Source of the DNA: an uncultured Armatimonadota bacterium
Lineage (GTDB): Bacteria > Armatimonadota > Fimbriimonadia > Fimbriimonadales > Fimbriimonadaceae
Direction: 5' to 3'
Assembly (NCBI GenBank): GCA_903833215.1
Contig: CAILEM010000059.1
Span: 1 to 42,566, forward strand
Length of the DNA: 42,566 bases
Of this stretch, positions 1-42,566 are shown piece after piece (positions within the stretch are counted from its first letter, which is position 1; each line of letters starts with the position of its first letter). The notes under the pieces were generated by a model that saw only the letters and a program-made list of their open reading frames with translations, ran no database searches and was not told where the DNA came from. Both the position numbers and the translations under genes were made by a program.

Positions 1-342
1 CATCAAAGCAGGCTGAATCTGATCGGCGCCCTTCACATAGTAAAGACGAATGACCTAATCCTCAAGAATCTCGCAATACCCCCGATTTCGGCCTTTCTCC
101 GCACCCTGCTAGGTATCGATTTTGCGAAGTCTCTGTCTACCAACAACGACACTCCTTGAGCTCGACAAGTAACCGAAGTCGTCCGTGAGAGTCACGTAGC
201 ACTTAGCCGAGCTTGAGAGGAATCGGATGACGATAGAAATGTCTGGCATGAAGCGCGAATACTGACTGGCCGGAACATCATGCTAATACGCGACCATTGT
301 AAACAGTAAATGCTCCCAATCTGCGCTGGGTAACATCGTCTG
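1..342. other. Left-edge stretch without a supported gene
   Basis: Reading both strands, I find only short open segments broken by stops. On the minus strand a short coding-like segment (about 1-110) is interrupted by an in-frame TAG, so it may be debris of a gene lying outside the window, but it is too short to name. No RNA gene, repeat or terminator is evident. Confidence 0.4.
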
Positions 343-636
343 GTGGCTTACTTCCTTGGCAAACTGATCCCGCCGCGCCCCACTTTTGCCCATGACATGT
401 CCGATGAAGAGGCGAACCTTATGGGGCGCCATGCGATGTACATTCAGGGCTTGATCGATAGCGGAACGATCATTCTTGCCGGACCGGTAGATGATCCTGA
501 TGGCTCTTGGGGAGTCGTGGTGATGCAAGCAGCATCTCTCGAAGAAGCGACCGAACATCTCCACCAGGATCCCGTGATTTTGTCAAACCAGGGCTTCGAG
601 TACAAGATCTTCCCGATGCTTGGCCTTATGCGCTAA
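343..636 (+). CDS. YciI-like (YCII-related) domain protein
   Basis: A 97-residue protein with the ferredoxin-like (dimeric alpha/beta barrel) pattern of YciI-related proteins: an N-terminal strand, a helix ending in a conserved His (MGRHAMYIQ), a strand with an Ile-Leu-Ala-Gly-Pro run, and a C-terminal acidic/helical segment with the usual 'DPV' motif. Members are small cytoplasmic proteins; some act as chlorinolytic or isomerase-type enzymes, most have no known role. The frame opens only after a TAA at 331, so the start must be GTG 343 (or CTG 340). The same TAACAT could be a -10 box six bases before the GTG. It is a single gene, not obviously linked to the sugar cluster downstream. Confidence 0.75.
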   Translation: MAYFLGKLIPPRPTFAHDMSDEEANLMGRHAMYIQGLIDSGTIILAGPVDDPDGSWGVVVMQAASLEEATEHLHQDPVILSNQGFEYKIFPMLGLMR

Positions 637-811
637 GTGAGATCCTGTCCGGCAACATAGAGATTTGTCTGTCCTCCCTTCTCGGCATAACCGAAATCAA
701 AGCGTGACTGAGCGAAGGGAGTCCTTCCTATAATTGCATGGTAGGCTCTCGTGGAACGGTCCTCTGGACCCATAAATGAACTGCGCAAATGCCACCGCTT
801 GGAGTAGATAG

Positions 812-3199
812 TTGCCAATTACGACCTTGCTTGCGATCCTCGTCGGGAACTTGTCGGTACCGGTACTGCCCATGACAACAGCCCACCTTTTCCCTTTGTC
901 GGCGGTTCGCATCACGGGTGGACCGTTTGCTCCAGCGGTGGCGGCGAACCGCGAATACCTACTAGCGCTGGACTGTGATCGGTTGATGGCAGCTTTTCGA
1001 CGTGAAGCTGGCTTGAATCCCAGGAGGCCCTCTTACGAGAACTGGGAGAATATCGGGCTTGACGGACATACGCTTGGTCACTACCTCTCAGCTCTGGCAG
1101 ACATGATCGCAGCCGGAGCCGACACGCCGACGCATGAGTTTCAGCGAAGGCTCAACTACCTGATCGACGAACTTGAACTATGCCAAAAGGCGAATGGTGA
1201 TGGGTACATCGGTGGCATTCCCGGTAGTCGCGTCTTTTGGGGCCAAATAGCGTCAGGTGACGTGGGAAAAGTCTGGTCGAAGTGGGCGCCTTGGTACAAC
1301 ATCCACAAAACATTTGCCGGACTCAGGGATGCCTACCAAGTCGGCAGAAGCGCAAAGGCGAAAGAGCTCTTGGTGAATTTTGGAGGTTGGGCGGAGAAGC
1401 TCACCGCTGGCCTTTCCGATGATCAGATGCAGCAGATGCTGGCCGCTGAACACGGTGGGATGAATGAAGTCTTCGCGGATATCTATGCGATCTCCGGAGA
1501 TCCGAAGTTTCTCAAGCTTGCCGAGCGGTTTTGTCATACTTCTGTCCTTGATCCTCTAAAGCGCCAAGAGGATCGACTCACTGGGCTTCATGCAAACACA
1601 CAAATTCCGAAAGTGATCGGACTCGCCAGAATCGGCAATCTCACTTCGAATTCCACGGACCTTACGGGGGCGAAATTCTTCTGGAAGAACGTCACTGAAC
1701 AGCGATCGGTCGCTTTTGGGGGGAACAGTGTCTCCGAGCATTTCAACAATCCCAAGGACTTTGAGGGAATGCTTGAGCATCGAGAGGGCCCCGAAACCTG
1801 CAACACCTACAACATGCTGCGACTTACGGAACAGCTGTTCCAAGCCGATCCGAATGCTGCCTTTGCGGATTACTACGAGCGAGCGCTTTACAATCACATT
1901 TTGGCCTCCATCAATCCACAGCATCCCGGATATGTGTATTTCACACCGATCAGACCTGGACATTACCGCGTCTATTCTCAGCCTGGACTAGGAATGTGGT
2001 GCTGCTCGGGGACAGGTATGGAGAACCCTGGGCGCTACGGCCAGTTCATCTACGCCGGTGGCAAAGATGCCATTTATGTAAACCTTTTCATTTCCTCCGA
2101 ACTTCGGTTTAAGGATGCCGGGATTGCGCTGAAGCAACGCACCGAATTCCCGGAGGAAGGGGGTACCCACCTCTCACTCGAAATGAGGGCTCCCCAAAAG
2201 TTCAAAATCCTCGTCCGTCATCCGGCTTGGGTGGCGGCAGGTGCGTTTAGAGTCAAGGTCAACGGTCGAGCTGTAAAGCTTGATTCAATGCCGTCTTCGT
2301 ACGCCGCGATCGAGCGCACCTGGAAAAACGGCGACCGCATCGATGTCGCCCTTCCCATGAGAACAACGGTGGAGGGCTTGCCCGACGGGTCGGCTTGGTA
2401 CTCGATCCTCCACGGACCCATCCTTCTTGCCGCGCGACAGGGTACTGACCATCTGGACGGCTTACGGGCGGGAGATGGACGTGGCGACCACATTGCCAAC
2501 GGCCCCCTGATCCCAATGGATCAGGAACCGGCTCTCATTACGAAATCGACGGACCTCCCTAGCCACATCAAACCCGATAGATCGGCGGGTCCGAACCATT
2601 TTCGATTGCTTGGCGTGGGATATCCAGCCTCGAAGGAGGGGATAAAGCTGGAGCCGTTCTATCGGCTCCACGATGCCCGATATCAGATGTACTGGAACGT
2701 CACCACGAAAGAGGCTCTGGCCGAACGCAAAGCGAAGTTCGCCGCGATCGAAGCCGCCAAGGTCGCTCGCGATGCGGCGACAATTGACCGCGTCGCGGTT
2801 GGCGAACAGCAGCCAGAAACAGATCACCTCTTTGTTGGCGAAAATGCCGAGACCGGCATTTTTAACGGTCGAAGGTGGCGGCACGGAATGTCGTTGCAAT
2901 ATACGCTCAACTTGAAGGGCGCAACGGATGCCGTTCTCGCCGTGGAGTACTCAGGACAAGACGCTGGCCGGACCTTCGATGTTTTGGTCAATGGCGTGGT
3001 GCTTGCCACCGAGCATCTCGTTGGTGCCCATCCAGGCAAATTCTTCGAGCAGCGCTATGCAATTCCCGCCAACCTCATCTCGGCCAACAAAGATGGGGCG
3101 ATCATTGTGAAGTTTGTCGGCCGAAATAGCCTCGCCGGAGGGCTCTACGGAGTGCGCCTCCTAAAACCCAACGCTCCCGTCATTCCACCTGCACCTTGA
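812..3199 (+). CDS. GH127 beta-L-arabinofuranosidase (DUF1680 family), secreted
   Basis: A 795-residue protein of the HypBA1 family, which releases beta-L-arabinofuranose from arabino-oligosaccharides using a zinc-bound cysteine nucleophile. The motif ETCN supplies Glu328 and Cys330, and WCCSGTG supplies Cys397-Cys398. These match the acid/base Glu and the three Cys that bind zinc and attack the sugar in characterised members. Residues 1-30 are hydrophobic and signal-peptide-like; an (alpha/alpha)6 barrel spans roughly 30-420, then beta-sandwich domains, and the last ~140 residues resemble the DUF4986/DUF6805-type appendage seen in secreted homologues. The start is TTG, chosen because GGAG at 801-804 lies seven bases upstream and because it keeps the signal sequence. 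It is convergent with the LacI gene, its likely regulator. Confidence 0.92.
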   Translation: MPITTLLAILVGNLSVPVLPMTTAHLFPLSAVRITGGPFAPAVAANREYLLALDCDRLMAAFRREAGLNPRRPSYENWENIGLDGHTLGHYLSALADMIAAGADTPTHEFQRRLNYLIDELELCQKANGDGYIGGIPGSRVFWGQIASGDVGKVWSKWAPWYNIHKTFAGLRDAYQVGRSAKAKELLVNFGGWAEKLTAGLSDDQMQQMLAAEHGGMNEVFADIYAISGDPKFLKLAERFCHTSVLDPLKRQEDRLTGLHANTQIPKVIGLARIGNLTSNSTDLTGAKFFWKNVTEQRSVAFGGNSVSEHFNNPKDFEGMLEHREGPETCNTYNMLRLTEQLFQADPNAAFADYYERALYNHILASINPQHPGYVYFTPIRPGHYRVYSQPGLGMWCCSGTGMENPGRYGQFIYAGGKDAIYVNLFISSELRFKDAGIALKQRTEFPEEGGTHLSLEMRAPQKFKILVRHPAWVAAGAFRVKVNGRAVKLDSMPSSYAAIERTWKNGDRIDVALPMRTTVEGLPDGSAWYSILHGPILLAARQGTDHLDGLRAGDGRGDHIANGPLIPMDQEPALITKSTDLPSHIKPDRSAGPNHFRLLGVGYPASKEGIKLEPFYRLHDARYQMYWNVTTKEALAERKAKFAAIEAAKVARDAATIDRVAVGEQQPETDHLFVGENAETGIFNGRRWRHGMSLQYTLNLKGATDAVLAVEYSGQDAGRTFDVLVNGVVLATEHLVGAHPGKFFEQRYAIPANLISANKDGAIIVKFVGRNSLAGGLYGVRLLKPNAPVIPPAP

Positions 3200-3296
3200 T
3201 GTTGGCCATCCTGGCATTGGTTGTAGATGTCGCTTGGTGACACCGAAGCGGGTAGCACCGAGGCAACTATGGCACCTTGTCCCAGAAAGGAATTCG

Positions 3297-4325
3297 TCAC
3301 TGTCTGGCTGGCCCGGTTGAGTCTCGAACATCGAGTTGACAGTCATAAAGTGTCGACGTCACTGCATTGGCTTGTTCCTCACCCTCCGCAGCTCGAACAA
3401 GTGCGAGGAGGTGTGTAGTTGCGTCAAACGCCATTCGTTCAACGGGCTGATTGATTGAAGTCAAGCGGGGTACCGTCGTCTCGCAGAGGGGGGAAGAGTC
3501 AAACCCAACTACGGAAATGTGCTCGGGCACCTTCGTTCCGAGCCTTTCGCATGATCTGAGTACAAAGCCAGCGAGTTCATCACTAAAGCAAACGAGCGCG
3601 GTGTGGGGCGCGTCAGGCTTGGCGTATTCGCCGAGAATCCTGTGGTCTGTGTCCAAAACAATCAGATCTGGTTCTGGCAAGCCTGCTCGCCTGACGGCAC
3701 TGCGGAGCGCCTCGGCGCGGGCCTGCCCTTCGACGCTATGCTCACTCACCGGGTCAATGACGAACGCGAGGCGCTCGTGCCCCAAACCGATCAGGTGGCT
3801 TACCACCCTTCTCATGGCACCATCGTTGTCAGCACAAAACGTGGGGACACCCAATACCGTTCCCGGAGGGGCGTGCATCATGACGATGGGAATGGATGCA
3901 TGCTGAAGCGTGCTTGCAGAAGCTTCGGAGAGATCGGGCCGGCACCACAGTAGACCGTCAAATCTTCCATCCGAGATAAAGTCTGCATCACCGGACCGCA
4001 TGAGTTTCGGACAGAGGGACAGAGTGTAGTCGTGAGGAAAGAGGGCGTCCATGACGCCATTCATCACATCCGCACGGTAAGAACTGTGAAGATTGAATCG
4101 CCCAAAATTCTGAAAGACAACTGCCACCTGTCCTGTCCGCCCTTGGCGAAAAGCACGAGCGAAGTTATTTCGCTGGTAACGAAGTTCCCGAGCGGCTTGG
4201 CGAATTCGTTCGGCCTTTTCAGCGGTGACCGTCACCTTTCGACTTCCAGAGCCATTGAGCACCACACTGACCGCCATGGCCGAAACGCCCGCTCTTTCGG
4301 CGACATCACGAAGTGTTACTCTCAT
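3297..4325 (-). CDS. LacI-family transcriptional repressor
   Basis: A 342-residue protein, full length for the family. The first ~50 residues form the LacI helix-turn-helix and hinge (TLRDVAERAGVSAMAVSVVL), with the usual Val-Ser pair in the recognition helix. Residues ~65-335 form the periplasmic-binding-protein-like sugar-sensing domain, including SVVGFDSSP and a VERM segment near the C terminus. Such regulators sit on palindromic operators and leave when a sugar binds. It lies between GH127 (convergent, ~98 bp apart) and the divergent GH51-GH43 pair, so it most likely controls arabinose-releasing enzymes. The ligand cannot be read from sequence; arabinose or an arabino-oligosaccharide is inferred from context. 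The start is ATG at 4325; no good ribosome site is visible. Confidence 0.93.
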   Translation of the reverse strand: MRVTLRDVAERAGVSAMAVSVVLNGSGSRKVTVTAEKAERIRQAARELRYQRNNFARAFRQGRTGQVAVVFQNFGRFNLHSSYRADVMNGVMDALFPHDYTLSLCPKLMRSGDADFISDGRFDGLLWCRPDLSEASASTLQHASIPIVMMHAPPGTVLGVPTFCADNDGAMRRVVSHLIGLGHERLAFVIDPVSEHSVEGQARAEALRSAVRRAGLPEPDLIVLDTDHRILGEYAKPDAPHTALVCFSDELAGFVLRSCERLGTKVPEHISVVGFDSSPLCETTVPRLTSINQPVERMAFDATTHLLALVRAAEGEEQANAVTSTLYDCQLDVRDSTGPARQ

Positions 4326-4606
4326 ATCTTTGTTTGCGAAGAGATCCGTCTGCTCATGATTATTCGTTAATCTGGGCCAAGTCCAATACTGCGTTTTTCT
4401 ACGGCAGCGCAGAAAAATGCTAGCTCGGCCACTTCGGAAAATCTCGAAGCGGATTTACCATTGAGGAATCTTTCGTCGCCCACCGGCTATTCACTTCCTA
4501 TATACGGGTAAATATATCGCATATTCGCCTGGCTCTGACGCAAACTTAAGCTCAGTCACACGTAAGTTCGCAATTCGTTTACCAGGCAAACGCCACCAGA
4601 AAGATC
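4326..4606. promoter_or_regulatory. Divergent control region between lacI-type gene and GH51; candidate operator
   Basis: This 281-bp gene-free stretch separates the LacI gene (minus) from GH51 (plus) and should hold both promoters. At 4499-4517 TATATA and TATAT flank CGGGTAAA. A related block, TATATA-CGGA-TATATA, lies over the -10 of the GH10 gene at 9895-9910. The sharing of TATATACGG by two promoter regions of the same pathway suggests a common operator, but with only two sites and AT-rich arms this is weak. Confidence 0.35.
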
Positions 4607-6511
4607 ATGATCATCCTGCCGTATCTCCTCCAAATTCCTACTCGCATCACCCTCGACCTAAACAGTCCAGGTGTCGCGGTAAGTCCTATGCTCTACGGTC
4701 ACATGACGGAGGAGATCAACTACTCCTACGACGGTGGACTTTATGGCGAGCTGGTGCGTAACCGTGCCTTTCTTGACGATGCGAAGAGACCCGAACACTG
4801 GACAGCGGTGGGGCAAGGAGCGGCTATTGCCTTGGAGACATCTGGCCCAAGTTCGGCGCGCCCAGTCGCTCTTCGCGTGCGAGGAGGGGTTGCCAATGAT
4901 GGTTATTGGGGAATTCCCGTGCGTCCGTCCAATTCCTACCATCTAAGCCTCTGGGCGAAGGCCGACGGAGCCGGACCCATTGCGGCATCAATCGAATCGA
5001 AGGATGGGTCCACCGTTTTCGCAAGAGCGGAAGTGAACGGCGTTTCGGGAACGTGGCGGAAGATTACTGCAACTCTCACGACAGGCAGCGAAGCCGAACC
5101 GACAAAGGACGCACGGCTTGTCTTGCGTACAGGTGAGGCCAGAAACGTTTGGCTCAGTCAAGTTTCTCTGTTTCCGCCAACTTACAAGGGACGCGCGAAC
5201 GGTAATCGGTCGGATCTGATGAAAATGCTCGGCGACATGAAACCTCGGTTCCTGCGTTTTCCGGGCGGGAACTACCTCGAAGGGAACACGCTCGCTGACT
5301 ATTTTCCATGGAAACAGACTCTCGGACCGATTGAGGTACGCCCCGGTCATCGGTCGCCGTGGGGATATCGCTCCACTGATGGAATGGGTTTGATGGAGTT
5401 CCTGCTCTGGTGCGAGGATACGGGTGCAAAGCCACTTCTGGCTGTGTACGCGGGATATGCACTGAATGGTAGCTACATCAAAGCTGGACCCGAACTCAAA
5501 CCGTTCGTTGATGACGCTCTGGATGAGATCGAATATGTGATGGGAGGTCCAGAGACAAAATGGGGCGCCCAACGCGCCAAAGATGGTCATCCCAAGCCGT
5601 TTCCACTGGAGAGCGTGGAGGTTGGGAACGAGGATGGATTCGACAAATCGGGCAGTTATGAAGGTCGATTTGTACAATTTTACGACGCAATCAAGTCCAA
5701 ATACCCCCACCTCAAAGTGATCTCCACGACGGGCGGAAAGGACTGGCTAGGCGTGAAGTTCCCTATCACCCAGCGTAAGCCAGACCTCTGGGATGAGCAC
5801 TACTATTCCGAGGCTTGGGACATGATGGGTATGGCGACCAAGTACGACGACTACGACCGAAACGGACCGAAAGTGTTTGTTGGGGAGTGGGCGTCTCACG
5901 ATAGGATCGCTCCTTGGGCGGCTGGAGCCCAAGCGGGACCGACGCCAAACATGCGATGCACGCTAGGGGATGCCGCATTCATGACTGGGCTTGAGCGCAA
6001 TTCCGATGTGGTTGAGATGGCCTGCTATGCGCCATTGTTGGTGAACGTCAACCGAGGCGGACGTCAATGGTCGCTGAACTTGATTGGATACGACAACATG
6101 AACACCTTCGGTTCGCCGTCGTACTATGCCCAAAAGATGTTCGCTGAGAACTTGGGAGATCGCACTGTTCCCGTATCTCTTGTTGGAGTTCCGAAGCAAA
6201 CACAGGGTGAAAAGCAGCTGCCTGCCATCTTCGCCTCGGCGACTCGTGATTCGAAGAAGGGATTTGTCTACGTCAAGCTTGTGAATGCACTTCCAGCCTC
6301 TCACGAGGTCGCCTTTGACCTTCAGGGGGCGAAGGTGAGAAGTGATGCGACAATCACAGTTTTGAGTGGTGACCTAAAGGCCATGAACTCAATTGCAGAA
6401 CCTACGAAGGTCTCACCGGTTACGAAGCGGCTTCGAGGGATTGGGAAGGATTTTCGACTCAACCTGGCCCCCTATTCCGTAACCGAAGTGACCCTTCGGT
6501 GTACCAAATGA
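4607..6511 (+). CDS. GH51 alpha-L-arabinofuranosidase (first copy)
   Basis: A 634-residue protein that should cleave terminal alpha-L-arabinofuranosyl groups from arabinoxylan or arabinan. Residues ~15-200 hold the N-terminal strand and a CBM4/9-like beta-sandwich seen in long GH51 enzymes. The TIM barrel follows with FLRFPGGNYLEGN, the acid/base Glu342 in VEVGNED and the nucleophile Glu427 in FVGEWAS; the C terminus is the family's beta-sandwich. ATG 4607 is the only sensible start; the first dozen residues are hydrophobic but short, so export is uncertain. Its stop overlaps the ATG of the next gene (ATGA), so the two are translated together. It is divergent from the LacI gene. A second, distinct GH51 lies at 14.8 kb. 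Confidence 0.92.
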   Translation: MIILPYLLQIPTRITLDLNSPGVAVSPMLYGHMTEEINYSYDGGLYGELVRNRAFLDDAKRPEHWTAVGQGAAIALETSGPSSARPVALRVRGGVANDGYWGIPVRPSNSYHLSLWAKADGAGPIAASIESKDGSTVFARAEVNGVSGTWRKITATLTTGSEAEPTKDARLVLRTGEARNVWLSQVSLFPPTYKGRANGNRSDLMKMLGDMKPRFLRFPGGNYLEGNTLADYFPWKQTLGPIEVRPGHRSPWGYRSTDGMGLMEFLLWCEDTGAKPLLAVYAGYALNGSYIKAGPELKPFVDDALDEIEYVMGGPETKWGAQRAKDGHPKPFPLESVEVGNEDGFDKSGSYEGRFVQFYDAIKSKYPHLKVISTTGGKDWLGVKFPITQRKPDLWDEHYYSEAWDMMGMATKYDDYDRNGPKVFVGEWASHDRIAPWAAGAQAGPTPNMRCTLGDAAFMTGLERNSDVVEMACYAPLLVNVNRGGRQWSLNLIGYDNMNTFGSPSYYAQKMFAENLGDRTVPVSLVGVPKQTQGEKQLPAIFASATRDSKKGFVYVKLVNALPASHEVAFDLQGAKVRSDATITVLSGDLKAMNSIAEPTKVSPVTKRLRGIGKDFRLNLAPYSVTEVTLRCTK

Positions 6512-8043
6512 TCGATTTGGTAGGATTTGGGCTGCTGATGATGGCCAACAATCCGATCATATGGGCAGACGTCCCGGACATCTCGATTGTCCGCGTCGGC
6601 CACGCCTACTACATGAGCAGTACGACGATGCACATGAGTCCGGGGCTGCCCATCATGAAATCGAATGACCTCGTGCATTGGAAGTTGGTGAGCTACGCAT
6701 ATCGCACCCTCGGTGACAATGAAGCGCTAACCCTCAGCAACGGCAAAAGCGCCTATGGGAAAGGATCGTGGGCCAGCAGCCTTCGATATCACAACGGCAT
6801 GTTCTATGCCACGACGTTCTCTTCGACGACCGGCAAGACCTACATCTTCTCAACGAAGAATCCAGAAAAGACCCCTTGGAAGGAGGTCTCATTCTCGCCG
6901 TCGATTCACGATCACTCACTGATCTTCGAGGATGACGGGCGCGTATACCTAGCCCACGGGGCAGGCAACATACGTTTGCTTGAGTTGAATTCAGACCTCT
7001 CTGGTCCCAAGCCGGGTGGAATCGACAAGGTCATTGTCCCAAATGCAAGTCGGGTGGCAGGCGAGGCGATTGGCCTTCCCGCGGAAGGCTCACAGATGTT
7101 CAAGGTAAAGGGCAAGTACTACCTCTGCAATATTACGTGGCCCCGAAACGGCATGCGAACAGAAATCGTCCACCGTGCCGACAAACTTGAAGGGCCCTAT
7201 GAAGGCCGAGTCATGCTCCATGACCAAGGCGTTGCCCAAGGTGGAATGATCGACACTCCCGACGGCAAATGGTACGCCTATCTTTTTCAGGATCACGGCG
7301 CAGTGGGAAGGATTCCGTATTTGGTTCCAATGACTTGGAAGGATGGCTGGCCAGTCGTCGGCGTCGACGGAAAAGTTCCAATGACACTCGACATCCCCGG
7401 GCGGAAAAGTACCTTGTCGGGCCTCGTCGCATCAGATGAATTCAATCGAAAACCCGGTGACAACTCGTTACCTCTCGCATGGCAGTGGAACCACAATCCC
7501 GATGATCGTTATTGGTCGCTGTCGGAGCACCCCGGATCCCTTCGTCTGATAACGGGACGTGTTGATCAAGACGTCCTCCACGCACGCAACACCCTGACCC
7601 AAAGAACGTTCGGTCCCGAATGCTACGGAACCACCTCAATCGATGTTAGTTCAATGAAAGACGGTGATATCGCGGGCCTGATTGCGCTCCAAAACCACTA
7701 CGGTTTTGTCGGAGTGAAGATGGAAGGAACTCAGAAGTCTGTCGTCGTGGTGACCGCGGAGAACAACTCGGCCGTCGAAACCGCGACCGTGCCGCTAACC
7801 CAGAACCGGATTTGGTTGCGCATCGACTGCGACTTCAAGGACAGAGCCGATACGGCAGCATTTTCCTACAGCCTGGATGGCAAGAACTGGAATGTTATCG
7901 GCAAGCCGCACCACCTTCGGTACGACCTGGTCCATTTCATGGGCTGTCGCTTCGGTCTATTCAACTTCGCGACGAAGACGCCAGGTGGTCATGTCGATTT
8001 CGATTTCTTCCACATCGGCTCAGTCTTGCCGCACACCTTGTAG
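6508..8043 (+). CDS. GH43 glycosidase (beta-xylosidase/alpha-L-arabinofuranosidase type)
   Basis: A 511-residue GH43 enzyme. The five-bladed propeller covers about residues 13-320, with the catalytic base Asp24 (ADVPDISIV), the pKa-modulating Asp135 (IHDHSL) and the acid Glu193 (AEGSQMF). After ~residue 335 comes a concanavalin-like C-terminal domain typical of beta-xylosidase-type GH43s. The frame is open from a GTG at 6499, but ATG 6508 is preferred because it overlaps the GH51 stop as ATGA. No signal peptide is visible, so it may act in the cytoplasm or leave by another route. Subfamily and exact substrate (xylosyl or arabinosyl) cannot be fixed by eye. The stop codon lies inside a REP element at 8038-8073. 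Confidence 0.88.
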   Translation: MIDLVGFGLLMMANNPIIWADVPDISIVRVGHAYYMSSTTMHMSPGLPIMKSNDLVHWKLVSYAYRTLGDNEALTLSNGKSAYGKGSWASSLRYHNGMFYATTFSSTTGKTYIFSTKNPEKTPWKEVSFSPSIHDHSLIFEDDGRVYLAHGAGNIRLLELNSDLSGPKPGGIDKVIVPNASRVAGEAIGLPAEGSQMFKVKGKYYLCNITWPRNGMRTEIVHRADKLEGPYEGRVMLHDQGVAQGGMIDTPDGKWYAYLFQDHGAVGRIPYLVPMTWKDGWPVVGVDGKVPMTLDIPGRKSTLSGLVASDEFNRKPGDNSLPLAWQWNHNPDDRYWSLSEHPGSLRLITGRVDQDVLHARNTLTQRTFGPECYGTTSIDVSSMKDGDIAGLIALQNHYGFVGVKMEGTQKSVVVVTAENNSAVETATVPLTQNRIWLRIDCDFKDRADTAAFSYSLDGKNWNVIGKPHHLRYDLVHFMGCRFGLFNFATKTPGGHVDFDFFHIGSVLPHTL

Positions 8044-8073
8044 CCGCCGGATGTTTCGTGCCGGCGTCCGGGG
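8038..8073 (+). repeat. REP-like palindromic element, copy 1 (left end of RAYT unit)
   Basis: It begins with TTGTAGCCGCCGGATG and contains CGCCGG and CCGGCG as hairpin arms around a 10-base loop. Bases 8040-8067 recur exactly, in inverse orientation, at 8640-8667. The TAG at 8041-8043 is also the stop codon of the GH43 gene. Related copies occur at 8087, 22613 and 24701. Confidence 0.85.
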
Positions 8074-8086
8074 TTCTGCTGTAATC

Positions 8087-8123
8087 TTTGTAGCAGCCGT
8101 ATGGATTTTGCTGGCGCACGGAG
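8087..8123 (+). repeat. REP-like element, copy 2 (diverged)
   Basis: TTTGTAGCAGCCGTATGG followed by TTTTGCTGGCG follows the same pattern as copy 1 with several substitutions. It ends in GGAG at 8120-8123, which serves as the ribosome site of the transposase gene (ATG at 8127 or 8130). Its hairpin arms are reduced to CAGC/GCTG. Confidence 0.7.
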
Positions 8124-8126
8124 ATC

Positions 8127-8627
8127 ATGATGAACACAAACGTAATCCGTGAGCGCAAACATAGACTTCCCCGAGGCGCTTACATTGGACGACGGTCGAT
8201 CGCATTTACGGCCTGTGTAGAGGGCCGAATGAAGGTGTTTAACGAGCCCGAGATCATCTCTGCATTTGTGCCCATGCTAGAAAAGGCAGCGAGAGCATCT
8301 GAGTGCGCAGTGCCCCTTTACACCTTCATGCCTGACCATTTCCATGTACTTATGGTCGGTGAGCAGGAGACAAGTGATCTCAAAGGCGCCATGGATAAGT
8401 TCAAATTGCTATCCGGTTTGTGGTTATTCCGGTGCCGCCCTGAGCTACATTGGCAGAAAGGTTATTGGGACCACATCGTGCGGGATTTCGAGGGATGGCG
8501 GTCGCAGGCTCGGTACATTGCAGCCAATCCGTGCCGCGCAGGGTTGTGTGATGACGTATTTGCGTGGCCATACACGGGAACCATTGGGTATGAGTTGAAG
8601 GAGGTTCTTTTGGACGTGTACTTCTAG
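8127..8627 (+). CDS. REP-associated tyrosine transposase (RAYT, Y1_Tnp)
   Basis: A 166-residue protein with the RAYT hallmarks: a PRGAYI N terminus, the HUH-type metal-binding pair His71-Phe-His73 in PDHFHVLM, a YWDHIVRDFEG segment, and the nucleophile region ARYIAANPCRAGL with Tyr130. These enzymes make single-strand nicks at REP hairpins. The size is normal and all key residues are present, so it may still be active. GGAG at 8120-8123 sits three bases before ATG 8127 and six before ATG 8130, so translation may begin at the second. The gene is framed by inverted REP copies; REP-like copies at 22.6 and 24.7 kb are plausible products of this or a sister enzyme. Confidence 0.9.
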   Translation: MMNTNVIRERKHRLPRGAYIGRRSIAFTACVEGRMKVFNEPEIISAFVPMLEKAARASECAVPLYTFMPDHFHVLMVGEQETSDLKGAMDKFKLLSGLWLFRCRPELHWQKGYWDHIVRDFEGWRSQARYIAANPCRAGLCDDVFAWPYTGTIGYELKEVLLDVYF

Positions 8628-8635
8628 ATCCAGGT

Positions 8636-8669
8636 GCGTACGCCGGCACGAAACATCCGGCGGCTACAG
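8636..8669 (-). repeat. REP-like element, copy 3 (inverted, right end of RAYT unit)
   Basis: The inverse of copy 1; 8640-8667 matches 8040-8067 base for base on the other strand. It holds the CGCCGG/CCGGCG hairpin and lies between the transposase gene and the end of the GH10 gene. Confidence 0.85.
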
Positions 8670-8710
8670 AGCGAGCGGTGCGTTCCAAGGAGTCGATAGC
8701 GTTAGGGTAT

Positions 8711-9868
8711 TTACCGCTTCAGAACGTCCACGATTGCCTGATAAGCCGGTTTCGGCTTATAGTCCTTGTCAAACAGAGTCGCGGCGCCATCTCGGCCTCG
8801 GCTGAATCCTGGGATCCACGAATATTTGTCGGTGAGACCCCAGATGTTGATGCCGTGGCAATTTCTTGACGAGCGTGCCATCTGAAAGACAGAGGCGTAA
8901 GTCTTTGCCTGTAGGTCAAGGTCGGCTGGATCCTCGGGGATGAGCCCACGATTTGGGTCTCCCGCTGGCAATCGCTTCATCCGAACTGCCACATCCAACT
9001 CGGTGATCATATAGCCTAACCGCAACTTTCGGATCGCGTCGATGAGCTGATAGTGACCATCGCCAGGGGCAATCGACGTCTTGCAGTCGATGTGATACTG
9101 GAGTCCGAGTCCCGTGATCGGCGCTCCTTGCTCCTTGAGCCACTTGGCGAGGTCGAGCATATGCTGGGCTTTGGTGCCGCCACCTTCGATGCCATATTCG
9201 TTGTAGTAAAGCTCAGCTCTTGGGTCCGCTTCGTGAGCCCACCTAAACGCGAGCACCAGGAATTCAGGGCCGAGTTTTCGGAACCAGAAGCTATCGCGGA
9301 GGTTAAAGGGGTTCTTGTTGGGCCGATCGTCGATCGCTTCGTTGGCGACGTCCCACATAGCGACTTTGCCTCGGTATCGCCCGGCGACTGCCTTGATATA
9401 GTCGTGGAGTAAGCCCGAAGCCTCTTCTTTGGACATCGCGGGCCCTTTCGTTCTCAACCACTGAGGCAGCGTATAGCCTTCATCGCGAGCGTAGACCAAC
9501 ACATGGCCCCGGAGTTTGAGCCCGTGTTGCTGCGCCCAACCCTTCTTGCCCGGTTCGCCGGCGATGTAGTCGACATCTGCGAAGTGGTAGTCGTGAGGGC
9601 CGGTCCAGATTGCAGGAGGCTTCAGGTCGTTCTCGAGTTCCAACAAGTTGAAATGTTCTGCAGCGGTTGCGGCATATTTCCCACCGTCCACATCGTTCTT
9701 CAAGTTGCTTGCCGGCATTGCCGAGCCAACTATAAATCTGCGCTTCTGAGCAAGGCTCCTTAGATTCAGGTCTTGGCTTTGCCACGATGGGCATGCATTC
9801 GGACTAGAGAGAGAGGCAGAAGTCAAAGAAATTCCGGCAGAAATCAAAGTGCAGAGTGAGATCATCAT
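8711..9868 (-). CDS. GH10 endo-1,4-beta-xylanase, secreted
   Basis: A GH10 TIM-barrel enzyme of 385 residues that should cut the xylan backbone internally. From ATG 9868 the acid/base is Glu177 (WDVANEAID) and the nucleophile Glu290 (MITELDVAV). YNEYG and GLGLQYHID are also family signatures, and the end INIWGLTDKYSWI is typical. Residues 1-20 are a plausible signal peptide. The frame is open from 9928, but that start lies in the promoter; 9868 follows a TATAAT -10 box (9893-9898, minus strand) by a normal leader carrying AAAGGG. The domain is catalytic only, with no carbohydrate-binding module. It is divergent from the esterase operon at 10027 and so shares a control region with it. Its 3' end abuts the REP unit. 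Confidence 0.94.
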   Translation of the reverse strand: MMISLCTLISAGISLTSASLSSPNACPSWQSQDLNLRSLAQKRRFIVGSAMPASNLKNDVDGGKYAATAAEHFNLLELENDLKPPAIWTGPHDYHFADVDYIAGEPGKKGWAQQHGLKLRGHVLVYARDEGYTLPQWLRTKGPAMSKEEASGLLHDYIKAVAGRYRGKVAMWDVANEAIDDRPNKNPFNLRDSFWFRKLGPEFLVLAFRWAHEADPRAELYYNEYGIEGGGTKAQHMLDLAKWLKEQGAPITGLGLQYHIDCKTSIAPGDGHYQLIDAIRKLRLGYMITELDVAVRMKRLPAGDPNRGLIPEDPADLDLQAKTYASVFQMARSSRNCHGINIWGLTDKYSWIPGFSRGRDGAATLFDKDYKPKPAYQAIVDVLKR

Positions 9869-9892
9869 TGAATAGGCACGCCCTTTGTTGAG

Positions 9893-9910
9893 ATTATATA
9901 CGGATATATA
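9893..9910. promoter_or_regulatory. GH10 -10 box overlapped by TATATA-CGGA-TATATA dyad
   Basis: On the minus strand TATAAT (9893-9898) lies about 24 bases before the GH10 start. It is overlapped by the dyad 9895-9910, with perfect six-base arms and a CGGA centre. A repressor bound here would block GH10 and could affect the divergent esterase operon. TATATACGG also occurs at 4499-4507 ahead of GH51. Arms made of TATATA are low-complexity, so binding is only inferred. Confidence 0.4.
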
Positions 9911-10011
9911 GTGGATCGCTTTTCGCAAGTGATATATTGCTTAAGGCGGGTGTTCTAGCTATCGCGCTCCAGGATTAATGGACCAAAGGCACGGTTGTGC
10001 TTGCCCGTTAG

Positions 10012-12242
<2,231 letters not shown>

Positions 12243-12246
12243 ACTT

Positions 12247-14805
12247 ATGAATCTCATCCCCGTTATCGCTTTACTCTTTGCGCCCACCGCGCCCTATCAG
12301 GACGCTAATTTGCCAGCAGCAGATCGGGCCAAGGATTTGGTCTCGCACATGACTGCCGACGAGAAAATCGCCCAATGCATGATGGACGCTCCTGCCATCC
12401 CACGGCTGGGCGTTCCGAAGTATCACTACTGGAGTGAGGCGCTCCATGGGATTGCGAATAACGGATTTGCCACGGTCTTTCCCCAAGCAATCGGTCTTGC
12501 CTCAACTTGGGATCCAGAGTTGATGCATGGCATCGCAACCATTATCAGCACCGAAGCCCGAGCCAAATATGCGGCGGCGATTGCGCGCAATGATCGCTCT
12601 ATCTTCAAGGGAATAACGCTGTGGTCTCCCAACATCAATATCTTCCGAGACCCCCGATGGGGACGCGGCCAGGAGACATACGGTGAGGACCCATTTCTCA
12701 CGAGTCGCATGGGCGTTGCGTTCGTGACTGGAATCCAAGGCGACGATCCCAACTATCTGCGCGCCGTCTCAACCCCAAAGCACTTTGCCGTCCATAGCGG
12801 ACCTGAACCACTACGTCACGGATTCGATGCAAAGGTGACCGAGAAGGAGCTTCGAGAGACTTACCTTCCCGCGTTCGAAGCCTGCGTGCGTGAAGGAAAG
12901 GCAGCGAGTGTTATGAGCGCGTACAGCGGTTTCAACAGCAAGCCCGCCACCGGTAACCCATGGCTACTGACAACGTTGCTGCGAGACGAGTGGGGATTCA
13001 ACGGCGCGGTTGTGAGTGACGTCGATTCTGTTGGCGATATCTTGTACGGCCACCACGCGGTGAAGGATCTTGCCGAGGCAAGTGCGATGGCGATCAAAGC
13101 GGGCAATGACGAATGTAGCGGCGGCAGCTATCAGGCACTTAAAGCAGCTCTCAGCCGTGGGCTGATCACCGAAGCCGACCTTGATCGAGCAGCCACCCGG
13201 CTTTTCACCTTACGATTCCGACTGGGCATGTTCGACTCGACCGAAAAATGCGCCTATAACGGGATTAAGCCAACCGATCTTGACACCCCTGAGCACGAGC
13301 AACTTGCTTTGAAGGCAGCGAGAGAGAGCCTGGTGCTTCTCAAGAACGATGGCATTCTTCCTCTCGATCCAACGAAGTTCAAACACGTTGCGGTGATGGG
13401 TCCCGTGGCCACCAGTCAAGCGGTTCTGGTCGGTAATTACAATGGAACTCCGGCTAGGCCAGTAACCCTGCTAGACGGGATTAAGCGGAAGCTTGAAGGT
13501 AAGGGCATCACAGTTGAGTATGCCGAAGGAAGTCGACTCGTCAACCGCGGCACTGGCGTTGGCCCGATGCCAAGGGGGGCGACTTACGTCGACGCTGCCA
13601 AATCAGCAGCCGGTCTCAAGGGCGAAGTATTCAATAATCCTAACCTGGAAGGCACGCCAGTTGGCACCCGCACCGATCGATTCCTAAACCTCCACTGGTC
13701 GACCGACCAGCCTCAGGCAGGGTTGCCTAATGAGAGTTGTTCGATCCGGTGGTCGGGCTACCTTGTTTGGCCGAACAACGAATCCGTCACGTTAGGCGTG
13801 GTCACCGATGGCGGCGTGCGTTTGTATCTCGACGACAAGTTGATCCTCGATCAGTGGAAGAGCCGAGAAACCAAGACTCATCGAGTTGACTATGCGTTCA
13901 AGAAAGGCGCCACCGTCAAAATTCGACTGGAGTACTCCCATGCCCAGGGAGGTGCTTCGATTCAATTGGGAAGCGACGCCGTCGAGAAGGTGACCGATTA
14001 CTCTCAGGCAGAAGAACTCGCTCGGCGTTCAGATTTGGTGGTTCTGACTTTGGGAATCACCCCTCAGCTAGAAGGCGAGCAAATGCCGGTTCGATACGAG
14101 GGATTTGCTGGCGGAGATCGCACCAGTATCCTCGTCCCCGCGCCGCAACGAGAGTTGCTCCGGCGCGTCGCTGCGATTGGCAAACCTGTGATCGTCGTCT
14201 TGACGACGGGAAGTGCCGTTTCCTTCGACACCAAACTCGCCAACGGAATTCTGCTGTCGTGGTACTCAGGAGAGCAGGGCGGAACTGCGATGGCAGAGGC
14301 GCTTGTCGGTGAAACGAACCCAGCTGGACGATTACCGGTGACGTTCTATCGCTCCGACAAAGACCTCCCTCCGTTCGAGAATTACCATCTTGACGGCAGG
14401 ACATATCGGTTCTTCAAAGGGCGCGCGCTGTTCCCATTCGGATATGGCCTCAGCTATGCAAAGTTTAAGTATGGCCAACCAAAGGTATCCAAATCGGAAA
14501 CTGGACACGTCGTTACCTTGCCTGTCACGAACTCTAGCCGAATCTCCGGCGACGAAGTTATCGAGATTTACGCACGCTATGATCATCCCCTGAAGTCAGA
14601 TCCTATCCGCCGACTTGTTGGGTTCAAACGCGTTTCGCTGATGGCAGGAGAGACAAGGGCCATCCAGGTCGATGTCACCGACTGGTCTCTGCGGAGTTGG
14701 GATGAGACTCAGCACAAATATGCCGTCCGACCGGATGGATACAGGCTCGAGATTGGTCCCCATTCTGACAAGGTGCTCGCCGTCGCTCGACTTCAAGCCC
14801 CTTAG
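12247..14805 (+). CDS. GH3 beta-xylosidase/glucosidase with inserted PA14 domain, secreted
   Basis: An 852-residue GH3 enzyme. A short signal peptide is followed by the TIM-barrel domain, with the nucleophile Asp258 in VVSDVDSVG, and an LWSPNINIFRDPRWGRGQET block typical of xylosidase-type GH3s. The second alpha/beta sandwich domain is interrupted at about residues 455-580 by a PA14 domain (WSGYLVWPNNES, LYLDDKLILDQW), which shapes the active site in related enzymes. A fibronectin-III-like domain ends the protein. The frame is open from 11986, but ATG 12247, four bases after the previous stop, gives the signal peptide and avoids a 260-bp overlap. In this operon it most likely releases xylose from xylo-oligosaccharides. 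Confidence 0.92.
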   Translation: MNLIPVIALLFAPTAPYQDANLPAADRAKDLVSHMTADEKIAQCMMDAPAIPRLGVPKYHYWSEALHGIANNGFATVFPQAIGLASTWDPELMHGIATIISTEARAKYAAAIARNDRSIFKGITLWSPNINIFRDPRWGRGQETYGEDPFLTSRMGVAFVTGIQGDDPNYLRAVSTPKHFAVHSGPEPLRHGFDAKVTEKELRETYLPAFEACVREGKAASVMSAYSGFNSKPATGNPWLLTTLLRDEWGFNGAVVSDVDSVGDILYGHHAVKDLAEASAMAIKAGNDECSGGSYQALKAALSRGLITEADLDRAATRLFTLRFRLGMFDSTEKCAYNGIKPTDLDTPEHEQLALKAARESLVLLKNDGILPLDPTKFKHVAVMGPVATSQAVLVGNYNGTPARPVTLLDGIKRKLEGKGITVEYAEGSRLVNRGTGVGPMPRGATYVDAAKSAAGLKGEVFNNPNLEGTPVGTRTDRFLNLHWSTDQPQAGLPNESCSIRWSGYLVWPNNESVTLGVVTDGGVRLYLDDKLILDQWKSRETKTHRVDYAFKKGATVKIRLEYSHAQGGASIQLGSDAVEKVTDYSQAEELARRSDLVVLTLGITPQLEGEQMPVRYEGFAGGDRTSILVPAPQRELLRRVAAIGKPVIVVLTTGSAVSFDTKLANGILLSWYSGEQGGTAMAEALVGETNPAGRLPVTFYRSDKDLPPFENYHLDGRTYRFFKGRALFPFGYGLSYAKFKYGQPKVSKSETGHVVTLPVTNSSRISGDEVIEIYARYDHPLKSDPIRRLVGFKRVSLMAGETRAIQVDVTDWSLRSWDETQHKYAVRPDGYRLEIGPHSDKVLAVARLQAP

Positions 14806-14846
14806 GGCTCTCGTGTGTCTCTTTGAAAGTGTTCAGCAAAGCCGCT

Positions 14847-16931
14847 ATGACAAAAACTAGCCTTTTTCCGTTCGTCGTTGTTTCCCTAACCGTGATCTGC
14901 GCGGTGCAACAGGCCCGAGGTCAATCCGTATCTGCAAATATCGATGCCAGCAAGACTGGTACGCCCATTTCAAAGTACGTGTATGGGCAGTTCGTTGAGC
15001 ATATCGGGAACATCATCAACAGCGGCATCAGGGCTGAGATGCTGGACGACAGAAAGTTCTACAACGTCATTCCGACACCACCGCCGCCCAGCGGAAACGG
15101 ACCTCGATTCGGGCGTGTTCGCTTGCGGCCATGGACGGTCGTTGGTCCGGCAAGCGCTGTCGCAATGGAGGCCCAGCGTCCTTATGTCGGCAAGCACTCG
15201 CCGCGCATCAGCGTGGATGCGAGCGAAGCGAGAGGAATCGAACAGTCAGGTTTAGTACTTGTTGGGGGTAAGTCGTACACGGGGCGCGTTGTACTAGCTG
15301 GGGGACCAGACGCCAAGGTCACTGTGGCTCTCGTTTGGGGGCCGGGCGTCAGTGAGCGACAGGAAATCAAGATCGGAAGGCTGCGCGCCGACTTCAAGAA
15401 GGTCGCTTTTCGATTTGATGTTCCTGCGAGTGCAAGCAATGGTCGGTTACAGATCACCGGAACCGGCTCAGGTGACTTCTCTATCGGGGCCGTGTCCCTG
15501 ATGCCATCGGACAATGTGAGAGGCTTCCGAGCGGAAGTGATCAGTGTCCTCAAAGAGCTGAAATCGGGTGTGTACCGGTTCCCGGGCGGCAATTTCGTGT
15601 CAGCCCATGAATGGCGTGATGCTATTGGAGATCCTGATCGGCGTGCACCCAAGCTCGACCCCGTTTGGGGAGCCGTCCAGCCGAATGATGTCGGCACTGC
15701 GGAGTTCATGGACTTCTGCAAATTGGTCGACGTTGACCCTTACATCACGGTCAATGCGGGATCAGGCGATGCGTGGTCGGCAAAGGACTACGTCGAATAC
15801 TGCAACGGCGCTCCTACAACTCCCATGGGCAAGCTCCGTGCCGCGAACGGACATCGCGATCCATACAACGTGAAGTACTGGGGGATTGGTAACGAAGCAT
15901 GGGGTTTTAGCTACCAGTTTGGGGCTATGAAACTCTCCCAGTACGTGTTCAAACACAACGCCTTCGCCGAGGCGATGCGTAGTGTCGACCCTACGATTAA
16001 GCTCATCGGAAGCGGTGCGATGGCTGACACCATGACCGGTTCTAAAGAGTCATTGAACCTTGGAAACGACCTCATTCCAAAGCCGCTGGGGCCAGCAGAC
16101 TGGACCGGTGGCCTCTTCGCTCATTGCCTTGAGAACATGGACATGATCAGCGAGCATTTCTATAACTATGGAGGCACTCATTACGATCTATCGAAGGCCC
16201 AACAAGTACCAAACGATCCGAACGAACCGCTTTCGACGTGGATGCGCCGTCCGGCCAATCACATTCGCCTGAAGGTTGAGGAGTATCAGGACTACGAAAA
16301 ACTGATTCCGGCACTAAAGACAAAGAGAGTCCCGATTTGCTTGGATGAGTGGGCCTATGCCGGTGGACCACCGAACTCCTACAAAGTCGTTCCTGCGTAT
16401 GCGTGGTCATTCCACGAAATGTTCCGACACTCCGATCTCTACCAAATGGGTTGCTTTACGTTTGCCACCGCAATGTACAGCGCCAATTCCTCGCAAGCTG
16501 TTTTGAATCCAACCGGATTGATGTTCAAGATGTACCGAGAACATTTCGGCACCATCCCGGTCGACGTAACAGGAAACTCACCGCAGCCGAAACCAACAGA
16601 CCCTCCTGGCGGTGAGCAACCTGCCGTAAATGCGGGAAGCGATACATTTCCGCTCGACGTCGTAGCGGCTTTCACGTCCGATCACAAGGCGTTGACGATT
16701 GCCATTATCAATACGACCGACACCGATCAATCCCTGGATTTGCATCTAGCCAACACTTCTCTCACTGGAAAGGGGACGCTCTGGCGGATGGCCCCGAAGA
16801 GCTTGCTTGCAACGAGACAGGTAGGTTCCAAGCCTCAAGTCGAGGTTGAATCGTCAGCGGTCAACTCGATGCCAAGCTCCCTCTTGTTGCCCAAATTTAG
16901 TGTAAGTATCTACGAGATGCAGATCAAGTAG
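14847..16931 (+). CDS. GH51 alpha-L-arabinofuranosidase (second copy), secreted
   Basis: A 694-residue GH51 enzyme. A signal peptide (residues 1-25, ending near ARGQS) is followed by an N-terminal strand, an inserted carbohydrate-binding-like beta-sandwich to about residue 220, and the barrel with YRFPGGNFVS, the acid/base Glu350 in IGNEAWG and the nucleophile Glu501 in CLDEWAY. The C-terminal sandwich closes it. The frame is open from TTG 14823, but ATG 14847 gives a cleaner signal peptide; neither has a clear ribosome site. It differs strongly from the copy at 4.6 kb (GNEAWG rather than GNED), so it is not a recent duplicate. It is fourth in the esterase-headed run and is expected to remove arabinose side groups outside the cytoplasm. 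Confidence 0.92.
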   Translation: MTKTSLFPFVVVSLTVICAVQQARGQSVSANIDASKTGTPISKYVYGQFVEHIGNIINSGIRAEMLDDRKFYNVIPTPPPPSGNGPRFGRVRLRPWTVVGPASAVAMEAQRPYVGKHSPRISVDASEARGIEQSGLVLVGGKSYTGRVVLAGGPDAKVTVALVWGPGVSERQEIKIGRLRADFKKVAFRFDVPASASNGRLQITGTGSGDFSIGAVSLMPSDNVRGFRAEVISVLKELKSGVYRFPGGNFVSAHEWRDAIGDPDRRAPKLDPVWGAVQPNDVGTAEFMDFCKLVDVDPYITVNAGSGDAWSAKDYVEYCNGAPTTPMGKLRAANGHRDPYNVKYWGIGNEAWGFSYQFGAMKLSQYVFKHNAFAEAMRSVDPTIKLIGSGAMADTMTGSKESLNLGNDLIPKPLGPADWTGGLFAHCLENMDMISEHFYNYGGTHYDLSKAQQVPNDPNEPLSTWMRRPANHIRLKVEEYQDYEKLIPALKTKRVPICLDEWAYAGGPPNSYKVVPAYAWSFHEMFRHSDLYQMGCFTFATAMYSANSSQAVLNPTGLMFKMYREHFGTIPVDVTGNSPQPKPTDPPGGEQPAVNAGSDTFPLDVVAAFTSDHKALTIAIINTTDTDQSLDLHLANTSLTGKGTLWRMAPKSLLATRQVGSKPQVEVESSAVNSMPSSLLLPKFSVSIYEMQIK

Positions 16932-16991
16932 TCCATTCGTGGAGTGAATAGTTGGGATCGAGGCGTTATCAAAACGGATAAGATGGGTGCT

Positions 16992-18242
16992 ATGAAGCGA
17001 GTCATTTCAGCGTTGTTTGGCCTCTCAATCGTAACCGCAGGTTTGGCAGAATCCGGGTTTAAGCTCAAGGCTGGAGACCGAGTTCTTTTCTACGGCGACA
17101 GCATTACCGAGCAGCACTTGTACACGAACTTTGTCGAGACGTTTGTGGTCACGCGATTTCCCAACCTGAACGTGCGCTTCCGCAACACCGGCGTCGGTGG
17201 AGATAGCGTGCGCGGGGGCTGGGCTGGCCCAATCGACTTGCGTTTGACGCGCGACTTCTATCCCTTCAGGCCCACCGTGGCAACGATCATGCTTGGCATG
17301 AATGATGGCGGCTACCACCCCTTCGATCAACCAACTTTCGATGCCTATTCGAAGGGGTACTCCTCAATTGTCGAGGAGGTTAAGAAGAAGCTCCCAGGCT
17401 GCAAAGTGATGCCAATTTTGCCATCTCCTTACGATGACTTTGCCCACAAGCCGAACTGGGATCCTGGCTACAACGATGTCCTCGTCCGCTTCGGGCAGTA
17501 TCTTCAGCAACTGGCGGCAAAGCATAAGTTGGAGACGATCGATCTCAATAGTGGCGTGGCAGGTGACCTCAAGAAAGCGGCCGCGATTGACTCGAAGTTG
17601 GCAGAGAAACTCATGCCAGACCGAGTTCACCCAACTCCTCAGTGTCAGCTTCTGATGGCCGCAGAACTCCTCAAGGCATGGGGTGCTCCCTCTACGGTTA
17701 CCGACGTGAGCATCGACCTTGGATCGCGAAAAGTGAACAAAGCGTCCTACACCAAGGTCGCCATCGCTGACGGAATGAGTTGGACCCAGCTTGATGAAAG
17801 ACTTCCATTCCCCCTCTCCATGGAAGACCCGCTCGTTGCATTGGCGATGAAGTCGTCCGACTTTCTCGAGAAACTCAACCAAGAGATGCTGACGGTAACG
17901 GGTCTTACCGGCTCACGGTACGCACTGAAAATCGACGGGAAAACGGTTGGAGAATTTACTCCAGCGGAGCTCGAGTCGGGCATCAATTTGGCCGTCCTCA
18001 AGACACCCATGGTCGCTCAAGCAGCAAAGGTCAAGCAACTCACCGATACCCACAACTCAATCTTCATGGCGCGTTGGCGAAACGTCCAAATGCCGTTCAA
18101 GTCTGAGCCAGGTCTTCTCAATACTGAGTCAGGCATGAGCAAAGCGATCGCCGGCATGGAAGCCCTCGAAGAGGACGCCGTCAAGGCCCAGCACGACGCT
18201 GCCAAGCCTGTGATGCACACCTTTGAGTTAGTCGCTAGATAG
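16992..18242 (+). CDS. SGNH/GDSL esterase, secreted
   Basis: A 416-residue protein with a signal peptide and all SGNH blocks: Ser37 in FYGDSITEQ, Gly in VGGDSVRG, Asn in GMNDGGYH, and Asp/His in DRVHPTPQ. Such enzymes remove acetyl groups from xylan or related polymers. The C-terminal ~190 residues are an extra domain I cannot name; it ends in an Ala/Lys-rich helix. The frame is open from GTG 16944, and ATG 16983 is also possible; 16992 is preferred because the signal peptide starts there. It is the last gene of the run that begins at 10027; the next gene follows after a 188-bp gap with a hairpin. Confidence 0.83.
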   Translation: MKRVISALFGLSIVTAGLAESGFKLKAGDRVLFYGDSITEQHLYTNFVETFVVTRFPNLNVRFRNTGVGGDSVRGGWAGPIDLRLTRDFYPFRPTVATIMLGMNDGGYHPFDQPTFDAYSKGYSSIVEEVKKKLPGCKVMPILPSPYDDFAHKPNWDPGYNDVLVRFGQYLQQLAAKHKLETIDLNSGVAGDLKKAAAIDSKLAEKLMPDRVHPTPQCQLLMAAELLKAWGAPSTVTDVSIDLGSRKVNKASYTKVAIADGMSWTQLDERLPFPLSMEDPLVALAMKSSDFLEKLNQEMLTVTGLTGSRYALKIDGKTVGEFTPAELESGINLAVLKTPMVAQAAKVKQLTDTHNSIFMARWRNVQMPFKSEPGLLNTESGMSKAIAGMEALEEDAVKAQHDAAKPVMHTFELVAR

Positions 18243-18288
18243 TCAAGAGTTTGCGAGCGCCTTCATTCCGAAGCACCCTGACGAAGAT

Positions 18289-18321
18289 GCCTCCACCCCG
18301 AGCTTAGCGAGGCGTGGAGGC
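18289..18321. other. Hairpin after the esterase/GH operon
   Basis: Arms GCCTCCAC (18289-18296) and GTGGAGGC (18314-18321) pair perfectly. The run after the hairpin is TAAAAAA, not U-rich on either strand, so it is not a standard intrinsic terminator; it could be an mRNA 3'-end structure or a weak terminator. Confidence 0.45.
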
Positions 18322-18430
18322 TAAAAAACCGACCAAACCGGGAACACTACTGGAAGTATTTAGCCACCGAAGAGCAGCCCACAAAGGGTGAAGGCAGAGC
18401 CTCAAGTCTTCGTGGCGTTCCCGGACCTTA

Positions 18431-19213
18431 ATGGCAGGCGCTGAACATCGTCCGGAGTTCTGCGTTCTATCTTTCATGATCGCAGTCATCCTTGCTGCCT
18501 TGGTCCAATCGGGCCAACAAACAATCACGCTCAATATCAACGGTGTAGAGCGCACGGCGCTCATCTTTGCCCCAACAGTGCCCAGCCCGCACCCCCCGGT
18601 GGTATTCGCCTTCCACGGCCACATGGGGACGTCACGTCAGGCTTCGCGGTCCTTCGATATTCAAAGTGAGTGGCCCAACGCCGTGGTGGTATATCCCCAA
18701 GGTCTGCCGACTCCATCCCCACTTGTCGATCGTGAGGGCAGGTATCCAGGCTGGACGCTCGACGGGGACGAATCCAATCGCGACCTCAAGTTCTTCGACG
18801 GACTCTACCGAGACGTGACCCACCGATTCCACACCGACACCAGGCGAGTGTTCGCTATGGGCCACTCCAATGGCGGAGCGTTTATATACACCTTGTGGGT
18901 TCTGCGTGGGGATATGTTTGCCGGCTTCTCTTCGGCAGAGGCAGCCGGGGCAAGAAGGTACACATTGAAGCCAAAGCCGATTTTTGTAACCATCGGTAGC
19001 CGCGACGCGATCGTGCGCCCTGCCATGCAGCACGCTTCATTCAACGAGGTGCTTAAAGTCAATCAGGCGTCCGACAAAGGCTCACCTTTTGGACCCAAAG
19101 GGATGCAGTTTAGGGGAAGAGCGCCCTCCATCCTCTGGGAGTACGATGGTGGACACGCTTTCCCACGCGATAGTGTGCCGTCGATGATCGACTTCTTCAA
19201 ATCGTTGTTGTAG
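18431..19213 (+). CDS. PHB-depolymerase/LpqC-type esterase (feruloyl or acetylxylan esterase-like)
   Basis: A 260-residue alpha/beta hydrolase of the esterase_PHB group, many of which are xylan or ferulate esterases. FAFHGHMGT forms the oxyanion region, Ser146 lies in MGHSNGGA, Asp192 in GSRDAIV and His242 in DGGHAFP. A hydrophobic segment at residues 16-27 is signal-like; starting at ATG 18476 instead of 18431 would place it at the N terminus. Neither start has a strong ribosome site. The gene is convergent with the propeller enzyme, their stops one base apart. A truncated relative of its last 81 residues, lacking the catalytic His, lies at 22637-22890. Confidence 0.82.
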   Translation: MAGAEHRPEFCVLSFMIAVILAALVQSGQQTITLNINGVERTALIFAPTVPSPHPPVVFAFHGHMGTSRQASRSFDIQSEWPNAVVVYPQGLPTPSPLVDREGRYPGWTLDGDESNRDLKFFDGLYRDVTHRFHTDTRRVFAMGHSNGGAFIYTLWVLRGDMFAGFSSAEAAGARRYTLKPKPIFVTIGSRDAIVRPAMQHASFNEVLKVNQASDKGSPFGPKGMQFRGRAPSILWEYDGGHAFPRDSVPSMIDFFKSLL

Positions 19214-19214
19214 G

Positions 19215-20165
19215 CTACGGCTTTGCTGGATCAAGGGATGAAGTTGCGTTGTCTTGACCGTCGTTCCATGTGACAGGAGCCAGGCTCAAGCCACCATTCA
19301 TCCAGCCGACGTGGCTAACGAACCAGCGTCCCTTCTCGTCACGAACCACTTCGCAGGCATGGGCATTGAAGCTCTGGACCTCCTCGGAAGGTAGCCATTG
19401 GGTCGGGCTCAGACTTCGATATACGTGCACGGTGCCGCCGTCGGTGATGAACAAGTAGTACAGAATGCCACGACGCACCACGAACGGTGATTCGGTCGGA
19501 CCACCGAACGTGCCGCTCTGTGCGTGGGTAAAAACGACCTTCCGGTGGTCCCATGTTTTCAGATCGCGGCTCTGAAGGCTCGCGACGATGTGATGACCAC
19601 CTTCGCGTTTGTCCGTCGCGGTGTAGTAGAGCAGCCAACGGTTACCATCTCGGATCACCATGGGATCGCGCGCATCAAACCCATCCATAACGACGGGGGG
19701 AATCTCCAATCGTGTCCAGTGCCACAGGTCCTGAGACGTCAAATGGTGGATCGCGTATTGGTGTCCGGTAATGGCCCCTGTGCAGACAAACATGTGGAAG
19801 GTTTTGCCGTCCTTGACGATGTGAGGTGCCCACAGGAGGTGCTCATCGTATCGGGCAGGGTCGATTGTCACTGCAAATGGCTGTTTCGTCCATCCGGTTT
19901 GGGTCAGAGTGCGGGCGGTGGCATGGGCCAGGTTCCGACCCGGGTCCTTGAAGAAGTCAAGTGGCTTGATGTGCGTGATCGCGAAGACATGCCAAAGCCC
20001 ATCCGGCCCCTTGGCGAATGTATGATCATTGATGCACCAGGGTTCGGTCTCCCCAACCGCCGGATCATAGATCGGTTGGAATTCACCGATTTGCATGGGT
20101 GACTTGGCCTGCGTCGGGCCAAATACACAGGTGGCCAGGAGACACAACTCCACCAAAAGAGCCAT
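19215..20165 (-). CDS. GH43-like five-bladed beta-propeller glycosidase, secreted
   Basis: A 316-residue protein with a signal peptide (residues 1-20) and repeated propeller motifs. Candidate catalytic acids are in the expected order: Asp in CINDHTF, Asp in DARDPMV, and Glu in GGPTESPF. This pattern fits the GH32/43/68/117 superfamily, probably GH43-like; family and substrate are not clear by eye. The frame is open from 20195, but that start lies in a hairpin. ATG 20165 begins the signal peptide and lies six bases after a TATCCT -10 box, suggesting a leaderless message. The 14-bp inverted repeat upstream is a likely operator. Confidence 0.75.
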   Translation of the reverse strand: MALLVELCLLATCVFGPTQAKSPMQIGEFQPIYDPAVGETEPWCINDHTFAKGPDGLWHVFAITHIKPLDFFKDPGRNLAHATARTLTQTGWTKQPFAVTIDPARYDEHLLWAPHIVKDGKTFHMFVCTGAITGHQYAIHHLTSQDLWHWTRLEIPPVVMDGFDARDPMVIRDGNRWLLYYTATDKREGGHHIVASLQSRDLKTWDHRKVVFTHAQSGTFGGPTESPFVVRRGILYYLFITDGGTVHVYRSLSPTQWLPSEEVQSFNAHACEVVRDEKGRWFVSHVGWMNGGLSLAPVTWNDGQDNATSSLDPAKP

Positions 20166-20171
20166 ACGCCT

Positions 20172-20218
20172 AGGATACTGACTTGAATCGACCAAAACTC
20201 AACGGGTCGATTCAAGTC
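20172..20218 (-). promoter_or_regulatory. Promoter and 14-bp perfect inverted repeat ahead of the GH43-like gene
   Basis: On the minus strand TATCCT (20172-20177) is six bases before ATG 20165. Just upstream, arms 20180-20193 and 20205-20218 (GACTTGAATCGACC and its complement) form a perfect 14-bp inverted repeat around an 11-base spacer, covering the -35/spacer zone. No T-run follows on either strand, so it is more likely an operator than a terminator. Confidence 0.6.
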
Positions 20219-20289
20219 CAGAAATGTGCTGACCTTGGCCGTGACTGTATTCAAAAGGTGCCGAGCGCCGAATAGGGCTGAGCAGTCGA

Positions 20290-21237
20290 TTATTTGGCTG
20301 ACTTGGTCGCCGTTGGTTTGGCGGCTCCCGGAATCTTAGCGGAGTTCGGCTTGCTCGTCACAGGCGCACTCTCTGCGGAATCAAGAATCTGGATGTCGGT
20401 GACGGGATGTAACTCCCAACAACTCGCTCGCCAGATATTTGTTGATGTCTTTTCGCTATCGATGAGTGAGTTGGGTCGGTGCTCTTGGTCGTCGAACAAG
20501 TAGCCCATCATACGCACATGCGTACCTGGTCTGAGTGATGAGATAAGGGTTGGCGTAGACCAATCGCGACCGGCCTGGGTCTCCTGTATCCGCAACCGTG
20601 GAGTCACCTCGACGATAAGGCAGTCCGGCTTGCTCTGGGCGTTTGCATGCTCCTTATCTGGGGAGACGTAGATATGTGTGTCCATGTACTGCAGGTCGGT
20701 TGACCCACAGTTGCACGATTCGATCCCGCCCGCCTTGACGTAGGCGATGTAGCCCTCAATCTCGACGTTCTGACCTTCGTTAAACGAGGTGACCTTTTTC
20801 GTCACGGCGTCAGTTACCGAAACGGAAACTGGTGTTTTGTTTGTAAAATCCTGTCCAGCCTCCGGCTTTTTGGGGCTCGGGGCATTAATTAGCATGCTCA
20901 GAGTCACGTCCGCATTAAAACCGTCGGGAGGCTGGAGTCCCTCCGTCGCGTCTGAGCTTGGCATATGCCATCGGTTCTTGAGGCTATTCGCGCTCCATTC
21001 CCACTGTGTACTCTTCTTGGCGGAGCCCTCTATAGAACATCCGTTTGCGAGAGTGTCTAGGTTTCCTGGTTCTGGGGCAGTTGATGGAGCCAAGGTGCCG
21101 ACAGCCGTCATTGCCAAACCTGCAGCCGCAACGATCTTTGATTTTGTGGTGAGAGGAACCTTCGACCATGTCTTGGCTTGACTGCTGTGTTGGAGCCGAG
21201 GTTTGGTTTCGTTTGCCGGAGGAATTGGAATGCTCAT
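20290..21237 (-). CDS. Protein of unknown function with a single N-terminal hydrophobic segment
   Basis: A 315-residue protein I do not recognise. Residues ~33-50 (IVAAAGLAMTAVGTLAP) are hydrophobic and could anchor it. The middle (about 140-290) has a strand-rich region starting GQNVEIEGYIAYVK, then CNCGSTD and a WELHPVTDI ending. That combination is reminiscent of an OB-like fold, but I cannot confirm it. The tail is rich in Lys, Ala, Pro and Ser. Its ATG overlaps the stop of the preceding gene (ATGA at 21234-21237), so the two form an operon and probably act together at the membrane. No link to sugar use is visible. Confidence 0.65.
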   Translation of the reverse strand: MSIPIPPANETKPRLQHSSQAKTWSKVPLTTKSKIVAAAGLAMTAVGTLAPSTAPEPGNLDTLANGCSIEGSAKKSTQWEWSANSLKNRWHMPSSDATEGLQPPDGFNADVTLSMLINAPSPKKPEAGQDFTNKTPVSVSVTDAVTKKVTSFNEGQNVEIEGYIAYVKAGGIESCNCGSTDLQYMDTHIYVSPDKEHANAQSKPDCLIVEVTPRLRIQETQAGRDWSTPTLISSLRPGTHVRMMGYLFDDQEHRPNSLIDSEKTSTNIWRASCWELHPVTDIQILDSAESAPVTSKPNSAKIPGAAKPTATKSAK

Positions 21238-22280
21238 GATTTCGTCACCTTCTGGTTGGGATCGGTGTTGGAGGGCGTCGATGGTGGCGGCGTCTGGCCA
21301 GAACTTCGAATGGATGCTATCTTTCCGAGGACTCCGAACCAGAACGGTGCACCCAAACTTGCCGCAATCGCGGTCGCCAAGAGGCCAACCAGCTTGAGCA
21401 GGAAGTCCGAAAGGCTGCCAGGGTAGCGGTGCTCGGTGGTTTGGTTGTAGCCGGGTTGCCAGGGGAGTTTCCCTGTCCAGCCGATCAAACCAAGAACGTC
21501 AGTTTTAGAACGGAGCAACTCTGGAGGCAAGGGTTTTGATTCCATCAAGATGCCCTGGGATGGTGACGGAGTTCCTGCCGTCGACGGCTTTGCCGCATCG
21601 CCAGACTTGGGAGTCGACAAATCCGTTGGAGGACTCAACTTCGCAACAGATTGAGCATCTGCAGCAAGTTTCGCAGTCGCCTGGGGGTTCGTCCAGAGCG
21701 CTTTACCAATCATCAATGCATCGGCATTCACCGCAGCACAGCATCCAATGGCGACGCAAAAGGTGATGATCTGCATCTTGCGCTTGTACCAGCCGCTGGC
21801 CCGATCCATTGTCGCGTTGAACCAATCCTCGATGTGCTGCTGAAACCCGCTTAGGCTTGATTCGGCAGCATCGGCCAAGGGTTTGAGCGTGGCATACACG
21901 GCAGGGTCCAGTTCAGATTCGACTTTGGCCTGGACTGCTTTGAATCGGAGGGCAATGGTTTCTCCGGTGTTGTCAGGGCCATTCAATCCGATCAAATCGA
22001 GAACGGCAACTGCGAAAATGTGAGAAGGAATGTAGGAGGGATTCGCTCCGGGAGGCGACATGGCGTCAACGAGGTTATGATCCAGGATCTTTCCTGCAAT
22101 GACCTGCGCCTTATTCTCTGCAGCATTCTGAAATAGGCTGCACAGGCCCCTCCACAGAACCTCGGCCCGAAGCCCCAGTATCTGCGCGATGTACTCATTC
22201 ACAGATGTGCAGATGAGCGCGAGAATGAGAAAGACAAGGATGAACCCAACGGCAACATCAAGGATCGGCGACTGAAACAC
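21234..22280 (-). CDS. Multi-spanning inner-membrane protein of unknown function
   Basis: A 348-residue membrane protein. The N-terminal segment VAVGFILVFLILALICTS followed by VNEYIAQIL, and the C-terminal APFWFGVLGKIASIR, recur in a widespread uncharacterised bacterial membrane family. Further hydrophobic segments lie near residues 180-200 and 285-310; a Pro/Ser-rich linker lies between. The frame is open from TTG 22328, but GTG 22280 is chosen because AGGTGG lies seven bases upstream and the product then begins MFQSPILDV, right before the first membrane helix. It overlaps the next gene by four bases. Function unknown. Confidence 0.7.
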   Translation of the reverse strand: MFQSPILDVAVGFILVFLILALICTSVNEYIAQILGLRAEVLWRGLCSLFQNAAENKAQVIAGKILDHNLVDAMSPPGANPSYIPSHIFAVAVLDLIGLNGPDNTGETIALRFKAVQAKVESELDPAVYATLKPLADAAESSLSGFQQHIEDWFNATMDRASGWYKRKMQIITFCVAIGCCAAVNADALMIGKALWTNPQATAKLAADAQSVAKLSPPTDLSTPKSGDAAKPSTAGTPSPSQGILMESKPLPPELLRSKTDVLGLIGWTGKLPWQPGYNQTTEHRYPGSLSDFLLKLVGLLATAIAASLGAPFWFGVLGKIASIRSSGQTPPPSTPSNTDPNQKVTKS

Positions 22281-22455
22281 GGTATTCCCACCTCTCAAGC
22301 CATACAAACTATTTCTTAGGTCATGCAAAAAAGCTATGACTTAGCTCAATGGGCGACCGAAGGACAGCATTCTACAGCAGAGCGAAATAAAATACAATCG
22401 CTCGTAAAGTTGCTGTGACTATGTAAATTGCAGCTATTGCTCAATCTTCATCGAC

Positions 22456-22570
22456 TCAATGGACACTTAGGCAATAGACAGCCTCTCGCTCAGCAATGAA
22501 TAGTGTCTTTCTATTTGGGCCTCCGAAGATGATTTGGATGGGACGCTCGCAGACTCGAATCGTTTGGATA
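22456..22570 (-). pseudogene. C-terminal scrap of an SMP-30/gluconolactonase-like gene (A)
   Basis: The minus strand reads LIQTIRVCERPIQIIFGG and then NRKTLFIAEREAVYCL before a stop. This is the pattern of the last ~35 residues of SMP-30/gluconolactonase-like lactonases (vPerP...FGGpdrkTLFita...lY). Nothing recognisable of the rest of the gene precedes it; a REP copy lies 43 bases upstream. A sister scrap is at 24410-24529. Confidence 0.6.
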
Positions 22571-22612
22571 AGATTGCGGTGGGAAAGAGAGTCGCTGGAC
22601 TCGCTGGAGGAT

Positions 22613-22635
22613 TTGTAGCCACCGGATGGGTCTTG
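22613..22635 (+). repeat. REP-like element, copy 4 (truncated)
   Basis: TTGTAGCCACCGGATGGG followed by TCTTG matches the left half of the REP elements at 8.0 and 24.7 kb. The right half with CCGGCG is missing; the sequence runs directly into the esterase fragment, so the REP marks a rearrangement breakpoint. Confidence 0.7.
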
Positions 22636-22636
22636 C

Positions 22637-22890
22637 TTGAAGCCCAAACCAATCATTGTAACCATCGGCAGTCAAGATGCAATCGTCATTCCCGCAATGC
22701 AGCGCCGATCGTTCAACGTCGTGCGCATGGTGAATCAGGCGGCCGATAAAGGCAAGCCCCTTGGACCTAAAGGCACGATGTTCAATTGTCATGCTCCGTC
22801 TGTTCGTTGGGAACACGACGGAGGCATCGCTTTTCCCCACGATTCGGTTCCGTCAATGGTCGCCCTCTTCAGGTCGCTGAAATCCCGATT
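22637..22890 (+). pseudogene. Truncated copy of the PHB-depolymerase-type esterase (C-terminal third)
   Basis: From LKPKPIIVTIGSQDAIV to DSVPSMVALFRSL this aligns without gaps to the last 81 residues of the esterase at 18431-19213; by eye about 56 of 81 positions are identical. The catalytic Asp (SQDAIV) is kept, but the catalytic His is Ile (GGIAFP for GGHAFP). The N-terminal two thirds with the nucleophile are absent and a REP fragment abuts the break. The frame stays open to 22948, across the 3' end of the TPR gene on the other strand. It cannot be an active esterase. Confidence 0.8.
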
Positions 22891-24539
22891 CACGTTCGCG
22901 GACCAAATAGCCCGCGAAATATTTGGTGGACGACTGACTTGGGTTTGATGCGCTCGCCATCAGGCATTTGCCGGTTCAAATGGCGCGCCCTGTGAAGGTC
23001 GCCTTGCTCGGCGGCTTGTACGATCTCGTAGTAACGCAATGCAGTGAGATTGGGTCGCTTTCGCTTGAGCTCTTCGAAGAGTGTATTTGCAAGCGCATTC
23101 TCGCCAGCATTGTGCAAAGCGAGAAGTGCGTGAACAAGCGGTACTGGATCGGACGGAAGGTTTTTCTGGACCCGATCCAGGGTTGAAAGCAGTTTTTCGC
23201 GGTTTCCCGTCATCAGGTAAGCACGGATCAGTGCGAGGAATACGTTGCCCGGTGGGTCGGTTTCCCGAGCTATCATTTCAAGCCGCTCCAGTGCGCTCGG
23301 AATGCCTGCTTGAAAGTCAGATTCCGCGAGATAGATAGCGTGTCTTGCACCACTCAGTTTGTTTGCAGCCTGCATCGCGTCTAGGAGTACTCTCAACTCG
23401 CGCCAATATCCGTGAGTCGAATAGATGTCCATGAGACAGTTTTCTGCGGTCTTCTTATTGAACAAAGTGGCCTTGGGGTCTTGTAGAACACGACAGTGAA
23501 TACTGATGGCGCCTTTGACATCGCCATTTCGTAACCGTTTATTGGCTTCATGAGCTTCAGAATTCTGAATGCCTGGCATAGAGGAAGCAATTCGAGCCTC
23601 ATACTTTTTGGCGGCGGCAAGGTCGCCGTTCCGTTCCGCGACTTTGGCATGTGTCTCCAAAGCAAAACGGCTTGTTGGGTCTAGCTCAAGCGCGAAATCT
23701 GCAGAAACGATCGCGTCGTGAAACTTTCCAAGGTGCCGTTGTGCCATGGACAGGTACGCCCAATGCTGTGAGTTCTCTGGGGATGCGGCGACGGCGTATC
23801 GGTACTGTTCTTCCATCGCCTCAAGATTTCGCTCGTGAAGGAACACCGAACCCCAATGGTGGTGATACATCGATAGTGCCTTGAACGAAAGCGGGGCCGC
23901 ATCCAAGATCCGGCGCGCATCTTCCACACGGCCCCGCGCAACACAGAATGTGATTCGTTGGCCATAGAACCAAGGATCGCCGGGATACAGGGCTTCGGCA
24001 CGGGAGACCAGGGAGTCAAACCTATCGTCGGCCGCCTCGACAACTGCCAAATCGGCTCCATGACGAAGATATAGGTAGTCATCCGGGTCGATCGCCCCGG
24101 AGGCCTCGATCGAGTCGGTAGCTTCGTCCTTCTCGTTCGCCATTCGTTGCGCAATGGCCAATGCGGCAAGAGTCGGGGCCGCTCGTTTTGCTTCAACCCT
24201 TTCAAGCAACATCTGGTGTCCCCGTTCTCGCTCGCCTGTCCACAAGAGGCACCCGCAGTAGAGGGCGAAGAGTGCTTCATTGTCGGGAAATCTTTCTAGA
24301 TCGTCTGCAAGGACGCGCTTCCCGACATAGGATCCATCTCGCTGGACCAACTGCAAGGCATTGAGTGTTGCTTCTTCTTTCCAGACCGCCGGAGCGTCGG
24401 TTCCAGGGATCACGGGATCTGCACCGAGTAGACCTCTTCCCGGGTTGCCCCGAACAGCGTTTTGCGGTCGGGGCAACCGAAGATGAGTTGGATCGGGCGT
24501 TCGGGGACAACCAGGGGACCTTCGAGCCGGTGTAGACAC
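22890..24539 (-). CDS. TPR-repeat protein, possibly truncated at the N terminus
   Basis: A 549-residue frame. From about residue 50 (AVWKEEATLNALQLVQ) onward it is all paired helices of tetratricopeptide type, e.g. HWAYLSMAQRHLGKFHDAIV, FALELDPTSRFALETHAKVA and PLVHALLALHNAGENALANT; such repeats bind other proteins. There is no signal peptide or catalytic domain. The first ~48 residues are Arg/Pro-rich and overlap, in another frame, the gluconolactonase scrap at 24410-24607. So the GTG start at 24539 is doubtful and the true N terminus, perhaps a DNA-binding or sensor domain, may be lost. Its 3' end overlaps the esterase remnant on the plus strand. Confidence 0.65.
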   Translation of the reverse strand: MSTPARRSPGCPRTPDPTHLRLPRPQNAVRGNPGRGLLGADPVIPGTDAPAVWKEEATLNALQLVQRDGSYVGKRVLADDLERFPDNEALFALYCGCLLWTGERERGHQMLLERVEAKRAAPTLAALAIAQRMANEKDEATDSIEASGAIDPDDYLYLRHGADLAVVEAADDRFDSLVSRAEALYPGDPWFYGQRITFCVARGRVEDARRILDAAPLSFKALSMYHHHWGSVFLHERNLEAMEEQYRYAVAASPENSQHWAYLSMAQRHLGKFHDAIVSADFALELDPTSRFALETHAKVAERNGDLAAAKKYEARIASSMPGIQNSEAHEANKRLRNGDVKGAISIHCRVLQDPKATLFNKKTAENCLMDIYSTHGYWRELRVLLDAMQAANKLSGARHAIYLAESDFQAGIPSALERLEMIARETDPPGNVFLALIRAYLMTGNREKLLSTLDRVQKNLPSDPVPLVHALLALHNAGENALANTLFEELKRKRPNLTALRYYEIVQAAEQGDLHRARHLNRQMPDGERIKPKSVVHQIFRGLFGPRT

Positions 24540-24607
24540 ACCGAAACACTTTGAGAGAACTGAAGAGTTGTCGCAACCATCGCGACTCCCAAAAGAGACA
24601 TTCCCAT
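24410..24607 (-). pseudogene. C-terminal scrap of an SMP-30/gluconolactonase-like gene (B), internally deleted
   Basis: The minus strand reads a signal-peptide-like start (MGMSLLGVAMVATTLQF) and then, within 25 residues, the C-terminal signature VVPERPIQLIFGCPDRKTLF ending VYSVQIP. A complete SMP-30-type lactonase has roughly 250-300 residues between these parts, so this looks like an internal deletion. It resembles scrap A at 22456-22570. The TPR frame on the same strand begins inside it. Confidence 0.55.
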
Positions 24608-24700
24608 TTTGTTAACCGTTCTTCGAAGAACAGTCGGAGTCTATCCAAATCGCGGGCTCAATCCCGACGCAATCCTGCAATTTGTTCTCGTCGCATGATC

Positions 24701-24735
24701 TGTAGCCACCGGATGGGTTTTGCCGGCGTTCGGAG
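24701..24735 (+). repeat. REP-like element, copy 5
   Basis: TGTAGCCACCGGATGGG followed by TTTTGCCGGCGTTCGGAG agrees with the other copies; CCGG/CCGG form the hairpin core. It lies between scrap B and the GH-A gene, some 50 bases before that gene's start. Confidence 0.75.
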
Positions 24736-24777
24736 CGCTGAACTAAGATTCCGCCCGAAAGCTATCGCTTCTAGTCC

Positions 24778-24783
24778 TATAAT
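24778..24783 (+). promoter_or_regulatory. -10 box of the GH-A gene, leaderless arrangement
   Basis: A perfect TATAAT ends five bases before the ATG at 24789, which places the expected transcript start on or next to the start codon. No Shine-Dalgarno sequence is present. No good -35 hexamer is seen at 17 bases. Confidence 0.5.
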
Positions 24784-24788
24784 CACCC

Positions 24789-27497
24789 ATGAAACGGCTT
24801 TTGGCGGTTTCGGCGTGCATGTGGGCTGCAGCGGCATTCGGACAGGCTGGCTTCCCATTAACAGGGCAGTTCGAAGGGTGGAATACCCTGACGATCGGCG
24901 ATACCGAGCAGGGCTCCACACTCCGTTTGGAACCGACCTTGGTCCGCGACTGGGTCGTGCACGGCGGTGTTCGCGAGGCCAACCGAGTGTCGGTGACGGT
25001 GACCCTAAAGCCGACGCGCGCAAGAGGCGACCAGTGGAAGTTGGCTGGGGTCGGTAGCTATGCCACCGACGACCACTTCTGGCATCTTGCTCTCGTAGAG
25101 TCCCCTAACGCCAACGGTGCTAAGCACTTCTTTGAGCTTTCCGAGATGCTTGATGGGGCTTGGAACGCCCAGTTCAGTCTGCCCGACCGGCTAGAGGTTG
25201 GGTCGGCTGGGTGGGAGTACGGGCACACCTACCGCATGACTCTGACGCTGAACCCGGAGGGCATCATGGGCGAGGTGAGGGAAGGCGACACCGTCGTGTT
25301 TCGAGAACGGCGCGACTTTGCGAAAGGACTGAATGCAGTCAAGAGCGGCCGTTCGGGACTGACTACTTCAAACTTGGCCGTGGAGTACACAAACGTCCAG
25401 GCAGTTGAGAGCGATTGGGCCCCCAAGAAGCCTGGCGCTGCCCAATTTGGCGCCTATCCAGATAGCAAGGGGCGCTTCTTCCAAACCAAATCCGTCGAAG
25501 GAAAGTGGTGGTTTACCGACCCTGCCGACAAGCCATTTCTAGCGGTAACTACCGACCACGTCAACTTCAATGCGCACTTCAGTGAGGCACTCGGCTACGC
25601 CCCGTTCCACCGGAACTTGGAACGCATTTACGGCGACGAAAAGACCTGGGCCAAGGCCGCCGTCACGCGTCTGAAATCCTGGGGATTCAATTCGCTCGCA
25701 GCCGGGTGCAATCTGTCCCTGCGGCGTCAAGGGTTACCGTACACCGAGTTCTTGAGTTTTGGCACCGTTTTCTCCGACTCCGCCGCAATCGTGCCCAAGA
25801 CGAATTGGACGGGGTGGCCGGATGTCTTTGATCCTCGATGGCCGAAGTTCTGTCGGCTCGTCGCCGCGAGAACTTGTGCGGCGGAGAAGGACGATCCATG
25901 GCTAATCGGCTACACGTTAGATAACGAACTCGAGTGGTTTGGCAAATCCGGCCAGCCGTGGGGCATCGCCGAAGCGGCTTGGATATTGCCAAAGGAGCGT
26001 GCAGCTAAGGTTGCTTTGGTCGATTCCTTGAGGACTACCTATTCAGGCGACATTTCGCACCTGAACCAAGACTTCGGCACATCCTTTACAGGCTTTGATG
26101 CGGTTCTGTCCTCGACAACACCAGTTGTTCCAAAAACCGACGGCGCTCAAAAAGCGCTAATGAGTTTCGTCAAACTTGCCGCCGATCGGTACTTCGCAGC
26201 GACAACTCAAGCCGTTCGGGCCGAGGACCCGAATCACCTTGTCCTTGGCTGTCGGTTTGCCTACGACGCTCCCGATTCGGCCATTGAGGCCGCAGGCAAG
26301 ACCTGCGACGTGGTGACGCTCAATATCTATCCGAGGGTCAGCTTGGCCACAGGTGCTGTTTTTGGTCTGAAAGAGCACCTCGACAAGTTTGCCAAACTCA
26401 CGAGCCGACCATTGTTCGTTACCGAGTGGGGTTTTCCTGGTTTGGATGCAGTTGACACGACCGGAATGCCGCTTCCGAGTACGCAAGGTGCAGGAATGCG
26501 AGTGGACACTCAAGCTCAGCGAGGCGAATGCTTCCGCGCGATGCAGACAGGACTGTTTTCTCATCCGAATGTGGTTGGCTCCAGCTTCTTCATGTACGCT
26601 GACGAACCTGCACTGGGCATCAGCAAGAGTTTTCCGGAGAACAGCAACTATGGTCTGGTGAGTGAAATGGACACGCCATACGTGCCACTCGTCCACGTCG
26701 CCACCGAGGTGAACCCGACGGTTGCTGCCATCCACACAAATCCACCTGCCCCTGTGAGCCAAGCAAAAGACTGGTTGAAGCCGTATTCCAATGATCCTTC
26801 CGGAGTTACCGTCCACATCGATGGAACCCAATTTACGGTAGAGACTCGGCATCTACGGCTTACCAAAGATTCCGCGTCAGGTCTTGCGTTCGATCACGTC
26901 GCACTTCGCTCCGATCGTCAATGGGTCGATCTGGGCACGTATGGACCGGTGGTCTGGGTTCGCGATCGCGGGCAAAACCTCTGGGAAACCCCGAGCCGAG
27001 TGGAGAAAGTGGAGCGCGTTGGCCCATGTGACCTGCGCCTAACTCTAAGTGGAGCCATCGCCCGCACAACAATTGAGCTTCGATTTGTTGCCGATGCCCC
27101 GTATTTCTTGGCACGAGTTGCGTCGGTTCAGTCGATCGCGTCAGGCCCCGTTGCTCTCCGCGGTGTGTATCACTATCCACTCTGGAGAGCAGATGAGCAA
27201 TCAACTGTTCAGCCCTACAAGCCGGGCGTTCCCAATTATTGGCTCCCCTTTGGTGCCTGGATGTCGCCCCGTGCCGACTTCGCGTTCGGTGCCGTCGTCC
27301 AACGCGACGACCCTGCCTTCACCGTGTTCTTCTGGCGAGACACCAGCCTTCATGCTGACTTTCTGCGCACGGTTGAAGTCGATCTGACTCCCCAACACAC
27401 CTGGCAAGCCAACGCCAGCGAAGCCTGGGCTGCAATTTTTCTGACCACGATCGACAGATCCGGCAAACTCAATCTCTCCGGCGTTCTAGGAAAGTGA
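24789..27497 (+). CDS. Clan GH-A glycoside hydrolase, agarase/GH50-like, secreted
   Basis: A 902-residue secreted enzyme with a signal peptide (residues 1-19). Residues ~20-210 form a beta-sandwich that looks carbohydrate-binding. The TIM barrel starts near KWWFTDPADKPFLAVTTDHV, a pattern seen in proteins annotated as beta-agarases. Glu380 in YTLDNELEW is the likely acid/base and Glu546 in FVTEWGF the likely nucleophile, in the order and spacing of clan GH-A. The last ~220 residues are another beta-rich domain. I cannot fix the family or substrate; GH50-like is a guess from the barrel motifs, and in this context it may attack a plant galactan or similar. ATG 24789 lacks a ribosome site but follows a TATAAT box. 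Confidence 0.7.
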   Translation: MKRLLAVSACMWAAAAFGQAGFPLTGQFEGWNTLTIGDTEQGSTLRLEPTLVRDWVVHGGVREANRVSVTVTLKPTRARGDQWKLAGVGSYATDDHFWHLALVESPNANGAKHFFELSEMLDGAWNAQFSLPDRLEVGSAGWEYGHTYRMTLTLNPEGIMGEVREGDTVVFRERRDFAKGLNAVKSGRSGLTTSNLAVEYTNVQAVESDWAPKKPGAAQFGAYPDSKGRFFQTKSVEGKWWFTDPADKPFLAVTTDHVNFNAHFSEALGYAPFHRNLERIYGDEKTWAKAAVTRLKSWGFNSLAAGCNLSLRRQGLPYTEFLSFGTVFSDSAAIVPKTNWTGWPDVFDPRWPKFCRLVAARTCAAEKDDPWLIGYTLDNELEWFGKSGQPWGIAEAAWILPKERAAKVALVDSLRTTYSGDISHLNQDFGTSFTGFDAVLSSTTPVVPKTDGAQKALMSFVKLAADRYFAATTQAVRAEDPNHLVLGCRFAYDAPDSAIEAAGKTCDVVTLNIYPRVSLATGAVFGLKEHLDKFAKLTSRPLFVTEWGFPGLDAVDTTGMPLPSTQGAGMRVDTQAQRGECFRAMQTGLFSHPNVVGSSFFMYADEPALGISKSFPENSNYGLVSEMDTPYVPLVHVATEVNPTVAAIHTNPPAPVSQAKDWLKPYSNDPSGVTVHIDGTQFTVETRHLRLTKDSASGLAFDHVALRSDRQWVDLGTYGPVVWVRDRGQNLWETPSRVEKVERVGPCDLRLTLSGAIARTTIELRFVADAPYFLARVASVQSIASGPVALRGVYHYPLWRADEQSTVQPYKPGVPNYWLPFGAWMSPRADFAFGAVVQRDDPAFTVFFWRDTSLHADFLRTVEVDLTPQHTWQANASEAWAAIFLTTIDRSGKLNLSGVLGK

Positions 27498-27530
27498 TCG
27501 CGACCGCTTAAGTTCGGCGGCGATCACTTT
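27491..27530 (+). terminator. Terminator-like hairpin containing the GH-A stop codon
   Basis: Arms AAAGTGATCGC (27491-27501) and GCGATCACTTT (27520-27530) pair perfectly over 11 bases, and the descending arm ends in TTTCT. The TGA stop (27495-27497) lies in the first arm. It should end transcription before the MFS gene, which has its own -10 box. Confidence 0.65.
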
Positions 27531-27565
27531 CTAAACAAATCTCCACGTAATCGATATTCCTGGGT

Positions 27566-27571
27566 TATGAT
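27566..27571 (+). promoter_or_regulatory. -10 box of the MFS gene, leaderless arrangement
   Basis: TATGAT lies six bases before the ATG at 27578, and no Shine-Dalgarno sequence is present. Together with the terminator just upstream this suggests a separate leaderless transcript. Confidence 0.45.
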
Positions 27572-27577
27572 TGCCAG

Positions 27578-28867
27578 ATGTCCGTGGCCACCACCCAGAA
27601 CGTCACCCTCGATGAGCCGAGGATCGTTAGTCGAACGACCCATATGCTCACCGCGAGCTGGATCGTTCACTGGCTCGGGCTCTTTGTCTATACGCTGCCG
27701 TTCAAGCTTTTTCTCAAGAATCACTTTCACCTTGAAGCGGGACAGGTTGCTCCCTTGCTGTTTCTAGCCGGTTTCCCGTTTACAATCAAGCCGATCTTTG
27801 CCTGGGTAGGCGACACTTTTGCCATCGGCGGCTTTCGTCGGCGCTCATGGACTGTGATCGGTGGTGCACTTGGCGCAGCGTTTTTCCTACTCCTCCTGAT
27901 CGGGATCGACAACACGAAGTTCTATGTCTGGCTCATCTTATTGGCCGTCAGCGGCTATGTGTTTGTCAGTTGCTCACTGGGTGGACTCATGGTCGAGTTC
28001 GGCACCCGGAACGGTGTGCTTGGGGCCTTGTCATCACTTCGAGGTGCCATTAACCAAGGCGTCAATATCCTCGTTGGTCCATTGTCAGGATTCCTTGCCA
28101 GCCAGTGGATCGGCTGGACTTGGAGTGTGAGTGCAGCCTGTGCGCTCGGAAATGCTGCCCTCATTTTCGGGTGCGCGGATCGGAAAGCTGAGCCACCGAA
28201 AGCAGGGGCAAAAGAAGTTGTCCTCGGTCAGTTTCGTTCGCTTTTTGCGAGCAAGAGCTACTGGTTCGCGATCCTAGCGACAGCTCTGATTACGATTGCA
28301 CCTGGCTTTGGTACTCCGCTCACCTTCTATCAGCAAGACGTCTTGAAGCTTTCCGAGACCCAGATCGGAACCCTCACCATGTTCAACGGTGTCGGTGGGC
28401 TCATCATGGGGCTGGTTTGCGTCGCCATCACGAGGCGTGTTACGGTTGGCCGCCTATTCTTAATTACTACTATTTTTAGCGCGGTTGGAACGCTTGCCTA
28501 CACCCAATACAGTGGATTCCGAGGAGCCTCGATTATCGAGCCGATAGGCGGCTTCGTCAGCGCAGGAACCACGGTTGCGATTTTCACGTTGGCGGGCCAC
28601 GCCACTCCGAAAGGAGTCGAAGGCTTGGGTTATTCGCTCCTGATGGCGGTCAATAACTTGGTGCTCGGTTTTGGCGATATGTTCGGGTCCAAGTTAACAA
28701 CGGACTATCACGTGCCGTTTTGGGAGCTCGTGCTGCTCAATTCGGGCACAACCCTGTGCGCTCTCGTCATCCTTCCATTCATGCCTGCGGCACTGAAGAA
28801 TGTGAAAGACGTCGTACCGCTACCGCCATCCGAGTCAAAGAGTCAGTCGGGGCATATCGTCGATTGA
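27578..28867 (+). CDS. MFS transporter, BT1/folate-biopterin-transporter-like
   Basis: A 429-residue inner-membrane carrier with about twelve hydrophobic segments. The loop after helix 2 reads FTIKPIFAWVGDTFAIGGFRRRSW, close to the KPIfgwlsD...GyRRRp signature of BT1-type MFS proteins. A central cytoplasmic loop near residues 195-215 divides two six-helix halves. The substrate cannot be read: BT1 relatives carry folates and pterins, but the gene follows a secreted glycosidase and is the only transporter in the window, so uptake of a released sugar or oligosaccharide is possible. The C-terminal tail is polar. ATG 27578 fits the first helix position. Confidence 0.8.
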   Translation: MSVATTQNVTLDEPRIVSRTTHMLTASWIVHWLGLFVYTLPFKLFLKNHFHLEAGQVAPLLFLAGFPFTIKPIFAWVGDTFAIGGFRRRSWTVIGGALGAAFFLLLLIGIDNTKFYVWLILLAVSGYVFVSCSLGGLMVEFGTRNGVLGALSSLRGAINQGVNILVGPLSGFLASQWIGWTWSVSAACALGNAALIFGCADRKAEPPKAGAKEVVLGQFRSLFASKSYWFAILATALITIAPGFGTPLTFYQQDVLKLSETQIGTLTMFNGVGGLIMGLVCVAITRRVTVGRLFLITTIFSAVGTLAYTQYSGFRGASIIEPIGGFVSAGTTVAIFTLAGHATPKGVEGLGYSLLMAVNNLVLGFGDMFGSKLTTDYHVPFWELVLLNSGTTLCALVILPFMPAALKNVKDVVPLPPSESKSQSGHIVD

Positions 28868-29008
28868 GGCGATCTCACTTCTTTCTTTAGGGTCTCGTCT
28901 TCCATGGGCCGCGGCGTCCGTTCTCGTTAATCCCGCGAACGGTTCGTGCTCCTTTCCTCCGTTTTCTCTCTTCCGTTGCTGGTTAGGACGCTCACACCGC
29001 TGGGTGCT

Positions 29009-29152
29009 GTCTCCCCCCGACGTCCCGAACCGTCGCTTAATCGTTCGTCATCGATGGACGCGCGCCAAACTCGGCCCTTCGGCCTCAAACAGTGGCGCGC
29101 TGACTGTCCATCGATGAGCGACCGGCGACGGTTATGGACGTCGGGGGGAGAC
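29009..29152. repeat. Imperfect ~60-bp inverted repeat (MITE-like giant hairpin)
   Basis: The left arm 29009-29067 pairs with the right arm 29093-29152. Perfectly matched blocks are GTCTCCCCCCGACGTCC at the outside, ACCGTCGC, CATCGATGGAC (29049-29059 with 29106-29116) and CGCGCCA at the inside. A 25-base loop contains its own GGCC-CTTC-GGCC stem. It could be a transposase-less mobile element or a structured RNA; no flanking target duplication was identified. Confidence 0.7.
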
Positions 29153-29221
29153 GAGTTGGCCTTTCCTTTTCCGGAACCCTGAGGGTGATCGTCAACTGGG
29201 TGATGCGCCAACCTGTGTATC

Positions 29222-29344
29222 CATCCGAGAGCACCAAAGGTGTGCAATATAATAGCGAAGGGCAACGCCCTGGTAGCCCGCCGACGCCCCAAACCAGAGC
29301 CCTGAAGGGGCGAAACATTACGTCAATGGGTATCGCCCATTGAC
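29222..29344. repeat. Hairpin-rich intergenic repeat (REP/BIME-like)
   Basis: Three short stems follow each other: GGGC-AAC-GCCC (29260-29270), GCCC-TGAA-GGGGC (29299-29311), and a perfect nine-base stem GTCAATGGG/CCCATTGAC (29322-29344) with a TATCG loop. The 'AGCCCTGAAGGGGCGAAACAT' style, here given in parts, resembles intergenic repeats I recall from Bacteroidota and Planctomycetota genomes. Only one copy is in the window. Confidence 0.5.
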
Positions 29345-29472
29345 TTCGTCAATCGTCAACAATCCATCCACCGCGGAGACTGTCGGTCCGACACATGGTT
29401 GGCGTAGGCGTCCAACACCCCGTCTTTGAAATCCAATGCAACGGATCCTGCATTCGGTATCGTATCCCCAAG

Positions 29473-31218
29473 ATGCGTCATCGCCGATATTGGTTCCTTC
29501 TCGCCCTTCTTGCTGCCGGGGGCGTCGCCAGAGCTGATGACCTCGACACCTACGTAAAGGCCCAGATGAAGAAGCATGGAGTGCCTGGCATCTCGATCGC
29601 CATCATTCACTCTGGCAAGATCGTCTCGACTCGGTGTTATGGCGTGCTGGAAGCTGGAACGAATAAATCGGTAACGCCCACCACCCTTTTTCAAGCTGGG
29701 TCGATCAGTAAATCCGTCGCCGCGGTTGGGGCCATGCGCCTCGTCGAGCAAGGCAAGCTCACCTTGGACGAGGATGTCAATGTGAAGCTGAAATCTTGGA
29801 AGGTGTCCGAAAACGAATTTACGAAAACCGAGAAGGTGACACTCAAGCGAATCCTGAGTCACACCGCCGGCATGACCGTCCATGGATTTCCCGGATATGC
29901 CGTCGATGCCCCAAAGCCCGACTTGATAAAAATCTTGGATGGATCCAAACCGGCGAACACACCATCAATTGTGGTCGAGAAGACGCCAGGGACGGTCTGG
30001 AACTATTCGGGCGGAGGCTACACCGTGATGCAGCAACTTGTTCTCGATGTCACGAAGACTCCATACGCGGACTTCATGAAGAAGACTGTCCTCGACCCCG
30101 CCGGAATGACCGATAGCTCCTATGAGCAGCCACAGCCTTCGGATCGCGCGGCAAGGACAGCTTGTGGCACCTACCAGAACGGCACCAAGGTCAAAGGGCG
30201 GTGGCACCTCTATCCCGAAATGGCGGCAGCCGGTCTTTGGACAACACCGACCGACTTGGCACATTTCATGTTGTCGGTTCAGCACTCCTATGCGGGGCAG
30301 CCCGGTGGCGTGCTTGCCAAGGACACGGCTCTGCAAATGCTGACCGAGGTCAAGGGCGGAGATGGCTTGGGTGCATTTGTCGAGGGCAAAGGATCCGAAT
30401 TGCGTTTCAGCCATAGCGGCCGAGACGAAGGATTCGACGCAATCTACCAAGGGTATGCCTCGATCGGCGAAGGAGCCGCGGTCATGCTCAACGCTAACGA
30501 GGACAGTGGAGTCGCGAATCGAATCCTGAAAGTCATCGCCGGAATGTACGATTGGCCCGGCGCCGAACGGCTGACGGCACCTAACAAGATTGCCATGGTC
30601 CAGGTAGCGGCAAGTCGACTTGCCGCGACTGCGGGTTATTATTCGCAAGGTGAGCAACTGATTACCGTGGCTCAAGGGGCGGGAAAGCTCGCGTTGAAGG
30701 TTGGTTCCATGGCAATGGATGACATGCTTCCACAAGGAAATGACACCTATCTCCTGCCAGACCAGGGATTCAAGGCGCAATTTGCATTTGACTCCGCTGG
30801 CGTCGCGGTCGACTGCAAGTTACTTTCGATGGGAGGCAAACTGCTCGTTACCATGCCTCGTCTCAGCGGTCTTTTACGTGGAGTCCGTGCAACAACAGAT
30901 CCCGATCCTAATTTGACCAAATCTGTCGCAGATCTCTTGCTCACACTAAAGGGAGATTCCAAACCTCTCGCCCAAGCTGGCTACCTTGCCCCAGGAGCAC
31001 AGCGTGACTTTGCGAATGGACTCGACGAATTCAAAGATGTCTCCGCCCCTGAGTTCATTCATATCGACGAGCTGACCGGTCACAAGCTCAATAGGCATGG
31101 TGGACAAGTCGCAAAAGTCGCCGATTTCCGAGTACGTCAAGCCGGGCGGCAACGCTTCCTCTTAGTGTATTTGACCGCCAACGGCCTGATCACGGATGTC
31201 GACCTTGCCGACGACTGA
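29473..31218 (+). CDS. Serine beta-lactamase-fold hydrolase (class C/ PBP-like), secreted
   Basis: A 581-residue protein with a signal peptide (MRHRRYWFLLALLAAGGVARA) and a beta-lactamase/transpeptidase-like domain to about residue 360. The SxxK motif is Ser77-Ile-Ser-Lys80, the Tyr motif is YSGGGY and the third motif HSGRDEGF. The sequence around LSHTAGM is also typical. Such proteins are esterases, peptidases or, rarely, true beta-lactamases; the C-terminal ~200 residues form a beta-rich extra domain common in the esterase/peptidase group. The frame is open from 29395; ATG 29473 is chosen because it starts the signal peptide. Resistance should not be inferred from fold alone. Confidence 0.85.
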   Translation: MRHRRYWFLLALLAAGGVARADDLDTYVKAQMKKHGVPGISIAIIHSGKIVSTRCYGVLEAGTNKSVTPTTLFQAGSISKSVAAVGAMRLVEQGKLTLDEDVNVKLKSWKVSENEFTKTEKVTLKRILSHTAGMTVHGFPGYAVDAPKPDLIKILDGSKPANTPSIVVEKTPGTVWNYSGGGYTVMQQLVLDVTKTPYADFMKKTVLDPAGMTDSSYEQPQPSDRAARTACGTYQNGTKVKGRWHLYPEMAAAGLWTTPTDLAHFMLSVQHSYAGQPGGVLAKDTALQMLTEVKGGDGLGAFVEGKGSELRFSHSGRDEGFDAIYQGYASIGEGAAVMLNANEDSGVANRILKVIAGMYDWPGAERLTAPNKIAMVQVAASRLAATAGYYSQGEQLITVAQGAGKLALKVGSMAMDDMLPQGNDTYLLPDQGFKAQFAFDSAGVAVDCKLLSMGGKLLVTMPRLSGLLRGVRATTDPDPNLTKSVADLLLTLKGDSKPLAQAGYLAPGAQRDFANGLDEFKDVSAPEFIHIDELTGHKLNRHGGQVAKVADFRVRQAGRQRFLLVYLTANGLITDVDLADD

Positions 31219-31220
31219 TC

Positions 31221-31382
31221 GGTTTTGTTTTTGGATTTCCGATCGTACTGGCTATGTTGGCGGGCGGATGTTCTTCACCTCGATCAACCTCGGTATCAGG
31301 TGGGCTTCCTCCTGTTTTATGGATTTCCCTAAGTGAAGTGAGAACTAACCCAGAACTTCCTAGATCAGACAAAACTCTCTAG
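31221..31382 (+). pseudogene. Remnant of a lipoprotein gene 5' end, related to the gene at 39645
   Basis: The plus strand reads FPIVLAMLAGGCSSPRSTS, a lipoprotein signal peptide with lipobox, and soon stops at TAG 31380. The intact lipoprotein at 39645 starts LAPIILALLACGCSSPRSTT. At DNA level TTGGCG, TGTTC, CCTCG and TCAACC blocks align in order over about 60 bases. Homology is lost after the lipobox region, so only the 5' end is present. Confidence 0.55.
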
Positions 31383-31581
31383 CCTTAGATAATTTAATAT
31401 CAATAACTGAAATCTCCAAGAGATCCGATTTATTCGACACTTTTTACGCTAGGTAACTAGCCAGTTGGTCTTCGAGATTTCCAAAGGGGCACTGGGTTAA
31501 GGCGGGCAAACAACCAACGATTCAAAGATGGATTTGTCCAGATGGTCATAACGGCACAGCGGTTGTCGTGGTAAGTTTCTG

Positions 31582-31624
31582 TGGTGCCAAGAGGCATCCT
31601 TGATCAGAGGCACCATAGTTTTTC
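31582..31624 (+). terminator. Possible terminator hairpin
   Basis: TGGTGCC (31582-31588) and GGCACCA (31609-31615) pair over seven bases, and TAGTTTTT follows. The 20-base loop is long. The surrounding 31383-31681 holds no gene. Confidence 0.4.
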
Positions 31625-31681
31625 GGAAATAGTGCATACCCCATTAACAACAGCATTAAAATCTCAAAGGATAGTGTAAAA

Positions 31682-32404
31682 TTGCATATGCTCCGGAAAC
31701 GTGGGATTTATTTCAGTCGGCCAATTTGGCTTGGGCTTTCTATATTGAGTTTATGTGGATGTAGCTCTTTGATTACAAGTAGGGTTTGTGTAGATGGATC
31801 GCGCCAGCTAATAGACTACCAAACGTGCAAAGACCCTGCCGCCCCCGGGGTACGGGAGCCGCATTGGGAGCTACGCAAGCATTTGAGTTTTGCTCGACTC
31901 ATTTGGGGTTACAACCCGCTGGGGTATGTTCACGATGATACAGATTTTGATGACAAAAATTTATCAACTATCCGAGCGATCAAGTCGATAAATTCAGAAA
32001 ATGCATGGGGTGGCTCGTCATTTGGGGGGCCAATGTCGAGTCGATCCCCAAGCGGTGGACTAGGAAGCGGGCAGAGTTCTCCAAGCTATGATCCTCCTTC
32101 CCGACCCTTCGGTGGGTCTGATGGTATGCAATCGTCTTCGACATACGGTCAAAACAACAGAGAAGGTGTGGACTCACCTAGCGGTAGTACGAATCGGCTT
32201 GGCGGTAGCTATCCAGGTGGGAACCCATTTGGGTCTGGTGGATCTGGGACTAAGAGTTTCGGGTCAAGCGGGATGGGATTCGGGGGACGAAGTCGTACCG
32301 GAGGTGCTCAAGGAGGCTTCGGAGGAATGGTGGGCAATGGTGGGGCACCTGGGGGCTTCGGAGGAAGAGTTGGCAATGGTGGGGCACCTGGCTCTAGCTA
32401 TTAA
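31682..32404 (+). CDS. Lipoprotein with Gly/Ser-rich C-terminal repeats
   Basis: A 240-residue protein. The N terminus (RKRGIYFSRPIWLGLSILSLCGCSS) is a lipoprotein signal with the cleavage Cys in LSLCGC. Residues ~30-95 are a small folded part with two further Cys (RVCVDGS, YQTCKD). From ~100 on it is Gly/Ser/Pro-rich, ending with near-identical repeats GGFGGMVGNGGAPGGFGG and RVGNGGAPG. AAAGGA at 31666-31671 supports TTG 31682, ten bases on; ATG 31688 is the alternative. I do not recognise the family. It opens the AT-richer accessory region and may be a surface or envelope-linked protein of it. Confidence 0.7.
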   Translation: MHMLRKRGIYFSRPIWLGLSILSLCGCSSLITSRVCVDGSRQLIDYQTCKDPAAPGVREPHWELRKHLSFARLIWGYNPLGYVHDDTDFDDKNLSTIRAIKSINSENAWGGSSFGGPMSSRSPSGGLGSGQSSPSYDPPSRPFGGSDGMQSSSTYGQNNREGVDSPSGSTNRLGGSYPGGNPFGSGGSGTKSFGSSGMGFGGRSRTGGAQGGFGGMVGNGGAPGGFGGRVGNGGAPGSSY

Positions 32405-32515
32405 GGATTTCGGATGGATTGTTTGACGTCAATCCCTATATAGGATAATGTGAATGACTTCAACAGGCTTTTAAGAGGAAGCTTAGAGGTTCAAGCGAAA
32501 TGGAGCGACTTGGTC

Positions 32516-33940
32516 TCAACGGCTATGCGGAGGTGCTCCGCAAATTAGCTTGATAAATGCTGACCTGCTAAGAAGCAATAAACCCAGTTGGATTACGATG
32601 AAGAGACCGCCGATGCTCGGTGGAGAATCATATTCTGAAGGCCTATCTGCAATGATTTTTCTAGTGGCCAGGCATAATAGTAGTTCCAGCAATCCTGCCA
32701 TGATTAACACTCTGTTTTGACGAATCGCAGTAGATACCACTCCATCTGCTTTCTCGCTTCCAGCAAAATAAAAACACCAATAGATCCAGACTGAAAGAAA
32801 TGTCACTGCTGCGATCACCGGGATGTAACCACCATGAAGCGAAGTTAGCTCAGTAAATACGGCAATACAACTTACTGTACTCAATGCGGCGAGAAAGCCA
32901 GTAGTTAGAGAACTTGACCATTGTGTAAATGCGGATACCTTGCCTCTGGCTACCATTTGACCAGGGACGCGGAGCATAAAAACCAACAACCCACCTGAGA
33001 GCAGCGCCATGGCCCAATCAACGTCTTGGATTTGGGAGCGGGAGTAAATACTACTAAGGAAAATCGCCCGGGCGAACATGAATAGAACTGTGTAGCAGGC
33101 TAATATGGCAAGGCCTGAACGAATTACCTTCAATCTACCTTTCGAATTGGGCAAGTTCGATACATTAATGTCATCCGATGCAAATCGTTTGACTCGTCCA
33201 GGACTCATGGATGGGTTTGCGGGAAGCGATGACTCTATGCCCCCACCACCGCTCCTATTTGTTGCGGACCAATCTTTTAGCGGGTCAAACCAGCCTAGAG
33301 TTACCGAATCTTCAGCAGTTTGCCTAGCGCCAGCCTCCACTACGACTTCTGACGTAGGTTGATCTGGCACGAAGTTCTTGGGGCCATCAAGAAACTGTAG
33401 TGTCAAGTTCCAGAGTGTCGGTCCCTTGGAATCAACGCCATTTCTAACCTCCGGTCGGTTTGGTGAGACAGCTTTTGCGCTAGGGGAAAGGCCCTCATTA
33501 CTATTGACCTTTGGCAGACCTGCCTCAACGAATGCAGAAGTTTCAAGCGACCGCCCCACAGACAAGCAAAGAGCTTCAACACTTTCCTCCAGTGGTATTG
33601 TCATCGCATCAAGCCAGTGAACGGAACTTAGGTAAAAACGTAGCGATGAAGACAGACTGGTTTCATCAATTTTGAAAGGATGCACAACCTTTCCGCCTTC
33701 AAACGCAGTTTGAATCTCCCTGGTGACTTGAGGCGAAGCATTTGCTGCTTTAGAAAAGACAAATACTACTGCCGAACTCTTTTCAATCGCTTCAACTATG
33801 GCTGCAGCCCAATCGGACCCCACAGGTACATCACGAGGAGCAACCCAGCATTTGATTTTGTGTTGCTCAAATTTTGCGCAAATAGCATCAGCCACGAATT
33901 TATCTTCGCTACTGTGGCTTATAAAAATGTCGTGCGCCAT
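32516..33940 (-). CDS. TIR-domain protein with C-terminal multi-spanning membrane region
   Basis: A 474-residue protein. Residues 1-~135 form a bacterial TIR domain: MAHDIFISHSSEDK (strand A and loop), CWVAPRDVPVG (BB-loop zone), VVFVFSKAANASPQVTREI with the candidate NADase Glu75, and the C-terminal LSSVHWLDA. A polar linker (about 140-270) leads to some six hydrophobic segments between 275 and 470. Bacterial TIR domains commonly break down NAD+ or make cyclic ADP-ribose products when an anti-phage system is triggered. AAGGA six bases before ATG 33940 supports the start. It is divergent from a SLATT-like membrane protein and near RyR and TcmP/Gp37 genes, which points to a defence island. Confidence 0.88.
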   Translation of the reverse strand: MAHDIFISHSSEDKFVADAICAKFEQHKIKCWVAPRDVPVGSDWAAAIVEAIEKSSAVVFVFSKAANASPQVTREIQTAFEGGKVVHPFKIDETSLSSSLRFYLSSVHWLDAMTIPLEESVEALCLSVGRSLETSAFVEAGLPKVNSNEGLSPSAKAVSPNRPEVRNGVDSKGPTLWNLTLQFLDGPKNFVPDQPTSEVVVEAGARQTAEDSVTLGWFDPLKDWSATNRSGGGGIESSLPANPSMSPGRVKRFASDDINVSNLPNSKGRLKVIRSGLAILACYTVLFMFARAIFLSSIYSRSQIQDVDWAMALLSGGLLVFMLRVPGQMVARGKVSAFTQWSSSLTTGFLAALSTVSCIAVFTELTSLHGGYIPVIAAVTFLSVWIYWCFYFAGSEKADGVVSTAIRQNRVLIMAGLLELLLCLATRKIIADRPSEYDSPPSIGGLFIVIQLGLLLLSRSAFIKLICGAPPHSR

Positions 33941-34490
33941 ATTGAGATCCTTGTCAGAGCGTTCTGAAATGTTCGTGATGTTGCTTGGATTCAGCTAGTA
34001 TACGCTCTCAGGGAATATATCAACAAGACAATAGCGTTCTATTTCAATTTCAGATTTCAATGTTCAAACAAGCAGGCAGAGCAGACCAACCGACTTCAAA
34101 AGATGTGTGATGAGGGAGGATTCGTTGCGCCGGCAGAAATAATGCCGGTTGCGACGATCTACGTCCTAACCCACCAAAGCCCAACAGTTTGCCAAAATGC
34201 TTGGCTATGGCTCGAGAGAATTGTCCATTAATAAAATGGAAAAAGCAGGGCAACTCGTCCATTTCATGAACGCCCAGATACTTACCTTGTGGTTCGATTT
34301 TAAGTTCGATCCTGTCGTAGAGGAAACCCGCCGTTTGTCGAAGTAGATCGCAAGAACAAAATTTGATTACTGTGTCAATTTGCAAAATTCGCGAAGGAAA
34401 CCTTATCACATCTCATGTATCATTTCTGCTGTCCTGGCTAAATCGTTGGATTGCTGGATGATGTGCCGCTGAGGCCTAGGGGAATTCCAG
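33941..34490. other. AT-rich divergent intergenic stretch
   Basis: It separates the TIR gene (minus) from the SLATT-like gene (plus) and must hold both promoters. One uncertain minus-strand frame (34050-34409) is listed separately. No clear hairpin or repeat seen. Confidence 0.5.
34050..34409 (-). CDS. Hypothetical small protein (uncertain)
   Basis: A 119-residue frame starting with GTG and lying 110 bases upstream of the TIR gene on the same strand. The middle (LLRQTAGFLYDRIELKIEP, VHEMDELPCFFHFINGQFSR) looks like an ordinary globular sequence, but I recognise no family. GAGAT just before the GTG is at best a weak ribosome site. It could be a real accessory protein of the TIR locus or chance. 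Confidence 0.28.
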   Translation of the reverse strand: MIRFPSRILQIDTVIKFCSCDLLRQTAGFLYDRIELKIEPQGKYLGVHEMDELPCFFHFINGQFSRAIAKHFGKLLGFGGLGRRSSQPALFLPAQRILPHHTSFEVGWSALPACLNIEI

Positions 34491-35555
34491 ATGGATGCCA
34501 AAACACTAAGCATAGGCGACCGTGACGAGTGGGACCTTGAGGAGCTACTTAGATCATTACGTACGGTTGATTCCATTCGGCAACCTATTTCAGACAGACA
34601 ACTGTTTAATTTTCTCCTGAGACATGTTTCGAATCGTCGCTTTGAATCAGATCCAACTCGCCTGATCAACTTCGATATCTGGTGCACTTTGCCGGATGTA
34701 AGTAGGACAAAGTGTATTGGTCGCAAAATGCTCCAATTTGACTCGTTGGCTGATCATCTTCAGAGATTGCATCACCGCCAACTGGCTGCAACATGTTTTG
34801 GGGCTTTGGTGTTTGTGTTTGGATTTGAGCTTTTTGCCCATTTGCCCACACATCAAAGCTGGGTTCTTATCCTCGCTCTCGGGTTCCTTATTTCAGCATT
34901 CGTCATTGTATTCGCATTAAAAACAAGGATAGTTCAAATAGCGTATCTGTCTGCGAGGACGGTGGCTGAGATTTTAAGGATACGCTTTTTCATGGACGCA
35001 AGTGGGCTTCCATTTCCATCTGAGGAGAATATTCCGCGTCGATATAAACCTGCTATGGCAAGTGTCATCGCACTCTGTAGCCAAATCCATGACACTGTAT
35101 TCGATAAGGCCCCCTTTCGGCTGTCCGAAGATGTCGTAAAGGAAGAGTGGTTCGGAGGTCAAATACAATTTTTCAACATGGCTGCCGTTCGCATGGCAAA
35201 GGGAGCACGCTTCTGGGAAATAACCAGCAAGATTTCGCTTGGATCAGGGATTGCCGCGATCTTGGGATTAGCATGGTTGTCGCTTCAGGCCGCGTTTGAA
35301 AAATCAAATCCAGAACCATTGCTAATTGCCGGGCCTTGCTTGCTTGGTATTGGGGCGATTTGCCAATATTATCTCGAACGGCGCGGTTTTAAGCCTCACT
35401 CAGAGCGTTATTTACATTCCAACCATATTTACGACGCTGGTCCGAAAGAAAACTGGAATGAGACTGTGATTGACGTGGGGACGGAAGCGCTTCACGAGGT
35501 TGTGGACTGGTATGTGGCCAATGTTGAGCGAGAGATTTCTGTTCCTCTTGGCTAA
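34491..35555 (+). CDS. SLATT-like four-TM membrane protein (putative conflict-system effector)
   Basis: A 354-residue protein with two pairs of membrane helices (about 97-118/123-145 and 249-271/277-296). Between them a helical segment reads LSARTVAEILRIRFFMDASG and later VKEEWFGGQIQFFNMAAVRM. These match the pattern (LAE-LR ... QI-YF--AA-RM) that I associate with SLATT-type two/four-TM domains of bacterial conflict systems, which are thought to disturb the membrane when a sensor is triggered. The N-terminal ~90 residues are not recognised and no SLOG sensor domain is seen. GGGGA seven bases before ATG supports the start. Its stop overlaps the stop of the RyR gene by four bases, tail to tail. 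Confidence 0.65.
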   Translation: MDAKTLSIGDRDEWDLEELLRSLRTVDSIRQPISDRQLFNFLLRHVSNRRFESDPTRLINFDIWCTLPDVSRTKCIGRKMLQFDSLADHLQRLHHRQLAATCFGALVFVFGFELFAHLPTHQSWVLILALGFLISAFVIVFALKTRIVQIAYLSARTVAEILRIRFFMDASGLPFPSEENIPRRYKPAMASVIALCSQIHDTVFDKAPFRLSEDVVKEEWFGGQIQFFNMAAVRMAKGARFWEITSKISLGSGIAAILGLAWLSLQAAFEKSNPEPLLIAGPCLLGIGAICQYYLERRGFKPHSERYLHSNHIYDAGPKENWNETVIDVGTEALHEVVDWYVANVEREISVPLG

Positions 35556-35860
35556 GCAATGTCTCTAGGAGGCTTGTTGAGGGGCAATATCTGATAGCCA
35601 AGAGAGATTACTGCCCTCAGTGTTTCCATTGCGGTAGCTCGATCAAGATCCTTCTCGGTCTCGGACAGCTGAGCATAAGGAACCAGAGATGGGTGTTCTT
35701 TCAAAGTGTCGTTACGATCATTGCCAAACGACCAGCCTTGCGCCAGACGAACTTCCGCCCAAACGTCATGTGCGTGCTCCGCTAGGCGCTCGCATAGACA
35801 CTTCAAATCAGGTGGAAGCACAACACCAGTGGTGTCTATCGGATTTGGTCTGTAACCCAT
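35552..35860 (-). CDS. Stand-alone RyR-domain protein
   Basis: A 102-residue protein that is almost entirely one RyR (ryanodine receptor) repeat: YRPNPIDTTGVVLPPDL, then LAEHAHDVWAEVRLAQGW, the HPSLVPYAQLSETEKDLD block and the helix ATAMETLRAVISLGYQILP. In bacteria RyR domains occur beside SLATT, SLOG/LSDAT and TIR domains and are proposed to sense a nucleotide-like ligand. An upstream TGA in frame fixes ATG 35860. It faces the SLATT-like gene tail to tail with a four-base overlap, an unusual arrangement for two parts that are often fused or co-directional. Confidence 0.88.
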   Translation of the reverse strand: MGYRPNPIDTTGVVLPPDLKCLCERLAEHAHDVWAEVRLAQGWSFGNDRNDTLKEHPSLVPYAQLSETEKDLDRATAMETLRAVISLGYQILPLNKPPRDIA

Positions 35861-36213
35861 TCGACTTCAGTGTACTGTGCATACTCTTCAGATCGAATGA
35901 GATTCTGGTGGAACTGTGTAGGCATGATGCCGGTTACAAGTGTTGTGTGCGACAGGGCCAAGGTAGGACGAGTAGGTTCAGAATTAATGCAATTATATTG
36001 CAGAGTATTGAGGTCTTCGGTTGCGCTAGTTGGACTATGTTTCCTGGTTGGTCGATGGTTGCAACGAAACCGGTTGAACTGATCACCGCTAGCACCGTTG
36101 CAGTATGAGACACCAAACATACTTCTTGACTTTGATCGCCTTGTCGAGCGATATGACCATGTGCTTTGGGTGACATGCTCGGCACGACCTCCGTCGTAGG
36201 ACGCATGCGCATC
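35861..36213. other. Stretch between RyR and Gp37 genes, no supported gene
   Basis: Frames open here on both strands but lack family motifs, ribosome sites and coherent composition. It should contain the RyR promoter. A 22-bp palindrome overlaps its right edge (36196-36217). Confidence 0.45.
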
Positions 36214-36217
36214 CTAC
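36196..36217. other. 22-bp near-perfect palindrome over the gp37-type stop codon
   Basis: GTAGGA-CGCATGCGC-ATCCTAC is self-complementary apart from one pair, and it covers the TAG stop (36214-36216) of the Gp37-like gene. It could act as a bidirectional 3'-end hairpin or a protein-binding dyad. Confidence 0.5.
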
Positions 36218-36948
36218 GCCACTGCTTCTCGTTGAACCTCAAGTTGGGGGTAGGCACTCCAGGTTTGTCCATCCAATTCTCTTCCAGTTCGGTGCTTTTG
36301 AACGCCACCCCACTGCTTGAAAAAGAACGCGACATTCGAGACTTCGCACTGTTGCTTGATACCTCGAACCCAGTCCTGTTCCATTGGCCTGCTCCCAAAT
36401 CCTGATTCTCCCCCGACAATTACCCAGTGAATTTTTGAAAGATCCAGGTGGTCGAGGGGACCTATTAAGGGTTCGCATGAAAGAAACCTTACCGATGCGG
36501 GCACCTTTCGCAGGTCGTCGATCCTATGGAGTACATTCGAGTCCTCAACGCTAACTCCCATCCAAACGTTCGCTGGCCATTCAAGTTCGCGAGCAATGGC
36601 CGCGAGCCTTGCACTCCGCTTCGTCAGTATTTGAAAAGTGTGCTGCGGGCATTCGCACATCGTCCGAAAAACGGACTGGATGAAAGCAAGAGGGACGTCC
36701 TCATGAAAAAGGTCCGACATGCTGTTGACGAAGATGACCCTTGGAGCGCGCCAGCGACGGGGTAAGTCGATCAGATCGTAGTGTAGGGTAACTCGAAAGC
36801 CATCCTGATAACGGGGAGATCCCATGGCTTTTAATCGTTTTGCCATCCTCTCCGCGTAGCAGTGCTTGCAACCTTGACTTACTTTGCTGCAACCAGTTAC
36901 GGGGTTCCAAGTCCAGTTAGTCCATTCGATGCTACTCTGTTTTGGCAC
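36214..36948 (-). CDS. Phage Gp37/Gp68-family (DUF5131) three-Cys-motif protein
   Basis: A 244-residue protein of the Gp37/Gp68 family. The motif [20 protein letters not shown] gives Cys-x6-Cys-x2-Cys, a radical-SAM-like iron-sulfur signature, followed by [42 protein letters not shown] and WVIVGGESG, all family blocks. The biochemical role is unknown; members are found in phages and in defence or mobile regions next to the partner TcmP, which is also true here. The frame is open from 37041, but GTG 36948 is chosen because GGGAGG lies just upstream. It overlaps the end of the tcmP remnant by 17 bases, so the pair was one operon. The protein itself appears intact. Confidence 0.88.
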
Positions 36949-37533
36949 GAGGCGTCCTCCCTGCTGATCGTCCCATGATACGATTTGCTGCTGCCGTAAA
37001 ATCCCTGATTTGGTACCTACCAAATATTTCCTGAATACCAACCCTCGCCTCGATCATCCTGATGGCGAGATCGCGGCCCTTTATTGCCGGATCCATATCT
37101 ATAAAGGGACGAGACAACTCGACGAGACGGAGCATAAGTGCCTCAGCGTCTTCTTCCTTTTCCAAGTCCGAGAACAGATTCTTTCCCAGTTTGGCCTCAT
37201 CTGCAATCTTAACGTTTTTTGCATCTTTGGCGACTGCGTCAGAGAGTAGCCAATAGCCGTGGCGCTGGCGGACAAACCAAATATCCCGTAGGCAAATCGG
37301 ACCACATCGATTTTCCTTAGCATGTAGAGTCCCGCAAAGCTTTTCAGCGGCTCGATCTCCTTAAGGAATATCTCTATGGCCTTAGCTTCCGTGTTTGCTT
37401 CTCTCCAGTGTTGACCTAAAAAAGCTTCTGCAACGGTAGGGTTCTGATGTGAACTGAGCACTGAAGAGCATATCCGGCAAGCTTGGCTCGCCATAAAGAC
37501 TCCCAGTATATCCGTCCGGTCCCGGCCAGCCCA
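36932..37533 (-). pseudogene. tcmP: 3' part of tcmP (three-Cys-motif partner), cut off by IS insertion
   Basis: It begins in frame with WAGRDRTDILGVFMASQ, the segment that follows the LDP strand in TcmP proteins, and continues through LKEIEPLKSFAGLYMLRKID. The frame then stops at 37099, but the next frame is open from 37360 to 36932 and reads VKIADEAKLGKNLFSDLEKE to RTPRAKTE. A one-base loss in the T6 run at 37215-37220 (A6 on the coding strand) explains the switch: adding one base to it, together with removing the IS and one target copy, gives a gene of exactly 354 codons. The last bases overlap the Gp37 start, as expected for the intact pair. Whether the one-base shift is real, programmed or an assembly slip cannot be told here. 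Confidence 0.7.
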
Positions 37534-37538
37534 TGGCC

Positions 37539-38907
37539 CGAATTGCCTCATATGAAAACCGACCGAAGATAGGGTCGTTGCCTCAAAACTAAAACCGACC
37601 GGGAGCACGCTTGCTCTATATCGGAAAAGCGGAGGCATTTGATGAGTTCACAAAGTATTGGCGAGTTGGCCAGGTCCCGTTCTCTGGACTATGGCCGTTC
37701 GCCTCGAATTAAGAAAACCGCAATTCTGGATGAGTTCGTTGCTGCGACGGGCGTCAAGCGTAAGACGGCGATTACGCTCTTGCGTGATCCTCCTCCTGTT
37801 AAGGCTCGTCCTCGGGGTAAGCCCAAGGAGCGTTATGGTTCGGATGTACGCGCGGCTCTGGAACTGCTTTGGGCTGCTTCCGGTCACATATGCTCCAAGC
37901 GGTTGGTTCCTAGTCTTGCAGACCTTGTGAGGATGATGGAATCTCATAAAGAATCGCTTTGGAGTGAGCAGACCAAAGAGAAGTTGCTTAAGTTAAGTCC
38001 GGCAACCTGCGATCGCTTACTCAAGGCCAAGCGCAAGTCGTTCTTGCCAGTTGGTCGGTGCATGACCAAACCTGGGTCGATGCTCAAAAGCCAGATTCCA
38101 ATAAGGACTTGGAGCGACTGGCCAGAGGAAGAGCCCGGCTTTTGCGAAATGGACTTAGTCCACCACTGCGACGACAACACTTCCGGTGAGTATCTGCACT
38201 CGATCACCATCACCGACGTCGTACTCGGTTGGACCGAGAACGAAGCCTTGCGCAACCGCTCGCAAAAGAGCGTTGAACTTGCTGTGGAGTCGATCAGGGT
38301 TCGAATGCCCTTTCCGATAAAGGGCTTGGATTCTGATTCGGGATCTGAATTCATTAACGAACTCATGCTTGCCTACTGTAGAAACAATGGCATCGTGTTC
38401 ACTAGGTCCAGGCCCTACAAGAAGAACGACCAATGCAAAGTCGAACAGAAGAACTGGAGCGTGGTACGACAAAACGTGGGCTACAACCGGTTCGAAGGCG
38501 AGGAGGCCAGACTCGTTCTCTCAGCCTTCTACCGCATGCTGAGACTGCTTGTGAACTACATCCAGCCAAGCATGAAACTTGTCTCCAAAGAAAGGCACGG
38601 TGCGCGAATTGTCAAGAAATACGACATCGCTAAGACGCCATGCCAAAGGGCCCTCGAACATCCATGCATATCACCGGAGGTCAAGGAGGCCCTCAAACAC
38701 CAAAGGGAGGCAATAAACCCAGCCCATATCGCAAGAGAAATTCTAAGGCTTAGAGCTGAGCTCTACAAGCACGCAAAGTAAGATCTATACAGAGACAACG
38801 CACCCTTCAAGAGAGACTCTTCATGTCAGGCAATGTGCAAAGAAAAGTCGGAATTAGTTTTGAGTCAACGAATGCCGTTCGGTCGGTTTTAGTTTTGAGT
38901 CAACACG
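37539..38907 (+). mobile_element. Insertion sequence (IS481/ISNCY-like rve transposase) inside tcmP
   Basis: The ends read CGAATTGCCTCA (37539 inward) and, on the other strand, CGTGTTGACTCA (38907 inward), both followed by AAAACCGACCGAA. A second copy of the same TTG-CTCAAAACTAA motif lies about 33-36 bases further inside at each end, probably paired transposase-binding sites. TGGCC at 37534-37538 and 38908-38912 is a five-base target duplication. Joining the flanks with a single TGGCC restores the tcmP reading frame. The element carries one gene. Confidence 0.85.
37642..38781 (+). CDS. DDE transposase with integrase (rve) core
   Basis: A 379-residue transposase. An N-terminal helix-turn-helix region (IKKTAILDEFVAATGVKRKT) is followed by the RNase-H-like rve core. 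Counting from the upstream TTG at 37639 the acidic residues are Asp172 in FCEMDLVHHC, Asp233 in DSDSGSEF and Glu269 in CKVEQKNW; subtract one from the chosen ATG. KVEQKN and NDQCKVEQ are typical of the ISNCY/IS481-like group. GGAGG at 37631-37635 is six bases before ATG 37642. All three catalytic acids are present, so the element may be active. It lies opposite to the gene it interrupts. Confidence 0.88.
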   Translation: MSSQSIGELARSRSLDYGRSPRIKKTAILDEFVAATGVKRKTAITLLRDPPPVKARPRGKPKERYGSDVRAALELLWAASGHICSKRLVPSLADLVRMMESHKESLWSEQTKEKLLKLSPATCDRLLKAKRKSFLPVGRCMTKPGSMLKSQIPIRTWSDWPEEEPGFCEMDLVHHCDDNTSGEYLHSITITDVVLGWTENEALRNRSQKSVELAVESIRVRMPFPIKGLDSDSGSEFINELMLAYCRNNGIVFTRSRPYKKNDQCKVEQKNWSVVRQNVGYNRFEGEEARLVLSAFYRMLRLLVNYIQPSMKLVSKERHGARIVKKYDIAKTPCQRALEHPCISPEVKEALKHQREAINPAHIAREILRLRAELYKHAK

Positions 38908-39366
38908 TGGCCTCAAGTCACCTTCAAGAGTCATTTGGGCTGCCGTTTGTGGGTCCAAAAAGATGATCGCCGGAGCATTACCAGCAGCATGCTTGATCTC
39001 TGGCACTGCTTCAGCGTGAGTTTTGTTGTAGACCCTTAATAGTCCAGATTCGAGGTGACTCGCGAGGTTTCTCTGAAGGCTCGCAAAACGGCTCGTGTCA
39101 ACTTCACACGCATGTACTGTGACCCGACGGCCTTGGGCTGCAGCTGTTTGCGCTGCGTTAATCATGATTGCAGTGGAGCCCATTACCTGACCTCCGTATT
39201 CGTTTGGGCCAGCATATCCATCAACGAGGTGAACCCTACGCTCACGATCTAAGGCACTAATTTTCATCGCACCAGGAACGATATAACGGCTGAGCACTGC
39301 ATGCTTTCGGCTCGTCCATTCTGGTCTGTCATCTTCGAAGTGCTGATCTAGGTCACGCCGCGGCAT
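38908..39366 (-). pseudogene. tcmP: 5' part of tcmP (three-Cys-motif partner protein)
   Basis: The first 153 codons of a TcmP protein: DLDQHFEDDRPEWTSRKHAV, then VHLVDGYAGPNEYGG, GSTAIMINAAQ, HACEVDTSRFASLQRNL and APAIIFLDPQ. This follows the Rossmann-like, methyltransferase-related layout of the family, which is named for being encoded beside the Gp37/Gp68-type three-Cys protein. The frame runs on into the insertion sequence and stops at 38854, so any product would be a truncated protein with a foreign 17-residue tail. The start ATG 39366 follows a good promoter without a leader. Before the insertion the gene would have led into gp37. Confidence 0.82.
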
Positions 39367-39374
39367 TTCGAGTT

Positions 39375-39403
39375 AGTATACATCTGTCTGTATCAATGTG
39401 CAA
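39375..39403 (-). promoter_or_regulatory. Promoter of tcmP-gp37, leaderless arrangement
   Basis: On the minus strand TTGCAC (39398-39403) and TATACT (39375-39380) are 17 bases apart, and the ATG at 39366 follows after eight bases, so the transcript should start at or next to the start codon. The short dyad ATACA/TGTAT lies in the spacer and -10 region. Confidence 0.6.
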
Positions 39404-39607
39404 TACATTTGCCTCCGGACCATAAGGTGTGAGTGCTTCAGTCGGAAACCCATCAGTAGCCAATCGACTATTGTCAACAGCTCCTAGCGACGGCAGAGCT
39501 TAAGTTCCTTTTTTTATAGATCCGAGTGGACGTTGGGCCGGGAATGCCATAGATCTGGCAACTACCAATTCGGGTTCGTGAGCTGTTTCAGATAAGTGAG
39601 CGCGTTT

Positions 39608-39637
39608 TTGGACGTCCGCTGCAACTTGCTGTAGACT
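39608..39637 (+). promoter_or_regulatory. Promoter of the lipoprotein gene, leaderless arrangement
   Basis: TTGGAC (39608-39613) and TAGACT (39632-39637) are 18 bases apart and the GTG start at 39645 follows after seven bases. No Shine-Dalgarno sequence is evident. Confidence 0.45.
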
Positions 39638-39644
39638 GGAAAAC

Positions 39645-40547
39645 GTGAAGCTACTGCGCGGTTTGGCTCCGATTATTCTCGCCTTGTTGGCGTGCGGGTG
39701 TTCGTCGCCTCGGTCAACCACCGTAGCAGCGGCGGTTCCGAGAATTCCTGTCGATCTGGGAACGGTGGATGCAGGCGACATGAAGAATATTCGTGTGTCG
39801 ATTCCTGCCGACGACCAGGTGAAGGGGCTTTTGGGGTCGGGGTCTACCATTGCGACGAATAGCAACACGATGCATCTCTACTGGGCGGGTTCAGGGCCGG
39901 GCTATGTGCTGTTGGGTGGCTACACCGATCACGTCGCCAACTGCGAGGGTTTCAGCACTACGGCTTCGGTGATGCGGAATGGTCAGGAGATCGCAATGTT
40001 GGAGCTCAATGCCAAGGTGCGTCGGGCGTTTCAGATCGTGCCAGCGAAGGAAGGGAGCAGCTATGGTCTCAAGATTTCACCTGGGTTTGATCTTCCAGCG
40101 GTGGTGGACCATTCTGATGGCATCGAAGTCAAACTTGTTCGGACTGGCGCTGAATATGGGAGTTTGAACGTAACAAGATCCAAGCCAGCGCTTGTCCCCG
40201 GTGGAATGATTCGGCTGCTGGATCGCAAATCAGGTGATAGCCAAGTCATCATGCTCCCACTTCCTCCGGTTGAAGTGAGCGGTACGAGCACGGGCAATAT
40301 CGTCTCGAGTGACGGAACCATGACGGTCACCTCGAATGACTATAAAGGGCTCGACATGACTGATACTGAGGTCGTTTTGGATCCTCCTGGTGCATACGAG
40401 ATCCGGAGTCAGGTCAATAAAGGTGGCTACCTTACCGTTACTCTTCAATGCCTCACACGAGTGCCTACCGACGTAAGTGTCGGGTTCAAGCGGCACGGAA
40501 AGTGGTTCGATATCGAGCGATACCAGGTCAATTCAGCCATGAATTGA
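39645..40547 (+). CDS. Lipoprotein of unknown function
   Basis: A 300-residue protein with a clear lipoprotein signal (LAPIILALLACGC; acylated Cys about residue 17). The rest is strand-rich and without known motifs; two segments (VDLGTVDAGDMKNIRVSIPA, ending near residue 55, and a middle domain up to ~140) look like immunoglobulin-like sheets. Two lone Cys residues (NCEGF, LQCLTR) could bond outside the cytoplasm. The GTG start lies seven bases after a -10 box. A decayed copy of its 5' end is found at 31221-31382, on the far side of the defence-like region. The stop codon lies inside a 14-bp perfect hairpin. Confidence 0.72.
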   Translation: MKLLRGLAPIILALLACGCSSPRSTTVAAAVPRIPVDLGTVDAGDMKNIRVSIPADDQVKGLLGSGSTIATNSNTMHLYWAGSGPGYVLLGGYTDHVANCEGFSTTASVMRNGQEIAMLELNAKVRRAFQIVPAKEGSSYGLKISPGFDLPAVVDHSDGIEVKLVRTGAEYGSLNVTRSKPALVPGGMIRLLDRKSGDSQVIMLPLPPVEVSGTSTGNIVSSDGTMTVTSNDYKGLDMTDTEVVLDPPGAYEIRSQVNKGGYLTVTLQCLTRVPTDVSVGFKRHGKWFDIERYQVNSAMN

Positions 40548-40553
40548 CCTGGT
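40522..40553 (+). terminator. Strong hairpin containing the lipoprotein stop codon
   Basis: Arms ACCAGGTCAATTCA (40522-40535) and its exact complement (40540-40553) enclose a four-base loop; TGA (40545-40547) lies in the second arm. There is no real T-run, so termination may need other factors, but the stem should protect or end the message before the toxin-antitoxin pair. Confidence 0.55.
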
Positions 40554-40604
40554 TGGCGTAGAAATAATTCGAAGGTAAGATTTCGCTCTGAGCGTAATGA
40601 CGTT

Positions 40605-40820
40605 ATGATCTCAATCAAGAAGCAGCTACTGTACGACGAGCATCAGCATCCAATAAAGGTGTTGATTGACTATGCTGAATGGCAGAAAATCGAAGCCGCC
40701 CTCGGTGAGACCGACGTAGAGCCGAATGGCGATCTACTCAATCAATTCGCTGGGAAGATTAATTTTGGCGGCGATCCTATGGAAATCCAGCGAGTAATGC
40801 GTTCTGAATGGCCAGCTTAA
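40605..40820 (+). CDS. Type II antitoxin, Phd/YefM- or RelB-like
   Basis: A 71-residue protein. The N terminus (ISIKKQLLYDEHQHPIKVLI) followed by DYAEWQKIEAAL is a pattern typical of small antitoxins of the Phd/RelB kind, where the strand-helix N terminus forms the DNA-binding dimer and the acidic/flexible tail wraps the toxin. Its end overlaps the PIN toxin gene by 13 bases, the normal order for such pairs, and it would repress their common promoter. ATG 40605 fits; no strong ribosome site is visible. Confidence 0.8.
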   Translation: MISIKKQLLYDEHQHPIKVLIDYAEWQKIEAALGETDVEPNGDLLNQFAGKINFGGDPMEIQRVMRSEWPA

Positions 40821-41164
40821 AGATCTACGACACAAACGCAATGATCGCGATTTCGCAGGGAATCCATCTCGTTGATCCTGTGCAAGTGCGCGTCGCAATC
40901 TCAATCATCACCAAGATTGAGTTGCTTGCTTGGCCAAGTCTCTCGCCGACGGACAGAGCCGACTTGCGTAGGATGTTGGCACCCCTTGACGTCATTAACA
41001 TCGACCAAACGATCGAAGACTATGCGATTGATATTCGAACGAACTGTCGTTTGAAGCTGCCCGATGCCTTAATCGCAGCCACAGCACTTTCAATCCAGGC
41101 ACCGCTTGTTACGAATGACCTGGAGTTTTCTCGTGTCCCTGGCCTCGTGCTTGAAGCTGTCTAG
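40808..41164 (+). CDS. vapC: VapC-type PIN-domain ribonuclease toxin
   Basis: A 118-residue PIN-domain protein with the four acidic residues that bind the metal: Asp8 in IYDTNAM, Glu38 in TKIELLA, Asp86 in KLPDALIA and Asp104 in VTNDLEF. VapC toxins cut tRNA or rRNA when the antitoxin is lost. The length is a little short of the usual 125-140 residues but all motifs are there. It overlaps the antitoxin by 13 bases. It is convergent with the next gene. The pair may stabilise the accessory region. Confidence 0.88.
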   Translation: MASLKIYDTNAMIAISQGIHLVDPVQVRVAISIITKIELLAWPSLSPTDRADLRRMLAPLDVINIDQTIEDYAIDIRTNCRLKLPDALIAATALSIQAPLVTNDLEFSRVPGLVLEAV

Positions 41165-41194
41165 ATGATTTGGATTCACAAGTGCTTTGGCACC

Positions 41195-42229
41195 TCACCG
41201 CTTCGCGTGAGTTGACACGAGGACTTTGTCGCCGTCCGTTGTGATCGAAATATCGATTTTGTCGTTGTTGAACACACCCTCGAACTCGTGCGCAGGAGCG
41301 TCGTCGGGGTTTTGGTCGAGTTGAGGCCAGCCTTGTTGGCGGTAGAACGCGAGAACGGTGGCCATGGAATCGGTTGTGGTTACGGTTGCGACTCCTTGGT
41401 AGGCGCTAATGGTGCCACTCGGATACTTGATCCTCGCCATTTGCGCGTTCAGTTGTGCCTTCTCGTCTGGCGTGAGTTCTTTTCGGTAGTCGATCTTGTC
41501 TGCTGGCGTGCTCAGCGGCCAATGGGCTGGACCCTTGTTGGCGTAGTCTCGCTCCGCCAAATAACCGGGCTGAATTCTTCCGACGTTTTCCGAATCCGTC
41601 CGCAATTCGACATCGAAGACATTGCCTTCATTTGAGACGCGCACCGTCAGGATGGGCGCACGATATTCCCATTGGTCCGCTCTGCTAAGGTAGTACTCGA
41701 AAACGCTATCCGTAGGGTCGGCAAAGGCGATGAAAGCTTCGGTTCTCGTTCGCGCAAAACCGCCAGCAACGCCTGGCGATTTCGTGTTAAGTCTTGGATA
41801 CTTGATCCAGCCCAGGTGGTCGAACATTTGGTTGATTCGAGCAGTTTCCTTGTTGATTTCAGCGTTCGAGACTCGGGTTCTTTCGGCATGATCTTCAGCT
41901 TCCGTATGATCTGGGAGGTACCAGAACAGGGTGTGACCGATGAGCCCCACGAACGCGACGCCTACCGTTATCTGACCTGCGTAGTCCGGTTGGATCGGTT
42001 TGAGGAACTGATTTACAATCCGGCAAAACAACGCCATGCATGAGGCAAAAACGATCGCAAAGAACACGTCTTGAAGGAAGAACACTGTGGGATCGAGAGA
42101 ACGTAAATCCCACCAACCAGATGATGACGAAGGCGTGTGCTTGATGTGTAAATTGCTGAACAGCCACCCGCAACCAAAAGCTGCGAACACAGGAAGGAGA
42201 TAGAGAATCCGCTCGCCCAATTGCTTCAC
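41195..42229 (-). CDS. Membrane protein of unknown function
   Basis: A 344-residue protein with three likely membrane helices in the first ~115 residues (YLLPVFAAFGCGWLFSN, VFFAIVFASCMALFCRIV, ITVGVAFVGLIGHTLFWYL), followed by an acidic helical linker and a mixed alpha/beta soluble region. No family recognised; a late segment (TTTDSMATVLAFYRQQGWPQ) resembles the small motif of lipoproteins and outer proteins that act on 'differences between calculated and observed' charge states only superficially, so I assign nothing. The GTG start at 42229 has GGGAG about 13 bases upstream. It lies outside the defence-like genes, convergent with vapC. Confidence 0.65.
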   Translation of the reverse strand: MKQLGERILYLLPVFAAFGCGWLFSNLHIKHTPSSSSGWWDLRSLDPTVFFLQDVFFAIVFASCMALFCRIVNQFLKPIQPDYAGQITVGVAFVGLIGHTLFWYLPDHTEAEDHAERTRVSNAEINKETARINQMFDHLGWIKYPRLNTKSPGVAGGFARTRTEAFIAFADPTDSVFEYYLSRADQWEYRAPILTVRVSNEGNVFDVELRTDSENVGRIQPGYLAERDYANKGPAHWPLSTPADKIDYRKELTPDEKAQLNAQMARIKYPSGTISAYQGVATVTTTDSMATVLAFYRQQGWPQLDQNPDDAPAHEFEGVFNNDKIDISITTDGDKVLVSTHAKR

Positions 42230-42566
42230 TTGTCTAGTCTCTCCCGCAGATCACTGATATCTTACGACATGAACCTGCAATTTAGGGGCGAGGCGCGCCT
42301 CGCTAACTTGCTTTCAAGGGTGAATACAAGGTGGATATCATGGTTTCTCACCCACTTTTGGTGCGTTGGATACGCCGCCGTACGCGAAAATGGATGTCTC
42401 GACTTCGCCGGGATCGTTAAGATGTCCTGACCCGGTGGTCAAGGGACAGGAAGCAGGACCCACAGACCTAGCCGCAATGGTGCAAATGCACATGGCCGTT
42501 TTCCCATGGATTGGGTGGCTGAATTAAATCAGAATCCGGGGACCGGTCAGCCGGACTCCGTTGGAA
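42230..42566. other. Right-edge stretch without a supported gene
   Basis: It contains the promoter side of the membrane-protein gene and only short frames lacking motifs. No repeat, hairpin of note or RNA gene seen. Confidence 0.4.

Follow-up and report, generated by a model that had tools for sequence, protein, structure and literature searches.

The stretch of DNA analysed here (the window, 42,566 nucleotides) very probably carries a REPtron: a RAYT gene present in a single copy and framed by inverted, GTAG-tagged hairpins (REPs) that would serve as its own cleavage substrate. The host belongs to the Armatimonadota, family Fimbriimonadaceae. The parts of the unit, its neighbours and the related sites of the window are the following.

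6499-8043, forward strand: GH43 glycosidase gene with a GH43_C2 domain (open reading frame and domain match), ending at the TAG at 8041-8043
8039-8072, forward strand: left REP, with a GTAG foot, a 1-nt linker, a 6-bp stem (CGCCGG/CCGGCG) and a 10-nt loop; 8039-8067 is identical to the right REP
8041-8043, forward strand: TAG stop codon of the GH43 gene, within the GTAG foot of the left REP
8089-8122, forward strand: third REP, diverged, lying downstream of the left REP and ahead of the RAYT start; 4 of 6 stem positions pair
8120-8123, forward strand: GGAG, from its sequence a possible ribosome-binding site, in the tail of the diverged REP
8127-8627, forward strand: RAYT gene (Y1 HUH transposase like TnpA-REP), 165-166 aa, with the DHFH motif and Tyr129 intact
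8635-8668, reverse strand: right REP, inverted; 8640-8668 is identical to the left REP
8711-9928, reverse strand: GH10 gene, the convergent right-hand neighbour, outside the REP-RAYT unit
22614-22637, forward strand: 5' half of a REP of the same class, with 23 of 24 nt as in the copy at 24701
24701-24734, forward strand: solitary REP of the same class, between two divergent long open reading frames; 5 of 6 stem positions pair

The open reading frame of the RAYT is intact and starts with the ATG at 8127 or the one at 8130. Its product scored above the cut-offs of Pfam Y1_Tnp (29.1 bits, cut-off 23) and, narrowly, of NCBIfam REP_Tyr_transpos NF047646 (84.3 bits, cut-off 80), which bears out the preliminary description of a complete-looking RAYT between REPs. 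The protein shows the motifs DHFH and WQ and the tyrosine motif YIAANP, and H70, H72 and Y129 are among the residues invariant across 22 aligned relatives. By sequence profile, its closest solved relative is 4er8 (TnpArep, E 1.5e-14), which is also the top fold match of the predicted model (pLDDT 91.5; E 4.2e-10, TM 0.65). In the tree of 104 RAYTs, the window protein joins others of its genus in a set of four rows that is supported (96/85) and takes in two genomes besides that of the window; a wider, less well supported group of 35 rows from the family (88/93) encloses this set. A search of plasmid records with the protein returned only three weak relatives.

The two ends of the unit share an exact inverted match of 29 nt (8039-8067 on the forward strand, 8640-8668 on the reverse strand). 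Their perfect identity had been noted before, with a length of 28 bp that is thus one short. The wider pairing of the ends spans 42 nt and is 88% complementary, and the loop common to the REPs of the window is ATGTTTCGTG. These near-perfect ends give the unit the look of a transposon, and it could be a common IS200/IS605-like insertion sequence, transposed in one piece and with the 29-nt repeats as its termini, yet several observations make this improbable. The unit occurs once in the genome, where the other RAYTs are only 41% identical to it, and a search of 85 genomes of the family found no close homologue, the best being 51% identical. Moreover, the IS200 model of NCBIfam gave 18.2 against a cut-off of 55, and the tyrosine motif is not of the form Y---Q. 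Given the same single copy and distant homologues, the identical ends do not prove the recent activity suggested earlier. Even if nothing moved recently the ends should match, since selection preserves the agreement between the REPs that flank published RAYTs, as reported in the accessible text of PMC2817692.

We confirmed that the left REP provides the stop codon of the GH43 gene. Eight orthologues of the glycosidase (58-73% identity) terminate 0-8 residues beyond the last aligned residue. The GH43 of the window extends 4-8 residues beyond it in comparison with the same eight, and therefore shows no truncation: in these alignments, the left REP did not shorten the protein. Neither GH10 nor RAYT was found beside the GH43 orthologues in the stretches compared. 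The surroundings, from 812 to 14805, form a cluster of arabinoxylan type, with GH127, a LacI regulator, an arabinofuranosidase, GH43, GH10, an esterase and GH3.

We then counted the REP class across the genome with a covariance model built from 21 sites. Four of these lie in the window, and the training sites match by construction. The 62 matches with E no higher than 10 fall into 41 clusters; 53 of them have E no higher than 0.1. In 34 clusters, holding 54 matches, the similarity to one reference element extended in every case beyond the REP itself. This element, a composite repeat some 200 bp in length whose ends are long and inverted, is present in 34 copies in genome G000 (for example at L223, L211 and L241). 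Its core usually measures 167 bp between GTCAAACAGTTTTGG and its inverse, with a conserved outer stretch in addition (20 copies with both ends). Within it, two REP-like hairpins, whose stems differ, stand inverted to each other. A 26-mer from the outer part matched the genome 41 times and the control not once. We had considered the composite to be a simple REPIN, and dropped this when its flanks were found to be conserved. No transposase with the ends of the composite was found among the end-motif matches. Outside the composite and the window, the model matched four sites (on C102, C139, C36 and C43), three of which bear the foot and loop of another REP class, the one on C139 being intermediate. 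The remaining four matches are those of the window at 8039, 8089, 8635 and 24701.

A pattern search gave a similar picture: of the 13 zero-mismatch sites among the matches listed, of 105, the composite holds nine; the other four are in the window contig, and one of them is the half copy at 22614. Since the control gave 42 against the 105, chance accounts for most of the weaker pattern matches that fall outside the composite. Judged by sequence match, the free, well-matching copies of the class are at most 17 kb away from the RAYT. Away from the unit itself there are only two, both in the window contig and one of them a half, so that they lend little weight to an amplification by the window RAYT. 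Likewise, with 54 of 62 matches inside the composite, copy number is no sign of RAYT activity. The genome count proposed in the preliminary description as a guard against a chance repeat thus succeeds in letter, the REP being found elsewhere, but most of what it counts belongs to another repeat. In another genome, G020, seven of eight matches to the REP model lie within 1 kb of its own RAYT, as would fit a REPtron.

The preponderance of the composite, together with the extension of every such cluster beyond the REP and the clean result for the outer 26-mer, raises the question of whether this REP class is mainly a part of the composite, spread by another enzyme through the long inverted ends, with the RAYT a bystander that stands beside the hairpins or shares them. 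We regard this as unlikely, given that the REPs of the window lack the flanks of the composite and frame the RAYT exactly, and that the loop ATGTTTCGTG is absent from the composite copies among the matches listed. A related and rather doubtful possibility, compatible with a REPtron, is that the RAYT spreads its REP class locally, over some 17 kb, and that the class became widespread in the genome through two hairpins captured in a composite of about 200 bp moved by another enzyme. A sister RAYT lineage of this genome would meanwhile maintain some 170 REP copies, many of them in free REPINs.

Support for a genuine hairpin comes, in the sequences compared, from compensatory changes and not from folding stability. 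Single REP hairpins folded no better than shuffled sequence (z between -0.59 and -0.87). Among 15 REPs chosen with 10-nt loops (13 from RAYT flanks or contigs and two from the composite), stems paired at 87 of 90 positions, against a maximum of 73 in 2000 re-dealings of the arms. The paired positions of these REPs, which come from the window, the composite and the RAYT flanks of relatives, carry C-G, G-C, A-T and T-A as alternatives. In the alignment of REPs from the genome itself, seven cells had changed on both sides, a value reached in none of 500 shuffles; such changes affected two pairs, a count that 221 of the 500 shuffles also reached. Pairing is imperfect in the REPs at 8089 (4/6) and 24701 (5/6). 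The weak single-strand folding scores are all that favours an inverted repeat standing by chance next to an unrelated gene, a reading already refuted by the copies elsewhere and rendered negligible by 29 exact nucleotides, further sites of the same class and the match to the RAYT family.

The third REP, at 8089-8122, shares 27 of its 34 nucleotides with an independently found dispersed copy (L001); the closest background 34-mer on either strand of the window shares 20 with that copy. The earlier claim of an extra, diverged REP that ends in GGAG before the RAYT is therefore sound. The GGAG lies 3 nt upstream of the ATG at 8127 and 6 nt upstream of that at 8130. Motifs of this kind (GGAG, GAGG or AGGA) precede 9 of the 22 long open reading frames of the window, with start codons called mechanically. 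A GTAG-like foot followed by a perfect hairpin occurs in the 70 nt upstream of 7 of 24 RAYT starts, compared with 195 of 4800 random positions (4.1%) in the same loci; among the seven, the hairpin of L086 is of another, GC-rich kind, and the count leaves out the imperfect one of the window. These counts fit a recurring layout in which a REP stands in the RAYT leader. According to PMC3733652, in the text accessible, REP hairpins could reduce RAYT expression, and whether REPs drive RAYT expression is unknown. Overall, what the preliminary description observed at the locus is confirmed, and how it interpreted the locus is partly supported.

If the unit is a REPtron, its working can be sketched by analogy with the RAYT of E. 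coli. The protein would bind the single-stranded REP hairpin, use Tyr129 to nick it close to the GTAG foot, and copy or move DNA of REP size, not its own gene. The nearby copies at 8089, 22614 and 24701 would be local products of this process. The left REP stands at the natural end of the GH43 gene, where it only takes the place of the stop codon, and the diverged REP in the leader may tune translation of the RAYT. The separate composite repeat carries the distant copies of the same hairpin.

The genome encodes seven Y1 transposases, three of them of RAYT type. The RAYT on C99 stands among a REP class, GTAGTCGNCGNTGATCGTACC, with 170 matches against none in the control. Its inverted pairs mostly measure 120-125 bp and have variable spacers, i.e. 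they are REPINs. This population is found in G000, for example at L303-L315 and at C99:31022-32138, and also includes tandem arrays of about 73-76 bp. A class of this size with clear REPINs shows that REP/RAYT systems thrive in Armatimonadota. Stop codons given by REPs are uncommon in it: one of 59 distinct sites ends an open reading frame of at least 100 aa. Around the RAYT on C109 there is a REP class with 44 matches (none in the control), whose paired positions are A-T (32), T-A (6), G-T (3) and G-C (2), with one unpaired C-A.

Elsewhere in the family, many RAYTs likewise lie between inverted REPs of their own. At L078, L080, L082, L083, L085, L070 and L071 (genomes G056 and G057) the feet of these REPs are GAGG, GTGG or GGAG-like, not GTAG. 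The GTGG foot is already published; GAGG and GGAG-like feet were not found in the accessible portions of the REP literature. One RAYT homologue, at L092:2444-2911 in G057 and L093:2464-2913 in G056, no longer has its HUH motif (now PSQF[RH]) or its catalytic tyrosine. It is identical at 135 of 150 positions between the two species (dN 0.055, dS 0.31), and no inverted REP frame was found around it, L093 lying near a contig end. From these sequences it is possibly a domesticated, catalytically dead RAYT.

These results document REP/RAYT systems at scale in the Fimbriimonadaceae, of a little-studied phylum. Three RAYTs beside REP classes of very different copy number in one genome make a natural comparison for the limits on REP spread. 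Counts of REP motifs may mislead when the REPs sit inside another repeat.

Compared with the REPtrons described for E. coli (TnpA-REP, 4er8) and for the RAYTs of Stenotrophomonas (PMC2817692), the unit has the same composition as far as the accessible text goes: a Y1 HUH transposase, two inverted REPs with GTAG feet, a single-copy gene and REPs elsewhere in the genome. It differs from these relatives in its Armatimonadota host, in its few free REPs, all near the gene, and in the distant copies held in a composite repeat. Against the motif descriptions in Table 1 of PMC6006769, the nearest likeness is to TnpA-Y1 subclass 2.5 (Bertels group 3, from Xanthomonads and Pseudomonads): both have DH[LF]H, WQ and a GTAG foot that a single nucleotide separates from a short stem. 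Lengths are similar, with 165 aa in the window and a median of 151 in the subclass, and foot, linker and stem (GTAG + C + 6 = 11 nt) fall within its range of 10-13. Unlike the subclass, the window RAYT reads YIAANP where YI[VI]ANP is given, one position being different, and it comes from a different phylum. Regarding the stop codon, the TAG of GTAG ends the upstream open reading frame both here and in PMC3733652, where this overlap is a habit of GTAG REPs, with no notable difference in the part of that paper available. The REPINs of PMC3116915 resemble the inverted pairs of about 120 bp formed by the other REP class of this genome; the unit of the window is itself no REPIN, its REPs enclosing a gene rather than a short non-coding spacer. 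The preliminary description held that RAYT/REP systems are best known from gammaproteobacteria. They have also been published beyond that class. A literature search joining RAYT with Armatimonadetes, Armatimonadota or Fimbriimonas gave none among the matches listed, which is no proof of absence. The accessible texts of PMC2817692, PMC3733652 and PMC6006769 between them cover inverted REP framing, stop codons given by REPs, RAYTs in several phyla, REPtrons that seemingly do not move as a unit, and the subclass motifs. Inverted framing and REP-given stops are thus already published, and the unit is ordinary in mechanism. What it usefully adds to these systems is the host phylum, three RAYTs with REP classes in one genome, and a composite repeat that inflates the REP count.
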